A stretch of DNA of 64,000 nt, from assembly GCF_014466985.1 (NCBI RefSeq), contig NZ_AP022826.1:620001-684000 (forward strand). The letters run 5' to 3'. The stretch's first letter is position 1. Each line of letters opens with the position of its first letter. This DNA is from Nitrosophilus labii. Lineage in GTDB: Bacteria; Campylobacterota; Campylobacteria; Campylobacterales; Nitratiruptoraceae. The notes beneath the pieces were generated by a model, which had not been told where the DNA came from, searched no databases, and saw nothing but the letters and a program-made list of their open reading frames with translations. Made by a program: the position numbers and the translations under genes. This document shows positions 1 through 64,000 of the stretch, one piece after another.

Positions 1-1
1 A

Positions 2-535
2 AAAGCTAAAAAAGCAGGAATAGAGATAGAAGGTATTGATCTTAGTTTTAATATGGTCCAAAACGCTTTAAAAAAAGGAGTAAATGCTTATCATAAAGAC
101 TTATGTGAAGTTGATGATAAATATGATGCGGCAGTGGCTATTTTTGATGTTTTAAACTACCTTAACTCCGAAAATTTCAAAAAATTCCTCTGTTGTGTCG
201 ATAATGTTTTAGTAAAAAATGGCCATTTTATTTGCGATATAAATACTCTTTACGGTTTTGAAGAGATAGCGCAAGGGGTTGTCGCTATCGATAAAGATAA
301 TACTTTTATATCTATAGAGGCAGAGTTTGAAAATAAAGAGTTAAGAACTAAGATAGTAATGTTTGAAAAAGGGGATAACGGTTGCTATAAGAAAAGTAGA
401 GGAGAAATAGTACAATATTATCACGATATCGATAGCTTAAAAAGCTGTAAAGGTTTGAAACTTACGGACATGGATTTTATAGCACTTTTTTCCGATATTT
501 CAGATAAAGTAATATTAACTTACGAAAAGGTATAA
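2..535 (+). CDS. Class I SAM-dependent methyltransferase (5' end cut by window edge)
   Basis: The reading frame is open from base 2 with no start codon, so the N-terminus and probably the glycine-rich SAM loop lie outside the window; the first visible Met is at 53. What remains looks like the rest of a type 11/25 methyltransferase: the acidic strand 'IEGIDLSFNM' that normally contacts the SAM ribose, then 'YDAAVAIFDVLNYL', the usual post-motif II strand. The substrate cannot be told. The next gene begins 4 bases after the stop, so the two are probably co-transcribed. Fold assignment is fairly sure; function is unknown. Confidence 0.75.
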   Translation, partial: KAKKAGIEIEGIDLSFNMVQNALKKGVNAYHKDLCEVDDKYDAAVAIFDVLNYLNSENFKKFLCCVDNVLVKNGHFICDINTLYGFEEIAQGVVAIDKDNTFISIEAEFENKELRTKIVMFEKGDNGCYKKSRGEIVQYYHDIDSLKSCKGLKLTDMDFIALFSDISDKVILTYEKV

Positions 536-539
536 AAAA

Positions 540-2405
540 ATGGGGCTTTTTGGTTTTGGAAAAAATAAAAAAAAAGAAGAAAAAGCTGTAGCCGAAAATA
601 AAAAAGAGGAGAAATTAAGTAAAAGAAGCTATGATAGATATCATGTGCAAGGTCTTTATGTTCCAGGTTTTGGCGAAGTTTTAGATATTTCCAAAGCAGG
701 AGCGGCAATAAAAAAAGTAGAAGTAGATGAGATAAAAAGAGAGAGTATAGATATAGAGCTTGAAAATGTAGAGGTTAAAGCTAAGATAAAAAGACAGACT
801 CTAAAAGAGGTCGGAGTAAATTTCGAAGATGAGCTAAATACTGAAGAGATAATAAAAAAACATATTAGAAAACCTAAAAAATATATATTTAAAAACAAGA
901 TGCCCGTTTCAAAAATAGATTTTGACGAAGACGGGACACTTGAAAAGATAAAAGCTGTAATAAACTTGATGTTGGAGCTTGACGACCCAAATACTTCCGT
1001 AGAAAAGTTTAAAACTCACATAGAAGCACTACCAGTTTTAAGAGAAAAAATTTTAAAGAAAGCAAATACGGTAGAATCGGCAGGCAAATCTAAAATAGAA
1101 AATGTTACTACAGCTATTACTAGAATAGGTTTTGAAGAGACTAAAAAGGTTGTGTATAATTATATTAATGCTCAAATATCATTATCAAATGAAAATTTTA
1201 CAAACTTTGAGCATTATGAGTTTTATAACATTTTAAAATCTTCTATTTTTAAAAAACTTGCTCCTCTTTTTTCTTTTAGAGATATTAGAAGCGAAGGTAG
1301 ATCGCTCTTGACTACAGATATTATAGGAATAGAGCTTTTGATAAATATAGCTCCAAAAGATTTTAAAAATATATACAAATCTCCAAAAGAGCTTTACTCT
1401 TATACCTCTAGAATATATGAAGAAAAAATTTTCGGTATTAATTTTTTAGATGTAAATAGAGACTATTTTGTAAATCGTCTAGGACTATTTAGATATCTAT
1501 ATGATGGATATATATTGGCTCATTTATCTCGTCATCCATATCTTGAGTTTAGTAACGATTTTAATATAATGTTAAGTTCTAGAAAACTTAGATTTTCCTA
1601 TATAGCATATTTGACAATTTTGGCTTTGGAGTTTATCTTATCTAAAGATAAAAAGAGTGGAACTATATTTTTAAATAGATTAAAAAGATTCGGGCTTGAT
1701 AGTTCTAAAGCACTATCTTTTTTAAATGAAACCATATTTGAGGCAAATGAGATTCTTGAAAAGTTAGAAGTCGAAAATAAAATTAGACCTGTATCATATC
1801 CCAATATAGCTTTGGGGGTAGAAAAAAGTTTTGGCAAGGAGCTTCATATTTCTGCTTTTATAGAAAAGATGGATTTTGTATCGAAAAATGGGGTAAAAAG
1901 AATCGCTTTTAGGTATGAAGATCCTTTTTGTGCAATGATGTTTATAGATAATGCTTTAAACTCTTTAGAGTTTAACTTCTATGATTTGCCCTTTTGTATC
2001 GTACCATCGCAAAATCTTAAAGATGATGAGTTAAAAATAGAAACATTTAACGGTTTTGACTTGGTGATTTTTAAAGATATAGAAAAACTTCCGAAAAATA
2101 TTATGGATGACTTTTTAAAATTGTGGAAAGATTTTGAAGGTAAGATTTTTGTGACATATAGTGCTTACTCAATGATCGATTTTAACCAAAAAAAGCTGCA
2201 CTCCCTATTTAAAGACTATATTATAGAGATACCTTCTTGTTTTGATCATAAATATATTTATAAATCGATGTTGGAAATAGCATGTAGTGAACTAAATAAA
2301 GATTTAAATATGAATATATGTTCTGTTTCCGAATTTTTAAATGATGTTTATTCGATTGATTCAATATATAAAGTAGGCGTGGAGAAATTTTTTAGAGAGT
2401 CTTAA
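540..2405 (+). CDS. PilZ-HDOD protein with AAA-like C-terminal region
   Basis: A 621-residue cytosolic protein. Residues 1-28 are a lysine-rich tail. Residues 29-110 form a PilZ c-di-GMP-binding domain: R29xxxR33 followed by 'DISKAG' at 49-54, the two parts of the PilZ signature. Residues about 135-330 resemble an HDOD domain ('LPVLREKILKKANT', then 'ITRIGFEETKKVV'), a fold related to HD hydrolases but without catalytic histidines and used in signalling. The last 170 residues include 'FDLVIFKDIEKLP' and 'GKIFVTYSA', which look like Walker B and sensor 1 strands of an AAA+ module, but I see no Walker A loop. The likely role is a c-di-GMP-responsive scaffold or regulator. The C-terminal assignment is my inference. 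Confidence 0.75.
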   Translation: MGLFGFGKNKKKEEKAVAENKKEEKLSKRSYDRYHVQGLYVPGFGEVLDISKAGAAIKKVEVDEIKRESIDIELENVEVKAKIKRQTLKEVGVNFEDELNTEEIIKKHIRKPKKYIFKNKMPVSKIDFDEDGTLEKIKAVINLMLELDDPNTSVEKFKTHIEALPVLREKILKKANTVESAGKSKIENVTTAITRIGFEETKKVVYNYINAQISLSNENFTNFEHYEFYNILKSSIFKKLAPLFSFRDIRSEGRSLLTTDIIGIELLINIAPKDFKNIYKSPKELYSYTSRIYEEKIFGINFLDVNRDYFVNRLGLFRYLYDGYILAHLSRHPYLEFSNDFNIMLSSRKLRFSYIAYLTILALEFILSKDKKSGTIFLNRLKRFGLDSSKALSFLNETIFEANEILEKLEVENKIRPVSYPNIALGVEKSFGKELHISAFIEKMDFVSKNGVKRIAFRYEDPFCAMMFIDNALNSLEFNFYDLPFCIVPSQNLKDDELKIETFNGFDLVIFKDIEKLPKNIMDDFLKLWKDFEGKIFVTYSAYSMIDFNQKKLHSLFKDYIIEIPSCFDHKYIYKSMLEIACSELNKDLNMNICSVSEFLNDVYSIDSIYKVGVEKFFRES

Positions 2406-2425
2406 AGGAGCAAAAGCTCCTTTAA
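2402..2425. terminator. Bidirectional hairpin between convergent genes
   Basis: A perfect 10-bp stem (2402-2411 with 2416-2425, arm TTAAAGGAGC) with an AAAA loop sits exactly between the PilZ-HDOD gene and rpsR, which converge. The stem contains the stop codon of the former. A/T runs flank both sides, so it could end transcription from either direction. Confidence 0.75.
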
Positions 2426-2426
2426 A

Positions 2427-2699
2427 TTAAAACAGAGGCTTAATCTCTTCAAATGGATTTGCGATAACTCTTTTTCTATCAACTATATATGGAACGATAG
2501 CAGCGTGTCTTGCTCTTTTGATAGCCTCTTCTACCATCTCTTGATGTTTTTTACAGTTTCCTGTAAGACGTCTAGGCATAATTTTATATCTCTCACTTAA
2601 AGAGTGTTTTATAAGCTCCACATCTTTATAGTCTATAAACGTAACTTTAGCTTCGCAATATTTACAATATCTTTTTTTGAACTTTCTTTTTTCTGCCAT
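2427..2699 (-). CDS. rpsR: 30S ribosomal protein S18
   Basis: A 90-residue small-subunit protein with the S18 signature '[13 protein letters not shown]', which with S6 binds the central domain of 16S rRNA. It keeps Cys at 'CKYC' and 'GNC', so it may be a zinc-binding (C+) form. A clear Shine-Dalgarno (TAGGAG) precedes the ATG. It is the last gene of rpsF-ssb-rpsR, 13 bases after ssb, an order conserved in many bacteria. Confidence 0.97.
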
Positions 2700-2712
2700 A
2701 ATTATCTCCTAA

Positions 2713-3177
2713 CTAAAATGGTATTTCGTCATCTTCAATATCAATTTCTGGAATTTCCGGTTTAGAAGCTGTTTTTTGGTACTCGCTTTGAACCGGCCTT
2801 TGGCTGTTTGCTTCTGAAGTCGGTTCAGCAATAGGGCTTATTGTCTGTTCCTCTCTTCCCCCTATCATCTGTAAGTTATCCACAGCAACTGAGTGTTTGC
2901 TTCTTTTTTGTCCAGAAGAGTCAACCCACTGCTCGAAAACAAGCCTTCCTTCTATAAGAACTTTTCTACCTTTAGAAAGGTATTGGTTGGCAATCTCCGC
3001 AGCTCTACCAAAAAGAGTGATGTCTATAAAGCAGACCTCCTCTTTTTGTTCTCCTGTTTGAGTTTTGAATCTTCTGTTGGTGGCTATGGCCGTTTTTGCT
3101 ATAGCCGTGCCGTTTTGGGTATATCTAAGCTCTATATCTCTTGTGAGATTTCCGAGCAGTACGACTCTGTTATACAT
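2713..3177 (-). CDS. ssb: Single-stranded DNA-binding protein
   Basis: A 154-residue protein with an N-terminal OB fold ('MYNRVVLLGNLTRDIELRY', residues 1-105), a flexible Gln/Ser/Pro-rich linker, and the acidic tip ending DDEIPF that recruits replication and repair enzymes. It coats single-stranded DNA as a homotetramer. It lies between rpsF and rpsR with AGGAAA upstream of the ATG. Length and tip are typical, and nothing is missing. Confidence 0.97.
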   Translation of the reverse strand: MYNRVVLLGNLTRDIELRYTQNGTAIAKTAIATNRRFKTQTGEQKEEVCFIDITLFGRAAEIANQYLSKGRKVLIEGRLVFEQWVDSSGQKRSKHSVAVDNLQMIGGREEQTISPIAEPTSEANSQRPVQSEYQKTASKPEIPEIDIEDDEIPF

Positions 3178-3189
3178 AGTTATTTCCTG

Positions 3190-3555
3190 TTATTTGGCTG
3201 CTTCTTCAGTTGCTTTAGTCTGTTTTTGTGCTTTTTGAACCATTCTTTCCCAAGCCGCTATATCTTTTTTAGTTTCATATTTGATAGTCAAAAATCTTAT
3301 AACATCTTCCGTGATTCTGTAGATTCTCTCTAGCTCTCTAACAGTTTGTGAAGGTGCTTTGAAATATATAACAAAGTAGTGTCCTCTTTCAAACTTCTGT
3401 ATAGGATAAGCAAGTCTTCTTACACCAAAGTCTTCATACCCGGCTACTTCGCCACCATTTTTTTCTATAACTTCTTTTATGAAGTTAAATCTTGCCTGAG
3501 TCTCTTCTTCAGTAAGAGTAGGCTTTAACACAAAAAGTGTTTCGTAATATCTCAT
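3190..3555 (-). CDS. rpsF: 30S ribosomal protein S6
   Basis: A 121-residue protein starting [14 protein letters not shown], the S6 family N-terminus. It has a ferredoxin-like core to about residue 95 and a charged Lys/Ala/Glu tail. It is the first gene of the S6-SSB-S18 operon. The leader carries a GC-rich hairpin (3579-3591) that may be the S6:S18 autoregulatory site. Confidence 0.96.
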
Positions 3556-3578
3556 CTTTTCTCCTTTTGGCTATATAT

Positions 3579-3591
3579 CCGGCAAAGCCGG
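3579..3591 (-). promoter_or_regulatory. Hairpin in rpsF leader, possible S6:S18 autoregulatory element
   Basis: On the minus strand the leader contains a 5-bp CCGGC/GCCGG stem with a short loop, about 24 bases upstream of the rpsF start. The S6:S18 complex is known to bind a conserved CCG-containing structure in rpsF leaders of many bacteria. Position and CCG content suggest the same here, but I cannot align it to the published consensus. Confidence 0.4.
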
Positions 3592-3598
3592 CAAGGTT

Positions 3599-3618
3599 AT
3601 TTTAGATTACTCTAAAAT
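3599..3618. terminator. Small hairpin between holA and rpsF
   Basis: A perfect 8-bp AT-rich stem (ATTTTAGA, 3599-3606 with 3611-3618) with a 4-base loop, just downstream of the holA stop on the minus strand and upstream of the rpsF leader. It could partly terminate holA transcription. The stem is weak. Confidence 0.4.
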
Positions 3619-3632
3619 AGGTGCTGATGTTA

Positions 3633-4610
3633 TCATAACAAAGCTTGTATTTTTATTAAAGTTGAAAATAAATAACTCTTTTTTTCTATATTGGAAACAC
3701 TTTTTAGGACGAGTTCACTATCTTGAAGAGCTTTAAAAATATCCAAGAAATTTTGTTCTTTTAGTTTTATAGCTAATTGCACCCTCTCTTTTTCGATCTG
3801 AGGTGGAAGTTTATAGCCCAAAACCTCACGTGAATCGAATCTTCCGTTAAGTTTGATGTATGAATGAAACATAAAAAGTTGCTGTAAAAAATTTTCCAGG
3901 CCCAAAATAACTCTGATTTCGTTTATCTCTTCCTCTTCTAACTTTTTTAAAATTTTCAAAATAGGCTTTTTATTTAAAAGATCAATATAAAATTTTTCAA
4001 GATTGATGGTATTAAGAGGATAGACAAGTTCATCTATCTCCTTTGAGCCTATTTTTTCTTTATTTATTGACAATTTTTCAAGTTCTTTCAAAGCCAACTC
4101 TATATTTATATCAAGCCATAAAAGAAGATGGTTAAGAGAGTAGTTGTCTATATCTATCCCTTTTTTTTGCGCAAATGCGGAAAGTATGGCTTGTGCTTCA
4201 TAGAGAGTTGCCTTAAAAAATCTAACACTTTGAGCTCTTTTTTTCTTATCGAATGATTTTTCCACTTTTTTTGCATCGTTTGAGTAGAGTTCAAATATAA
4301 AAAAACTGTTTTCGTTTTTGTTGCAAATATCTACTAAAGTATCAAGTTCGTTTTTTGGCAACAATTTTTCATGTTTGATGATTAAAAGATTGGTATCTCC
4401 AAACAAAGATGATTGAGAAAGATAGTTTTTTGCCCCCTCGAAACTGTATTCGTCAAAATAGTAAACCAATCTATTCTCTTTGTCAGGAGAGAGTAGTTGG
4501 GCAATCTTGTTAGAGTATTCCTTTATATAAAAAGGCTCTTCGCCATAAAGCAGTATAGATTTTAGATTGTATCCTTTGTTTAAAAGCTCGTCTAGGGCTT
4601 TTTTGTACAT
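3633..4610 (-). CDS. holA: DNA polymerase III subunit delta
   Basis: A clamp-loader subunit that opens the beta clamp; it has a AAA+-like N-terminal fold without nucleotide-binding motifs. The open frame runs upstream to a GTG at 4670, but I place the start at the ATG at 4610. AAAGG lies correctly upstream there, and the product then begins MYKKALDELL, the form expected for epsilonproteobacterial HolA, giving 325 residues. 'SILLYGEEPFYIKEY' and 'NLLIIKHEKLLPK' are family landmarks. It is followed on the minus strand by the rpsF operon and preceded by rnr. Confidence 0.88.
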   Translation of the reverse strand: MYKKALDELLNKGYNLKSILLYGEEPFYIKEYSNKIAQLLSPDKENRLVYYFDEYSFEGAKNYLSQSSLFGDTNLLIIKHEKLLPKNELDTLVDICNKNENSFFIFELYSNDAKKVEKSFDKKKRAQSVRFFKATLYEAQAILSAFAQKKGIDIDNYSLNHLLLWLDINIELALKELEKLSINKEKIGSKEIDELVYPLNTINLEKFYIDLLNKKPILKILKKLEEEEINEIRVILGLENFLQQLFMFHSYIKLNGRFDSREVLGYKLPPQIEKERVQLAIKLKEQNFLDIFKALQDSELVLKSVSNIEKKSYLFSTLIKIQALL

Positions 4611-4717
4611 AAGTTGCCTTTGTTTACTTAATTTTCCAATGGAATGCTCTGAAAAATTACCAAATTTCACTCAGGTGAGTTAAAATTTTCTATTAAATTT
4701 GTAATTTTGCAGAAATC

Positions 4718-6667
4718 TCAATTTATAATTGATGAATCTTCTTCAACCCTTCTTGTAATTTTCCCTATAATTTTTGTAGTAGCGATATCGGCATCTATAA
4801 TTTCAATGTATAGCTTATCAAAAAGTTCCACATCCACTTTCGGTAGAAATACTCTAGCTCCAGCTATTTCATCTTCAATTACCGCAATAGGTGTAGATTC
4901 CGGATCGGTAACTATAGCAAAAAACTCTTTTTTGATATTTTCTTTAGCCCATCTAGCAAATTTTCTATCCATAAAATCCCACTCTACTTTTGCGGCTTCA
5001 CGCTCTAGTTCACTTATTTTAACCGTTAGTGGTTCAATGTTTCTCATAATGAAATCTAACCGTTTTTTATCGTTTTTTAAGATAGCTTTTAAAAGCCTGT
5101 GAAGCGTAAGATCGGAATACCTTCTAATAGGCGAGGTAAAATGGGTATACGCTTCAAATCCTAGACCGAAATGGCCTATATTTTCAGCCGTATAAGCTGC
5201 CTGTTTTTGCGTTCTTATTAAAAGTTTGTCAACATATTGTTTGATATTTTTTTCACTTGCTTGTTCTTGAATCGATAAAAATAGAGAGTGTAACGATTTG
5301 AACTCTTTTGTAAAAATTCCTATGGTTGCTAGTTCGTTTAAAAGTTCTTCGATTTTTTCTGGACTCGGTTCTTCATGTGTTCTAAAGATTCCGTATTCGA
5401 ACATTTTAGCGGCGGCTTTGTTGGCCAAAAGCATACAATCTTCTATTAAAGCGTGTGAGGGGGTGTCTGTTTCGATATGTGTAGCGAGAAGATTATGGTT
5501 ATCATCTAACTCCATTCTTATTTCAGGATTTGAAAACTCAAATCCTTTTTGAAGCCTTTTTTCTCTTATTTTTGAGGTAAGTTTGTAAAGAGGAAGAAGA
5601 AACTCCAAAATCTCTTTGTCTGTTTCGTCTAAATTATCAAATTTTCCATCTAAAAACTCATCGACTCTGTCATAGCTATATTTTCTTCTAGATTTTATTA
5701 TTGCGTCAAAAAACTCCTCATTTTTGGGTTCTAAATTTTCATCTAGTATTATTTTACACACAAATGCTAGTCTTAAAACGTCTGGTTTTAAAGAGCAAAC
5801 CCCTTCACTTAACGCTTTTGGCAGCATAGGTATTGATTTATGGGGAAAATAGATAGAAAAACCTCTCTCTTTTGCTTCCTTGTCTATATGTCCGTACATT
5901 GTTACATATTCGCTTACATCCGCAATAGCTACATATAGCGTATTCTCTTTTATATCGTAATATATCGCATCGTCATGATCTTTTGCAGTTACAGGATCTA
6001 TAGTGCAAAATGGCAGATGTGAAAGATCTACTCTTTCAGGATAGAGCTCAGGTTCAATGTAGTCAGGATACGCTTTTGCTTCAAGTTCGGCTTCAGCTGA
6101 AAACTCCTCTTTTTTGTTATATAGAGCCAAAGAGATTTTTTCATCAACTTTTGGATCATCCAAAACACCTAAAATTTCAGTAATTATCTGATGTTCATTG
6201 TCTATTTTTGCTACCGTTTTATCAGGGAGTTTTTTTAAAGATTTTTTTGAAGCTTTAACAGCAAGCGGTAGGGCGGTTTTTATATTTAAAAACTGCAGTT
6301 TTTCGGCATCAAAGACTCCTACGCTAAATTTAAATGCTTTTTGGACTATAAAAACTACCTTAGCCGAAGGTCTTCCTTTTGATTTGAAGATCCTTTTTGC
6401 TATGACTAAATCCCCTTTAGCGGCACCATTTAAATGTTCTGGCTCTATCAAAAGATCTTTTGCCTTAATGCCAATTTGCTCTAGATATCCAGTTCCGTTT
6501 CTGGAGATATCTACTTTTCCTACTCTGTATCTGGAGCTGATTTTTAAAACTTTTCCGTCATCTTTTACGATTTTAAGTTTTATAAGTTCGTTTACCAAAG
6601 GCCAGTCACTTCTTGGGACATCTTTTTTCAAAATACCTTTGATAAGTTTTATCATTAATTCTTTCAT
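4718..6667 (-). CDS. rnr: Ribonuclease R (VacB/RNB family)
   Basis: A 649-residue 3'-5' exoribonuclease that degrades structured RNA. The RNB core contains the metal-binding motif 'DPVTAKDHDDAIYY' (about residues 224-237), followed by 'LYVAIADVSEYV', and 'HFTSPIRRYSDLTLHR' near 515, all typical. N-terminal OB-type domains and a C-terminal S1-like segment flank it. The common Phe of the DxxDxDD motif is His here. A Shine-Dalgarno AGGAAA precedes the ATG. holA follows after a gap of about 100 bases. Confidence 0.95.
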   Translation of the reverse strand: MKELMIKLIKGILKKDVPRSDWPLVNELIKLKIVKDDGKVLKISSRYRVGKVDISRNGTGYLEQIGIKAKDLLIEPEHLNGAAKGDLVIAKRIFKSKGRPSAKVVFIVQKAFKFSVGVFDAEKLQFLNIKTALPLAVKASKKSLKKLPDKTVAKIDNEHQIITEILGVLDDPKVDEKISLALYNKKEEFSAEAELEAKAYPDYIEPELYPERVDLSHLPFCTIDPVTAKDHDDAIYYDIKENTLYVAIADVSEYVTMYGHIDKEAKERGFSIYFPHKSIPMLPKALSEGVCSLKPDVLRLAFVCKIILDENLEPKNEEFFDAIIKSRRKYSYDRVDEFLDGKFDNLDETDKEILEFLLPLYKLTSKIREKRLQKGFEFSNPEIRMELDDNHNLLATHIETDTPSHALIEDCMLLANKAAAKMFEYGIFRTHEEPSPEKIEELLNELATIGIFTKEFKSLHSLFLSIQEQASEKNIKQYVDKLLIRTQKQAAYTAENIGHFGLGFEAYTHFTSPIRRYSDLTLHRLLKAILKNDKKRLDFIMRNIEPLTVKISELEREAAKVEWDFMDRKFARWAKENIKKEFFAIVTDPESTPIAVIEDEIAGARVFLPKVDVELFDKLYIEIIDADIATTKIIGKITRRVEEDSSIIN

Positions 6668-6720
6668 CTTTTTCCTATGTTTGATTTTTCCAAATTGAAC
6701 GATTTACTATGCATAATTAA

Positions 6721-7825
<1,105 letters not shown>

Positions 7826-7827
<2 letters not shown>

Positions 7828-7851
7828 ACAAAGAGCTCTTGCTCTTTGTTT
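7826..7851 (+). terminator. Hairpin at the end of ilvC
   Basis: A perfect 11-bp stem (AAACAAAGAGC, 7826-7836 with 7841-7851) with a 4-base loop begins inside the ilvC stop codon. There is no long T tract, so it may be a terminator or a 3'-protecting structure rather than a full stop. Confidence 0.65.
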
Positions 7852-7866
7852 AAATGAGAATAGAAT

Positions 7867-8850
7867 TTGGCTAAAAGAAAGAAAAGAGCCTATCAAAAAA
7901 GAAAAACTACAAAAAAATTCAATCTTCAATATCTAAATCTAAAAATCTTTTTTTTAATTTTAGTAGTTTTTTTATTTTCTGGTATAAGTGGTTACATTTT
8001 TTATAAAATAGGATTTGATAAAGGGTACGAGAAAGCCTCTTTGATTGCTAAAAGTAAGATAGAGGCAATAAAAAATGAGGAAAATCGAGCTCTGCAAAAA
8101 CATTTAAAAGAGTATATGTCTGAAATAAAAGATTATAAGCAAAATGTTTATAAAGAGATTAAAGAGAAAAAAGAGATAGAACAAAAAGTTTTTGTCACTA
8201 AACCTAAACTGGCGATTATTATAGATGATGTAGCTTTTTACTACCAGGTAAAGGAGTTAAAATCGTTAGATTTTCCAATAAACCCTTCTTTGTTTCCGCC
8301 AAGTAACAGGCATCCTAATACTCCAAAATATGCAAAAGAGTTTAAATTTTATATGGTTCATTTGCCATTGGAAGCTAAAAATTTTTCATCTGCGGAAGCA
8401 CAAACGCTTTTGACCACTTCTACTTATAATGAGATAGAAGATAGAATAAAATATATAAAAAAGTGGTTTCCCGAGGTGAAATATTTAAACAATCATACGG
8501 GTAGTGCGTTTACTGCCGATAAAGAGGCGATGAAAAGGTTGATAACGGTTTTGCGAAAGTATGGATTGAAGTTTATTGATAGTAGAACAACCGCTTTAAC
8601 CAAAGTGGAAGTTGTAGAAAAGGAGTTTGGAGAAAAGTATCTTGCAAGAGATGTTTTTTTAGATAATGAACAAAATATCGACTATATAAAAGGTCAGCTA
8701 AAAAAAGCCGTCAAAATAGCAAAAAAAAGAGGTTACGCCATCGCTATCGGTCATCCACATCCAAAAACTATCGAAGCTTTAAGAAAGTCTAAAGATATTT
8801 TAAAAGAAGTGAAGTTAGTATATATTGATGAGTTAGATATAAAACATTAG
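7867..8850 (+). CDS. Divergent polysaccharide deacetylase (YibQ/DUF610 family)
   Basis: A 327-residue protein with a basic N-terminus, one membrane segment (about residues 26-48) and a short coiled stretch, leaving the C-terminal domain outside the membrane. Landmarks of the divergent polysaccharide deacetylase family are 'KLAIIIDDVAF', 'FYMVHLPLEA', 'NNHTGSAFTAD', 'FIDSRTTA' and 'GYAIAIGHPHPKTI'. The family adopts the carbohydrate esterase 4 fold; its substrate is not established. The start is a TTG right after the ilvC hairpin. An ilvC-YibQ-dprA order also occurs in Campylobacter as I recall it. Confidence 0.85.
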   Translation: MAKRKKRAYQKRKTTKKFNLQYLNLKIFFLILVVFLFSGISGYIFYKIGFDKGYEKASLIAKSKIEAIKNEENRALQKHLKEYMSEIKDYKQNVYKEIKEKKEIEQKVFVTKPKLAIIIDDVAFYYQVKELKSLDFPINPSLFPPSNRHPNTPKYAKEFKFYMVHLPLEAKNFSSAEAQTLLTTSTYNEIEDRIKYIKKWFPEVKYLNNHTGSAFTADKEAMKRLITVLRKYGLKFIDSRTTALTKVEVVEKEFGEKYLARDVFLDNEQNIDYIKGQLKKAVKIAKKRGYAIAIGHPHPKTIEALRKSKDILKEVKLVYIDELDIKH

Positions 8851-8856
8851 TAATTG

Positions 8857-8925
8857 GTATATTGGTTATTTGTATATTGAGAAGATGCAAAAATAGTAAA
8901 CTAATATACAAATACACCAATATAC
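8857..8925. repeat. Imperfect AT-rich inverted repeat
   Basis: Arms 8857-8878 and 8903-8925 are inverted copies with one single-base bulge, separated by 24 bases. They use a restricted vocabulary (GTATATTGGT, ATTTGTATATT). The repeat fills the gap between the YibQ-like gene and the SLC13 gene. It may act as a terminator, but it resembles in kind the low-complexity repeats at 22001 and 23316. Confidence 0.8.
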
Positions 8926-8945
8926 TAAAGAAATAAAGGCAAATT

Positions 8946-10283
8946 ATGCGTAAGCTATTAATTGCTATGGGTATATCTTTACTCCTTTTTGTTTTAAGTT
9001 CTTATGTGTTTGAACCACTCCAAGCAAGACTAATAGGAGTTGTTGCCTTTTTAGTGGTGTTATGGAGTAATGAAGGGCTTCCTTTAGGGATAGTCTCTTT
9101 ATTTCCTCTTATACTTTTTCCAGCTTTAGGAATAGTTGAGTTAAAAAGTGTTGCTCCAAACTACTCTAAACCTATCATATTTTTATTTATAGGCGGTTTC
9201 TTACTTGCAGTTGCTATGCAAAAGACAAAGCTACACGAAATAATCGCCCAAAAACTCTTATCTTTTTTTCCAAATACTCCAAAAGGGATAATTTACTCTT
9301 TGGCTATAACTTCGGCAGCTCTAAGTTCATTTTTATCAAATACTACAGTTACGCTTATGATAATGCCGATAGCTCTTTTTTTAACGCATAATCTTAAACT
9401 TAAGGTAAGGTTTTTGATAGCGACAGCTTACGGTGCTAGCATAGGAGGTATTTTTACCCCAATCGGTACTCCTCCTAACTTAATATTTTTAGGGTTTTTA
9501 GAAGATATAAGCATAAAAGCTCCTACGTTTTTAGAGTGGATGATGTTGACTCTTCCTATCGTAGCCTCAATGCTTCTTGTTGTTCCTTATCTTCTTTCAA
9601 GAAGCGTAAAAGATGAGGTTTTAGGTGCAAAAGTTGGTGCTAAAATAACATCTTTGACAACACAGCAGAAAAAATTATCTATAATTTTGATAGTTCTTAT
9701 TTTGCTTCTTGTTTTAAACGCTCCCATAAAACCTTTTTACAGTGGATTTGGATTAAATGAGAAGATAATTTTGCTTCTATTTGGTATTTTGCCATTTTTG
9801 CCTGGAGTAGGTATATTGAAATGGGAAGATTTCAAAGAGATACCTTATGAAATTGTCTTTTTGTTTGGTGCAGGATTTAGTATAGCTACAGCATTTATAA
9901 AAACCGGCCTTGCCTCCACTTTGGCATCATACTTTGAAATCTTTTCGGGTGTTCCTATGTTGCTGATTCTTTTTTTAGTGGCACTATTTGTCTCTTTCTC
10001 TACGGAAATAACGAGCAATACCGCTTTAACCTCCATAGCTTTGCCTATCTTTTACGAATTTGCCAAAAATAGCTCACTAAATCCAGAGATTTTACTATTT
10101 ACAGCGACTATTGCGGCTAGTTATGCTTTTATGCTTCCGATTGCCACACCTCCTAATGCCATAATTATGTCTAGTAGAGTCATCAAAGTAAAAGAGATGG
10201 TAAAAATCGGTTTTTTTATTAACTTGATCGGAGTATTTGTGGTATCTTTTGTGGCTATAGTTTTTTGGAACAACTATTTTTAG
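8946..10283 (+). CDS. SLC13/DASS family anion:sodium symporter
   Basis: A 445-residue polytopic membrane protein with about 11-12 hydrophobic segments. The two inverted halves each carry the family signature: 'FLSNTTVT' with 'GTPPNLI', and 'ITSNTALT' with 'ATPPNAI'. These SNT and PPN motifs build the sodium and substrate sites in the divalent anion:sodium symporter family (dicarboxylates, citrate or sulfate). The substrate cannot be told from sequence. dprA starts 8 bases after its stop. Confidence 0.92.
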   Translation: MRKLLIAMGISLLLFVLSSYVFEPLQARLIGVVAFLVVLWSNEGLPLGIVSLFPLILFPALGIVELKSVAPNYSKPIIFLFIGGFLLAVAMQKTKLHEIIAQKLLSFFPNTPKGIIYSLAITSAALSSFLSNTTVTLMIMPIALFLTHNLKLKVRFLIATAYGASIGGIFTPIGTPPNLIFLGFLEDISIKAPTFLEWMMLTLPIVASMLLVVPYLLSRSVKDEVLGAKVGAKITSLTTQQKKLSIILIVLILLLVLNAPIKPFYSGFGLNEKIILLLFGILPFLPGVGILKWEDFKEIPYEIVFLFGAGFSIATAFIKTGLASTLASYFEIFSGVPMLLILFLVALFVSFSTEITSNTALTSIALPIFYEFAKNSSLNPEILLFTATIAASYAFMLPIATPPNAIIMSSRVIKVKEMVKIGFFINLIGVFVVSFVAIVFWNNYF

Positions 10284-10291
10284 GTTTTTTT

Positions 10292-11062
10292 ATGAAAGAA
10301 ATAGAAGCAAAAAAGATTGAAGAGTTTAAAGAGCTTAATTTAGATAAGATTTACTATATAGGGGATATCTCTCTTTTACAAAAGCCTAAAATCTCTATAG
10401 TTGGAACCAGAAGACCGTCAAACTATACGAAAGATTTTACTTTTAAACTTGCAAAAATGTTATCACAAAGAGGATATGTTATAGTAAGCGGTGCGGCTAT
10501 GGGGGTGGATGCTTTAGCGCATAAAGGTGCCGAAGCTAAAAATACTATAGCCGTTATGCCGGGTGGAGTAGATATAAGATATCCAGCGGTGAATATATCT
10601 TTGATAAAGAAGATAGAAGAGAACGGTTTAGTGATAAGCCGTTTTGAGAAAGGTTTTAAACCCGCTCCTTGGAGTTTTGTTGTTAGAAACGAGATGGTTG
10701 TGGCATTGGGAGAGTTTTTGATCATAACCCAAGCCGATATAGGTAGCGGTTCGATGAGAAGTGCCGAGATTGCCTTAAAACAGAAAAAGAAGATCTATGT
10801 TTTGCCGCACAGAGCAAATGAGAGTTTAGGAACAAACTATCTTTTGAAAAACTCTTTGGCTGAGCCTATTTACGATATTGATGAATTTTGTGAAAGATTT
10901 AAAACTTTAAACTTAAAGAGCGATCCTTTTACTGAGTATCTAAAAAGTTCTCCTCTTTACGAAGATGCAGTAAAAAAATATTCTCAAAAAATTTTTGAAG
11001 CCGAAGTAATGGGAGATATAGAGATAATTAGCGGTAAAATTGTATATAAAGGAAATCGGTAA
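10292..11062 (+). CDS. dprA: DNA-processing protein DprA
   Basis: Loads RecA onto incoming single-stranded DNA in natural transformation. The Rossmann-like core shows 'ISIVGTRRPSNYT', 'VSGAAMGVDALAHKGA', 'TIAVMPGGVDIRYP' and 'GSGSMRSAEIALKQKKKIYVLP', all DprA/Smf landmarks; the Gly/Ser-Arg region binds DNA. I use the ATG at 10292, just after the preceding stop, rather than the in-frame ATG at 10265 that overlaps the transporter. This gives 256 residues. Its presence suggests the cell can take up DNA. Confidence 0.94.
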   Translation: MKEIEAKKIEEFKELNLDKIYYIGDISLLQKPKISIVGTRRPSNYTKDFTFKLAKMLSQRGYVIVSGAAMGVDALAHKGAEAKNTIAVMPGGVDIRYPAVNISLIKKIEENGLVISRFEKGFKPAPWSFVVRNEMVVALGEFLIITQADIGSGSMRSAEIALKQKKKIYVLPHRANESLGTNYLLKNSLAEPIYDIDEFCERFKTLNLKSDPFTEYLKSSPLYEDAVKKYSQKIFEAEVMGDIEIISGKIVYKGNR

Positions 11063-11124
11063 GAGTTTGAAAAAGAGCTACAATAGCCTAATTACAAAGA
11101 TAAAAATTTTTATTTGGAGGTGTT

Positions 11125-11583
11125 ATGAAAAGAGTTCCTTTGGGAAAATATGCAAAATTTTTAAGAAAAAGCAGGTTTGAAATAATTAAACTTACACTTC
11201 AAAACAAAATTGCTTTTGAAGAGGTAGTTGAAAACGGTAAAAAAATAACATATATTTTGGTAGATGATGAGACTTATGAAAGTATATACTCTAAAAGCGC
11301 CAAAAATGATAATAATATAAAACTATATTGCAAAAAGAGTGAAGAGTTTTTAAAAAGTTTAAAAGAAAGTGATTTTGAAAAGATAAAAATATTGGTTTTA
11401 GATGATGAAAAAGTTCTGTTTTTAAAAGATTTTGTAAAAGATATTGTAGATATTGAGGCTGTTTTTGAAGGTGATGAACAAATTGTAATAGTGTTTAAGG
11501 GATTGAAAGATAAAAAAGTGCTTCTTTTGAGATTTGAAGAAGAAAAAATCAAAAGTATTGCCGCACCTAAAAGATGCGGCTAA
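11125..11583 (+). CDS. Hypothetical protein, possible N-terminal helix-turn-helix
   Basis: A 152-residue protein I do not recognise. It has a strong GGAGGT Shine-Dalgarno. Residues 1-50 ('LGKYAKFLRKSRFEII', then 'VENGKKITYILVDDE') loosely resemble an excisionase/MerR-like winged helix, a weak inference. The rest alternates Lys and Asp/Glu with hydrophobic strands ('KILVLDDEKVLFLKDF'), suggesting a small alpha/beta domain. There are no membrane segments or signal peptide. It lies downstream of dprA, and the final codons form one arm of a terminator hairpin. Confidence 0.7.
   Translation: MKRVPLGKYAKFLRKSRFEIIKLTLQNKIAFEEVVENGKKITYILVDDETYESIYSKSAKNDNNIKLYCKKSEEFLKSLKESDFEKIKILVLDDEKVLFLKDFVKDIVDIEAVFEGDEQIVIVFKGLKDKKVLLLRFEEEKIKSIAAPKRCG
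11560..11580 (+). terminator. Rho-independent terminator overlapping the gene end
   Basis: A 6-bp GC-rich stem GCCGCA/TGCGGC (11560-11565 with 11575-11580) with a 9-base loop, followed by a T-rich stretch. The second arm encodes the last residues of the unknown protein. It also lies at the 3' end of the convergent small gene at 11588. Confidence 0.65.
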
Positions 11584-11587
11584 ACTT

Positions 11588-11743
11588 TTACTTTTTGGAA
11601 GTTTTTTGTTGGCTTGTTTTTGATTCGATATAATCTTTTTTGATCATCTCTTTCTCGCCATCTTGGAACCAGTATGGATTAAGATACTCTCCTGCGAAAC
11701 TTACCGCTGCAAATGTAACCAAACCTAAAACTATCTTTTTCAT
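11588..11743 (-). CDS. Small secreted protein, 51 residues
   Basis: A short reading frame with good support: the ATG at 11743 is preceded by AAGGAG at ideal spacing, and the product begins with a classic signal peptide 'MKKIVLGLVTFAAVSFAG' ending in A-x-A-like residues. The mature part would be about 32 residues ('EYLNPYWFQDGEKEMIKKD' then a Lys/Ser/Gln tail) and contains no Cys. It is divergent from the HtrA/DegS-like protease at 11882 and shares its upstream region. I do not recognise the family. Confidence 0.72.
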   Translation of the reverse strand: MKKIVLGLVTFAAVSFAGEYLNPYWFQDGEKEMIKKDYIESKTSQQKTSKK

Positions 11744-11881
11744 AACATCTCCTTGTTTTTTTATTTGAACATGAGAATTATACTCATTATTGCTTAAATA
11801 GGACTTAAATTGTCCTAATTAAATTTTTTGTTTTTATAAAGCCTATTTTTAGTAAAATTTCTTAAAAAAAGAGGGATAAAG

Positions 11882-12979
11882 GTGAATTTTTATAAAAGAG
11901 TTTTAACATTTACACTTGCTTTGATGCTTTTGATGATTGTTTGGGAAATGATTCCTTTTTTGGAAGTTTTGATATCTGCAAAACCTAAACCTGTAACTCC
12001 AAGAGGTGAGCTCAGTTCCATAGAGAAAACAAATATAGAGATTTTTGAAAAAAACAAAGATAGTGTTGTATACATATCAACACTACAAACCGTTGTGGAT
12101 TATTGGAGTCTTAGCGTATTTAACGTGCCAAGAGGAACAGGTAGCGGGTTTATTTGGGATGAGTTTGGACATATAGTGACAAACTATCACGTTATAGAGG
12201 GAGCAAGTGAAGCTAGAGTAAGACTTAGTAACGGTCAAGATTACGATGCAGTTTTAGTTGGTGCAGATCCTAGCCACGATCTAGCTGTTTTAAAAATAAA
12301 ACCTATTCCCGGGGTTATGAAGCCGGTTATTATTGGTAGTAGCAAAGATTTAAGAGTAGGGCAGATAGTTTATGCCATAGGAAATCCTTTCGGTTTAGAT
12401 TGGACTATGACTACAGGAATAATTTCTGCTTTGGATAGAGTTATAGATGAGGGAGAGGGAGTAAAAATAAAACATGCAATCCAAACTGATGCGGCGATAA
12501 ATCCCGGAAATTCAGGAGGGCCTTTACTAGATAGCGCTGGAAGAGTTATAGGTGTCAATACCGCTATTTATAGTCCTAGTGGAGCGAATGCCGGTATAGG
12601 CTTTGCTATACCTGTTGATCTGGTAAATAGAGTCGTATCTCAGCTTATTGCTTATGGTAAATATATAAAACCTACTCTTGGGATAGAGAGTGATGATAGG
12701 ATGAATGCTCTTTTAAAAAAGAGATTCGGTATTGAGGGAGTGGCTGTTTTAGGAGTACAACCTGGAAGCGGTGCTTTTAAAGTAGGATTGGTTCCCGCAA
12801 AAATCTATGCGGACGGTTCTATAATGTTTGGAGATATTATAACCGCTATAGATGGAAAAAAAGTGGCTACTTTTAAAGAGTTGGAAGAGTATCTCGATGA
12901 AAAATCTATAGGAGATGAAGTTGTTATAGAAGTTTTAAGAGGCAAAAAACGTATGAAAATACCCGTTATATTGGGATAG
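11882..12979 (+). CDS. Membrane-anchored serine protease, HtrA/DegS-like, one PDZ domain
   Basis: A 365-residue periplasmic protease tethered by an N-terminal hydrophobic segment (residues 8-32). The trypsin-like domain has the full triad: H103 in 'VTNYHVIEG', D133 in 'DPSHDLAVLKI', and S211 in 'NPGNSGGPLLD'. One PDZ domain follows (about 255-365). A single PDZ and a membrane anchor match DegS more than DegP/HtrA, which has two PDZs. It probably degrades or senses misfolded envelope proteins. The start is GTG with AGAGGG upstream. Confidence 0.93.
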   Translation: MNFYKRVLTFTLALMLLMIVWEMIPFLEVLISAKPKPVTPRGELSSIEKTNIEIFEKNKDSVVYISTLQTVVDYWSLSVFNVPRGTGSGFIWDEFGHIVTNYHVIEGASEARVRLSNGQDYDAVLVGADPSHDLAVLKIKPIPGVMKPVIIGSSKDLRVGQIVYAIGNPFGLDWTMTTGIISALDRVIDEGEGVKIKHAIQTDAAINPGNSGGPLLDSAGRVIGVNTAIYSPSGANAGIGFAIPVDLVNRVVSQLIAYGKYIKPTLGIESDDRMNALLKKRFGIEGVAVLGVQPGSGAFKVGLVPAKIYADGSIMFGDIITAIDGKKVATFKELEEYLDEKSIGDEVVIEVLRGKKRMKIPVILG

Positions 12980-13054
12980 CCGATTTTTAATATTTATCAA
13001 TCACTAAAATATATTTTTTTATAATATCACAAAAAAATTTTAGGAAATAGTAAA

Positions 13055-14176
13055 ATGAAAAAGAGTTTTTTATTGCTTCTAATTTTAACTATCTCTATTT
13101 TAGCGGAAGAGTTTACCGCAAATAAGGTATGTAAAGCTTGCCATCCTCTGATATATAAAGAGTATGTGAGTTCAATGCATTTTAAATCTACTATTTTTAG
13201 AGATAAGATACACAGAAAAATATTTTCGATTCACCCTCTTTCAAAAAAAGAGAGATATCAGTGTGCAAAATGTCATACTCCTACTGATAAAGAGCTGTTA
13301 AATAAGTGTGAGTCTTCACAAAAAGCTATGCCTAAAAGTGATAGCAAAGGACAACAAGAGGCGATTTCATGCTCTTACTGTCATAGGATTAAAGATATAA
13401 AAGAGCATGCTAAAATGAATCAAAATATTATTAACGATAAAAAAAGATATTTTTACGCCGATGATAAAAATATAGAGGGAGTTAAAGAGTATAGTATAAA
13501 AAAAGGTGTTTTCGTATCTAGAAGCGGCTCTCCTTATCATACTATTGATACTACCAATGAACTTTTTAAAAACGGTAAAGTCTGTTTAGGATGTCATTCT
13601 CATAAGCGAAACCAAAAAGATTTCCTTATATGTAAAACGGAGTTTGAGGATAGCAGTAAGGAAAACTGTATAACTTGTCATATGCCAAAGGTTGGCGGAA
13701 GTTTTGTAAATCATATAGATACTAAAATTCATAGGTATCATGGGTTTAGCGGAGTTTTCAACACTCCAGAGTTTTTGAGCAAATATATAGAGTTAAGTAT
13801 TAAAAAAGATAAGTTTTTAACTATAAAGATAAAAAACAGAGCACCGCATAATATTTTTTTACATCCTATGAGAGTTGCTGCTTTAAAGGTAACTATAACA
13901 AATAAGGGAAAAAAAATAGCAGAGTTTGAGAAGAGATTTTTAAAGATTTACGGCAAAAACGGTAAGAAAGCTCCACTTTGGGAGGCTACTGAGATTTTAA
14001 AAGATACTACGTTAAAAGCAAAAGAGAGTAAAAATGTGACTTTTGAGTATATTCCTAAAGAAAAAGACGTTATAAAAGTTGAATTTGGATTTTATATTAT
14101 AAATCCCGTTTTAGCTAAAAAACTAGATTTAAAAGAGTTTTCAGATTTTAAAGTTTTACGAACAGTTATCTTTTAA
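13055..14176 (+). CDS. Pentaheme c-type cytochrome, periplasmic
   Basis: A 373-residue protein with signal peptide 'MKKSFLLLLILTISILA'. Five CxxCH heme sites are visible: C26KACH, C70AKCH, C106SYCH, C177LGCH and C205ITCH, all in the first 210 residues. Extra histidines could serve as distal ligands. The remaining 160 residues have no hemes and look beta-rich. The arrangement fits the cytochrome c-552/c-554-like group of multiheme electron carriers; the partner is unknown. Its 3' end overlaps the ferritin gene by 11 bases, tail to tail. Confidence 0.9.
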   Translation: MKKSFLLLLILTISILAEEFTANKVCKACHPLIYKEYVSSMHFKSTIFRDKIHRKIFSIHPLSKKERYQCAKCHTPTDKELLNKCESSQKAMPKSDSKGQQEAISCSYCHRIKDIKEHAKMNQNIINDKKRYFYADDKNIEGVKEYSIKKGVFVSRSGSPYHTIDTTNELFKNGKVCLGCHSHKRNQKDFLICKTEFEDSSKENCITCHMPKVGGSFVNHIDTKIHRYHGFSGVFNTPEFLSKYIELSIKKDKFLTIKIKNRAPHNIFLHPMRVAALKVTITNKGKKIAEFEKRFLKIYGKNGKKAPLWEATEILKDTTLKAKESKNVTFEYIPKEKDVIKVEFGFYIINPVLAKKLDLKEFSDFKVLRTVIF

Positions 14177-14672
14177 ACTGTTCGATAAATTCGCTGATAT
14201 CTTCATAAAGTGCTTGTAAATCTTCTTCATGCTCAACTTCATCGGCTAAAATGGAAGATACTATATCATAGGTCACTATATCTTTTCCTTGAGTCATTTC
14301 AGCCAATTTAGAGTAGATATCAATTGCACACTGCTCACCTTTGATGGCTTGGTCCAATATGTTTAAAACATCAGGATTTGTAGGGGCTTCATAACTGCAG
14401 TTTGCATAAGAAAACCAATCTTTTGGATGAAGTAAAGGTGTTCCACCAAGCTGTAAAATCCTATCTGCTATCATAGTTGCATGTCTAAGCTCATCTGCCG
14501 CATGTTGATTTAGTTCTGCTACAACTGAATCTTTCATAATACCTTTTATTACTTTAGACTCTATAAAATATTGATAATATGCCAACCATTCGTCAGCATA
14601 TGCTTTGCTTAAAAGTGCAATAACTTCATTTGCATCAATTCCTTTTAGTATACTTATACCTTTTCTTGCCAT
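14166..14672 (-). CDS. DPSL-type ferritin (Dps-like, thioferritin-like)
   Basis: A 168-residue four-helix ferritin-like protein. Likely di-iron ligands are E28 ('ADEW'), E61 and H64 ('DELRH'), E113 ('GEQC'), and E145 and H148 ('DEVEH'). Two cysteines, C92 ('YANCSYEAP') and C115 ('GEQCAIDIY'), sit where archaeal and some bacterial DPSL proteins carry their thioferritin cysteine pair. 'LLHPKDW' before the first Cys is also typical. These proteins form 12-mers that use iron and peroxide to protect the cell. It faces a Fur/PerR-type gene across a palindrome-containing region. Confidence 0.85.
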   Translation of the reverse strand: MARKGISILKGIDANEVIALLSKAYADEWLAYYQYFIESKVIKGIMKDSVVAELNQHAADELRHATMIADRILQLGGTPLLHPKDWFSYANCSYEAPTNPDVLNILDQAIKGEQCAIDIYSKLAEMTQGKDIVTYDIVSSILADEVEHEEDLQALYEDISEFIEQFKR

Positions 14673-14801
14673 TTTTCTCTCCTATTTTATTATTGTTTAA
14701 CAGACAAAAATTAAAGGAAAAAATTTATCCTTTTAGAAAGTATTGCATTATGTTGCTTAATTTAGTATTAAATAAGAAAAAATATCAACTAAAAAATTTT
14801 G

Positions 14802-14827
14802 TGTCAAATAATATATATTATTTGACA
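14802..14827. promoter_or_regulatory. 26-bp perfect palindrome between ferritin and Fur-family genes
   Basis: Bases 14802-14827 form an uninterrupted perfect palindrome with arm TGTCAAATAATAT. It sits in the 266-base divergent region between the DPSL ferritin (minus) and the Fur/PerR-like gene (plus). It may be an operator for the adjacent regulator. It does not exactly match the textbook PerR or Fur box. Confidence 0.6.
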
Positions 14828-14938
14828 AAATTGTAAGTTTATAGTATATATAGGTTTAAGTGTTAAATATCTATAGTCAAGAGATATTAAATGATAATAT
14901 GTTAAAAATCTTGATTTAAAAGTAAAAGAGGGGAATTT

Positions 14939-15361
14939 ATGCAAGAATTAGATTTTTCTAATCTACTAAAAAAGTATGATCTTAAAGCAACACCACAAAG
15001 AGTTATTTTTTTAAGAGAGTTGCAAAAGGCGGGACATTTGAGTATAGAAGAGCTAGAAAGTAGAGTTAAGAGCGTCATTCCTACTATATCTACCGCAACG
15101 ATATATAAAAATATAAATTCGATGGTTCAAAAAGGTCTTTTACATGAAGTTAAACTTCCAGGAATAAAAACAAAATATGAGATTACAAAAAATAGACATG
15201 CTCATTTTTTTTGTGAAAGCTGTCAAAAAGTTTTAGATATTGAAATAAATACATCATGTATTTATCAAGAGATAGATAAAGAGTTTAGTATAAACGAGGT
15301 TAATATTTCTATTCAAGGAATATGCAAAGAGTGTATGAAAGATAATAAAAAAGTATCTTGA
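14939..15361 (+). CDS. Fur-family transcriptional regulator, PerR-like
   Basis: A 140-residue repressor with an N-terminal winged helix ('LKATPQRVIFLRELQKAG', 'STATIYKNINSMVQKG') and a C-terminal metal domain. 'HAHFFCESC' and 'CKEC' supply the four cysteines of the structural zinc site. The sequence 'TPQR...HLSIEEL' and the neighbouring peroxide-detoxifying ferritin favour a PerR (peroxide) role over Fur (iron), but this is inference. AGGGG precedes the ATG. Confidence 0.88.
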   Translation: MQELDFSNLLKKYDLKATPQRVIFLRELQKAGHLSIEELESRVKSVIPTISTATIYKNINSMVQKGLLHEVKLPGIKTKYEITKNRHAHFFCESCQKVLDIEINTSCIYQEIDKEFSINEVNISIQGICKECMKDNKKVS

Positions 15362-15426
15362 TTTTTCTACTCTGAATATTTTTAAAGTATATATAAGCTA
15401 TAGGAGATTATTTCGATGATTTATTA

Positions 15427-16206
15427 TTATATTTCAAAGACCGCAACTACTGGTGCATGATCGCTAGGGGTAGGTTTACGTCTGCGTCTCGTCCACATAT
15501 CTACTTCTATGTTTTTAGAATTTAAAGTTAAAATAGGAGAAGTCAAAATATAATCTATCCTCATTCCCTCATCTCTCCAAACAGCAGCGTTTCTATAATC
15601 CCACCAGGTAAATCCATGTTTTTTTGGATGAAATTTTCTATATAAATCAACCAGTCCAATTGATAAAAGTTCTTCAAAACTTTCCCTCTCATCATCCATA
15701 AATCCCACTGTTCCTCTTAACACCTCAGGCTCCCACACATCTATCTCATCTCGAGCCACATTCATATCTCCTACTAATGCTATCTTATCTACGCTAATAT
15801 CAAAACCGTTTAGGATATACTCTTTTAGGTGTCTGTAAAACTCCAATTTATAAGCGTGTCTATCTCCTTCAATATCGCCGTGTGGAACATATACGTTTAA
15901 TATATCTATACCTTTGATCTTTGCTCTAATGAATCTCTTTTCTTTATCCCAGTACTCATCGCCAAAACCTTTTTGAACATTTTCAAAACCTAGTTTTGAG
16001 CAGATTGCTACCCCGTTATATGCTTTTTGTCCGTAAACCTCACACAAAAACCCTAGTTTTTCAAAATCTTCAAAAGGAAAATTTTTATCTTCGCACTTTA
16101 ACTCTTGTAGGCATAAAACATCAAGTTCTATCTTTTCGGTAAGCCATCTTAGGAGAAGATCTTTTCTAGCCCGAATCGAATTGACATTAAATGTGGCTAT
16201 TTTCAT
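15427..16206 (-). CDS. xth: Exodeoxyribonuclease III
   Basis: A 259-residue AP endonuclease / 3'-5' exonuclease for base-excision repair. The EEP-fold motifs are complete: 'MKIATFNVNSIRARKD', 'CLQELKCED' (metal Glu), 'YVPHGD', 'LVGDMNVARDEID' (catalytic Asp/Asn), 'GFTWWDYR', 'RIDYIL' and 'PSDHAPV' (catalytic Asp-His). It is the last gene of a four-gene minus-strand operon; its start overlaps the small membrane protein by 20 bases. Confidence 0.96.
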   Translation of the reverse strand: MKIATFNVNSIRARKDLLLRWLTEKIELDVLCLQELKCEDKNFPFEDFEKLGFLCEVYGQKAYNGVAICSKLGFENVQKGFGDEYWDKEKRFIRAKIKGIDILNVYVPHGDIEGDRHAYKLEFYRHLKEYILNGFDISVDKIALVGDMNVARDEIDVWEPEVLRGTVGFMDDERESFEELLSIGLVDLYRKFHPKKHGFTWWDYRNAAVWRDEGMRIDYILTSPILTLNSKNIEVDMWTRRRRKPTPSDHAPVVAVFEI

Positions 16207-16375
16207 TCTCTTCCTCTTTTAAAGAATCTAAAATGATTTTATTTAATTGGTCTTTATCTATCTCTTGATGCGAGATCTTTTTTTTAGGTTTTCTAAATTC
16301 AAGATAGGTACCTACTAATACAAAAACGATGATAAATATTAAAATAGCAACTCTAGATACTGTATCAGTGCTCAT
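16187..16375 (-). CDS. Small single-pass membrane protein
   Basis: A 62-residue product with one hydrophobic helix (about residues 8-24) and a charged cytosolic tail rich in Lys and Glu. The start lies one base after the sixA stop and the 3' end overlaps xth by 20 bases, so translation is probably coupled. The tight fit between two solid genes is the main support. I do not recognise a family. Confidence 0.65.
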   Translation of the reverse strand: MSTDTVSRVAILIFIIVFVLVGTYLEFRKPKKKISHQEIDKDQLNKIILDSLKEEENENSHI

Positions 16376-16376
16376 T

Positions 16377-16862
16377 TTAAATATTTAATCTTTTAAGTAG
16401 TTTGGGAGATAGAAAAGATTTAAGTTCCATCTCTTCTAGATTTATACCTTCACACTCTATAATAGAGGATTTTTTAACATCAATACTTAGAAAACTACAT
16501 CCTAAAAGTTCACCCACAATTTCAGAAATATCCGGTTCATGTCCTACAAGAGCTATATTCTCATAATTTTCATACTCTTTTATCAAAGTTTTAAAATCTG
16601 TATATGATGCTCCCGGATTTAAAAGCGGCGTGGTTTGGTAAATTGCCTTAGGATAATATTTGTGAATAATTTTAGCGGTTTGTATAGACCTTAATGCTTT
16701 TGAAGATAAGATAATCTCTATCTCAAATATATGAGAGATTTTTTCAAAAAAATCTTCGCTAACTTTGATACCTTTTTCACTTAAAGGTCTTAACATATCA
16801 TCATCATGCCACTCTTCTCTTTTAAAAGCTTTTGCATGTCTTACAAACAATATTTTCATCAT
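16377..16862 (-). CDS. sixA: Phosphohistidine phosphatase, SixA family
   Basis: A 161-residue histidine phosphatase domain. The catalytic 'RHAKA' lies at residues 8-12, a second Arg in 'LSSKALRSIQTAKII', and the second catalytic His in 'ALVGHEPDISEIV'. SixA proteins dephosphorylate histidine-phosphorylated proteins such as HPt domains or PTS carriers; the target here is unknown. Its start overlaps the stop of the oxidoreductase gene by 4 bases. Confidence 0.9.
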   Translation of the reverse strand: MMKILFVRHAKAFKREEWHDDDMLRPLSEKGIKVSEDFFEKISHIFEIEIILSSKALRSIQTAKIIHKYYPKAIYQTTPLLNPGASYTDFKTLIKEYENYENIALVGHEPDISEIVGELLGCSFLSIDVKKSSIIECEGINLEEMELKSFLSPKLLKRLNI

Positions 16863-18046
16863 AAAGCCTTTTTGTAAAGTTTCAAGATTTTATATCCTTT
16901 CAAAGCTTTAATTTTCAAAGGTATTTTATAATACTTCTCTATGCCTTTTTTTATAAGCCATCCCAAAACTCCATATATGTTAAATCCAAAGGGAGTTGAA
17001 ACTATCGCAAATTTTCCACCTAGTGCTATAGCTAAACCTCTTAGCTTAATATCTACTTTTTCTAAAGGCTCTCCGCTTATATGAAAAATAGTGTTTTTTG
17101 CAGCCAAAACCCCGCTTTGCTCGGCACTTTGAGCAGTTGGAGGTATAGTTTTCCCATATTTATCCAGAAGTTTTGCCGCATCTCCTATTGCAAAAATATT
17201 TTCTTTAATTCTCAAATATTCGTCAACAATCAAAAATCCTTTTTCATCTTTTTGAAAATTTAGACTCTTTATAAACGGTGATGGCTCAATCCCGCCTGTG
17301 AAGATTGCAAAGTCAAAATCAATATGTTGACCATTATCTAAAATAACCCTTTGTTCATTAATCTCTTTTACATAATTTCTAACAATCTCCACTCCCAACT
17401 CAGTAAGTCTTTGGACACTCTTTTTTCTTGTGCTTTCGCTTTGCCCTTTTAGTATATGTTTAGAGAGAAGTTTTATGTGTATATTTCCACATGTAAGAGC
17501 ATTGTTTTTAGAATATTTATTAAAAAAGGATCTCATTTCAGCTGCTATTTCGACACCGCTTAATCCTCCTCCTATTACGACTATATTGAAACTTTTTTTG
17601 GCGATTTGGGGCTCTAGTCTATCAAAAAGCTCTTTTTCGAAATACTGTTTTACTTTAAGTGCTGCCCTTAGGCTTTTAACTCCCAATGAGTTTTTTCCTT
17701 TTTCTTCGAATCCTTTCAAAAATTTTGTAACACTTCCAGTTGCTATGATAAGATAATCAAACTCATACTCTCTGTTTTTACATACGAGTATATTCTCTTT
17801 TATATCTAAAGCCTCATCACATACAAATTTGAAATTTTTTTCAAAACTTGCGACAAGAGTGGGAAGATATACGAATGTGTCTTCAATCGGAATTTTGGAA
17901 GCTACAAGATCGTAACTTTCTGTTTGCAGATAGTGATAAGTGTGTTGGTCTATTAAAGTTACTTCTATATCTTCATTATATAGTGCAAATGTCTCTAAAG
18001 CTTTTATACCGCCATAGCCTCCTCCGACAATAATGATCTTTTTCAT
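16859..18046 (-). CDS. NAD(P)/FAD-dependent oxidoreductase, NDH-2-like
   Basis: A 395-residue two-dinucleotide-binding-domain flavoprotein. The N-terminal FAD loop is 'VGGGYGGI'; the second loop is 'VIGGGLSGVEIAAEM', and 'FAIGDAAKL' contacts FAD. The C-terminus has amphipathic and hydrophobic stretches ('GFNIYGVLGWLIKKG') suited to membrane contact. Overall it is like type II NADH:quinone dehydrogenase or sulfide:quinone reductase relatives; the SQR redox cysteines are not evident, so NDH-2 is preferred. It is the first gene of the operon with sixA and xth. Confidence 0.82.
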   Translation of the reverse strand: MKKIIIVGGGYGGIKALETFALYNEDIEVTLIDQHTYHYLQTESYDLVASKIPIEDTFVYLPTLVASFEKNFKFVCDEALDIKENILVCKNREYEFDYLIIATGSVTKFLKGFEEKGKNSLGVKSLRAALKVKQYFEKELFDRLEPQIAKKSFNIVVIGGGLSGVEIAAEMRSFFNKYSKNNALTCGNIHIKLLSKHILKGQSESTRKKSVQRLTELGVEIVRNYVKEINEQRVILDNGQHIDFDFAIFTGGIEPSPFIKSLNFQKDEKGFLIVDEYLRIKENIFAIGDAAKLLDKYGKTIPPTAQSAEQSGVLAAKNTIFHISGEPLEKVDIKLRGLAIALGGKFAIVSTPFGFNIYGVLGWLIKKGIEKYYKIPLKIKALKGYKILKLYKKAL

Positions 18047-18116
18047 GTTCCTTCCTTAGTAAGGGTTAATCTATTATAGAAGTATAAAACTTAAATAGTA
18101 ATAACTTTTAAACTTT

Positions 18117-19145
18117 TTACAATATCAGCATCGCATCTCCGTAGCTGTAAAATCTATACTTTTTCTCTATTGCTAGTTTATAAAGCTCTATAGTCTTTTC
18201 AACCCCTATAAATGAAGCCACAAGCATAATTAAAGTAGATTTTGGCAAATGAAAGTTTGTTAAAATGTGGTTTACTCTACGAGGAGGATTTAAAGGATTT
18301 AAAAAGAGATCACATTCACCTAAAGGTTTTTTGGTTTTAGTGTAATGCTCTACAGTTCTGGTAACCGTTGTACCTACCGCTAATATTTTGGCTTCTGAAT
18401 CTATAAGTTTTTGAGTATCTTTTGGTATTTCATAATATTCGCTATGCATTTTGTGTTCTATTATATTTTCGGTTTCTACGGGCTTAAATGTTCCTGCGCC
18501 TACATGCAAAGTTACAAATTTTGTATCGAACTCTTTTTTGATCTTTTCCAAAAGTTCTTTTGTAAAATGCAAAGATGCCGTAGGTGCGGCAACAGCACCT
18601 GCTTTTTGGGCAAATAGGGGCTGATAGTTTGTTTCATCCTCTTTTTTATCTTCTCTGTCGATATAAGGAGGCAGAGGTATGTGACCAATTTTATCTAAAA
18701 TGTGTAAAAGTCCTTCAAAACCTATCTTCTTTTCCTGTAGGTAAAACTCTACAACTCTACTTCCATCCTCTTCCAAAGAGATTACTTTGGCTTTTAACCC
18801 CAAATCAAATAGCAAAATGGTTTTAGGTTTTACTTTTCCTCTTATAAATACGGAAAAAGTGTGATTTTTTAAAGGTCGATTAAGCAAAAGTTCCACTTTT
18901 CCGCCGCTGCTTTTTTTGCCAAATATTCTAGCTTTGATTACTTTGGTATTATTAAAGATTATATGGGTATTTTTAGGTAGAAAGGAGCCAAGTTCTTTGA
19001 AGATAGTGTGTGTTACACTATCTTTTTTTCTATCGTAAACTAAAAGTTTTGCACTATCTGGAGGATTTGCTGGTTCTTTAGCTATAAGCGATGGAGGAAG
19101 ATAGTAGTCGTAACTATCTACCTTTAAAGGATCAAGAGTTTTCAT
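18117..19145 (-). CDS. queA: S-adenosylmethionine:tRNA ribosyltransferase-isomerase
   Basis: A 342-residue enzyme that transfers the ribosyl part of SAM to 7-aminomethyl-deazaguanine in tRNA, the epoxyqueuosine step of queuosine synthesis. Family blocks seen are 'YYLPPSLIAKEPANPPD', 'FNNTKVIKARIFG', 'GHIPLPPYI', 'QPLFAQKAGAVAAPTASLHF' and 'NFHLPKSTLIMLVASFIG'. Length is normal. Its start overlaps tatC by 14 bases, so it belongs to the tatB-tatC-queA operon. Confidence 0.96.
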   Translation of the reverse strand: MKTLDPLKVDSYDYYLPPSLIAKEPANPPDSAKLLVYDRKKDSVTHTIFKELGSFLPKNTHIIFNNTKVIKARIFGKKSSGGKVELLLNRPLKNHTFSVFIRGKVKPKTILLFDLGLKAKVISLEEDGSRVVEFYLQEKKIGFEGLLHILDKIGHIPLPPYIDREDKKEDETNYQPLFAQKAGAVAAPTASLHFTKELLEKIKKEFDTKFVTLHVGAGTFKPVETENIIEHKMHSEYYEIPKDTQKLIDSEAKILAVGTTVTRTVEHYTKTKKPLGECDLFLNPLNPPRRVNHILTNFHLPKSTLIMLVASFIGVEKTIELYKLAIEKKYRFYSYGDAMLIL

Positions 19146-19878
19146 TCTCTTTTTCGTCTTCTTGCTCTTTTTGGGCAGGATTTATCATTTTAGCTATTAA
19201 AATGGAAACACCGTAAAGAATCACCAAAGGTCCTGCCATCAAAAGTTGAGAAAGAACATCAGGAGGTGTTAAAAGAGCGGCAACCGCAAAGATGATGATA
19301 ATCGCATATTTAAAAAAAGATTTCAAACTCTCATCAGTTACAAGACCAAGCATTGCGAGAAAAAATGTAATAACAGGAAGTTCGAACGAAATACCAAAAC
19401 CAAACATTAGTTTAGTAAAAAAACCCACATATTCTCCAATACTAGGAAGTGCGGTAAAGAGTTGGCTTCCAAAGTTTATAAGGTAGCTAAAACCAAATGG
19501 AAATACAACATAGTAAGCAAAAAGAGCTCCTAATACGAACATAAGAGTAGCCGAAAAGACAAATGGAAGAACCATCTTTTTTTCATGCTCATATAGTCCA
19601 GGTGCTATAAAAAGCCATAACTGCCAAAAAATTACAGGCAAAGAGAGTATGATAGAGGCGAAAAAGGATACTTTAAGGGCTGTAAAAAAAGCCTCTCCAA
19701 CTTTTGTAAAAATTACGTTGCTTCCGGAAGGTAAAGCCTCTTTTAAGGGCATTATCATCCAATCTAATATATACTCCCAAAAGCCGAAGCAGATTATAAA
19801 CATAACAAAAATAGTGGCTATAGATATGAGAAGCCTTTTCCTAAGTTCTGCCAAATGAGGTTTTAACTCTTCAAACAT
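19132..19878 (-). CDS. tatC: Twin-arginine translocase subunit TatC
   Basis: A 248-residue inner-membrane protein with six hydrophobic segments; it recognises twin-arginine signal peptides. 'HLAELRKRLLIS' near the N-terminus, 'FWQLWLFIAPGLYEHEKK' in the first periplasmic region and 'FGISFELPVITFFLA' are diagnostic. It overlaps tatB by 8 bases and queA by 14. No tatA is present in the window. Confidence 0.96.
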   Translation of the reverse strand: MFEELKPHLAELRKRLLISIATIFVMFIICFGFWEYILDWMIMPLKEALPSGSNVIFTKVGEAFFTALKVSFFASIILSLPVIFWQLWLFIAPGLYEHEKKMVLPFVFSATLMFVLGALFAYYVVFPFGFSYLINFGSQLFTALPSIGEYVGFFTKLMFGFGISFELPVITFFLAMLGLVTDESLKSFFKYAIIIIFAVAALLTPPDVLSQLLMAGPLVILYGVSILIAKMINPAQKEQEDEKENENS

Positions 19879-20254
19879 TCGCTTTATCCTTATCTTCTAA
19901 TTCTGGTTTTCTTTTTTTAAACTTTACTACTTCTTTTTTAGCCTCTTTTTTTTCAAGTGCTTCTTCAATCTCTTTAGACTCTTCCAAAACATCTTCAAAA
20001 TCACTTAAATGGGCAATACTTTCTATCTCTTTGCTTACAGTTCCTATCTTCTTTTTATATTCTAAAGCCTCTTCTTTTAGCTCGCTTATTTTTATCTCTT
20101 CTTCTAAGGAGTTTTTAGCATCATTTACCGCTCTTTTTACACTTTTGAAAAACTTTGCAACATCGACTAAAAATTTAGGTAATTTTTCGGGTCCTAAAAA
20201 GATGATTGCTACTACGGCAATCATTAATAATTCAGTAAATCCCATACCAAACAT
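19871..20254 (-). CDS. tatB: Twin-arginine translocase subunit TatB
   Basis: A 127-residue protein with one N-terminal membrane helix ('FTELLMIAVVAIIFLGPEKL'), the TatA/B hinge Gly-Pro, then an amphipathic helix and a long charged coiled tail ending 'ELEDKDKANV'. The acidic residue in the helix N-terminus and the tail length fit TatB rather than TatA. It lies directly upstream of tatC in the usual order. Confidence 0.92.
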   Translation of the reverse strand: MFGMGFTELLMIAVVAIIFLGPEKLPKFLVDVAKFFKSVKRAVNDAKNSLEEEIKISELKEEALEYKKKIGTVSKEIESIAHLSDFEDVLEESKEIEEALEKKEAKKEVVKFKKRKPELEDKDKANV

Positions 20255-20340
20255 ATTTTAAACCTTTATATAGGATAATTTGAGTTAAATTCTACATAAA
20301 AAGAGATTACAAAAGTATAAAGAGTATTATAAACCTTTAT

Positions 20341-21393
20341 TTATCCTATCAAGTAAAGAGCTATTTCATCGGCTAAAAAGAAGTTTTTGTTATATAGTCT
20401 GTTTTGTTTTTCATATATCTTATTTTCATTTTTCAAAATTTCTGCTCTTTTTAGCATATTTTCATTCAAAATTTTTATATCTACTCCAACAATACTTCTA
20501 AAACCTAGAAAAATCTTTTCTGATATAAGATCTTCATTGCTTAAATTTTCTATTGAAATCTTTAGAGGTTCTTTTATATACTCTTCGATATCATTGCATA
20601 CGTAAAATCTACGATTTTTTAAAAAACCAACCGCTGAGCAACCTACGCCTATATAATCTCTGTGTTGCCAATATCCCAAGTTGTGTTTAGATTTATAATT
20701 GCCGAAATTGGAAATTTCGTATTGTTCGAATTTTTCTTTTATCATATCTGCTATGAAATAGCCAATATACTCATCATCTTTTTTAACCTCTTTTTTCCCA
20801 AAAAACGGTGTGTTCTCTTCTAAAGTGAGTGCATAAGCGCTTATATGATTTATAGGAAGGCGAAAGGCAGTGTCTATATCTTTTTTTAAAAGTTTTTCAG
20901 TATCTAGAGCTGTTTCGTAGATGATATCAATCGAGATATTTTCAAATCCGCATCTATAGGCATTTTCAACAGCGTTAATTGCCTGTTTTGAGTTGTGAGA
21001 TCTTCCTAAAAATTTCAATTTTTTGTTATCAAAACTTTGAACGCCGAAACTTATCCTATTTACCCCAAAATTTCTCATATTTGTAAGCCACTCTTGTTTG
21101 GCACTGTTTGGATTGGCTTCAACGGTTATTTCCACGTTTTCTTTTAGATAAGGTTCTATTTTTTTAAAAAAGTTTTCATAATACAAAGCATCTAAAGTTG
21201 AAGGAGTTCCTCCACCTATAAAAACTGACTCTATACTTTTCTTTTTTACTTCAAATCTTTTTAATTCAAAATCTAATTGCTTTAAAAGAGAATTGATATA
21301 TGCTACTTTTAGATGATGCTTTTCTACGTAAGAGTTAAAACTACAATAAAAACATTTGCTATCGCAAAAGGGTATATGAACATATAAAAGCAA
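20341..21393 (-). CDS. hemW: Radical SAM heme chaperone HemW
   Basis: A 350-residue HemN-like radical SAM protein. The cluster motif is 'CDSKCFYCSF' near residue 10: three cysteines in CX3CX2C spacing without the fourth cysteine seen in HemN, so I call it HemW, a heme-delivery protein, rather than an oxygen-independent coproporphyrinogen oxidase. 'VFIGGGTPSTLD', 'EANPNS' and 'ISFGVQSFD' are the typical SAM-contacting strands. It stands alone on the minus strand, divergent from nudH. Confidence 0.9.
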   Translation of the reverse strand: MLLYVHIPFCDSKCFYCSFNSYVEKHHLKVAYINSLLKQLDFELKRFEVKKKSIESVFIGGGTPSTLDALYYENFFKKIEPYLKENVEITVEANPNSAKQEWLTNMRNFGVNRISFGVQSFDNKKLKFLGRSHNSKQAINAVENAYRCGFENISIDIIYETALDTEKLLKKDIDTAFRLPINHISAYALTLEENTPFFGKKEVKKDDEYIGYFIADMIKEKFEQYEISNFGNYKSKHNLGYWQHRDYIGVGCSAVGFLKNRRFYVCNDIEEYIKEPLKISIENLSNEDLISEKIFLGFRSIVGVDIKILNENMLKRAEILKNENKIYEKQNRLYNKNFFLADEIALYLIG

Positions 21394-21534
21394 GTTAATC
21401 CTTTTAAAAAAAATATTTTCTTTGAGAATGTAGTTTAACTATTAACCTATTCTAATTAGATTTTAAATAGTTATAAGTTAATATATCAAAACTTTTAACT
21501 AATACAATTTTATAAAAAGGTTCCATAAAAGATA

Positions 21535-22002
21535 ATGAACGAAAAAAGATATAGACCAAATGTAGCGGCTATTATAGTGTCACATAAATATCCACAAAAG
21601 GTAGAGTTTCTTATCGCTCTTAGAAATGACGTGGATAATGCTTGGCAGTTTCCGCAAGGAGGGATAGATGAGGGAGAAAGTCCCCAGAGTGCTCTGTTTA
21701 GAGAGTTGAAAGAGGAGATAGGAACTGATGAAATAGAGATAATAGCCGAATATCCAACATGGATTAGTTACGATTTTCCTAAAGTTATAGCAAAAAAGAT
21801 GTATCCTTATGACGGTCAAAAACAGAAATATTTTCTTGTAAGGTTAAAACCGTGTGCGAAAATAGACCTTAAAACCAAAGAACCGGAGTTTAGAGAGTAT
21901 AAATTTGTGCCATACAAGGATCTTTTCAAACACATAACCTATTTCAAAAGACCTATATATAAAAAGGTTATAGATTTTTTTAAAAAAGAAGGGTATATTT
22001 GA
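21535..22002 (+). CDS. nudH: RNA pyrophosphohydrolase (Nudix, RppH/NudH type)
   Basis: A 155-residue Nudix hydrolase. The full Nudix box spans residues about 42-64 ('[17 protein letters not shown]' then KEEIGT). '[10 protein letters not shown]' and 'YFLVRL' are typical of RppH, which removes pyrophosphate from mRNA 5' ends and triggers decay. It leads the nudH-lysC-hobA-holB-folP block. A low-complexity repeat begins inside its stop codon. Confidence 0.93.
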
Positions 22003-22093
22003 AGTTTTAAGTTAGAAGTTTGAAGTTTTAAGTTAGAAGTTTGAAGTTGGAGGTCTTGAAACTTGAAACTTGAAACTTCAAAACTTGAAACTA
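22001..22093. repeat. Tandem 21-bp repeat plus partial inverted copies
   Basis: Two exact tandem copies of the 21-mer starting GAAGTTTTAAGTTAGAAG occupy 22001-22021 and 22022-22042, followed by part of a third. From 22056 the complementary vocabulary appears (TTGAAACTTGAAACTT), so the whole can fold back on itself. It fills nearly all of the nudH-lysC gap and starts in the nudH stop codon. Confidence 0.85.
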
Positions 22094-22106
22094 ACAAAGG
22101 ATTTAG

Positions 22107-23312
22107 ATGCTAATTGTTCAAAAATATGGCGGAACAAGTGTAGGAAATCTTGAAAGAATCGAAAATGTAGCCAAAAGGGTTGCTAAAACCAAAAAAGAGG
22201 ATAACGATGTAGTTGTCGTGGTTTCAGCAATGAGCGGTGAAACGAATAAACTTATAGAGTATGCAAAACATTTTAGCAAAACTCCAAGTCGTGAAGATAT
22301 GGATCTTTTACTAAGTTCAGGTGAAAGAGTGACTGCAGCTTTGCTTTCGATAGCTTTGAATGAGATGGGTTATCCGACTGTAGCTATGACGGGACGCCAG
22401 GCAGGAATTGTTACAGATAGCTCACATACTACTGCAAGGATTGAAAAAATAGATCCAAAACCGATTAAAAATGAGCTCCAAAAAGGCAAAATTGTAGTAG
22501 TGGCTGGATTTCAAGGTATCAGTAAAGACGGGAAAGTTACCACTCTAGGCAGAGGAGGCAGTGATCTAACGGCAGTTGCGCTTGCTGGAGCATTGAATGC
22601 CGATAAGTGTGAGATTTATTCTGATGTGGACGGTATTTATACTACAGACCCTAGAATAGAGCCTAAAGCCAAAAAACTTGACAAAATAAGTTATGACGAG
22701 ATGTTGGAACTTGCAAGTTTGGGAGCTAAAGTTTTACAAAACAGAAGCGTTGAACTTGCAAAAAAATTGGGAGTGATTATTGAGGCTAAAAGTAGTTTTA
22801 ACGAAAATCCAGGAACAATCATAACAAAGGAAGAAGATATCATGGAAAAGCCATTGGTAAGCGGAATAGCACTAGATAAAAACCAAGCACGTGTTAGTTT
22901 AAGAGGAGTTGTGGACAGACCGGGAATTGCAGCTGAGATTTTCAAAGCGCTTGCTGAAGAGAATATCAATGTAGATATGATAGTTCAAACCATTGGACAA
23001 GATGAAAAAACAAATTTGGACTTTACAGTACCTGAGAATGAACTTGAGAGAGTAAAAAAGATTATGGAAAGATTTAAAGAAGAGTATGAGTCTATTGACT
23101 ATGATCCTCGTATCGCAAAAGTATCTATTGTGGGTGTGGGTATGAAATCTCATAGTGGTGTTGCAAGCAAAGCTTTTGAAACATTGGCTAAAGAGAATAT
23201 AAATATTGAGATGATTAGCACTAGCGAAATTAAGATTTCGATGATAATAGATGAAAAATATAGTGAACTTGCTGTTAGAGCTTTGCATGATGCGTATGAG
23301 TTATATAGATGA
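22107..23312 (+). CDS. lysC: Aspartate kinase
   Basis: A 401-residue enzyme for the first step of lysine, threonine and methionine synthesis and of diaminopimelate for the cell wall. The kinase domain starts '[18 protein letters not shown]' and has '[15 protein letters not shown]' and 'YTTDPRI'. Two ACT domains follow from about residue 260 ('[20 protein letters not shown]', '[16 protein letters not shown]'), indicating allosteric control by amino acids. It is flanked on both sides by low-complexity repeats. Confidence 0.97.
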
Positions 23313-23315
23313 TAC

Positions 23316-23378
23316 GGAGTAATTAGTGAGTAGTGAATTATTTATTATTTTTTACTTATCACTCATCACCCGTTACTT
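23316..23378. repeat. Imperfect low-complexity inverted repeat
   Basis: Arms 23316-23340 (GGAGTAATTAGTGAGTAGTG...) and 23352-23378 (TTACTTATCACTCATCACCC...) are complementary along most of their length with a short T/A-rich loop. They are built from a few short words (AGTGAGTA, ACTCATCAC). The repeat lies between lysC and hobA. Confidence 0.8.
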
Positions 23379-23405
23379 GTCATGATTTACTAAATAGAGG
23401 AACAG

Positions 23406-23951
23406 ATGGAATTTGATAAATGGACTCTTAATGCTATTAGGTATGATGAAACTATGATGAGTTGGATGGAGGAGAGAAGGTATGATTGGGTACCTCTTGC
23501 CTCTTCGGCTCTTGAAAAGATAGTTTCTGGTTATAGTATCATTTTAATTACAGACAAAGAGAGAGAGTGGTTTGCCGAATATATTTTATATAGTATAAAC
23601 AAGCCTAATAAAAATAGACCTTTCGTTCCTACATATATTTTAAAAGATATAATCCCATATATAGACAATATAAAAAAAGAGGAAGATATAGAGTTGCTTT
23701 ATGATATGATAAATCTCTCTTTCAAAGAGGAATACTTTTTTTGGTATATAGGAAAGGGAGATACACCTCGTTCAATGATAGCAAAAAGAAAAGATGACAG
23801 CTTTTTATGGATAATGGATGAGCAGATGCAAAACAACTTTTATCTAAAATCCTATGATGATACTTTGGATTTAAAGCTTTTTCAACTATTTAGACTATTC
23901 GATAAAAGCCTAGATGCTACTATATTTGGAGAGATTGAACTTAAAATATGA
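23406..23951 (+). CDS. hobA: DnaA-binding initiation factor HobA
   Basis: A 181-residue homologue of Helicobacter pylori HobA, a tetrameric activator of DnaA-oriC complex formation restricted to the Campylobacterota (functional analogue of DiaA). Landmarks shared with what I recall of the H. pylori protein are the N-terminal 'W...E' region, the central 'FFWYIGKG', 'SFLWIMDE' and the C-terminal 'DLKLFQLFRLFDKSLDATIF'. The HobA-HolB neighbourhood supports the call. Its stop overlaps the holB start. Confidence 0.9.
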   Translation: MEFDKWTLNAIRYDETMMSWMEERRYDWVPLASSALEKIVSGYSIILITDKEREWFAEYILYSINKPNKNRPFVPTYILKDIIPYIDNIKKEEDIELLYDMINLSFKEEYFFWYIGKGDTPRSMIAKRKDDSFLWIMDEQMQNNFYLKSYDDTLDLKLFQLFRLFDKSLDATIFGEIELKI

Positions 23952-24556
23952 TTGAGCTAAAAAGCCAGATAATTGTTACCCATAATTTTGAAAGATCTCT
24001 CGAATTTTTTAAAGAACGTATAAAACCTGGTTATCTGCATATAATTCAAAGGGATGAGTTTAAAATCGAAGATGCGAAAGATGCAATAAAAGAGGCTTAT
24101 ATCGCTACTGAAAAGGAAAAATATATAGTTCTAGCGGCCCAAAAGTACAATATCTACTCTCAAAATACCCTTCTTAAAATATTGGAAGAGCCTCCTTCTA
24201 ACGTAGTGTTTATTGTTATTACGAAAGCCAAATCTTCTTTATTGCCTACCATAAGATCGAGACTCCCGATAGTCTCTTTAAAAAAAGAAAAAAAAGAGCT
24301 TTTTGATATAGATATTAAAAATGTAGATTTAAAGTTTGTTTATTCATTTTTGCAAGAGAGCAAAAAAATGCAAAGAGATGAGGCCAAAGAAGTTGTAAAA
24401 GCACTTTTGAAAAGCTCTTTTGAAAGTAATCTTAAACTCAAAGAGGAAGAACTAGACCAATTTGCAAAAGCTTTAAGGCTTTTAGAATTAAATTCAAATG
24501 TTCAAAATGTTTTAACAACACTCTTTTTAATAATTTTAGAAGCAAAAAGAAGATAA
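23948..24556 (+). CDS. holB: DNA polymerase III subunit delta' (short form)
   Basis: A 202-residue clamp-loader subunit. The only strong landmark is 'NTLLKILEEPPSNVVFIV' with 'LLPTIRSRLP', which is the Walker B/sensor 1 and SRC-like region of delta'/gamma proteins. The Walker A P-loop and the C-terminal collar domain are missing or reduced, as in other epsilonproteobacterial HolB proteins. Its start overlaps the hobA stop by 4 bases. Confidence 0.88.
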   Translation: MIELKSQIIVTHNFERSLEFFKERIKPGYLHIIQRDEFKIEDAKDAIKEAYIATEKEKYIVLAAQKYNIYSQNTLLKILEEPPSNVVFIVITKAKSSLLPTIRSRLPIVSLKKEKKELFDIDIKNVDLKFVYSFLQESKKMQRDEAKEVVKALLKSSFESNLKLKEEELDQFAKALRLLELNSNVQNVLTTLFLIILEAKRR

Positions 24557-24602
24557 TTAAGTACTTTTTAGATTTTACTAATATCTAATATCAAGGAATA
24601 AA

Positions 24603-25742
24603 ATGCAGATTAAGAGAATCTCTTCAAATAGTGATATTGTAAAAATTATGGAAGAATTGAGTGTTGATAAGCCCGGTATTAAAATTATGTCCAAAAAGTC
24701 AGAAATTTATTTTTTTTATATCAAAGATCTTCATATAGGAGCGGCAAATATTTTAAAACAAGACGCTCTCTCTGTTGGAGCGGATCTTGCTTTACCAAAC
24801 GGTGCTATTACTTGCAGTTTCAAAAAGTGCGATGCTTTGCTAATAGGGACTAAAAAACACATAGAGATTTTATCAAGAAAAGAGCTGGCACAGCCATATG
24901 GATTAAAAGAGTTGGCAAGAGAATTAAAACGTTATATCAAAAAGAGTAATTTTGAGCTAAAGATTATGGGTGTAATAAATGCAAATGATGAGAGTTTTTA
25001 TCCTAGAAGCAGATTCAAAGGAGAACGCGCTTTAGAAGCTATAGAAAAGATGATAGAGGATGGAGCCGATATTATAGATATTGGAGGGGTATCCACAAGA
25101 CCAGGAAGTGATGAAGTAGATGAAAATATAGAGTTTGAGAGAGTAAAAGATATAATCGATTTTATCTATAGAACTAGGCTTTTTGAACAAGTCAATTTTA
25201 GTATCGATAGTTACAGACCAAAAATAGTGGAATATGCTTTGGATAGAGGTTTTTCTATCGCAAACGATATTACGGGACTTGAAAATGACGAGATGGCAAA
25301 AGTGGTTGCAAAATATGGAGTAAAAGTTGTTTTAATGCATAAAAAAGGTGAACCTAAAACAATGCAGATTGATCCAAGATATGAAGATGTTGTACTAGAA
25401 GTAGCGGAGTTTTTTAAAAAAAGAATAGAAAAAGCAGAAAAGTTTGGTATAACAAGAGAAAATATCGTTTTAGATCCAGGTATCGGTTTTGGAAAAAGGG
25501 TTGAACATAATCTGGAACTTTTAAAGTGTTTGAGTAATTTTAAAAAATTTGGATGTGAGATTTTGGTAGGGGCAAGCAGGAAATCGATGATAGATAAGAT
25601 AATTCCAACTCCGGTAGAAAAGAGACTTCCAGGAACTCTAGCGATACATCTAAAGGCTTATGAAGAGGGAGCATCTATCATAAGATGTCACGATGTTAAA
25701 GAGCATAGACAGGCTTTTGCCGTATATGAAAGGATGAGATGA
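24603..25742 (+). CDS. folP: Dihydropteroate synthase
   Basis: A 379-residue folate enzyme joining p-aminobenzoate to dihydropterin pyrophosphate. The TIM-barrel core begins near residue 120: 'MGVINANDESFYPRSRF', 'DGADIIDIGGVSTRPGSDEV', 'NDITGL', 'LDPGIGFGK' and 'LVGASRKSMI'. The 115-residue N-terminal extension is longer than in E. coli but usual for this phylum. 'VINANDESFYPRSRF' replaces the usual VTPDSFSDGG wording. The stop overlaps the next start by 4 bases. Confidence 0.94.
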   Translation: MQIKRISSNSDIVKIMEELSVDKPGIKIMSKKSEIYFFYIKDLHIGAANILKQDALSVGADLALPNGAITCSFKKCDALLIGTKKHIEILSRKELAQPYGLKELARELKRYIKKSNFELKIMGVINANDESFYPRSRFKGERALEAIEKMIEDGADIIDIGGVSTRPGSDEVDENIEFERVKDIIDFIYRTRLFEQVNFSIDSYRPKIVEYALDRGFSIANDITGLENDEMAKVVAKYGVKVVLMHKKGEPKTMQIDPRYEDVVLEVAEFFKKRIEKAEKFGITRENIVLDPGIGFGKRVEHNLELLKCLSNFKKFGCEILVGASRKSMIDKIIPTPVEKRLPGTLAIHLKAYEEGASIIRCHDVKEHRQAFAVYERMR

Positions 25743-26899
25743 AAAAAGTTGTTATTAACAAAAAAGCGGCAAAAACTTTGAGAGAGTTTTTTCCTTGGAT
25801 ATATAGAAGCGATATAATCGATCATCAAAAGTTTGAAGCGGGAGAGTTGGTAAAAATAGTTGATGAAGAAGGAAAATCACTAGGAATTGGGTATATCAAT
25901 CTAAATAGTGTTATTTCTATCAGAGTTTTGGATTTTAAAATTCAAAATGTAGATAAAGATTTTTTTATAAAGCGTATTAAAGATGCTTTGCAACAAAGAG
26001 TCGATATATACTCTAACGCTTTTAGAGTGATCCACTCTGAAGCGGATATGCTTCCGGGACTCATAGTTGATAGATATGATGAGTATCTATCTTTGCAGAT
26101 AAATACGGCTGGAATGTTAAGATATAAAGATATTATTTTGGAAGCTTTAGTAGAAGTGTTAAGACCTAAAGGCGTAGTTATCGATGCTGATAGATACAGT
26201 TTGCAAAAGGAAGGGGTAGAGGTCTTTGAGCCTAAAATAGTAGGAAAAGTTCCTAATAATATCATTTTTGAAGAAAATGGCATAAAGTTTAGCGTAGATA
26301 TAACTAGCGGACAAAAGACGGGGTTTTATCTTGACCAAAGAAGAAACAGAGAGATAGTTAGCAGATATATTAAACAAAAATCCAAAGTTTTGGATCTCTT
26401 TTGTAATATCGGCGGGTTTGGACTTTATGCGGCTAAAAAAGCGGATGCTGATGTGGAGCTTGTCGATATCTCTAAAGAGGCGATTGAAAAAGCGAAAAAT
26501 AATTTTAAATTAAATAATGTAGAGGGCAAGTTTGTATGCGAAAATGTTTTTGATTACTTAAGAGTTTTGAGAGCAGGTGTAAAGAAGTATGATATGATTA
26601 TCATTGATCCTCCCTCTTTTGCTAAGAATAAAAACCAAAAAAAGGGAGCTTTAAGAGGCTTTAAAGATTTAATGGTAAATGCTTTGAAAATCGCAGATAA
26701 TCAGGGATATATAGCTATATTTTCTTGCTCATATTATGTATATGAAGAGGATTTGGTGCAAATTGCGCTAAAAGCGTCTAAAGATACGAAAAAGAGACTA
26801 AAAATAGTTGAAGTTCTATACCAAGATATTGATCATCCTTATGTAGTTAATATACCAACTTCCAAATATCTAAAAGGATTTTTGTTTAAGGTTTTATAG
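25739..26899 (+). CDS. RlmI-like class I SAM-dependent rRNA methyltransferase
   Basis: A 386-residue protein with an N-terminal PUA domain ('FPWIYRSDI', 'GELVKIVDEEGKSLGIGYIN') and a C-terminal Rossmann methyltransferase: motif I 'VLDLFCNIGGFGLYAAK', motif IV 'IIIDPPSFAK' and 'SCSYYV'. This is the RlmI/YccW layout, where the enzyme makes m5C in 23S rRNA. The RNA target cannot be confirmed. It overlaps folP by 4 bases and is followed by the long palindrome. Confidence 0.88.
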   Translation: MKKVVINKKAAKTLREFFPWIYRSDIIDHQKFEAGELVKIVDEEGKSLGIGYINLNSVISIRVLDFKIQNVDKDFFIKRIKDALQQRVDIYSNAFRVIHSEADMLPGLIVDRYDEYLSLQINTAGMLRYKDIILEALVEVLRPKGVVIDADRYSLQKEGVEVFEPKIVGKVPNNIIFEENGIKFSVDITSGQKTGFYLDQRRNREIVSRYIKQKSKVLDLFCNIGGFGLYAAKKADADVELVDISKEAIEKAKNNFKLNNVEGKFVCENVFDYLRVLRAGVKKYDMIIIDPPSFAKNKNQKKGALRGFKDLMVNALKIADNQGYIAIFSCSYYVYEEDLVQIALKASKDTKKRLKIVEVLYQDIDHPYVVNIPTSKYLKGFLFKVL

Positions 26900-26905
26900 T
26901 ATTGT

Positions 26906-27203
26906 TAATTGAGTGTTCTAAATAAATAGCAAATTTCGCTCAAGCAAGTTATCATTTTTGCTTTCGGCAACGCTTGAAAATTTTATTAAAAAGTGCGAAC
27001 GGGAGGAGCGTTAAGCCAGCACAAACTGCTTTGCGTTGGTAGCTCCGCACGGCGAGGCGTTTATACAAACTTGCATAGCCTACGCCAGGGGAGCGCCCCT
27101 TCGGGGTTGAGCGCACTTTTTTGCTCTTATGACCAACATAAAATTTTCAAGCTAAAATGACAAAGCTTTCGCTCAATTTCTATTTATTTAGAGGTTTCAA
27201 TTA
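26906..27203. repeat. 298-bp imperfect palindrome with GC-rich structured core
   Basis: The whole 328-base gene-free stretch between the RlmI-like gene and the MBL gene is one nested inverted repeat. Paired blocks, outside to inside: TAATTGA (26906-26912 / 27197-27203), TCTAAATAAATAG (26917-26929 / 27180-27192), GCTTGAAAATTTTAT (26972-26986 / 27138-27152), AAAAAGTGCG (26988-26997 / 27112-27121). The centre, about 27000-27110, is far richer in G and C than the neighbours and has its own hairpins (GGAGC/GCTCC at 27005/27042, GGCGT/ACGCC at 27056/27082, CCCC/GGGG at 27096/27103). No ORF fits it. It could be a mobile-element relic, a structured RNA or a large terminator. Confidence 0.85.
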
Positions 27204-27227
27204 TAAAAGAATCATAAAAGGCGACAT

Positions 27228-28217
27228 TTGGGGCAAAAAACAAGATATCTCTTAAACGAAAGATTAGAGACTATAAAATCAGATTTTAGAGGAGTTCCGT
27301 ATAAAAAAGGCAAATTTACCGGTGAATTTAGTGCAAGAGAACAAAAAATCTCTGTTAAGGCTAAAAATGTTTTTTCTTTTATAAAAAAGTTTATAAAAAA
27401 AGAGATTAAATTTGAAAAAAGTTCTTTGCCTATTATAAAAGATAGAAGCTTTTTATATGAAAAAGAGAATTTCATTATTTGGCTCGGGCATGCCTCCTTT
27501 TTGATACAATGCTCCCAAAAAAGGTTTTTGACCGATCCTTGTTTTCATACGATGCCTTTGAAAAAAAGGATAACTCCAGCTCCGTATCATATAAGAGAGT
27601 TAGGAGATATAGACTATCTTTTGATATCTCATGGTCATCACGATCATCTTGATTTAAAGAGTATAAAATATGCAAAAACACAGATAAAGATGGCACTATT
27701 ACCTCTTAAGATGGGGCGGCTTTTAAAAAGAGCAAATCCTCATATAAAGTTTCAAGAGGCAAGCTGGTATCAGAAATATGATCTGAAAGAGAGAGATATC
27801 GAGGTTTTTTTTCTCCCCGCACACCATTGGCACAGAAGAAATATTTTTGATTATAACAGAGTATTGTGGGGAAGTTTTTTGATAAAATGTAGAGGTAAAA
27901 ATATCTTTTTTGTGGGAGATAGCGGTTATAATACCCATTTTAGAGAGATAAAAAATATTTTTAAAAAAATAGATATAGTTATAATGCCAATAAATCCTCC
28001 GTATGTCATAAGCGGTAGTCATATGACCCATAAAGAGACTATTAAAGCGATAAAAGATTTGAATCCAGAATTTATCATTCCTATGCACTATGGTACTTTC
28101 AATCTTACTACACAATCTACAAGTGAACTTCTTTCTTGGTTTAAAAATCTAAAAAATCGTGAAGATATTAAGGCAAAACTTATTTTGCCCGACATCGGAG
28201 AAAAAAAAGTTATTTGA
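27228..28217 (+). CDS. MBL-fold metallohydrolase (UlaG/NAPE-PLD-like)
   Basis: A 329-residue cytosolic beta-lactamase-fold hydrolase. The metal motif is 'ISHGHHDHLDLKSI' (HxHxDH); further ligands are His in 'PAHHWHRR', Asp in 'FVGDSGYNTHF' and His in 'PMHYGTFNL'. 'GHASFLIQ' and 'LTDPCF' near the start are typical of the UlaG / NAPE-PLD-like branch, whose members cut phosphodiester or lactone bonds. The substrate is unknown. It has a TTG start with AAAGG upstream, 24 bases after the palindrome. Confidence 0.85.
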   Translation: MGQKTRYLLNERLETIKSDFRGVPYKKGKFTGEFSAREQKISVKAKNVFSFIKKFIKKEIKFEKSSLPIIKDRSFLYEKENFIIWLGHASFLIQCSQKRFLTDPCFHTMPLKKRITPAPYHIRELGDIDYLLISHGHHDHLDLKSIKYAKTQIKMALLPLKMGRLLKRANPHIKFQEASWYQKYDLKERDIEVFFLPAHHWHRRNIFDYNRVLWGSFLIKCRGKNIFFVGDSGYNTHFREIKNIFKKIDIVIMPINPPYVISGSHMTHKETIKAIKDLNPEFIIPMHYGTFNLTTQSTSELLSWFKNLKNREDIKAKLILPDIGEKKVI

Positions 28218-28326
28218 ATTTTAATAGAAATTATATATAATCTTTATTGTTTAAAGATTAAAGAAAAATTAAATTTTTTTATGGTTAAAATAGTTATGTT
28301 CATTAGTTTTCCATTTAAGGCAAAAA

Positions 28327-29424
28327 ATGTTGGAACTTCCTATTGAAGAGATATTTAAGAATTTAGAGAACGAAAAAGATTTTTTTGAAAGTTTTAAAGA
28401 CGAGTTTTCTAAGATTTTTGCGGAAAATATATCTCTTGCAAAACCTGGCCTTATGTCTATGTCTGCCCTTGAGACTTTCGGTATAAAGCTTTATGTACTT
28501 CTATTTAGTTTTAAAAAAAATCCTCTTAAAGAACTCTATTTGCTATCAAAAAATATGGCACAAAATGATATTAATCTAAATCCTGTGATAATAAAAGTTT
28601 TATTAAATAGCATAGGAATGTTTGCTTTGTATCTTTCAGAAAAGGAGAGCTCGATAGAAAAACTGAAAAATTTAATAATTTTAATTGATTTATATTTAAC
28701 TACAATTGATAAAGCGTATATGGATTATCTTGAAGAAATCAAAGAAGATCTTGAAACTAAAAAAGAAGAGAGCAATGAAATCATACTTTCGCTCTTTGAG
28801 AAAATTAAAATAAATAACGATGAACTTGAGATTTTGGATTTTTATAAAGAGCTTCCAGTGGTACTGAAAAGCAAAGTTTTAAAAATAGACAATAAAAACA
28901 AAACTATCGAAGTTTCTATAAAAACTGGTAAATTCGGGTATTTAAAAAAAGAAGATAGTTGTTTTTTGAAACATAAATATTTCCCAAAATCGATTTTTGC
29001 AAATATTTTAGATAGTAATCCAAAAAACGAGACGTTAATTCTTTATAATTTTAAATTTACGGAAATAGCTCAGGAAAAAAGAAAATTTGTAAGAGTTCAG
29101 CCAAAAGAGAAGATTGAAACGAAGATAATCTTTTCAGGAAAAATCTATAAGGGGTATATTAAAGATATTTCCGTTGGTGGTGTTGGTATTTTGATGAAAG
29201 ACTTTAAAGATTTGAAGGTTGGATTGACTATCGAGTTATATTTTAAACTTTTTACGGGAGAAGTAAATACACAAGGGATAATTAGACATATATCTAAAAT
29301 AGGTAATTTTGTCTCAGTTGGAGTAGAGTTTTTATCACACTCTGATATAAAAAGAGAGGAAGTAATTTCTGGATATGTCATACATAGACAATTTGAGATT
29401 TTAAAGGAGCTAAAGAGTTTATGA
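28327..29424 (+). CDS. PilZ-domain c-di-GMP effector
   Basis: A 365-residue cytosolic protein. The N-terminal 150 residues are all helical and unrecognised. Residues about 175-255 look like a YcgR-N-type beta domain ('KIDNKNKTIEVSIKTGKFGYL'). The C-terminal PilZ domain holds both signature parts: 'RKFVRVQP' (RxxxR-like) and 'DISVGGVGI' (DxSxxG). It should bind c-di-GMP and pass the signal to a partner. The stop overlaps the start of the diheme protein gene by 4 bases, and a c-di-GMP phosphodiesterase follows in the same operon. Confidence 0.85.
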   Translation: MLELPIEEIFKNLENEKDFFESFKDEFSKIFAENISLAKPGLMSMSALETFGIKLYVLLFSFKKNPLKELYLLSKNMAQNDINLNPVIIKVLLNSIGMFALYLSEKESSIEKLKNLIILIDLYLTTIDKAYMDYLEEIKEDLETKKEESNEIILSLFEKIKINNDELEILDFYKELPVVLKSKVLKIDNKNKTIEVSIKTGKFGYLKKEDSCFLKHKYFPKSIFANILDSNPKNETLILYNFKFTEIAQEKRKFVRVQPKEKIETKIIFSGKIYKGYIKDISVGGVGILMKDFKDLKVGLTIELYFKLFTGEVNTQGIIRHISKIGNFVSVGVEFLSHSDIKREEVISGYVIHRQFEILKELKSL

Positions 29425-30278
29425 TGAGGGTTGCTCTTTTTACTTTTATATTTTTTTCTCTACTGTTTGCAAAAGGCCCTATTGAGCCTATTCCAAAAAG
29501 ATTAATAGTAGATAAACAGAAAGCTAAAATAGGTAAGATCTTATTTTATGATCCTAATCTTTCAAAAGATAAAAAAGTATCTTGTGCTACTTGTCATAAG
29601 AAAGAGTATGGTGGAGCAAACAACGAGGAAAAAGGAACCGGAGTATTTGGCAGAAAGACGAAATACAATGTGCCATCAATATACAATCTGAGATTTCAGT
29701 ATGTATACGGTTGGAAAAACAAAAAATATGACTTAAAGAAGAAAATTGAAGAAGTTATGAAAAATCCAAATATTATGGAAGCCGATTTTAATGAGATAGT
29801 AGCTTATATTAATAGTAATAATTTTTTAAAAAAGATTTTTTCAAAAGCTTATAAAAATATAAACAAAGATGCTGTTATTGACGCTCTTTATAATTACCTT
29901 TTAACTCTCAATACAACTGAATCTAAGTTTGATAGATATCTTTTAGGATATGAAGAGCTTTCTTCAAAAGAAAAAAGCGGTTTTGAACTTTTCAAAAGAT
30001 ATGGTTGTATTGCATGTCATAATGGAAAAAGCTTGGGAGGCCATTTTTATTTTAAACGCGGATATTTTTTGGATGAGAACAATCAAGAGTTTATAAAATG
30101 TCCGTCACTTAGAAACGTAGAAGAAAGTGCACCATATTTTCATGACGGTAAGATTAAAACTTTAGAAGAGGCTATAAAGTGGATGGCTAGAGCACAGCTT
30201 GGAAGAGATATAAGTGATGAGAATGCTCAAAAGATAGCAGAGTTTTTGAAATGTTTGACAGGAAAAGTAAATGATTAA
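29421..30278 (+). CDS. Diheme cytochrome c peroxidase family protein
   Basis: A 285-residue periplasmic protein with signal peptide 'MMRVALFTFIFFSLLFA'. Two heme sites, CATCH (about residue 52) and CIACH (about 194), match the two-domain layout of bacterial diheme peroxidases (CcpA/MauG family). 'GKILFYDPNLSKDKKVSCATC' and 'APYFHDGKIKTLEEAIKWM' are characteristic. It is shorter than classical CcpA (about 320), so it may be a MauG-like oxidase or electron carrier. Overlaps with PilZ and GGDEF-EAL genes on both sides show one operon. Confidence 0.88.
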   Translation: MMRVALFTFIFFSLLFAKGPIEPIPKRLIVDKQKAKIGKILFYDPNLSKDKKVSCATCHKKEYGGANNEEKGTGVFGRKTKYNVPSIYNLRFQYVYGWKNKKYDLKKKIEEVMKNPNIMEADFNEIVAYINSNNFLKKIFSKAYKNINKDAVIDALYNYLLTLNTTESKFDRYLLGYEELSSKEKSGFELFKRYGCIACHNGKSLGGHFYFKRGYFLDENNQEFIKCPSLRNVEESAPYFHDGKIKTLEEAIKWMARAQLGRDISDENAQKIAEFLKCLTGKVND

Positions 30279-32322
30279 ATGGATTAGACTTTTTGTTGTT
30301 GTTATTTTTCTAATTTTTTTCGCTCTTTATGTTAAAAAGATTTTGGATTATGAAAATGTTTCGAAACTTTTTAGTTTTGAAAATAAAATAGACAATCTTG
30401 GAAGTTTTAACCACTTTTTGAACGACGAGATTGAAAAGATAGTAGGATATAGGTATGTAAACTATGATGACATAATTGAAAATATTAAAAAGTTTAAAAA
30501 GAGTTTTGAAGAGATAAAAAAAGATGAGTTAGTAGATAAAATCGGTTTGAGAGACAAACTTGAAAAGGTATATGAAAAGTTTGAAAAAGAGATGTATATA
30601 ATCGAAAGGATTATACAAGAATCAGCAGTTATAAAGAGTTCATTTTTATATCTTCCTTCTTTGGAAAAAGAGATTATGGTATCAGGTTTACGGGATAAAA
30701 AAGTGATAGAATCTATTCATGAAGTCTTGGAGATACTTTCATATCAGATTTTTTTAAGAGACAAAAATATAAACGGAAAGTTTTATGAAAAAATAGATAT
30801 TATTAAAAATTTCAAAACAGACGACAAAAAGTTAGCTAATGCATTGAAAAATTTTTATAATCATTCTATGCTCATATACAACTCTATAGGAAACTTGACT
30901 CCTCTTTTAATAAATTTTCAAATAATAAATAAAAATTTAACTAAAACTATAGATAAATTAACAATTGCTATCTATAAATATGAAGAAAATTTAAAAAAGA
31001 GAAATCTTTTTATTGAAGGTTTGCTGCATAGCTCAATGTTTATTTTTGCCGGAATGATTTTTTATCTTATCAATAAAGAGCAAAAAATAGAGAATGAACT
31101 AAAAAGAATGGCCGAATATGACTATTTAACAGGTCTTCCTAACAGATATAGACTTTTGAAAGACCTTAAAAACATAAAAAAGTTAAAAAAATGGGTTTAT
31201 ATAGTTAGATTTGATATAGACAATTTTGCATATATTAATGAAAAGTTTGGAACTGCGATTGGCGATAAGGTTTTGAGATTTTTCACTGAGATTTTAAATA
31301 AACATTGTCCAAAAAGTGTTTATAGAGTTACTTCTGATGAATTTGTTGCATTATGTAAAACTGAAAAAGAGGAGGATATCCTCTATTTTTTTAAAAACCT
31401 AAGCAATGATATTAAAAAACATTCTCCCTACTATTTTACAATAAGTGCCGGAGCTTATAAACTAACAGAGGATTTCGATATAGAAAAACTAAACTATTAT
31501 CTACACTCTGCTATATACAGTGCTAAAAAGAGAGGGGGAGATAATCTAGTTTTTTATAGTGACAAAGATTTTTTCATAAAAGAGTATCAATATTTTTCCA
31601 ATATTGGAACTGAAATAAAAAAAGAGATAGAAGAATCCATAAAAGAGGATAGATTTTTTTTGTGTTTTCAGCCTATTTGGAAGACAAAGGAAAAGAAGAT
31701 TGTAAAATATGAGGTTTTGGTAAGGTTGCAAAAAAACAATACAATTATACCTCCTGTAGATTTCATAGAACTTGCAGAAAAGTTCAATCTTATAGGTAAA
31801 ATTACTAGAATAGTAATAAAAAAGGCTTTTAGAGTCTTTAAAGAAAAAAGAATTCCTATCTCTATAAACCTTTCCGCTTTAGATATATTGGACGAAACTC
31901 TTATAGAGTTTATAGTCCAACAGAGCAAAAATTTTAAAGTAGAAAACAGATTTATTACTTTTGAAGTTACCGAAACGGCAGTTGTAAACGATATTGATAA
32001 GGGAATTGGCTTTATTAAAGAGCTTAGAAAATATGGATTTAAGTTTGCAATAGACGATTTTGGAGTTGGTTACAGCTCATTAAAATATATTTATGATATG
32101 CCTGTCGATTATATAAAAATAGACGGCTCTTTTATAAGAAAACTTGATAAAGATGAAAATATGAAAGAGTTTGTAAAAAATATAAATACAATTATAAAAA
32201 GCTCTAATAAACTCTCAATTGCCGAATATGTAGAGAATGAGAAGATATTGAAAATTCTTGAAGAGATTGGCGTGGATTATGCTCAAGGCTATTTTATAGG
32301 AAAACCCTCTTTTACTATCTAA
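30271..32322 (+). CDS. Membrane c-di-GMP phosphodiesterase with degenerate GGDEF
   Basis: A 683-residue protein: membrane segment 5-23, an all-helical periplasmic sensor (about 24-248), membrane segment 250-267, a GGDEF domain and an EAL domain. The GGDEF active-site loop reads TSDEF (354-358), so cyclase activity is unlikely; the domain may bind GTP as a regulator. The EAL domain keeps its catalytic set: E481 in 'EVLVRL', N in 'INLSA', E in 'EVTET', DD595-596 in 'AIDDFG', K616 in 'DYIKID', E in 'AEYVEN', and 'QGYFIGKP'. It probably hydrolyses c-di-GMP in response to a periplasmic signal, perhaps from the co-encoded diheme protein. Confidence 0.9.
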   Translation: MIKWIRLFVVVIFLIFFALYVKKILDYENVSKLFSFENKIDNLGSFNHFLNDEIEKIVGYRYVNYDDIIENIKKFKKSFEEIKKDELVDKIGLRDKLEKVYEKFEKEMYIIERIIQESAVIKSSFLYLPSLEKEIMVSGLRDKKVIESIHEVLEILSYQIFLRDKNINGKFYEKIDIIKNFKTDDKKLANALKNFYNHSMLIYNSIGNLTPLLINFQIINKNLTKTIDKLTIAIYKYEENLKKRNLFIEGLLHSSMFIFAGMIFYLINKEQKIENELKRMAEYDYLTGLPNRYRLLKDLKNIKKLKKWVYIVRFDIDNFAYINEKFGTAIGDKVLRFFTEILNKHCPKSVYRVTSDEFVALCKTEKEEDILYFFKNLSNDIKKHSPYYFTISAGAYKLTEDFDIEKLNYYLHSAIYSAKKRGGDNLVFYSDKDFFIKEYQYFSNIGTEIKKEIEESIKEDRFFLCFQPIWKTKEKKIVKYEVLVRLQKNNTIIPPVDFIELAEKFNLIGKITRIVIKKAFRVFKEKRIPISINLSALDILDETLIEFIVQQSKNFKVENRFITFEVTETAVVNDIDKGIGFIKELRKYGFKFAIDDFGVGYSSLKYIYDMPVDYIKIDGSFIRKLDKDENMKEFVKNINTIIKSSNKLSIAEYVENEKILKILEEIGVDYAQGYFIGKPSFTI

Positions 32323-32378
32323 ACTAAGACAAAAAAACTCTTTTAAACCTTATCTTGTTATAATTTTTAAAAAAATAA

Positions 32379-34370
<1,992 letters not shown>

Positions 34371-34377
34371 GTATTTT

Positions 34378-35097
34378 GTGAGACTGGATAAGTTTTTATT
34401 TGAAAAAGGTTATGTTCAAAGCAGAAGTAGAGCGAAAGAGTATATACAGAATGGTTTTGTAAAAGTTGATGGTAGAGTTATAAAGAGTTCTTCTTTTAAA
34501 GTTGGCGAAGAGAGTATGATTGAGATCTTGAAAAAAGATGAGTATGTAAGCAGAGCCGCGGAAAAACTTAAAAGTTTTTTAAAAGGAGGTGAATATGAGT
34601 TTATCAAAGGCTCTATTTGCCTCGATGTGGGAGCTAGTACAGGGGGCTTTACTCAAGTTTTGCTCCAAAAAGGAGCTTTGAGGGTTTACGCTTTGGATGT
34701 TGGCTCTTCTCAATTGTATGAAACTTTAAAAAAAGATAAAAGAGTTGTTAACCTGGAAAAAACAGATATAAGAGATTTTTTCCCGCTAAAAAGATTTGAG
34801 GTAGTTACTTGTGATGTCTCGTTTATAAGCCTTCATAAGATATTATCTGAACTAGATAGAGTATCAAAGGGCGATTTGATAATACTTTTTAAGCCTCAAT
34901 ATGAAGTGGGAAAAGATGTAAAAAGAGACAAAAAAGGCGTCGTTTTGGATAATGAAGCTATCCAAAATGCTAAAGAGAGGTTTGAAAAAGAGTGTGAAAA
35001 ACTAGGCTGGAGGCTTGTTAGAAAAGAGGTTTCAGTTGTAAAAGGGAAAGAAGGAAATGAAGAGTTTTTTTACCATTTTAAAAAGGATATAGGTTGA
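34378..35097 (+). CDS. tlyA: TlyA family rRNA 2'-O-methyltransferase
   Basis: A 239-residue protein with an N-terminal S4 RNA-binding domain ('MRLDKFLFEKGYVQSRSRAK') and an FtsJ-like SAM methyltransferase ('CLDVGASTGGFTQVLL', 'CDVSFISL', 'LFKPQYE'). TlyA methylates 2'-hydroxyls in 23S and sometimes 16S rRNA and affects capreomycin sensitivity; older annotation calls it hemolysin. It has a GTG start 7 bases after ligA. The stop overlaps ribF. Confidence 0.94.
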   Translation: MRLDKFLFEKGYVQSRSRAKEYIQNGFVKVDGRVIKSSSFKVGEESMIEILKKDEYVSRAAEKLKSFLKGGEYEFIKGSICLDVGASTGGFTQVLLQKGALRVYALDVGSSQLYETLKKDKRVVNLEKTDIRDFFPLKRFEVVTCDVSFISLHKILSELDRVSKGDLIILFKPQYEVGKDVKRDKKGVVLDNEAIQNAKERFEKECEKLGWRLVRKEVSVVKGKEGNEEFFYHFKKDIG

Positions 35098-35927
35098 TTG
35101 GTAAAAATATGAGTGAGATAGAAGATATAGCTTTGGGCGCATTTGATGGAATGCATCTAGGCCATAAAGCTCTTTTTGATAGGCTTAGTGAAAAAGGTGC
35201 CGTAGTAATTATAGACAAGCACAATGCAAATATAACTCCCGGCAGATATAGATGTGAATATGTAGATCGCCCTTGTTTTTTTTATGATATAAAAGATATA
35301 AAAGAACTTGACGCAAAAGGTTTTTTGGAAAGAGTAAAAAAAGATTTCCCTAAGCTTAAAAAGATAGTAGTCGGTTACGATTTTGCATTTGGAAAAGATA
35401 GAAAATACTCTATTGAAGATTTAAAAAAATATTTTGACGGTGTGATTGAAGTGGTAGATGAGGTCAAAAAAGATGGTATTTCTGTTCACTCAAGAGTAAT
35501 AAGAGAGTTTATCAAAAAAGGTGATATAAAAAGAGCCAATACTCTTTTAGGCCATACATATAAGATAGTTGGAGAGGTTGTAAAAGGACAGGGACTCGGC
35601 AAGAAAAAACTATATCCTACAGTAAATGTCAACCCTAAAGATTTCGTTTTGCCCAAAAACGGTGTTTATGCAACTATAACCGATGTAAACGGTTTTTATG
35701 AGCCTTCCGTAACTTTTATAGGAAAAAGAGTTTCAACTGACAAAATATTTTCAGTAGAGTCTCATATCATAGGTAAAGATATAGGAGAGGCTAAAGGGGA
35801 AGTGACGATTTTGTTTTTTGATAGAATAAGAGACAATAAAAAATTTGACAATTTAGAAGATCTGAAAAAGCAGATAGAAAAGGATATAGATATTGCTCTT
35901 GAAATTGTTAAAGAGCATATTATATAA
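35094..35927 (+). CDS. ribF: Bifunctional riboflavin kinase / FAD synthetase
   Basis: A 277-residue protein making FMN and FAD. The N-terminal FAD synthetase part has 'ALGAFDGMHLGHKAL' and 'VGYDFAFGKDRKYS'; 'VHSRVIREFIKKGDIKRAN' leads to the kinase part ('VVKGQGLGKKKLYPTVNV', 'NGVYATI'). The usual GxFDGvHlGH motif is intact. I use the TTG at 35094, which overlaps the tlyA stop and has AAAGGAT upstream; an ATG at 35109 is possible. Confidence 0.93.
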   Translation: MIGKNMSEIEDIALGAFDGMHLGHKALFDRLSEKGAVVIIDKHNANITPGRYRCEYVDRPCFFYDIKDIKELDAKGFLERVKKDFPKLKKIVVGYDFAFGKDRKYSIEDLKKYFDGVIEVVDEVKKDGISVHSRVIREFIKKGDIKRANTLLGHTYKIVGEVVKGQGLGKKKLYPTVNVNPKDFVLPKNGVYATITDVNGFYEPSVTFIGKRVSTDKIFSVESHIIGKDIGEAKGEVTILFFDRIRDNKKFDNLEDLKKQIEKDIDIALEIVKEHII

Positions 35928-35979
35928 GAATTAACGTCTATTATTCTCAATTTTCAATCCCAAATTTAAATCAAGGAAA

Positions 35980-38031
35980 ATGATGAAAAAACTTATATTG
36001 TTGATTATTGCAATAAGTTTTCTGTCTGCCGGTCATAAATATACAAACGCATTGATTTATGAAGAATCCCCATACTTACTTCAACATGCTCACAATCCCG
36101 TAAATTGGCTTCCATGGGGAGAAGAGGCTTTTAAAAAAGCAAAAAGAGAGCATAAACCCATTTTTTTATCTATAGGCTATAGTACTTGCCACTGGTGTCA
36201 CGTGATGGAGGAGGAGTCTTTTGAAAATGAGGAGATAGCCAAACTAATAAACGAAAATTTTATACCAATAAAGGTGGATAAAGAGGAGCGTCCCGATATT
36301 GATAAATATTACCAAAAAGTTTATCAAGTGATTCATCAAAGAAGTGGAGGCTGGCCTTTAACCATAATACTAACGGAGGATTTGAAACCTTTTTTTGCAG
36401 CTACTTACATTCCTCCAGAAGATGGATATGGGGTTAAAGGGTTAAAAACTATTTTACCTGTTTTGGCAAAAGCATATATAAACAATAGGGAAACAATAGA
36501 AAAAAGAGCCGACGCCATTCTATCTTTAATGAAAAAAGTAGAGAATGCTGAATATGTTCCGGTTCATCTAGATTTGAGTATCGCTAAAAAGTTTCTTATG
36601 CAAACAAAAGAGTATTTTGATCCGGTCTATAAAGGTTTTTCAAAACGTATAAAATTTCCCGAATCCAGTAGAATAAGAGCTTTGATAGATATTTATATGA
36701 TCACAAAAGAAAAGAGTGCTTTGAAAATGGCTAATGAAACGCTAATAGCTATGGCAAAATGGGGCATTTACGATCAAATAAACGGTGCTTTTTTCAGGTA
36801 TACCACAGATAGAAAATGGCAAATCCCACATTTTGAGAAGATGTTATATACAAATGCCGAGTTAATAGACGTTTATACAAGAATGTATAAGATTACAAAA
36901 AATCCTCTTTTTAAAAAAGTTGTTGAAGAGACTATTAAAGAGATTGATACAAGATTTGGATACGAAGGACTCTATTTTAGTGCAAGCGATGCGGATACGG
37001 AGGGAGTAGAAGGGGGATTTTTTATCTACGATTATCAAAAAACTTTCGACTATTTTGTTAAAAACGGTTTTAATAAACAAAAAGCAGAAAAAACATTGGC
37101 TTTTTTTGGGATAAAAAAGGATGGAAATATAGACGGTGATTACTCAAATCCATATATAGACTCTGAAATTGAGCTAAATGATAATGATAAAAGTAAAGCT
37201 TTGAAACTTTTAAGAGAGATTAGAAAAAAAAGAAAATACCCCTTTATAGATAAAAAGATTATAGCCGCATGGAACGCTATGTATATAGATGCCAAGTTGA
37301 GTGCATATTATATACGTGATTACTTCAAAAAAGAGGCATTGAGTTCGTTAAATACATTGATAGAGAAGATGTATATAGACGGAGTATTGTATCACCAATA
37401 TATCCCCCCATTTAAGCCTACAAAAAAAGCGTTTTTGGAAGATTATGCCTATTTGGTAAAAGCTTTGTTAAGTGCATACGAGTACACTCTTGAAAAAAGA
37501 TATCTCGAGCTTGCAAACAAATTTTTAAAAGAGGCTAAGGAGAAATTTTTCAAAAAAGGCAAATGGTATTTAAGCAATGAAAAGTTTAGAACAGTTGCGG
37601 ATCTTAACGATAGCTATTATACCTCCGCCCTATCGGTTATGATACATAACTTTTTAACGATTGGGGCATTAAAAGAAGAGTTGAAATATTTAGAAGATGC
37701 AAACTATATCATAAATAGGCATTCCGCTTTGATTTTTCATGATCCAGCAGCTTTCCCCGAAGCGACAAGAGCCGTACTTAGGTTAAAAGTAGGAGATGTT
37801 ATCATAAAAAGTATGAAAGAGAAGATTTTAAAAAATCTAAAAAGAGTTTTAGATATCAAATATCCTTATATTTTTGTAAAAGAGGAAGATACTGAGCAAT
37901 TTTTGGCTTGCAAGATCGATACCTGTTTTATTAGCGACTATGATTTAAATAAAGTTATTGAAAAGATAGAAAATCTTTTAAAATTTGAAAAAAAAGGCAT
38001 TAAAGTTAAGTGGGATAAGAAGATTGAGTAG
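35980..38031 (+). CDS. DUF255/YyaL-type thioredoxin-domain protein, exported form
   Basis: A 683-residue protein of the DUF255 (spermatogenesis-associated protein 20-like) family. Residues 1-17 form a signal peptide ('[18 protein letters not shown]'). The thioredoxin-like domain has '[19 protein letters not shown]', '[15 protein letters not shown]' and '[10 protein letters not shown]'. A six-hairpin helical domain follows ('[14 protein letters not shown]', '[13 protein letters not shown]', '[16 protein letters not shown]'). Activity of the family is not established. A second, unexported copy lies at 49655. Confidence 0.9.
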
Positions 38032-38052
38032 TACTCTAATAACGGAGAATGG

Positions 38053-38760
38053 ATGGAAGATAAAGTTTTTAGCAAACCTATAAAAAAACAGTTTGAATTT
38101 GATGAGGAAGTAGCGTCTGTATTTGACGATATGATAAATAGATCCGTTCCTTTTTATAAGGAGGTTTTGGAACTAGTATCTACATTAGCCGTTAAAAACG
38201 TAGAAAATAACGGGTTGATTTACGATCTAGGGTGTTCTACAGGATCTACTTTAATTGAGATTTTCGCTATAAGTGGCAAAAAACTAAGACTTGTAGGTTT
38301 AGACAGTTCAAAAGCTATGATAGAAAGAGCCAAAAGAAAAGCAAAAGCATATAACGCAACCATAGAATTTATTGAGGGAGATATTTTAGAGTTTAGTTTC
38401 GAAAAGGCAGATCTTTTTATATCGAATTACACTTTGCAGTTTATTAGACCGTTAAAAAGAGATAAACTTGTCAAAAAGATATATAACTCATTAAAAGAAG
38501 ACGGGATTTTTATATTTAGTGAAAAAGTGATTAGTGAAGATAAGATACTTAATAAACAGCTCATTGATATCTATTTTGATTTTAAAAAAAGACAAGGGTA
38601 TAGTGATTTTGAGATTATGCAAAAAAGAGAGGCTCTTGAAAACGTATTGGTACCCTATAGCGTAAAAGAGAATGAAGAGATGATTAAAAATGCCGGTTTT
38701 AAATATTGTGAAACCATATTTAGATGGGCCAACTTTGTGACTTTTTTTGCAAGAAAATAG
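38053..38760 (+). CDS. cmoA: Carboxy-SAM synthase CmoA
   Basis: A 235-residue Rossmann methyltransferase-like enzyme that makes carboxy-SAM from SAM and prephenate for the wobble base cmo5U of tRNA. Landmarks are '[16 protein letters not shown]', '[15 protein letters not shown]', '[15 protein letters not shown]', '[10 protein letters not shown]' and the C-terminal '[13 protein letters not shown]'. Its partner CmoB is not in the window. It starts 21 bases after the DUF255 gene. Confidence 0.93.
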
Positions 38761-38836
38761 ATATTTAAAGATAAATTAAAGATATTTATTTAAAATAAAC
38801 AAACCTTAATAGAACTTAACTAAAGAAAGTTTCTAA

Positions 38837-40669
38837 ATGAACCTAAAGAAAAGATTTAATCTGTTTTTAGTTCTTTTTGTTTTTGCTATATTGATACCTA
38901 CAATAATAATATTAATTGTTAGTTTTAGAGACTACTCCTTAAAAAATGCCACTAACAAAGCTCACATTGTAGCCAATATCGTCAAAGACGGTCTTACGAC
39001 GCATATGGAAAATCACATAATGGATAAAAGAGAGCTGTTTTTATCAAAAATTAAAAGAATAGATGGAGTAAAAGAGTTAAAGATACTTCGTTCTGAAAAT
39101 GTTGAAAAACAGTTTGGAAAAAGTATAGAGAGTTTTCAAAAAATAGACTCATTGGAAAAGGAAGTTTTAAAAACGGGAGAAAAAAAAAGTAAGATTATAG
39201 AAACAAAGGATAAAGTATTTTTAAAAGTTGCAATTCCTTACGTAGCCTCTGCTTATGATATTCCAAACTGCTTAAAATGTCACAATGCTAAAGAAGGGGA
39301 AGTTTTAGGCGCTATTAGTATGGAGTTTGATATAACCGATGTTAGAGAAAACTCTTTAGTTACTATCGGAAAAATAGCGTTTTTGATTTTTATAATCTTT
39401 GTTATAGGACTTTTATTTATTAATTTTTATACCAAAAAATATGTAGGTTTTTTTGTAAATCTTAAAGGAATTATTCAAAAAGCTTATGAGGGTGACTACA
39501 GTGGAAGGCTTGAAACTTTTAAAGATAAAGAATTATCTGAAATTAGTAAAGGATTAAACGCTCTTTTTGAAAAAATAGAAAGAAGTCTAAGTTCTATCAC
39601 CAAAAGTGTGAATTATTTCATAAATTTTAAAGCAAAAAGTAGCGATCCTTTGTTGTCGGTTCAAGAACTTGTGTATGAGCTTGCCTCTATATACAAATTT
39701 AAAAATATTATTGAAAAAGATAAAAACAAATTTCAAATATATAACAGGATTATAGAGCTTTTACACAATAAGTATGAAATATACGATTTTATTTTTTATG
39801 AGATAGATAAGAAATCTGGTATCAGAAAAATTATATATAACAATTTAAATGAAGAGATATGTTGCAGTGCCAATGAGGAGATCAATCTATGTAGAGCATT
39901 TAGAACACAAAACAGAGTGATCTCCGATAAATATCTTCATATTTGCGAAGCTTCAAAAAGCGAAAAATTTTATCTATGTTTACCTTTAAAGATTACGGAT
40001 GATTATTCGATAGTTTTATCTTTTGTAACATCTGCTAAAAATGAACACAACAGAGTTAAAGAGATTGTTGATAATTTGAAAAATTATCTAAATGTATCTA
40101 AAACAGCAATTGAGACTCAGATATTACTTGAAGAACTCAAAGATCTGAGTTTAAAAGATAGAATGACAGGGGCCTATAATAGAAGATATTTAGATATATT
40201 TGTCAAAGAGAGCATTCCTAAAGCTCTAAGGAGTGGTACGCCATATTCTATCTTAATGCTTGATATTGACCATTTTAAGATGGTTAATGACAAATACGGA
40301 CATGATGCCGGAGATAAAACTATAAAAGAGTTGGTAAATAATATTTCGGCCAATATCAGGGAGTCTGATGTTATTGTTAGATTTGGTGGCGAAGAGTTTT
40401 TGGTTTTACTTTATGATTGTAATAAAGAAGATGCCAAAAAAGTTGCACAAAAAATAAAAGATAACTTTAACTCTAAAAAAATAGATGTAGGTAAAGCTGA
40501 GATTAGAAAAACGGTTAGTGTAGGAATTTCTGAATTTCCTAAAGATACGAAACAGTTTTGGCAGGCTATCAAGTTTGCAGATATTGCTCTTTATAGAGCA
40601 AAAGAGGAGGGGAGAAATAAAATAGTAATTTATAATCTCCAGATGTTTAAAATGACTGAAGATTATTGA
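38837..40669 (+). CDS. Heme-sensor diguanylate cyclase (DUF3365/Tll0287-like, GAF-like, GGDEF)
   Basis: A 610-residue membrane sensor: membrane segment about 10-30, periplasmic domain with a c-type heme site C145LKCH149 typical of Tll0287-like/DUF3365 sensors, membrane segment 177-198, a HAMP-like linker, and a cytosolic region about 280-430 of GAF-like size. That region has clustered cysteines C342, C343, C352, C370 and C381. A GGDEF domain follows with 'LDIDHFKMVNDKYGHDAGD' and an intact GGEEF (517-521). It should make c-di-GMP under control of heme redox or ligand state. Confidence 0.88.
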   Translation: MNLKKRFNLFLVLFVFAILIPTIIILIVSFRDYSLKNATNKAHIVANIVKDGLTTHMENHIMDKRELFLSKIKRIDGVKELKILRSENVEKQFGKSIESFQKIDSLEKEVLKTGEKKSKIIETKDKVFLKVAIPYVASAYDIPNCLKCHNAKEGEVLGAISMEFDITDVRENSLVTIGKIAFLIFIIFVIGLLFINFYTKKYVGFFVNLKGIIQKAYEGDYSGRLETFKDKELSEISKGLNALFEKIERSLSSITKSVNYFINFKAKSSDPLLSVQELVYELASIYKFKNIIEKDKNKFQIYNRIIELLHNKYEIYDFIFYEIDKKSGIRKIIYNNLNEEICCSANEEINLCRAFRTQNRVISDKYLHICEASKSEKFYLCLPLKITDDYSIVLSFVTSAKNEHNRVKEIVDNLKNYLNVSKTAIETQILLEELKDLSLKDRMTGAYNRRYLDIFVKESIPKALRSGTPYSILMLDIDHFKMVNDKYGHDAGDKTIKELVNNISANIRESDVIVRFGGEEFLVLLYDCNKEDAKKVAQKIKDNFNSKKIDVGKAEIRKTVSVGISEFPKDTKQFWQAIKFADIALYRAKEEGRNKIVIYNLQMFKMTEDY

Positions 40670-40914
40670 TTTGTAAAAAGAGAAGGGCGGCTTTTTTTTA
40701 GATACTCAATTACTTTTATTATCTCTTCATAACTCATTTTTCCATCCTCTTCAAAAACCTCATCCATGGCTTTTATATAGGCATCTATAGCCCGAGGTAT
40801 CATTTTTTTAGGGACACCCGCATAATATAGCGCTACGCTTAGCATATCAGCTATTTGCATAGCCATCTCTTCGATCTCAAACTCATCTAGATTGTTTTTT
40901 AACTCTTTTTTCAC
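40663..40914 (-). CDS. Small conserved hypothetical protein
   Basis: An 83-residue, all-helical, acidic protein without membrane segments or cysteines ('EEMAMQIADMLSVALYYAG', 'MSYEEIIKVIEYLKKSRP'). I have a sense that similar proteins are common in the Campylobacterota but no function is known to me. It overlaps the DHH gene stop by 4 bases, so the two are co-translated, and it converges on the diguanylate cyclase gene with a 7-base overlap. Confidence 0.75.
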   Translation of the reverse strand: MKKELKNNLDEFEIEEMAMQIADMLSVALYYAGVPKKMIPRAIDAYIKAMDEVFEEDGKMSYEEIIKVIEYLKKSRPSLFTNQ

Positions 40915-41930
40915 TCTTTTTCCTTTAAAAGTTCTTCTATATAATATTTTAATTCTAAATAGCTAAACTGCTCTTTAAAACCTTTGATCTTACCTCCACT
41001 AGCGTTAGGATGCCCACCGCCTTCAGCTATTTCGTAAGCCATTTTTGATACGTCTATTTGATTGTTTGCTCTAAGACTAAAGGTGCCTCTATTGTTTACA
41101 TTCATAAAAAAATGAAAAGAGGGATTTTTGCTTAAAAAGCCGTTTCCAACAATAGAACTATTTTGGATTCCAAAGGTTAGTATCCCTTTTTTTCCCTTAT
41201 AATAAATAGTCATTTCCTCCTTTTTGTTATTGAGTAGATTTACCATATATTGAGTAACCATATTGTCAAGGGTATCTTTTTTGTCTTTTATAAAAAATCT
41301 TTTTTTTAGCATGTAGATATTGTCGTCTAATTCGATATGTCCATACTCTTTATCGATATATTCGAGGGCAAACTCCAATAGAGAGTGTTTGTAGATTACG
41401 TTCTCTTTAGGAAACATAAACCTATTTATCTCTTTTGCTTCATCTACAAGTCTCATAGAGACTTTACCAAACTCAAATAGAGTATCTTCTTGAAGCCAGA
41501 TATCAACAGCGTTTATAGCATTTATTAATTTTTCAATATTTGTCAGGTTATATTTTTGACTGAAAAAATCATATGTTATTTTAGAAGCAGATCTTGTTAT
41601 ATCAAGATAATACCATTTGAATGTTTGAGCACTTTCTAAACCGGTGGCATGATGGTCTAGTAGTTGTAACTCTATCTCATATCCATTATTTTGAAACTTT
41701 TTTACTTTTTCATCCAAATATTTTGATTCTTCTAATGTCAGATTAAGATCAGTAATTAAGATGAAGTTTTTTTTATCTTTTTCTAAACTGTTTAATATCT
41801 GATCTATTCTTACTAAAACCTCTTCTCCATAATTTGCGTTTAAATACTCTATATTTTCAAAAATATTTTTAGTTACATATTGACATCCGTAACCGTCAAG
41901 ATCCGTATGAGAGAGATGAAAAACTTTCAA
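40911..41930 (-). CDS. DHH/DHHA1 phosphoesterase
   Basis: A 339-residue phosphoesterase. Metal-binding motifs are 'HLSHTDLDGYGC', 'ITDLN' and 'LLDHHATG' (DHH), and the DHHA1 domain ends with 'GGGHPNASGGKIKGF'. Members hydrolyse nanoRNA, pAp or cyclic dinucleotides. With several c-di-GMP proteins nearby, a role in pGpG turnover is possible but not shown. It is first in an operon with the 83-residue protein. Confidence 0.87.
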   Translation of the reverse strand: MKVFHLSHTDLDGYGCQYVTKNIFENIEYLNANYGEEVLVRIDQILNSLEKDKKNFILITDLNLTLEESKYLDEKVKKFQNNGYEIELQLLDHHATGLESAQTFKWYYLDITRSASKITYDFFSQKYNLTNIEKLINAINAVDIWLQEDTLFEFGKVSMRLVDEAKEINRFMFPKENVIYKHSLLEFALEYIDKEYGHIELDDNIYMLKKRFFIKDKKDTLDNMVTQYMVNLLNNKKEEMTIYYKGKKGILTFGIQNSSIVGNGFLSKNPSFHFFMNVNNRGTFSLRANNQIDVSKMAYEIAEGGGHPNASGGKIKGFKEQFSYLELKYYIEELLKEKE

Positions 41931-41963
41931 GTTAGTTCCTTTAATGTGTAAATCAAAAAATAT

Positions 41964-42365
41964 CTATTCCATAAGGTCTTGCAAAGTGAGTTCTTCTAAA
42001 AAGATATCGATTTTATTTTGAAGCTTGTTTAAAAATGGCCAGAGTGTACAAAAACTTCCTTTATTGCTTGGACAATACTCTTGAGCCGGTGAACAGTCAA
42101 AAACACTAATATTTTTTCCTTCGGCCGATTTGGCAATCTCTTTTATAGATAACTCTTTAGGGGATTTTGCAAGCATAAATCCACCTGTTGCTCCTTTGAA
42201 CGACTTAAGTATTCCTTGTCTAGCTAGATTTTGTAAAATCTTTGCCAAAAAACTTTTTGGAATACCAAGTTGTCTTGAAAGCATATCAGTTCCCATAGGC
42301 TCATTTCTTTTCGCTATTAAAATCAATGAAAGCAATGCATATTCCGTAGCCCTTGTAAATAACAT
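41964..42365 (-). CDS. Rrf2-family transcriptional regulator
   Basis: A 133-residue winged-helix regulator ('FTRATEYALLSLILIAKR', 'LAKILQNLARQGILKSFKG', 'GGFMLAKSP'). Three cysteines in 'FDCSPAQEYCPSNKGSFC' match the layout that binds an iron-sulfur cluster in IscR, NsrR and RsrR. Iron-sulfur, nitric oxide or redox sensing is therefore likely. No isc/suf genes are adjacent. It is divergent from rpsO. Confidence 0.87.
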   Translation of the reverse strand: MLFTRATEYALLSLILIAKRNEPMGTDMLSRQLGIPKSFLAKILQNLARQGILKSFKGATGGFMLAKSPKELSIKEIAKSAEGKNISVFDCSPAQEYCPSNKGSFCTLWPFLNKLQNKIDIFLEELTLQDLME

Positions 42366-42473
42366 CTTTTACCTCGTTAAATATCTTTTTGGGTTAAATT
42401 ATACAAAATTTATCCTATTTTTTATTTGAGCTTACTTTGTAACTATTTGTATAAAGAAATTGAAAAGAAAAAC

Positions 42474-42501
42474 TTGCAAAAATATTATATTTAGATATAA
42501 T
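42474..42501 (+). promoter_or_regulatory. Sigma-70 promoter of rpsO
   Basis: A TTGCAA -35-like box (42474-42479) is followed after 16 bases by a perfect TATAAT (42496-42501). The rpsO ATG is 34 bases further on. Confidence 0.6.
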
Positions 42502-42535
42502 GTCACTTTCAAAACAGACCAATCAGGAGGCTAAC

Positions 42536-42805
42536 ATGGCTTTGGATTCGGCGAAGAAACAAGAGATCATCGCTAAATTTGCAACAAGTGAGAACGATAC
42601 AGGTTCACCAGCAGTTCAAATCGCTCTTTTGACAGAGAGAATCAAATATCTGACTGAGCATTTAAAAGAGCATAAAAAAGATCACTCTTCAAGACTTGGA
42701 CTTTTAAAGCTTGTAGGTCAGAGAAAAAGACTTTTGAGATACTTAAAGAAAAAAGATTACGATAAGTATCAAGAAGTTATAACTGCTTTAAATATAAGAG
42801 GATAA
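42536..42805 (+). CDS. rpsO: 30S ribosomal protein S15
   Basis: An 89-residue primary 16S rRNA-binding protein: '[19 protein letters not shown]', '[20 protein letters not shown]' and '[16 protein letters not shown]'. The frame is open from 42500, but the ATG at 42536 follows AGGAGG and gives the standard length. It stands alone with its own promoter and terminator. Confidence 0.97.
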
Positions 42806-42823
42806 AAGGTATCTTTACCTTTT
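42804..42823 (+). terminator. Terminator after rpsO
   Basis: An 8-bp stem AAAAGGTA (42804-42811) / TACCTTTT (42816-42823) with a TCTT loop, beginning at the rpsO stop codon and running into further T residues. Confidence 0.7.
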
Positions 42824-42948
42824 TCCTTATATTTATACTCCTTTAGTACCTCTAAGAATATCTCTTTTTTTATTTTCATCCATCTTGGTTTATTTATTTA
42901 ATTTTCTTAAGCACTATGATGTTATTATCTGTTTATATTATTTTATTC

Positions 42949-42983
42949 TATGTCAAGTTATTGATGTAAAATAACTTGACATA
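42949..42983. promoter_or_regulatory. Perfect 14-7-14 inverted repeat upstream of hrcA
   Basis: Arms TATGTCAAGTTATT (42949-42962) and AATAACTTGACATA (42970-42983) are exact inverse complements with a 7-base spacer. The right arm contains the TTGACA -35 box of the hrcA promoter, so a protein bound here would block RNA polymerase. It does not match CIRCE and has CAAG/CTTG in the opposite order to HAIR. Confidence 0.75.
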
Positions 42984-42995
42984 ATCTAACTCAAT
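42975..42995 (+). promoter_or_regulatory. Candidate HAIR (HspR-binding) site
   Basis: CTTGACA, seven bases, ACTCAAT: the left arm matches 5 of 7 and the right arm 6 of 7 positions of the HAIR consensus CTTGAGT-N7-ACTCAAG with exact spacing. It spans the -35 box and spacer of the hrcA promoter. HspR itself is not encoded in the window. Confidence 0.6.
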
Positions 42996-43005
42996 GTTAT
43001 ATAAT
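42976..43005 (+). promoter_or_regulatory. Sigma-70 promoter of hrcA-grpE-dnaK
   Basis: Perfect TTGACA (42976-42981), 18-base spacer, perfect TATAAT (43000-43005). A full -35 match is unusual in this phylum, where -35 boxes are weak. Candidate HAIR and CIRCE sites overlap it on both sides, which fits a strong promoter held down by repressors. Confidence 0.75.
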
Positions 43006-43009
43006 AACT

Positions 43010-43036
43010 TCAGCAATTAAAGAGTATGAGTGCTAA
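43010..43036 (+). promoter_or_regulatory. Degenerate CIRCE (HrcA-binding) site
   Basis: TCAGCAATT, nine bases, GAGTGCTAA: the right half is a perfect CIRCE arm and the left half matches 6 of 9 of TTAGCACTC, with exact N9 spacing. It lies just downstream of the -10 box, where HrcA would repress its own operon. Confidence 0.7.
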
Positions 43037-43047
43037 AGAGTGAAAAA

Positions 43048-43845
43048 ATGAAAGATAAAAAAGAGGTTATTTTAAACACAATAATCAAAGAATATATAAA
43101 AAACCCTATACCTGTGAGTTCTAAATATCTTCAATCGAAGTTGGATATTAAAATCTCATCGGCTACAATAAGAAACTATTTTAAAAAAATGGTAGAAGAA
43201 GGGGAACTTGAACAGTTTCATATAAGTAGCGGAAGAGTTCCGGCACTACATACTCTTAAAAATTATTGGAAAAAAAAGTTAGACGTAAATAGAGAATTAA
43301 ATATTGAAAATAGTACAAAGATAAAAGAGTTTACGAAAAATTACAATATATTTTGTGAATTTAAGTTTTTTGAACCAAATAGACTTAAAGAGGTAATTGA
43401 TCATAAAAATAGATTTTTGATACTTGAATTTGAAAAGAATGAGTTTATAATAGATTATAGCGAACCTTTTTATAGATTTTTTAATGAATTTATAGGTGTT
43501 GAAGTAAGCGATTTGGTAAATATCTGTAAACAGATAGGTCTTACGACTTTAGCAAAAAAACTAAATGCAGTATCAAACGAAGATATAAATATAGAAGGTA
43601 TCAAAGAGCTTTTGGAATTGATTTCCAATAATAGAGAGTGGGGTAATAGATATATCAAAGATATTCTAGATGGAACTATTTTGGACAAGCTCAAACCCGG
43701 GCTCTATTTTGAAGAGCTTCTTCCAAAAGGATATCTTGCTTATAATAGTAATGCAAAAATAGAAAAAAGAGATGCAAAGATGCTTTGTATAGGAGCTCTT
43801 TGTAGAGATTACGAGAGTTTTTTTAAAAATTTGACAAAGGAGTGA
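43048..43845 (+). CDS. hrcA: Heat-inducible transcription repressor HrcA
   Basis: A repressor of the chaperone genes that binds CIRCE and depends on GroE. The N-terminal winged helix is clear: 'YIKNPIPVSSKYLQSKLD', 'SSATIRNYFKKMVEEGEL', 'HISSGRVPA'. The remaining dimerisation/GAF-like part is divergent. I use the ATG at 43048 (265 residues); a GTG at 43030 inside the CIRCE site is also in frame. It is first in hrcA-grpE-dnaK; grpE starts 3 bases after its stop. Confidence 0.92.
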   Translation: MKDKKEVILNTIIKEYIKNPIPVSSKYLQSKLDIKISSATIRNYFKKMVEEGELEQFHISSGRVPALHTLKNYWKKKLDVNRELNIENSTKIKEFTKNYNIFCEFKFFEPNRLKEVIDHKNRFLILEFEKNEFIIDYSEPFYRFFNEFIGVEVSDLVNICKQIGLTTLAKKLNAVSNEDINIEGIKELLELISNNREWGNRYIKDILDGTILDKLKPGLYFEELLPKGYLAYNSNAKIEKRDAKMLCIGALCRDYESFFKNLTKE

Positions 43846-43848
43846 AAA

Positions 43849-44403
43849 ATGGCTGAAGAAAAAGAACAAGAGAAAAAGGTTGAAGTAAAATCTCAAGAAG
43901 AGCAAAACGAGCAACAAAAGGAGTCTAACGATATTCAAAAAGAGCTTAATGAACTAAAAAATAAACTTGAAGAGTGTGAAGATAAGTATGTAAGAGTACA
44001 TGCAGATTTTGAAAACACAAAAAAGAGACTTGAAAGAGAGAAATATCAAGCTATAGAGTATGCTTTAGAAAAATTTGCGCAAGATTTGTTGCCGGCTCTT
44101 GATAGTTTAGATATGGCTTTGGCAGCTGTAAGCGCTGAAAATTTAAAGGCCGAAGAGGCTGTAGAGCAGTTAAAAGAGGGTATAAAACTTACAATTGAGC
44201 AGTTTATAAAAGCTTTTGGAAAACATGGTATCGAAGTAATAGAAATAGAAGAGGGGGGAGAGTTTAATCCGCATCTTCACGAAGCTCTGCTTCAAGTAGA
44301 AGACGCCGAGAAAAAGGCTGGCGAAATAGTTCAAATTATCCAAAAAGGTTATAAGTATAAAGAAAGAGTACTTAGACCTGCTAAGGTTAGTGTCGCTAAA
44401 TGA
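43849..44403 (+). CDS. grpE: Nucleotide exchange factor GrpE
   Basis: A 184-residue DnaK cochaperone. An acidic, Glu/Gln-rich N-terminal tail leads to a long coiled coil ('LNELKNKLEECEDKYVRVHA'), then 'DFENTKKRLEREK', 'LLPALDSLDMAL' and the beta domain ('GEFNPHLHEALLQVE', 'IQKGYKYKERVLRPAKV'). Complete. It has AAAGGAG upstream. The spacer to dnaK is unusually long and structured. Confidence 0.96.
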   Translation: MAEEKEQEKKVEVKSQEEQNEQQKESNDIQKELNELKNKLEECEDKYVRVHADFENTKKRLEREKYQAIEYALEKFAQDLLPALDSLDMALAAVSAENLKAEEAVEQLKEGIKLTIEQFIKAFGKHGIEVIEIEEGGEFNPHLHEALLQVEDAEKKAGEIVQIIQKGYKYKERVLRPAKVSVAK

Positions 44404-44640
44404 GCGAGGATAAGCCGTAGGCTTAAGAGGTAAACTGCTTTGCCTCTGTATCCGAGCGAAAGCTGCGACTATATGCGAATCCTAAGCTTTGCTTAGTGAT
44501 GTGCATAGAAGCAGCTGATTTACCTTGGAGCAAATCGTAGCTTTGAAGAAGTTCACGATTTGCGGTTAGAAAAATTATTGCCAGTTTTATTAATAAATTG
44601 CTACAAAAGTAGCAGAAAAGTTTAGCCAAACCGGCTAAAA
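44404..44640. repeat. Hairpin-rich element between grpE and dnaK
   Basis: This non-coding stretch holds at least six good hairpins: TAAGCC/GGCTTA (44411/44420) and GAGGTAAA/TTTGCCTC (44427/44439), both enclosed by GGATA/TATCC (44408/44449); AGCTGC/GCAGCT (44461/44511) enclosing TATGC/GCATA and CTAAGC/GCTTAG; GCAAATCGT/ACGATTTGC (44530/44555); GCTAC/GTAGC (44600/44609); TTTAGCC/GGCTAAA (44621/44633). The second hairpin shares AAACTGCTTTGC with the core of the 27-kb palindrome, in a similar GGA...TCC stem. It may be an RNA leader for dnaK or a repeat family member. Confidence 0.75.
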
Positions 44641-44679
44641 TATGTATAAGACTAAAGAAATTAATTAAAAGGAGAAAAA

Positions 44680-46572
44680 ATGGGAAAAGTATTGGGAATC
44701 GATTTAGGAACAACTAACTCATGTATGTCAGTTTATGAAGGAAAAGAGGCAAAAGTTATACCAAATAAAGAAGGAAAAAACACTACTCCTTCCGTTGTTG
44801 CTTTTACAGATAAAGGAGAAGTTTTAGTAGGTGATCCCGCTAAAAGGCAGATGGTAACAAATCCTACTAGAACAATCTATTCTGTAAAAAGAATTATGGG
44901 TTTGATGTGCAATGAAGATAAAGCACAAGAAGCCAAAAAGAGGCTTCCATATCAGATTGTAGATAGAAACGGAGCTTGTGCCGTTGAAGTTGAAGGAAAA
45001 GTTTATACTCCTCAAGAGATAAGTGCAAAAATATTGATGAAACTAAAAGAGGATGCCGAGAGTTATCTTGGCGAAGAGGTTACCGAAGCTGTTATTACCG
45101 TTCCAGCATACTTTAACGATGCTCAAAGAAAAGCTACCAAAGAGGCAGGAGTTATTGCGGGATTAAACGTTCTTAGAATTATAAACGAGCCTACTGCTGC
45201 GGCATTAGCTTACGGTCTAGATAAAAAAGAGGCGGAAAAGATAGTTGTTTACGATCTAGGTGGTGGTACTTTTGACGTAACAATCCTTGAGACAGGTGAC
45301 AACGTAGTTGAAGTTTTGGCAACAGGTGGTGACGCTTTCTTAGGTGGTGATGATTTTGACAACAAAATTATTGACTGGTTGGTTGAAGAGTTCAAAGCCG
45401 AAAACGGAATAGATTTAAAACAAGATGTTATGGCTCTTCAAAGATTAAAAGAAGCAGCAGAAAATGCTAAAAAAGAGCTTAGTTCAGCAACGGAAACAGA
45501 GATTAACTTACCGTTTATCACAGCTGACCAGACAGGTCCTAAACATTTAGTTAAAAAAATAACAAGAGCGAAATTTGAATCAATGATCGAAGATTTGGTT
45601 GAACAGACTATCAGAAAATGTGAAGAGGTTCTAAAAGATTCAGGACTCTCTAAAGATGAGATCAATGAAGTTGTTATGGTTGGTGGTTCAACAAGGATAC
45701 CTTTTGTACAACAAAAAGTTAAAGAGTTTTTTGGAAAAGAGCTTAACAAATCTGTAAACCCTGATGAAGTTGTTGCAGTAGGCGCAGCGATTCAAGGAGC
45801 TGTGCTAAAAGGTGATGTTAAAGATGTGTTGCTTTTAGATGTTGTACCGTTAAGTTTAGGAATCGAGACTCTTGGCGGCGTTATGACAAAACTTATCGAA
45901 AAAGGTACTACTTTGCCGGTTAAGAAAACTCAGATTTTCAGCACAGCAGAAGACAACCAACCTGCAGTTACGATACATGTATTACAAGGTGAAAGAGAGC
46001 TTGCAAAAGATAACAAATCTTTAGGTCAATTTACTCTTGAAGGTATTCCGCCTGCACCAAGGGGAGTGCCGCAAATCGAAGTTACCTTCGATATCGATGC
46101 AAACGGTATTTTAACTGTTTCGGCTAAAGATAAAGCAACAGGCAAGGCCCAAGAGATTAAGATTACGGGCTCTAGCGGTCTGAGCGAAGAAGAGATAGAA
46201 AAAATGATTAAAGATGCTGAAGCGCACAAAGAGGAAGATAGAAAAAGAAAAGAGCTTATAGAAACCAAAAACCAAGCTGACGCTTTGGCTTATCAGACCC
46301 AAAAGAGTCTAAAAGAGGTTGGTGATCAAATAAGCGCTGAAGATAAAGCTGCTATAGAAAAAGCTCTTAATGAACTTAAAGAGACATTAAAAGATGAAAA
46401 CGCTACTAAAGAGCAGATAGAGGCTAAAGTACAAACACTTACCCAAGTTAGCCATAAACTTGCTGAAGCCATGTATAAAAAAGAGCAAGGCGGAACAACC
46501 GAGGCAAAAGGCGGAACAGAGAGTAAAAAAAGCGGTGGTGATGACGAAGTTATAGACGCTGAAGTAGAGTAA
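44680..46572 (+). CDS. dnaK: Chaperone DnaK (Hsp70)
   Basis: A 630-residue ATP-driven chaperone. Landmarks are '[13 protein letters not shown]' (phosphate loop), '[14 protein letters not shown]', '[17 protein letters not shown]', the linker '[18 protein letters not shown]' and a substrate domain followed by a helical lid ending in a Gly/Thr-rich tail with '[10 protein letters not shown]'. AAAGGAG precedes the ATG. It is last in the hrcA-grpE-dnaK operon. dnaJ is not adjacent. Confidence 0.98.
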
Positions 46573-46577
46573 TATAT

Positions 46578-46602
46578 TTCGGTATGGTTAATCCATACCG
46601 AA
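46578..46602 (+). terminator. Terminator after dnaK
   Basis: A perfect 10-bp stem TTCGGTATGG / CCATACCGAA (46578-46587 with 46593-46602) and 5-base loop, six bases after the dnaK stop. No long T run follows, so strength is uncertain. Confidence 0.7.
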
Positions 46603-46701
46603 TAGCATGATTCTCTAGTTTGCTACTTTAAACTTCAATTAATATTATAAATATTAAAATCATTATTGAATCATAAAAAATCCTTATAACTGGAACTACC
46701 C

Positions 46702-48294
46702 ATGGTAAGAGCCTGCAGTAAAAAAAACTTTTTTTGCACTTCTATAAAGAGTAAGTTTATTTTAAATCTAGTTTTATCGCTGCTCGCTTTTTTAACTACA
46801 ATATATTTTAGTTACACTATTGCAACTAATGAGATAAAAGATGTAATGAGATACGATATTAACTCAGTTGCGGATGCTTTAGAAAAAGAGATAGAGTATA
46901 TAGCAAAAATAAAGCTCGATGCTATAAACGATCCGGAATTTAAAAAGAAAATTTATGAGATTAAAATCGGACGAAGTGGGTATGTATATTTTGTAGATAA
47001 AAAAGGAAATTTTGTAGTTCATCCAAAAAAAGAGGGTAAAAATTTTGCTGGGCACGATTATGTTGATTATATAAGAACTCATAAAGAAGGTGGAATATAT
47101 GAGTATATTTCAGCTGCAACGGGACAAGACAAAATAGTTGCATTTAGATATATCGAGCCTTGGGAGGTTTGGGTAGTTCCCGGAACCAATAAAGCTGATT
47201 ATTTTGAAGCTTTGAAGAAAAAGTTTTTGATTTTAATCTCAATTTTGGGATTTATGGTTGTTTTGGTTTTAACGTTAATCAACTATATAACTGGTACAAG
47301 TATTTTAAAACCTGTTCAAAGACTTGATGAAGTTGCTAAGGATATAGCTCATGGTGAAGGGGATCTAACTAAAAGACTTCCAGAAGAGTCTACCGATGAG
47401 ATTGGTATTGTTACAAGATATCTAAATAAGTTTATAGATAAAATTTCTAAAACTATAAAAGAGACTAAGACTCAGTTTTTTAATACAGTTAAAATAGTAG
47501 AAAAGATAGATAATATTACAAAAGATCTTTCCAAAAGCGCACAAAAAGAGTATGAGTTATCTGAAAGTACGGTTCATTTAGCTGATGATATTATAAAAAC
47601 TACTGAAAACACCAAAAAAATCGCTGAAGAGACTAAACAAAAGATTTGTAACGCCAAAGAGTATATGGAGAATATTTTAAAAAATATCTATGAGATATCA
47701 GAAACTATGAAAAAAACATCCGATATTGAAAATAGTATAAATGAGATTTTTGGTCAGCTCGAAAGAGAGATAAAAATGGTAGAAAATATTACGACGATTA
47801 TTTCAGAAATAGCAAATCAGACAAATCTTTTAGCATTGAACGCTGCAATAGAAGCGGCTAGAGCCGGTGAACACGGTAAAGGTTTTTCGGTTGTAGCCGA
47901 AGAGGTTAGAAAGCTAGCGGAAAGGACGCAAGAGGGTTTGGATAGTATTAATAAAACTGTTGAAAATGTTATAAAAACTATATCAAAATCAAAAAGTTTT
48001 ATAATAGAAAATAGTGAAAATATGAAAAATTTAGTTGAGAAAAATAGGGCTTCTACTAAAATTATTACTGAATTATCTAACAATCTTGAGAAAAGTGTTT
48101 CTATGAGTATTAAGACCTATGAAAACTCGATGAATATATCAGATAAAAGTAAAAATATATATGAACAAATATCGACAATTGCAAATCTTTCTAAAGAGAA
48201 TGATAAAGATATTCAAGAGATTTCTAAGATATCGAAAGAGTTGCTAAATTCAACTAAAACATTAGAGTTTATGTTGGTTCAGTTTAAATTATGA
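46702..48294 (+). CDS. Methyl-accepting chemotaxis protein, Cache sensor
   Basis: A 530-residue chemoreceptor: membrane helix about 18-38, a short periplasmic single-Cache domain ('[19 protein letters not shown]', '[12 protein letters not shown]'), membrane helix about 175-195, a HAMP domain ('[20 protein letters not shown]') and a long helical signalling hairpin. The CheA/CheW-contacting tip is intact ('[20 protein letters not shown]' then [20 protein letters not shown]). The ligand is unknown; single-Cache sensors often bind short organic acids. The stop overlaps the glycosylase gene. Confidence 0.92.
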
Positions 48295-48800
48295 TAGAGT
48301 ATCACCCCTTTGAACCTATTGTTTTTGAAGACTCTAAAATTTTGGTTTTGGGTTCGTTTCCTAGTTTTGACTCTTTTAAAAATAGTTTCTATTACGGTCA
48401 CAAGCACAATCAGTTCTGGAGACTGCTAGCCGATATTTTTAATGATATAGTTCCAAATAATATCGAAGAGAAGATTATTTTTTTAAAAAAGCATAAAATT
48501 GCTCTTTGGGATATGGTAAAAAGTTGTAAAAGAGAGAGTTCATTAGATAGCACTCTTAAACATATTGAGATAAACGATATTGAAACTTTTTTAAAAGAGA
48601 ATCCCTCAATTGAGAAGATTTACTTTACCGGTAGGAAATCGCAAGAGCTTTTTGAAAAAAATTTTTCTCATTTAAATATAAAAAGATATTACCTTCCTTC
48701 GCCATCTCCGGCCTACAGAAAGTTACGCTATGAAGAGAAACTAAAAATATGGCGCAAATTAATCAAACTCGGCTACGAAAAATCCACTGATGAAAAATAG
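48291..48800 (+). CDS. Uracil/hypoxanthine-DNA glycosylase-like protein (UDG superfamily, family 6-like)
   Basis: A 169-residue protein with '[20 protein letters not shown]' followed by KHNQFW: the GSxPS and YYGHxxNxFW motifs of the UDG superfamily, closest to the family 6 hypoxanthine-DNA glycosylases. '[16 protein letters not shown]' and the late 'LPSPSPAYR' fit the same fold. It would remove deaminated adenine (hypoxanthine) or related bases. It overlaps the chemoreceptor stop by 4 bases and a convergent gene by 42 bases. Confidence 0.85.
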
Positions 48801-49085
48801 AGTGATAGTTACAAGAGGTAAAAGGATAGGCCAGGTTTTTTTTGTTTTGTTCAGTAAAAGCGCAAAGAGAAACCCCCAACCAATCATCAGTGCCAAGATG
48901 TGCAATAGTAAAAGAGGTGTGTAGATAACAAGATATCTACTAAATATTGTGCTTCCTGTTAATATTGTCAGTAAAAACATCTTTTTTAGAGCCGATTGAA
49001 TATCTTTATCAAATGTAAACTTTTTATAAATAAAAAATAGTGCTGTTAATATTATAATCGATAAAAACAGTATGAACTTAACCAT
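48759..49085 (-). CDS. Small integral membrane protein
   Basis: A 108-residue protein with three to four hydrophobic helices ('FILFLSIIILTALFFIY', 'LLLHILALMIGWGFLFALLL', '[19 protein letters not shown]'). The 3' end overlaps the glycosylase gene by 42 bases tail to tail. Hydrophobic pattern and lack of another gene here support it; I do not recognise a family. Confidence 0.65.
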   Translation of the reverse strand: MVKFILFLSIIILTALFFIYKKFTFDKDIQSALKKMFLLTILTGSTIFSRYLVIYTPLLLLHILALMIGWGFLFALLLNKTKKTWPILLPLVTITLFFISGFFVAEFD

Positions 49086-49136
49086 ATCTCATTCTCTTAT
49101 AATAAACGTTTCTGTTTTCCAATATAGTGTATAATG

Positions 49137-49658
49137 TCAGACTTTATCTTCAAATTCTCTTAAAAACTTCTGCAGTTTTGGAGCTATAACAACTTGACAA
49201 TAATCTTGATAAGGATTATTATCATAATAGTTTTGATGATACTCTTCGGCTTCGTAAAACGCTTCAAAAGGCTCTATTGTAGTGACGATTTTGTTGTTAA
49301 ATTTTGGATTTAGCTTTTCTATAACCTCTTTGGCTATTTTTTCTTGAGACTCGTTTAGAGGAAAAATAACGCTTCTATATTGGGTTCCTATATCGACTCC
49401 TTGTCTATTTAGTTGTGTTGGATCGTGTATAGAAAAAAAGATCTCCAAAAGCTCTTCGTAACTAATAATATTATCGTCAAAAATTATCTTTACCACTTCT
49501 GCATGACCGGTCGCCGCGCTACAAACTTGTTCGTATGTGGGATTTTTTCTTTTTCCGCCGCTATAGCCGCTTATAACCTCTTTTACACCCTTTATTCTTT
49601 TAAATATTGCTTCTAAACACCAAAAGCAGCCTCCTCCCAAAATTGCTTCTTGAATCAC
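49137..49658 (-). CDS. msrA: Peptide methionine-S-sulfoxide reductase MsrA
   Basis: A 173-residue repair enzyme reducing the S epimer of methionine sulfoxide. The catalytic Cys is in '[13 protein letters not shown]'; '[12 protein letters not shown]', 'HAEVV', '[11 protein letters not shown]' and '[13 protein letters not shown]' are family landmarks. Reducing power normally comes from thioredoxin. Its start overlaps the stop of the cytosolic DUF255 gene by 4 bases. Confidence 0.96.
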
Positions 49659-51577
49659 TTTAGCTCCTTTAATTTTTCAAGGGCTTTGTTGCAATCACTT
49701 ACAGATGCAAAACAGCTAAAAGAGTTACAGAACACAATATCCTTTATCTCCTCCTCTTTTAAGAGAGTAAATGGGTGTATAAAGTCGATCTTGTTTATAC
49801 AATCAACTATCTTTTCCTCTCTTGCTTTAATTACCAAGTCATCTTTTAAAAATCTTATAATATCTTCTACAAAAAGAGCGCAGTATGGTAAAAACTTATA
49901 TATCTTTTCGCTGTAATACTCTAAAGTGATAAATGAGAATTTTTTATATTTTTCATCAAATATAGAACCTAAACTCAACATAACACTAACCATCATAGCC
50001 GCACTACTTGGATAAGTGGCGTCTGTATAGTCCGCGTCGGTTTTAAATTCGCCTTTACTAAAATACCACTTTCCCTCACTCCAATAATCAACTAATGCAT
50101 CGTTTGTCAATTTTACACTTAAAGCTAGATACTCTTCATTTAGGGTTGTTTTGTACGCTTCAAGAAGAGCGTATGCTAGATACGCGTAATCTTCTAAAAA
50201 TGCTTCTATTTTGGGTTCTTTGTCTAACATAGCTACATGGTATAGTTTATCGTCTATATACATCTTTTCTATAAGCTTTTTCATTGACTCTTCAGCCATT
50301 TCAAAAAATCTATTGTCTATTCGGGCTGCTTTATAGAGAGTGGCTATCATCATCGCATTCCATGAAGTTATAACTTTTTTATCGATAAATGGATACTCTC
50401 TTTTTTCTCTTATCTCTTTTAAAGATTTAAAAACTCTATCTTTATGCTCAAAATTTTCGCATTCCAATCTAATTATATTTTTACCTTCGAAATTCCCTTT
50501 TTTTGTAACCGAAAGCCTCTTTAAGATCTCTTCTATCTCATTATCACTAAATCCGTCCTTTTTTAATTTTTCTACAACCTCTTCATATTCGTAAACGAAA
50601 TATTTTCCTTCTTCTCCTTCGCTATCAGCATCGCTTGCACTGTAAAAAAGCGCACTCTCTTGCATCTTTTTTTCCATAAACTCTATTATCTCGTACCCAA
50701 TATCTTTATAAAACTCCTCCTTTGTAGCAAAATAGGCATTTAAGTAACTGTTTGCTATAAGAGCGTTGTCGTACGTCATCTTCTCAAAATGGGGTACCAG
50801 CCACTTTTCATCAACGCTGTATCTGCAAAAACCGCCATCTATCAAATCTCTAATACCTCCTTTTGCCATATTTTTGAGAGTATTTGTAGCCATTTTAAGA
50901 GCCTCTTCATTTTCATTTAGCTGATAAATTTTTAAAAGAGTATTTATGATGGAGGTTTGAGGAAATTTAGGTTTTGAGCTAAAACCCCCGTTTTTAGGAT
51001 CATATATTGAAGAGACCGATTTTATAAACTTATCTATTATGGAAAGTTCTAGTTTAACCGCTTTTTTGGGACTATCGGCACATTTTAAATATTTTGTTAT
51101 CTCTTTAGCTTGAGATAAAATTTCCTCTGGGTCTTTTTGCCATACCTCAATGATTTTTTCTATAAGCTGCTTAAAACCCATCATGTTGTATCTAGGTTCG
51201 GGTGGTATATAGGTTCCGGCAAAAAAAGGCTCTTTTTGAGGTGTCATAAAAATACTAAGAGGCCATCCTCCAGCTCTTTGGTTTAAAAGTTGGTAAACTT
51301 CCTGGTAATATTTATCTATATCTGGTCTTTCTTCACGGTCTAGTTTTATGCTTATGAAGTGTTCATTTAAAATTTGGCCTATTTTTTCATTTTCAAAAAC
51401 TTCTTTCTCCATCATATGACACCAGTGGCAGCTACTGTATCCTATAGATAAAAAGATGGGCTTATTCTCTTTTTTCGCTTTTTCAAAAGCTTCTTCACAC
51501 CATGGATACCAATCTACCGGATTGTTTGCGTGTTGCTGTAGATAAGGTGAATGTTCGTTTATAAGTCTATTTGGCAT
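49655..51577 (-). CDS. DUF255/YyaL-type thioredoxin-domain protein, cytosolic form
   Basis: A 640-residue paralogue of the protein at 35980 but without a signal peptide: it starts directly with '[20 protein letters not shown]'. The thioredoxin-like part has '[15 protein letters not shown]' and '[10 protein letters not shown]'; the helical six-hairpin part has '[18 protein letters not shown]', '[20 protein letters not shown]' and '[16 protein letters not shown]'. Function is unproven in the family. Translation coupling with msrA suggests a thiol or oxidative-repair setting. Confidence 0.9.
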
Positions 51578-51718
51578 AAAATTTTCCTTTTATATTTTGT
51601 TGTGATTAACAACCTAAAAATATTTGACTGTCTATATATAAGACTAAAGCAAATTTGGTTAAAATAACATTAACTTCTAATTAAATTAAAGAGTATAAAG
51701 TAAACTTTTTGACGCTAT

Positions 51719-51724
51719 TATAAT
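51719..51724 (+). promoter_or_regulatory. Candidate -10 box of dsbD
   Basis: A perfect TATAAT lies 24 bases upstream of the dsbD ATG in the divergent region with the DUF255 gene. No -35 box at normal distance is clear, which is common in this phylum. Confidence 0.4.
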
Positions 51725-51748
51725 AAAAACTAATACTTGGAGTCTAGT

Positions 51749-53521
51749 ATGAAAAAATTTCTAACTATTTTTACTCTATTTTTTTACTCTTATCTTTTTG
51801 CATTTACTCCCGCAGGGTTGGATAGAGAGATAATAGAGCCAGAAGTTGCTTTTAAACCTAGCATAGTAAAAGAGAAGAACGCTTTCTTAGTTCGAATAAA
51901 ATTGGCCAAAGATATCTATCTTTATCAAGATAAAGTAAAAGTTGAACTAATAGAGCCCAAAAGGAAAAATATTTTATTAAAACTTCCTCCGGCAGAGGAT
52001 TTTCATGATACTAAGGTATATTTTAATGAACTTAAATTCAAAATCCCTTTTAGCGAACTTCCTGAAGGAAAGATAAAACTAAAACTTTCCTATCAAGGGT
52101 GTTCAAAAGCCGGGCTTTGCTACGCACCTATGGAAAAAGATTATGTTTTTGAGATAAAAAAGAGCCAAAAAAGTGAGATATTTGAAGATAAGAAACAAAA
52201 AAGTGTGGCTAGTGAAGAGGAGAAGATTGCTTCAACTTTGAAAAACGAGAGTTTGTGGGTTGTTTTGATAACCTTTTTTGGATTTGGACTTTTACTGGCT
52301 CTTACTCCTTGTGTTTTTCCTATGATTCCTATTCTGTCTTCGATTATCATTGGAGCTAAAAATATAACCGTCAAAAAGGCTTTTATCTACTCTCTCGTTT
52401 ATGTTTTGGCAATGGCTTTGACTTACACTGTAGCCGGCGTTTTAGCCGGACTTTTTGGTTCCAATATACAAGCTGCGTTTCAAAATCCGTGGATAATTTC
52501 GATTTTTGCTCTCATTTTTGTTGCTTTGGCATTTAGTATGTTCGGATTTTACGAAATCGGCTTGCCGGCATCTTTACAGACAAAACTTACTAAAAAAAGT
52601 GATGAAGCAGGAAGCAGAGGAGGAGTTATAGGTGTTGCTATAATGGGCTTTTTATCAGCCTTGATAGTGGGGCCTTGCGTGGCTCCTCCACTTGCGGGTG
52701 CACTTATCTACATAGGACAAACCGGTGACGCTTTACTGGGAGGTCTTGCACTTTTTTCTCTTAGTATGGGTATGGGGGCTCCGCTTTTGCTTATAGGGAC
52801 TGGAGCTGGAAAATTTATGCCAAAACCAGGACCTTGGATGACCGGAGTTTCAAAAGTTTTTGGCGTAGTGATGCTTGGAGTCGCTATCTGGATGATAGAA
52901 AGAATCTTGCCACCGTCAGTTACGCTTCTTTTATGGGCAGCTTTGTTTATAGGAAGTGCTATATATCTTAGAGTTTTTGAAAATATAGAAAAAGGTTCTC
53001 ACTGGTTTGAGTATCTCAAAAAAAGTGTTGGAATGCTTATGTTCGTTTACGGGCTCTTTTTGTTTTTCGGCGCTTTTACCGGTGCTAGCAATCTTTTTGA
53101 TCCTTTGAAAGTTTTGAAACAAAAAACTTCTATTGTGACTAAGACCACTAAAAAAGAGAGTAACTTTAAAAAGATATACTCTATAAAAGAGCTTCAAGAG
53201 ATACTTAAAAGTAGCGACAAACCAGTACTATTAGATTTTTATGCAGATTGGTGTGTAAGTTGTAAAGAGCTAGAGCACATTACTTTTGCGGATGAGAGGG
53301 TTAGAAAAGAGTTTGAGGATTTTATGTTTGTTAAAGCCGATGTTACGGCTAACTCTAAAGAAAACAGAGAACTTTTGAAAAAGTTTTCTGTATTTGGTCC
53401 TCCCGCAATACTCTTTTTTAAAGATGGAAAAGAGTTAAAAAAGTATAGAGTTATAGGATATAAAGAACCGGAACTGTTTTTGAAGATACTGAAAGATGTA
53501 AAGAAGTCATTAGGTAAATAA
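51749..53521 (+). CDS. dsbD: Thiol:disulfide interchange protein DsbD
   Basis: A 590-residue membrane reductase moving electrons from cytosolic thioredoxin to the periplasm. A signal peptide precedes an alpha domain with a Cys pair ('YQGCSKAGLCYAP'), then eight membrane helices with 'LTPCVFPMIPIL' and 'GPCVAPPLAGALIYIG', then a C-terminal thioredoxin domain with 'FYADWCVSCKELE'. All three redox Cys pairs are present. The ATG at 51749 with GGAG upstream is preferred to an in-frame TTG at 51737. It supports cytochrome c maturation and disulfide repair. Confidence 0.95.
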   Translation: MKKFLTIFTLFFYSYLFAFTPAGLDREIIEPEVAFKPSIVKEKNAFLVRIKLAKDIYLYQDKVKVELIEPKRKNILLKLPPAEDFHDTKVYFNELKFKIPFSELPEGKIKLKLSYQGCSKAGLCYAPMEKDYVFEIKKSQKSEIFEDKKQKSVASEEEKIASTLKNESLWVVLITFFGFGLLLALTPCVFPMIPILSSIIIGAKNITVKKAFIYSLVYVLAMALTYTVAGVLAGLFGSNIQAAFQNPWIISIFALIFVALAFSMFGFYEIGLPASLQTKLTKKSDEAGSRGGVIGVAIMGFLSALIVGPCVAPPLAGALIYIGQTGDALLGGLALFSLSMGMGAPLLLIGTGAGKFMPKPGPWMTGVSKVFGVVMLGVAIWMIERILPPSVTLLLWAALFIGSAIYLRVFENIEKGSHWFEYLKKSVGMLMFVYGLFLFFGAFTGASNLFDPLKVLKQKTSIVTKTTKKESNFKKIYSIKELQEILKSSDKPVLLDFYADWCVSCKELEHITFADERVRKEFEDFMFVKADVTANSKENRELLKKFSVFGPPAILFFKDGKELKKYRVIGYKEPELFLKILKDVKKSLGK

Positions 53522-53543
53522 TCGTTAATTATTGGAGGAGATT

Positions 53544-53945
53544 ATGAGAATTTTTGCTATTTTGATGATAACAGTTTTCCTTTTTGCGGCGGATTTTGAT
53601 TGGGTCGATAGTTTACAAAAAGCAAAAGAGTTAGCCAAAAAAGAGAGTAAACCGATTATGGTTATGGTTGAACAAAAGGGGTGTGAAGCCTGTGAATATA
53701 TGGATGAGGTTGCTTTTGAAGATCAAAAACTTTCGGAGTTTGTAGAAAACTTTTTTATTCCTGTAAAGATTGATATAGACATAGCCAAATCGTTAGGGTT
53801 GAAAGCTTTTGGAACGCCTACATTTTACTTTTTGGACAAAAATGGCAAAAAGATTGGCAGACAGCTTGTTGGAGCCGCTACCGCTAAAGTTTTCCTTGAA
53901 AAGTTAAAAGAGTATAAGAAGATGAGTGAAGTTTTTAGTCGTTAG
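53544..53945 (+). CDS. Periplasmic thioredoxin-fold protein
   Basis: A 133-residue protein with a signal peptide ('MRIFAILMITVFLFAA') and a thioredoxin-like domain: redox motif 'KGCEACEYM' (CxxC) and cis-proline strand 'FGTPTFYFLDKNG'. It resembles SoxW/DUF255-like or DsbE-type small periplasmic thioredoxins. The ATG at 53544 follows GGAGGAG. Located 22 bases after dsbD, it is a likely substrate of DsbD. Confidence 0.88.
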   Translation: MRIFAILMITVFLFAADFDWVDSLQKAKELAKKESKPIMVMVEQKGCEACEYMDEVAFEDQKLSEFVENFFIPVKIDIDIAKSLGLKAFGTPTFYFLDKNGKKIGRQLVGAATAKVFLEKLKEYKKMSEVFSR

Positions 53946-54001
53946 TTATTGATTTATTAGATATAATTAGAGCTATATTTCAAATAGATGTGAGGATAAA
54001 A

Positions 54002-55144
54002 ATGGTAATAAAAAATGCCAAGATAGTAGATATACATGGTACTTATGAAAGTGATGTTTTAGTAAAAAATAAAAAAATAGAAAAAATTGGCAATAATCTA
54101 AAAGATGATGAGATTTATGATGCAAACGGCGCTTATTTGCTACCTGGACTTGTTGATCTGAATGTAAAATTTTGTGATGACAAAGTTAACGTTCAAAATA
54201 TAAGGAAATTATCAAAAGATGCATTAAATGGTGGGGTTACAACCGTTGTTTTAAATCCAGATTTAAATCCCGCTCTAGATAATGAGATAATCTTGGAGTT
54301 TATCAAATCTGAAAACGAATTCAAGAATTTTTGTGAAATATTGCCTATGATAAAAGCGACTATGGGAGATGATTCTCAAAGTATGTCCGAAATTGCCATA
54401 CTTTTGAAGAAGGGGGCTGTTGCACCGTTTTTCTACTCGGATATAGACTCTTTTTTGATATGCAGAATTTTTGAGTATGCAAAAATGTATAATGTTCCTC
54501 TTCATTGCAGGGCAAGAAATGCTTCTATAAAAAGTGTAGGGGTAATGCACGAAGGAGAGATCTCTTCAAGATTGGGGCTCGGCGGTATAAACGAGATGGA
54601 AGAGGTAAGCGAGGTTGCCAAAATTATAGAATTTGCTAAATATTACGATGTTGAGGTAGTCTTTAAATCTTTATCGGTTTCAAGAAGTATAGAGCTTATT
54701 AAAAAAGCAAAAGAGGAGGGAATCAGAGTTTATGCGGAAGTATCTATTCATCATCTTCTAAAAACTGACAAAGAGTGTGAAGGATATAATACGACTGCAA
54801 AAATCGATCCTCCTTTGAGAGATGAAAAAAACCACCAAAAACTTCTAAAACATCTAAAAGAGGGAGATATAGACTTTTTAACATCTCTTCACTCTCCAAA
54901 ATCCACCGTTCAAAAAGATATAAGTTTCGATGAGGCGGCTTTTGGGGTTGATGCCATAGGAGATTATCTTCAAACTCTTTATAAAACTTTAGTTGAAAGT
55001 AAAATTCTTACTTTTTCACAACTTTTAAAACTTATATGTCAAAATCCGGCAAAAATTTTAGGTAAAGAAAATGGTGAAATTAAAGAAGGGTTTGAAGATA
55101 GTTTGATACTTTTTAACAAAAAAGAGGTAAAAAAGATTCTTTGA
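54002..55144 (+). CDS. Dihydroorotase-like protein lacking metal ligands (PyrC'-like)
   Basis: A 380-residue amidohydrolase-fold protein clearly of the class I dihydroorotase family ('GAYLLPGLVDLNVKF', 'EGEISSRLGLGGINEMEEVS', 'KIDPPLRDEKNHQKLL', 'NPAKILGKENGEIKEGFED'). But the metal ligands are gone: the DxHxH motif reads D52-L-N54-V-K56, the His of the H(V/I)ST strand is K222, and the catalytic Asp of the DHAPH motif is S295. It is probably a non-catalytic partner of aspartate transcarbamoylase, as known for PyrC' proteins. The start ATG at 54002 follows GAGGA. Confidence 0.85.
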   Translation: MVIKNAKIVDIHGTYESDVLVKNKKIEKIGNNLKDDEIYDANGAYLLPGLVDLNVKFCDDKVNVQNIRKLSKDALNGGVTTVVLNPDLNPALDNEIILEFIKSENEFKNFCEILPMIKATMGDDSQSMSEIAILLKKGAVAPFFYSDIDSFLICRIFEYAKMYNVPLHCRARNASIKSVGVMHEGEISSRLGLGGINEMEEVSEVAKIIEFAKYYDVEVVFKSLSVSRSIELIKKAKEEGIRVYAEVSIHHLLKTDKECEGYNTTAKIDPPLRDEKNHQKLLKHLKEGDIDFLTSLHSPKSTVQKDISFDEAAFGVDAIGDYLQTLYKTLVESKILTFSQLLKLICQNPAKILGKENGEIKEGFEDSLILFNKKEVKKIL

Positions 55145-55177
55145 AATTTTGTTAAGTTACATAAAGTAAAGTAGTTT

Positions 55178-55531
55178 TTATGGCTGATTTTGTGAAGTTA
55201 CGGTATAAGTGATTTTAATTGAGAGATATCTCAGCAAAAAAAGAGCAAAAATTATAGATAGTAAAACCGTAACTCTTATATGGTCAATATTTTGGTGGAT
55301 GAACGCTATAAGAAGTTCTCTTATGGAGTAGATGATAGAGGTGTCTACCATATATCGTATTTTTACTCTTTGCTTTTTAAAAAAAATAAATATCATCTGA
55401 ATAACTTCGATGATAACTATAAATTCCAAAAGCACTATAACAGTGTTGTAAAAATCACTTTTTGTAATGAGTATAGCGGCAAAAATAAAACTTGCAACTA
55501 GTACTTCAAAATAATCTTTTAGTTTTTTCAT
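55178..55531 (-). CDS. PsiE-like phosphate-starvation-inducible membrane protein
   Basis: A 117-residue protein with four hydrophobic helices. 'VIVLLEFIVIIEVIQMIFIF' and 'DTSIIYSIRELLIAFI' fit the PsiE family, whose role is not established. An AGGAG-like sequence precedes the ATG. It is a single minus-strand gene between pyrC' and the small gene at 55625. Confidence 0.78.
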   Translation of the reverse strand: MKKLKDYFEVLVASFIFAAILITKSDFYNTVIVLLEFIVIIEVIQMIFIFFKKQRVKIRYMVDTSIIYSIRELLIAFIHQNIDHIRVTVLLSIIFALFLLRYLSIKITYTVTSQNQP

Positions 55532-55624
55532 TTTTCTCCTTTTTCGAAATAATAGGAAGAGATTATTACACTATAATTTCAAAAGAGAGAGTTTTTGTAG
55601 CTACTTTGTTATAGAAGGGTGTAT

Positions 55625-55882
55625 ATGAAAAAAGATAAATTAGATTTGAGTAAAGAAAATATCAAAAAACTTCACGATAGATGTAAAATGGGTGAAGAGG
55701 ATCTATACACGTTTTTGAAAAAAGAGTTTTTGGATATGATAATAGAAGATAGACTAAAATATTTAGCGACAGTGCTTAATGATCATTTTGAGGATTATGA
55801 GTTCGATAAAAATGCAGAACGTATCAGTGATGAGGGATATTCGATAGTGAAGTTTTTTCCTAAAAAAGATAGATCAATCTGA
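55625..55882 (+). CDS. Small hypothetical protein
   Basis: An 85-residue charged cytosolic protein ('NIKKLHDRCKMGEEDLYTF', 'DRLKYLATVLNDHFEDYEF'), mainly helical, with one Cys. The ATG at 55625 follows GAAGGG; a GTG at 55619 is also in frame. It converges on the envelope operon with a 9-base overlap. I do not recognise it. Confidence 0.65.
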   Translation: MKKDKLDLSKENIKKLHDRCKMGEEDLYTFLKKEFLDMIIEDRLKYLATVLNDHFEDYEFDKNAERISDEGYSIVKFFPKKDRSI

Positions 55883-56731
55883 TTTTATCAACGGTTTATG
55901 TATAAAAAATATTCCGATTGAGGAAGATATAAGTGTTATCAAAAAAAATATAAAAGAAAATGCCACTCCGCTAGCCGGATCTTGGCCAATTAGTTTAAGA
56001 CCGTAGAGAAAAGTGAGCTCCCTTGCTCCCACTCCGCCTACGGTAAGAGGTAAAACGGCTACGACCGAGGAGATAAGAAAAAGAGTTAAAAAGTCGATTA
56101 TAGGAGGGGTTTGGGGTAGGGCTTTGATGATAAAGTATGCACATATTAACTGCAGTGCCTGAACTATAAACCCTAAAATAGTAGTCTCTTTTAGATAAGT
56201 AAGAAAATTTTTAAAAAGTTTTTTGTGAAGATATAAAAATATTGGATATGCTAAAAGAGCGCATATAAGAGCTAAAAAACCTAACTGTTCGAAAAGTTTT
56301 GTAAATGAGCTAAAAAAAAAGAGTATTGCGCATAGAAAGAGAAGTGCTACTAGTCCACTAATACGATCTATTAATGTTGCATTTACCAAAGATATCACTG
56401 GAGTTTGAAATTTTTTTCTCAAAAGATATATCTTATATCCGTCTCCGCCTATGCCTCCAGGCAAAAAGAGATTGTAAAACATTCCTACGTAATATAGTCT
56501 TAGGTTCTCTATCTGCGTTAACTCTATATTTAGATCTTTAAAGTAGTAATTTAGCCTAATAGAGCTTACAATCTTTGATATGTTAAAAGCTATAAAAGCT
56601 AAAATAAGCCAAAAAAAATCTACCTCTTTTAAGATAGATACAAGTTTTTTAGTGTCTATGTTTGATAGGACGAAAAATAGTAAAATAAAAGATATGGCAA
56701 TTTTAACGGCTGTTTTTATACTCTTTTTCAA
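55874..56731 (-). CDS. LPG-synthase-TM/UPF0104-type membrane protein (flippase-like)
   Basis: A 285-residue polytopic protein with about eight hydrophobic segments. 'MFYNLFLPGGIGGDGYKIYL' and 'VLPLTVGGVGARELTFLYGL' are the two signature loops of the lysylphosphatidylglycerol synthase membrane region (PF03706-type), without the MprF catalytic domain. Such proteins often accompany lipid-linked glycosyltransferases and are suspected flippases. It is last of the six-gene minus-strand operon. Confidence 0.85.
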   Translation of the reverse strand: MKKSIKTAVKIAISFILLFFVLSNIDTKKLVSILKEVDFFWLILAFIAFNISKIVSSIRLNYYFKDLNIELTQIENLRLYYVGMFYNLFLPGGIGGDGYKIYLLRKKFQTPVISLVNATLIDRISGLVALLFLCAILFFFSSFTKLFEQLGFLALICALLAYPIFLYLHKKLFKNFLTYLKETTILGFIVQALQLICAYFIIKALPQTPPIIDFLTLFLISSVVAVLPLTVGGVGARELTFLYGLKLIGQDPASGVAFSFIFFLITLISSSIGIFFIHKPLIKSD

Positions 56732-56748
56732 CTTTCGATATCCAGTAT

Positions 56749-57693
56749 TTAACGACTATTTTTCCCTATGAAAATCTCTTTTATAACATACGGTTTTTTA
56801 TTTTGAGACTCATAGTATGTTCTCATCATAATTTCAGCTAAAAATCCAGTGGTTATAAGCTGGATACCCCCCAATGTTAGCATTATTCCAAGAAGCAAAA
56901 GAGGCCTTCCGCCTATATCGCTTCCAAAAAGTTTCAATATAAAAAGATAAAAGTTTATAAGCATTCCCACACCAAACATACCAAAACCTAAAGTTCCAAA
57001 AAGGTGCATAGGTTTTGTTGCGTATTTTTGGAAAAAAAGCATAAGCATTAGATCACTTATAACTTTAAATGTTCTTCCTATGCCGTATTTACTTACACCA
57101 TGAATTCTTGGATGGTGACGTACTGGCATTTCAGTCATTTTGGCTCCGTAAAGTTCGGCTAAAACTGGGATAAATCTATGTAGTTCACCGTAAAGACCTA
57201 GATTTTTAGCCACATCTTTTTTAAAAAGTTTCAAAGTACAGCCGTAATCACTTATATATACGCCTGTTGATTTTCTAATGATCCAGTTTGCTATTTTGCT
57301 TGGGATTTTTCTAAGAACAAGCCCATCTTGTCTTTTTGCTCTGATCCCGGCGACGACGTCCCAGCCTTCTTTTTCTAGTTTTTCCATCATTATAGGGATA
57401 TCTCTAGGATCGTTTTGCAAATCTCCGTCAATAGTGGCTATAAGCTCTCCTTCTGCCGCATCAATTCCTGCTGCCATTGCCGTAGTTTGACCAAAGTTTC
57501 TGTTAAAGACTATCAGTTTACATCTTTCGTCTGCTTCTTCTTTTATTTTTTCTACCGTTTTGTCACTAGAGCCGTCATCAACGAAGATAAGTTCATAATC
57601 GATTCCTTCAAGCGCCTCTCTTAAAGCTTTAAAAAGGGGCTTGATATTTTCTTCTTCGTTCATTACCGGAATAACAACAGAGAGTTTTTTCAT
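56749..57693 (-). CDS. GT2 polyprenyl-phosphate glycosyltransferase (ArnC/DPM1-like)
   Basis: A 314-residue inner-membrane enzyme. The cytosolic GT-A domain shows 'LSVVIPVMNEEENIKPLF', 'ELIFVDDGSSDKTVEKI', 'IATIDGDLQNDPRDIP' (metal DxD) and 'DYGCTLKLFKKDVAKNLGLY', as in ArnC, GtrB and dolichol-phosphate mannose synthases. Two C-terminal membrane helices follow from about residue 230. It should load a sugar onto undecaprenyl phosphate for the GT39 enzymes of the operon. The sugar is unknown. Confidence 0.92.
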   Translation of the reverse strand: MKKLSVVIPVMNEEENIKPLFKALREALEGIDYELIFVDDGSSDKTVEKIKEEADERCKLIVFNRNFGQTTAMAAGIDAAEGELIATIDGDLQNDPRDIPIMMEKLEKEGWDVVAGIRAKRQDGLVLRKIPSKIANWIIRKSTGVYISDYGCTLKLFKKDVAKNLGLYGELHRFIPVLAELYGAKMTEMPVRHHPRIHGVSKYGIGRTFKVISDLMLMLFFQKYATKPMHLFGTLGFGMFGVGMLINFYLFILKLFGSDIGGRPLLLLGIMLTLGGIQLITTGFLAEIMMRTYYESQNKKPYVIKEIFIGKNSR

Positions 57694-59222
57694 TTTTCTA
57701 CCTTTATTAAAGCAATTCCGTTCTTTTTATAAATAATTTTGTAATTTTCTATATTTTTTAATGCGGTTATTTTAGTCAAAACTATATCGCCAGATTTCGG
57801 TGCTCTTTTTTTTACAAATTTTTCACTATAGAGAATGAAACTTGGCGTATTTAGTTTATACATAACTACGTCGTAATCATATTTTTTAGCTATTAGTGCA
57901 GCTTCTTTTATAGGAAGCTGAGCTATTTTGCCGTATGTAGGTATTACGAAAAAGTTTATGGCTATAACAGACAAAAAACCGAGTAATACCGATTTTGTAA
58001 TTTTATCAAAATGTTTATTAAAGCTAAGAGATATCAAAAAAAGGATAGAAAAACCGAAAAACAGCCTATATGTCAGCGTAAAATAGATTGGTGATTCTTT
58101 AATGATCTCTTTTGCAAACTCGTCTTTTACGTTATCTTTAATAGCAAGTGCGATTTCCGGTAAGAAAAGAAGTATTAAAAAGAGAATCAGAGCTGGAAGC
58201 ATATATAAAAGGTCGTTTTTGATATCTTTAAGATAGATTGCCATTATAAAAAAGAGCGGTGTATACCCGTAGATCACATAATGAGGGAGTTTGGTTCCGG
58301 AAAAGGAGAAGAAAAGAAAAACGAATAAAAACCATATTCCAAAAAAAAGATAAAGATCGTTTCTAAACCATGTTTTTACTTTTGATATCGCTTTTAAAAA
58401 GAGAGTCGTGTAGGGTAAAATACCCGCTAGCACTACCGGAACGTAATAAAAAAGTGAACCCCCGTGTCCTTCAAAAGATGTTTTGAAACGGGAGATATTG
58501 TGTTTTAGAAAAAATCCTTCGATAAACTTCATTCCCTGATCCATATATTCTAAAATGTACCATGGTAGGGCTATAGCTGAAAATATAATTAGTCCAATGG
58601 GATTGAAAACGGTTTTAAAAAAGAGTTTTAGATCTTTTTTTATTAAAAGATAGATAAAAGTTACCGCAAGAGGTATCAAGATAGCTACAGGTCCTTTTGT
58701 CAAAACTCCAAAACCTATGGCACCAAAAGCTAGATAGAGATATTTTTTATCTTTTTTATCGAGATAGAGATAGACAAAAAACATAGAGTAGGCTATGAAC
58801 ATATTTAAAAGTGCATCGGCGATGGCCGCTTTTGCGATAATGGTAATCTGTAAAGAGGTTATCATCAAAAAAGTTGCCAAAAACGCAGTTTGTTCCTCAA
58901 AATATCTTCTTGCAAACCAGTAGATCCCAAGTGCCCAAAAAGTTGCTGCTATTGCTGAAGGGAGTCTGAAAGCAAACTCATTTAGTCCAAATATCTTAAC
59001 GCTTATAGCTTGTAGCCAGTAGATTAGAATAGGTTTGTCAAATCTCAGCTCCCCGTTTAAGTAAGTTGTGATGAAGTTACCGTTTTGTAGCATCTCTCTA
59101 GTTGCTTCGCTGAAAGCTCCTTCGTCTAGATCAAAAAGCGGAGCGAAAGAAAGCGTTGCAAAAAAACTCAAAAATATGGCCAGAGCTAGCAAAAAATCTT
59201 TATATCTTAAAATTTTACCCAT
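57690..59222 (-). CDS. GT39/ArnT-like glycosyltransferase
   Basis: A 510-residue GT-C membrane enzyme with about 11-12 helices. The first periplasmic loop has 'LFDLDEGAFSEATREML' with the acidic catalytic residue and 'RFDKPILIYWLQAISVKIFG', the ArnT/PMT hallmark; 'FRLPSAIAATFWALGIYWFAR' follows. Such enzymes move a sugar from undecaprenyl phosphate onto lipid A or another envelope acceptor. It overlaps the GT2 gene by 4 bases and the PAP2 gene by 8. Confidence 0.9.
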   Translation of the reverse strand: MGKILRYKDFLLALAIFLSFFATLSFAPLFDLDEGAFSEATREMLQNGNFITTYLNGELRFDKPILIYWLQAISVKIFGLNEFAFRLPSAIAATFWALGIYWFARRYFEEQTAFLATFLMITSLQITIIAKAAIADALLNMFIAYSMFFVYLYLDKKDKKYLYLAFGAIGFGVLTKGPVAILIPLAVTFIYLLIKKDLKLFFKTVFNPIGLIIFSAIALPWYILEYMDQGMKFIEGFFLKHNISRFKTSFEGHGGSLFYYVPVVLAGILPYTTLFLKAISKVKTWFRNDLYLFFGIWFLFVFLFFSFSGTKLPHYVIYGYTPLFFIMAIYLKDIKNDLLYMLPALILFLILLFLPEIALAIKDNVKDEFAKEIIKESPIYFTLTYRLFFGFSILFLISLSFNKHFDKITKSVLLGFLSVIAINFFVIPTYGKIAQLPIKEAALIAKKYDYDVVMYKLNTPSFILYSEKFVKKRAPKSGDIVLTKITALKNIENYKIIYKKNGIALIKVEK

Positions 59223-59793
59223 GATTATTCCTGAAAAGTTTTTTATAAATTATATAAGAAGTAATACTCCCAAGAAGAGCTCCCGCCAAAACATCGCTGA
59301 GGTAATGGGCATCTAAAACAATTCGGCTAAATCCAATAAGCGTTGCTAAAGATAAGAAAATATATCTGAATTTTGGCCAGACAAAAGAAAGAGATACCAT
59401 AGCGGCAAATGCTATCGTGGTATGACCTGAAGGAAATGAAGCTACGTTGTATCCCACGTCAAACCAGCTAAAGCCGTATAGGTTTTCGCTAAAGAGCATC
59501 TTTGGACGATATCTTGCAAAGATGATTTTCAAAATATTTACTACTACTCCGGATAAGGCAACGCTTGAAAAAACAAAAAAAGCGTATCTTTTTATAAGCT
59601 CTTTTTTGCGGTATATTAGGTAAACTAATAAAGAGGGAATTAAGTATAGTTCAGCTCTTCCAAAAAAAGTGACGATCTCGAAAAAATCTCTTAAATCTCT
59701 ATTCTTTTCAAAAAATATTGCTATATCTTTATCAAAAAAGAAAATAGATACAATAATCGTTAAAATGGCTAAAAAAAGTACTAAATATCTCAT
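59215..59793 (-). CDS. PAP2-family membrane phosphatase (second of pair)
   Basis: A 192-residue membrane protein with five to six helices and a complete PAP2 active site: 'KIIFARYRP' (KX6RP), 'FPSGHTTIAF' (PSGH) and 'SRIVLDAHYLSD' (SRX5HX3D). Candidates are lipid A phosphatase (LpxE/LpxF type) or undecaprenyl-diphosphate phosphatase. It overlaps its two neighbours by 4 and 8 bases. Confidence 0.9.
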   Translation of the reverse strand: MRYLVLFLAILTIIVSIFFFDKDIAIFFEKNRDLRDFFEIVTFFGRAELYLIPSLLVYLIYRKKELIKRYAFFVFSSVALSGVVVNILKIIFARYRPKMLFSENLYGFSWFDVGYNVASFPSGHTTIAFAAMVSLSFVWPKFRYIFLSLATLIGFSRIVLDAHYLSDVLAGALLGSITSYIIYKKLFRNNHG

Positions 59794-60458
59794 CTTTTTC
59801 TCTCAAATATAAAATAGTAAACTACTCTTGCTGTAAAATAGACAAAAAAGGCACTAAATATCACATCGCTTAAAAAATGTCCCCCTTGTAAAATTCTCAC
59901 AAAACCTACAATGACTCCCCATGAGATTGCGGCTAAAGCGGCTAAAATCTTGGTTTTTTTATCTCTAAAAAGAGGCACTAAAGCAATAAAAAAGAATGCG
60001 GCGGCTGCGTGTCCGCTGGTAAATGAGCAGTTTTTTTCGCATTGGTCTGTTTTTATAAAAGGAGGCGTAAACTTTTTTTCTCCGCCAAACTGCTCTATTT
60101 GTACGGGTCTGGCTCTACCCCAGTTGTTTTTGAAAATCATATTTACAATGAGACCTGGACCCAATATAAGGATTATAAGAAGATAAGCGATAACCTTTTT
60201 TTTAACTCCCAAAAACTCTTTTTTAAAAACAGTATCGGCAATAAACAAAACCAAAAGAGCGATGGAAAAACTTGCCGTTAAGATTATGGTTGCTTTATAG
60301 ATTAATTTTGCAAAAGTAGTATTGGCAAGATAAAATCCGGCACTATCTTTATAAAAATATGAACTAATTTTTATATCTATTTGCGGATATATCAAAAAAA
60401 GAACTCCTGTTAATAAAAAAAGAATTATCATAAAAATATCAAACTTTTTTATCTCCAC
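59790..60458 (-). CDS. PAP2-family membrane phosphatase (first of pair)
   Basis: A 222-residue membrane protein. PAP2 motifs are 'KNNWGRARP' (KX6RP), 'FTSGHAAAAF' (PSGH with Thr for Pro) and 'RILQGGHFLSD' (RX5HX3D with Val for the leading Ser). A loop with 'CEKNC' before the second motif could be disulfide-bonded. It resembles LpxF/LpxE lipid A phosphatases; the pair may act on different lipid A positions. It starts right after the GT39 stop. Confidence 0.88.
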   Translation of the reverse strand: MEIKKFDIFMIILFLLTGVLFLIYPQIDIKISSYFYKDSAGFYLANTTFAKLIYKATIILTASFSIALLVLFIADTVFKKEFLGVKKKVIAYLLIILILGPGLIVNMIFKNNWGRARPVQIEQFGGEKKFTPPFIKTDQCEKNCSFTSGHAAAAFFFIALVPLFRDKKTKILAALAAISWGVIVGFVRILQGGHFLSDVIFSAFFVYFTARVVYYFIFERKR

Positions 60459-60459
60459 A

Positions 60460-61908
60460 CTAATACCCTTTAAACCCTTGAAGATAAAAGATATGATACA
60501 CTCTTACATAGTCTTTATAAAGTCTTATTTTAATTGTTCCTATTTTTTTTGATTCTTCAAATCTTGAAATAACGTCCGGTATAGATGATCTTTTAGTAAC
60601 AAATATAAAATCTTCTCCTCTATATCCGTTTAGATCAATAGTTAGATCGTAATGGTTTCTAAGTTTTCTATGAGGATTCCAAAAACCTGCATCAAAAGGA
60701 TGAGGTTTTATGTAGTAGATAAGCTGAGCCATAATCTCTCTATCATCTGTGAGCAGCTTTGCCTTAGGATACTCATTTAAGACTTTAGATACTTCGTTTG
60801 CAAGTTTGCTCCATCCAAGAACTCTTTTATAGGGATCATTTTTGGAGGTGAGTTCGATATTTAAAATGTTTGCAAGAGCATGATAATGATAGACTACAAG
60901 AGCCAAAACTATGTTTACGGCGATACCTACCTTTAAAACTGAGACTCTATTTTTATAGATAAGATATGCCGCAACCAGTATTGTAGCCGCTATATATGTG
61001 GGAGCCGCCCAGTTGGCAAAGGCACGGCTTAAAAAGCTTTGCAAAGTGATAATACCTAAAAAAGGTAACGTAAAAGAGTATAAGAGTCTAAACCTATCAT
61101 CTTTTATGAAAGGTTTGAAAATCAAAAACAGCAAAACTGCAAAGAAGATAGGCCCAAAAACTCCAAATTGCGCTCCTAAAAACTCAAACATCTTATCGAA
61201 ATGAAAAAGATCTCTATCTATCTCGCTTATCTCTTTTGTATGCAAAAAACTTACAAAATGGTGTCTGTAGTTCCAGATGAGATTTGGCATATAAACAAGG
61301 GCTGCCAAAATCATAGTCATATAGAGTTTTGGATTTTTCAAAAATTTTCTATTTTCTTTGGAAAAAATAATATATAAAAATACACTGATAACGAAAATAA
61401 TCATTGTATATTTGCTAAGAAGACCAAAACCCGCACTAAAACCAGCTGTTATCCAGTATATATCTTTGTTGGTTTTTAAAGCTTTTATAAAGAGTAAAAG
61501 GGTCAAAGACCAAAAAAGAAGTAAAACAACGTCTGTAGAGATGATCATCGAAGAGAGCGAGACTGCCGGTAGGGTTATAAAGACGGCGCCACTCCAAAAG
61601 GCGATCTTTTCGTCAAATAGCTCTTTTGCGATAAAGTAAATTATAAGAGTAGTGATAGGATAAAAAATAAGCGCGGGCAGTTTTACACATATTTCGCTAT
61701 CACCGCATACAGAGGTAAAAAGAGCTATAACCCAGGCGATCATAGGAGGTTTTGAGTAGTAGCCCAAATCGAAACTTCTAGACCATCCCCAATAATAGGC
61801 TTCGTCCATATATAGATCGATATTTGAAGAGTAAAGAACTAAAAATCTATATAGAGTTATAACCGATATTACTGCTATTAGTGCGCTAAATCTGCTTTTT
61901 TCGCTCAA
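60460..61908 (-). CDS. GT39-family membrane glycosyltransferase
   Basis: A 482-residue GT-C enzyme, first gene of the operon. The signature first loop is 'DLYMDEAYYWGWSRSFDLGY' followed by 'SKPPMIAW'; about eight to ten helices follow and a soluble C-terminal tail. It is distinct from the second GT39 in the operon and more like dolichyl-phosphate-mannose mannosyltransferase-type proteins. The start is TTG at 61908, and its AAAGG lies inside a perfect 12-bp palindrome (61909-61920). The acceptor is unknown. Confidence 0.88.
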   Translation of the reverse strand: MSEKSRFSALIAVISVITLYRFLVLYSSNIDLYMDEAYYWGWSRSFDLGYYSKPPMIAWVIALFTSVCGDSEICVKLPALIFYPITTLIIYFIAKELFDEKIAFWSGAVFITLPAVSLSSMIISTDVVLLLFWSLTLLLFIKALKTNKDIYWITAGFSAGFGLLSKYTMIIFVISVFLYIIFSKENRKFLKNPKLYMTMILAALVYMPNLIWNYRHHFVSFLHTKEISEIDRDLFHFDKMFEFLGAQFGVFGPIFFAVLLFLIFKPFIKDDRFRLLYSFTLPFLGIITLQSFLSRAFANWAAPTYIAATILVAAYLIYKNRVSVLKVGIAVNIVLALVVYHYHALANILNIELTSKNDPYKRVLGWSKLANEVSKVLNEYPKAKLLTDDREIMAQLIYYIKPHPFDAGFWNPHRKLRNHYDLTIDLNGYRGEDFIFVTKRSSIPDVISRFEESKKIGTIKIRLYKDYVRVYHIFYLQGFKGY

Positions 61909-61995
61909 AAAGGTACCTTTAAGGTGGTTTGCATAAAAAATTTTTTTGTATTATACTAAAGAAGAGTTGTTTATAAACTGATAGTTTTGATATAA

Positions 61996-62103
61996 GGGCA
62001 CCTCTAAAAACTATTTATAGCTTATAGAAAGTAAAGATGGTGTAAGATTTGGATGAAAAATTTTGAGGGTTAGCCGAAGCTAAATTGTTGAAATTTTTTG
62101 CCC
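61996..62103. mobile_element. Possible 108-bp miniature inverted-repeat element
   Basis: The segment begins GGGCACCTCTAAAAA and ends TTTTTTGCCC, giving 5-bp perfect and about 25-bp degenerate terminal inverted repeats (both ends also share an ATTTATAGCTT-like block). It is flanked by ATAA on both sides (61992-61995 and 62104-62107), a possible 4-bp target duplication. An inner hairpin (TTAGC/GCTAA around 62070) is present. No transposase is encoded. The short repeats make this tentative. Confidence 0.4.
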
Positions 62104-62118
62104 ATAAAAGGAACAAAG

Positions 62119-62913
62119 ATGATTAGAGAGGCAAGCGTAGCCGGAGCTTTTTATCCAGGTAGATGTAACGATATAGAAGAAATGATAGGAAATTTTAACG
62201 TAATTTTAGATAGAGCGTTAAGTGATAGCGACGTTTGGAACATTGAGCCAAAAGCTATAATCTCTCCTCACGCAGGATATATTTATAGCGGTTTTACGGC
62301 AAATATCGTCTATAGAGTTCTTGCCAACTCTAACCCAAAGAGAGTTGTAGTGATAGGTCCAAGCCACAGAGTTTATCTAAACGGCATAAGTGGAAGTTTT
62401 TTCGATAGTTATGAGACTCCATGCGGAGATTTAAAGATCGACAAAGAGTATCTAACATATCTTTCCTCCCTGTTTGATATAGCTTTTGTCAAAGAGGCTC
62501 ACAATGAGCACAGTACCGAAGTTCAGATGCCGTTTATTAAGCACTATATGGGTAACGCAAGTGTAATAGAGCTGGTTTATGGAGATTTAGATCCTCTAAC
62601 TCTATCTAAAATCTGTATAGAGGTTTTAAGCGATCCAAATAACGCTATCGTAATCAGCACAGATCTAAGCCACTACTACTCTTTAAAAGAGGCTCAAAAG
62701 ATAGATAGGTTCTGTTTAAAAGGGGTAAACGACTTAGATATCGATATGCTTCATCAAGGTTGCGAGGCTTGCGGAAAGATTGGGGTAGAAGCGATCATAT
62801 TGGCCGCTAAAACACTCGGTCTCAAACCTAGAATACTCGATTATAGAACCAGTGCGGATGCAAGCGGCGATGAAACTACGGTAGTCGGATATATGAGCGC
62901 TGTTTTTTTGTAA
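62119..62913 (+). CDS. Memo-like protein (AmmeMemoRadiSam system protein B)
   Basis: A 264-residue protein of the Memo family, related in fold to extradiol dioxygenases. Landmarks are 'REASVAGAFYPG', 'ISPHAGYIYSG' (candidate metal His), 'VVIGPSHRVYLNG', 'NEHSTEVQMPF' and 'ISTDLSHYYSL', with 'TSADASGDETTVVGYMS' at the end. The biochemical role is unresolved; it often occurs with AMMECR1 and a radical SAM protein, neither of which is here. The ATG at 62119 follows AAGGA. Confidence 0.92.
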   Translation: MIREASVAGAFYPGRCNDIEEMIGNFNVILDRALSDSDVWNIEPKAIISPHAGYIYSGFTANIVYRVLANSNPKRVVVIGPSHRVYLNGISGSFFDSYETPCGDLKIDKEYLTYLSSLFDIAFVKEAHNEHSTEVQMPFIKHYMGNASVIELVYGDLDPLTLSKICIEVLSDPNNAIVISTDLSHYYSLKEAQKIDRFCLKGVNDLDIDMLHQGCEACGKIGVEAIILAAKTLGLKPRILDYRTSADASGDETTVVGYMSAVFL

Positions 62914-62920
62914 CGATCTG

Positions 62921-63649
62921 TTAATTGTAAATAACTTTACAAAGATATAATCCGTAAGGAGGAGCTAAAGAGGTAGAGTATTTCTTTTTGCATAAAAGCT
63001 GTTCTTTTAGCTCTTTTTGACCCATTTCGCCTTTTCCGATTTTAAGCAAAAAATCTACCATCATTCTTATCTGGCTTCTTAAAAAACCGTTTGCTTCAAA
63101 GTAGAAAATTTTGTAATTTTTATATTTATAAAGTTTCGCTTTATATATTTCTCTTACACTGCTTTTTACATCACTGCCGCTTTTTTGGAAATATTTAAAA
63201 TCATATCTCCCCTCAAAGAGAGTGATTGCTTCTTTTATCTTTTCGAAATCAATATTTTTAACAAATGTGACATAATTAGACTCAAAAGGGTTTGGCTCTT
63301 GTTCACTTAAGATATATCTGTAAGCTCTTCTTTTTGCACTGTATCTTGCGTGAAAATCTTCTGAGACTATCATTATTTTTTTGATTCTGATGGAAGGGAA
63401 GAGTCTTTTGTTTAGATGGAGTCTTAGTTTCTCTAGGTCACTCCAGTAAGTGGGCAAGTCAAAATGGATCACCTGCGCCGTAGCGTGAACTCCCGTATCG
63501 GTTCTGCCACTTGCTGTGATTTTTGAATGGATTTGCAGACTCTTTAACGCCTTTTGTAAAGTATTGGCTACTGTTTTTTGGGTATGTTTTTGAGATTGAA
63601 ATCCGAAAAATCTGCTTCCATCATAAGCTATTATAGATTTGACTCTCAT
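62921..63649 (-). CDS. truA: tRNA pseudouridine(38-40) synthase TruA
   Basis: A 242-residue enzyme modifying U38-U40 of the anticodon stem. The N-terminal 'IIAYDGSRFFGFQSQ' and the catalytic-Asp motif 'ASGRTDTGVHATAQV' are intact; 'YSAKRRAYRYIL' and 'FLRSQIRMMVDFLLKIGKG' confirm the family. It converges on the Memo gene. Its start overlaps the stop of the upstream LptF/G-type gene. Confidence 0.96.
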   Translation of the reverse strand: MRVKSIIAYDGSRFFGFQSQKHTQKTVANTLQKALKSLQIHSKITASGRTDTGVHATAQVIHFDLPTYWSDLEKLRLHLNKRLFPSIRIKKIMIVSEDFHARYSAKRRAYRYILSEQEPNPFESNYVTFVKNIDFEKIKEAITLFEGRYDFKYFQKSGSDVKSSVREIYKAKLYKYKNYKIFYFEANGFLRSQIRMMVDFLLKIGKGEMGQKELKEQLLCKKKYSTSLAPPYGLYLCKVIYN

Positions 63650-63999
63650 TAATACCTCTTTTTGACTCTTTTAAAATATAAAATATACCCCGTTATTATC
63701 CATAAAGGCAATATGAACAAGATAGCGTAAAATGGAAACTGTTTTGAAAGAACAAAAGATAGAGTATAAAAAGAGACAATAGTAGCTATTATCCAAAGGT
63801 ATGTTCTATTTTTTTCATATCTGGGGTTGATTATGCCAAAGGCTAAAATAAAAAAGACCGAAATGGCTGGAAATAGAGAAACAAGTGTAAATATACTCAG
63901 ATCAAAAGCTCTGGTTTTGTTTGAAACACTTTCAAACCAATACTCTATAACGTTTTTATATCTTTTTCCCTGGATAACGCTTAAATCGTTCAGTGTCAT
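63649..63999 (-). CDS. LptF/LptG-type permease, C-terminal part (5' end cut by window edge)
   Basis: 116 residues with three to four membrane helices ('IFTLVSLFPAISVFFILAF', 'TYLWIIATIVSFYTL', 'FYAILFILPLWIITGYILYF'). The tail resembles the last third of YjgP/YjgQ (LptF/LptG) proteins, the inner-membrane part of the LPS export ABC transporter. The first Met falls exactly at the window edge, so it is more likely an internal codon than the true start. It is translationally coupled to truA. Family assignment is moderate. Confidence 0.6.
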   Translation of the reverse strand: MTLNDLSVIQGKRYKNVIEYWFESVSNKTRAFDLSIFTLVSLFPAISVFFILAFGIINPRYEKNRTYLWIIATIVSFYTLSFVLSKQFPFYAILFILPLWIITGYILYFKRVKKRY

Positions 64000-64000
64000 C

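Follow-up and report, generated by a model that had tools for sequence, protein, structure and literature searches.

The palindrome and its genomic setting

In the window, i.e. the whole analysed stretch of 64,000 nucleotides of the Nitrosophilus labii genome, a palindrome spanning 26906-27203 fills the intergenic space that separates an rlmI-like gene (25739-26899) from its metallo-hydrolase-like neighbor (27228-28217), both named from reading their translations. The four arm blocks described in the original prediction are all present in nested order: TAATTGA/TCAATTA and the AAATAAATAG block lie inside 27-nt arms (26906-26932/27177-27203) that are 81% complementary, and the GCTTGAAAATTTTAT pair (26972-26986/27138-27152) as well as the AAAAAGTGCG pair (26988-26997/27112-27121) show 100% complementarity. 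The direct copies near both ends, likewise pointed out there, are found as TTTCGCTCAA at 26934 and 27167, and the claim that no gene explains the region is borne out by the lack of any overlapping open reading frame of at least 80 amino acids. The self-complementarity of the palindrome exceeds that of all 425 298-mers sampled in 150-base steps over the whole window. Moreover, a 310-nt stretch folds with a z-score of -6.0 under DNA and -6.1 under RNA parameters, and none of 100 shuffled sequences folded as well. The following features are distinguished in the window:

26907-26910, unstranded: left target-site duplication AATT (AATT overlap at three orthologous empty sites of other copies; AATT at both ends here)
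26911-27198, unstranded: long-form body of the mobile palindrome (20 full genome copies; covariation)
26911-26930, plus strand: left terminal inverted repeat, consensus GARNNYTCTGAAAAATTAC, here GAGTGTTCTAAATAAATAGC (copy alignment, pattern search)
26934-26943, plus strand: left direct repeat TTTCGCTCAA (the G002 orthologue of L101 lost precisely the part between such repeats)
26954-26970, plus strand: region of the left side hairpin, TTTTTGCTTTCGGCAAC, with covariation among family members (helix 4 of the covariation analysis)
26972-26986, plus strand: inner arm, 5' strand, pairing with 27138-27152 (pairing, fold, covariation)
26988-26997, plus strand: tip stem, 5' strand, A5 tract and GTGCG (A5/T6 in nearly all of 40 copies; the remainder of the stem covaries)
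27002-27091, plus strand: nested GC-rich 90-nt module, a GGAGC/GCTCC helix with a AACTGCTT-type loop hairpin followed by a GGCG...CGCC hairpin (lacking in 18 of the 20 N. labii copies; elsewhere alone; covariation)
27092-27110, plus strand: small tip hairpin of the UUCG type, CGCCCCTTCGGGG (retained by most of the medium and long forms in the order)
27112-27121, plus strand: tip stem, 3' strand, with T tract (arm pairing, 40-copy alignment)
27138-27152, plus strand: inner arm, 3' strand (pairing, covariation)
27167-27176, plus strand: right direct repeat TTTCGCTCAA (sequence match)
27179-27198, minus strand: right terminal inverted repeat (copy alignment, pattern search)
27199-27202, unstranded: right target-site duplication AATT (empty sites; AATT at both ends)
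4637-4724, plus strand: miniature, internally deleted copy of the family, 88 bp (61.7 bits)

Copies, insertion and target site

In the 2.09-Mb N. labii genome, the element is present 20 times in full, at about 190-298 bp, and twice as a miniature, of 88 and 66 bp. The full copies occur with three forms of the tip: a short one, a medium one with the CCCCTTCGGGG hairpin, and a long one with an extra GC-rich 90-nt insert, the last being confined in this genome to the window copy and a 98% identical copy at C1:825485. Three sites that are filled in N. labii are empty in sister species (L110 in G003; L099 and L113 in G002), and at all three the flanks overlap by AATT. Hence, the element extends from GARNNYTCTGAAAAATTAC to GTAATTTTTCAGAGNNCTC with a 4-bp AATT duplication, which places its body at 26911-27198 in the window; the duplication is exact only where it is unmutated, and one present-day empty site reads AATC for AATT. 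The ends of the element correspond to GARNNYTCTGAAAAATTA and form imperfect terminal inverted repeats of 19-20 bp, and a pattern search of nine related genomes found paired ends spaced by only about 65-300 bp.

By simple ORF calling, every one of the 20 full copies is intergenic, as against 2758 of the 14264 chromosomal AATT sites (19%). The copies sit near gene ends and occur in both orientations relative to the flanking genes; none of the 20 lies in a gap between convergent genes, where their share of AATT sites would predict 2.3, a difference that is not significant. The element is therefore very probably a mobile, non-autonomous, MITE-like fold-back element inserted at AATT between genes. 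A non-autonomous mobile element or fold-back repeat was, next to a structured RNA, among the readings originally offered, and it proved right with regard to copies (20 full ones in N. labii and many in relatives), strong covariation, and target-site duplication of AATT at the three empty sites. Since the complementarity over the full length exceeds what a transposase would need for recognizing the ends, another function of the fold is possible.

Turnover at orthologous sites

Orthologous sites in the sister species G002 reveal that copies also change after insertion. At the sites corresponding to the window copy, L105 and L112, the same ends enclose a GTGTGAGTGTGGGTG-type palindrome as interior. 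The G002 loci L200, L207 and L359, orthologous to insertions of N. labii, show this arrangement, which suggests either that the interior was replaced or that a single AATT site was hit more than once. The G002 orthologue of L101 has lost its interior by a deletion that runs exactly from one TTTCGCTCAA repeat to the other, so that about 65 bp remain as a miniature; a similar miniature is present in G002 at the site of L098. Given this exact junction, at least one internal deletion had its two ends in the direct repeats noticed at first reading. Copies would accordingly decay by deletion between internal TTTCGCTCAA repeats into miniatures of 65-90 bp.

Conservation of the fold and the nature of the tip

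In an alignment of 24 copies (A1), compensatory changes affect 26 of 67 predicted pairs, a result matched by none of 500 shuffles, and 96% of the cells pair compared with 33-59% when slid. Searching 200 genomes of the order with a covariance model recovered relatives in 34 of them (families f1, f4, f7, f10, f13, f16 and f22). Among 40 order-wide copies, 94% of the pair cells are standard (36-55% when slid) and 60 of the 67 pairs feature two or more Watson-Crick types, in an alignment that was fitted to the covariance model and hence favors the structure. The palindrome represents a family of mobile palindromes that extends over the order and in which the entire fold is conserved, beyond the ends. 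This family accounts for many of the structured intergenic repeats of Campylobacterota genomes that are devoid of an Rfam match, and its persistence is open to testing between harmless termination, the fold as a substrate of transposition, and the head as a functional RNA.

The stem enclosed by the tip tracts AAAAA and TTTTT(T) changes in concert on its two sides (GTGC/GCAC, TTGC/GCAA, TCGC/GCGA, CCGC/GCGG), and the tracts themselves are kept in nearly all of the 40 copies. The tip resembles a two-way intrinsic terminator, and the copies would probably work as one; a terminator pattern scan flagged the tip of one short copy and not that of another, and the window copy, whose tip loop exceeds the size covered by the scan, was unflagged. 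Conceivably, the host keeps the element to terminate transcription from either side in the spaces between genes, an explanation that gains from the conserved A5 and T6 tracts around a covarying stem and from the position of copies close to gene ends. Yet convergent gene pairs, between which such a terminator is expected, flank none of the 20 copies (the shortfall against 2.3 is not significant), and termination has no need for long arms. In addition, sister species can lack the element at a given site, so the host manages without it. On balance, we consider maintenance by the host as a terminator rather unlikely.

A comparable, likewise subordinate probability is attached to the notion that the arms match by strand-switch correction during replication instead of selection for pairing, in which case the element would still be mobile and the covariation functionally meaningless. 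Quasi-palindrome correction is an established process in which both arms change together. On the other hand, asymmetries persist within the palindrome, namely two side hairpins at fixed places, bulges, and the unequal ends GAATGC and GAGACC, all of which correction should erase; they thus count against it.

The nested GC-rich module

The GC-rich centre noted in the original prediction can be refined to a distinct nested module at 27002-27091, hereafter the core, which comprises two hairpins: a GGAGC/GCTCC helix enclosing a hairpin with the conserved AACTGCTT loop, and a GGCG...CGCC hairpin with a bulge. Among 14 sequences, 10 of its 30 pairs covary, and the unpaired motifs CGTnAAG, AACTGCTT and CGCACG are constant. 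It has a distribution of its own: of 200 genomes of the order, 67 carry the core, as do 29 of 70 sampled genera, with up to 14 copies per genome. A phylum-wide sample yielded 45 core-positive genomes out of 298, all from the same order, a restriction that may reflect the make-up of the sample. In G002, G016, G042 and G201 the core lies inside the tip of the same palindrome; elsewhere it occupies the tip of other palindromes, and at some loci it stands alone. Significantly complementary flanks (z of at least 5) surround 15 of 34 tested core loci, own family included. Its occurrence alone, in other palindromes, in tandem and in rRNA spacers marks the core as a module in its own right. A relation to domain V of group II introns was dropped: GAGCCGT and CGCACG recur, yet it is the GGAGC/GCTCC helix that covaries instead.

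Several core loci have peculiar surroundings. In two genomes, the core resides in the spacer of an rRNA operon beside a tRNA-Ala gene (G008 L126 953-1054, minus strand; G006 L128 909-1010, plus strand). Behind it comes another, incomplete copy of the 3' half of tRNA-Ala, which gives the impression of an interrupted tRNA duplicate. At G005 L129 868-1091, two identical tandem cores 126 bp apart precede a hairpin like the second hairpin of the core alone. Another palindromic repeat, GGTAAACCAGCCGTTCGTATG...CATATACGCACGGCT, accompanies several cores (L122, L123, L130). A diverged third core of N. labii itself (G000 C1, L229 12694-12812) is located by a tRNA-like gene and hairpin repeats with GGTACC motifs.

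Two further readings concern the core, and both are judged unlikely, somewhat more so than host-kept termination or strand-switch correction. According to the first, the fold would primarily be a functional RNA, either regulatory or a selfish non-coding RNA, with the head (the tip plus the GC-rich module) as the putative working part and dispersal as a secondary matter. Compensatory changes over the whole body and the core, the constant unpaired motifs and the presence of the core in 29 of 70 genera are in line with such a role; the random orientation to flanking genes, the lack of a clear promoter or an Rfam family, and the absence of the core from most own copies speak against it, and single-stranded DNA could equally keep the structure. 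The second reading, which we hold with similar reserve, regards the core as an independent selfish element, a structured RNA or a single-stranded DNA hairpin, that spreads in Campylobacterota through the loops of other hairpins and through spacers, the order-wide palindromes being its carriers.

Relation to known repeat families

Correia, RUP and ERIC-like elements are examples of MITEs. The element shares with prokaryotic MITEs, which have been reviewed (PMC10969869), its short length (about 190-298 bp, for a usual limit of about 600 bp), the lack of a transposase gene (the window copy contains no ORF of at least 80 amino acids), inverted ends (GARNNYTCTGAAAAATTAC at both termini), a duplicated target (AATT, seen at three empty sites), many intergenic copies (20 full ones in its own genome) and fold-back potential. 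It differs in the covariation of its body across the order, the second module nested in the tip, and the 4-bp target AATT; moreover, a typical MITE has a partner insertion sequence (IS), whereas a search for the ends found none in nine related genomes or in the IS families repeated on the N. labii chromosome.

In BOX, ERIC and Rickettsia palindromic elements (for the last, PMC3733652), internal parts come and go. The present element resembles these modular or palindromic intergenic repeats, but they differ in sequence, size and target site; they are set apart by their descriptions (for ERIC a 127-bp consensus, with size and target unlike those of the element) and by the lack of an Rfam match. 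Against Rfam 15, the window gave no match at gathering or permissive thresholds, and at core loci only the neighboring rRNAs and tRNAs reached gathering scores. Neither the element nor the core matched PLSDB plasmids or INPHARED phages, and pattern scans of IMG/VR returned a single match, a chance one inside a gene, and none for the tip. No description of the element was found in the literature under open licence.

REPs are intergenic palindromes of 20-40 bp with GTAG or CGTC tags, of which the GTAG types are tied to Y1 transposases, and they have been reported in Sulfurovum of the same phylum (PMC3733652). That the element, likewise palindromic, intergenic and dispersed, is of the REP/REPIN type and moved by a Y1 (RAYT) transposase is nonetheless very improbable: it has a 288-bp body with terminal repeats and an AATT duplication in place of a terminal GTAG or CGTC tag, and Y1 transposases (PF01797) are missing from the genome of N. 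labii and from its genus. A chance palindrome or simple terminator, for which nothing speaks beyond the AT-rich arms, is to all intents and purposes ruled out by the copies, the covariation and the fold z of -6.

Proposed mechanism of insertion

For the MITE-like element favored here, the following course is proposed. The element would have inserted at AATT in the short gap between the rlmI-like methyltransferase gene and the metallo-hydrolase-like gene. An enzyme acting in trans, a transposase, probably recognizes the imperfect 19-20 bp ends and would cut AATT with a 4-base stagger, giving rise to the 4-bp duplication; this duplication is observed, whereas the enzyme in trans and the cutting step are inferred. 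Over its whole length, the element is predicted to form one long hairpin that bears two side hairpins and, at its tip, A5/T6 around a covarying stem. Owing to this tip fold, the copies would probably terminate transcription both ways and do little harm between genes. The tip loop holds the GC-rich centre as a second module that is itself repeated.

As to the enzyme, the pattern search of nine related genomes revealed no pairs of element ends at IS length, and in the IS families that are repeated on the N. labii chromosome, the ends differ from those of the element. One such family, IS family B, was considered as a partner and rejected: it starts with GAGACC like the right end of the element, yet the rest differs and its duplication looks 8 bp long where visible. 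The partner IS has possibly been lost or is located elsewhere; hence, the element is termed MITE-like only.

The chromosome of N. labii (G000 C1) itself contains at least five IS families with at least four near-identical copies each, one of them with about eleven (e.g. in L236, 140001-160000), and this abundance of near-identical copies points to recent transposition. Finally, a stretch of 4.7 kb made up of internal repeats that are about 70% alike, possibly a large gene for a repetitive protein, is located at C1:1333894-1338629.
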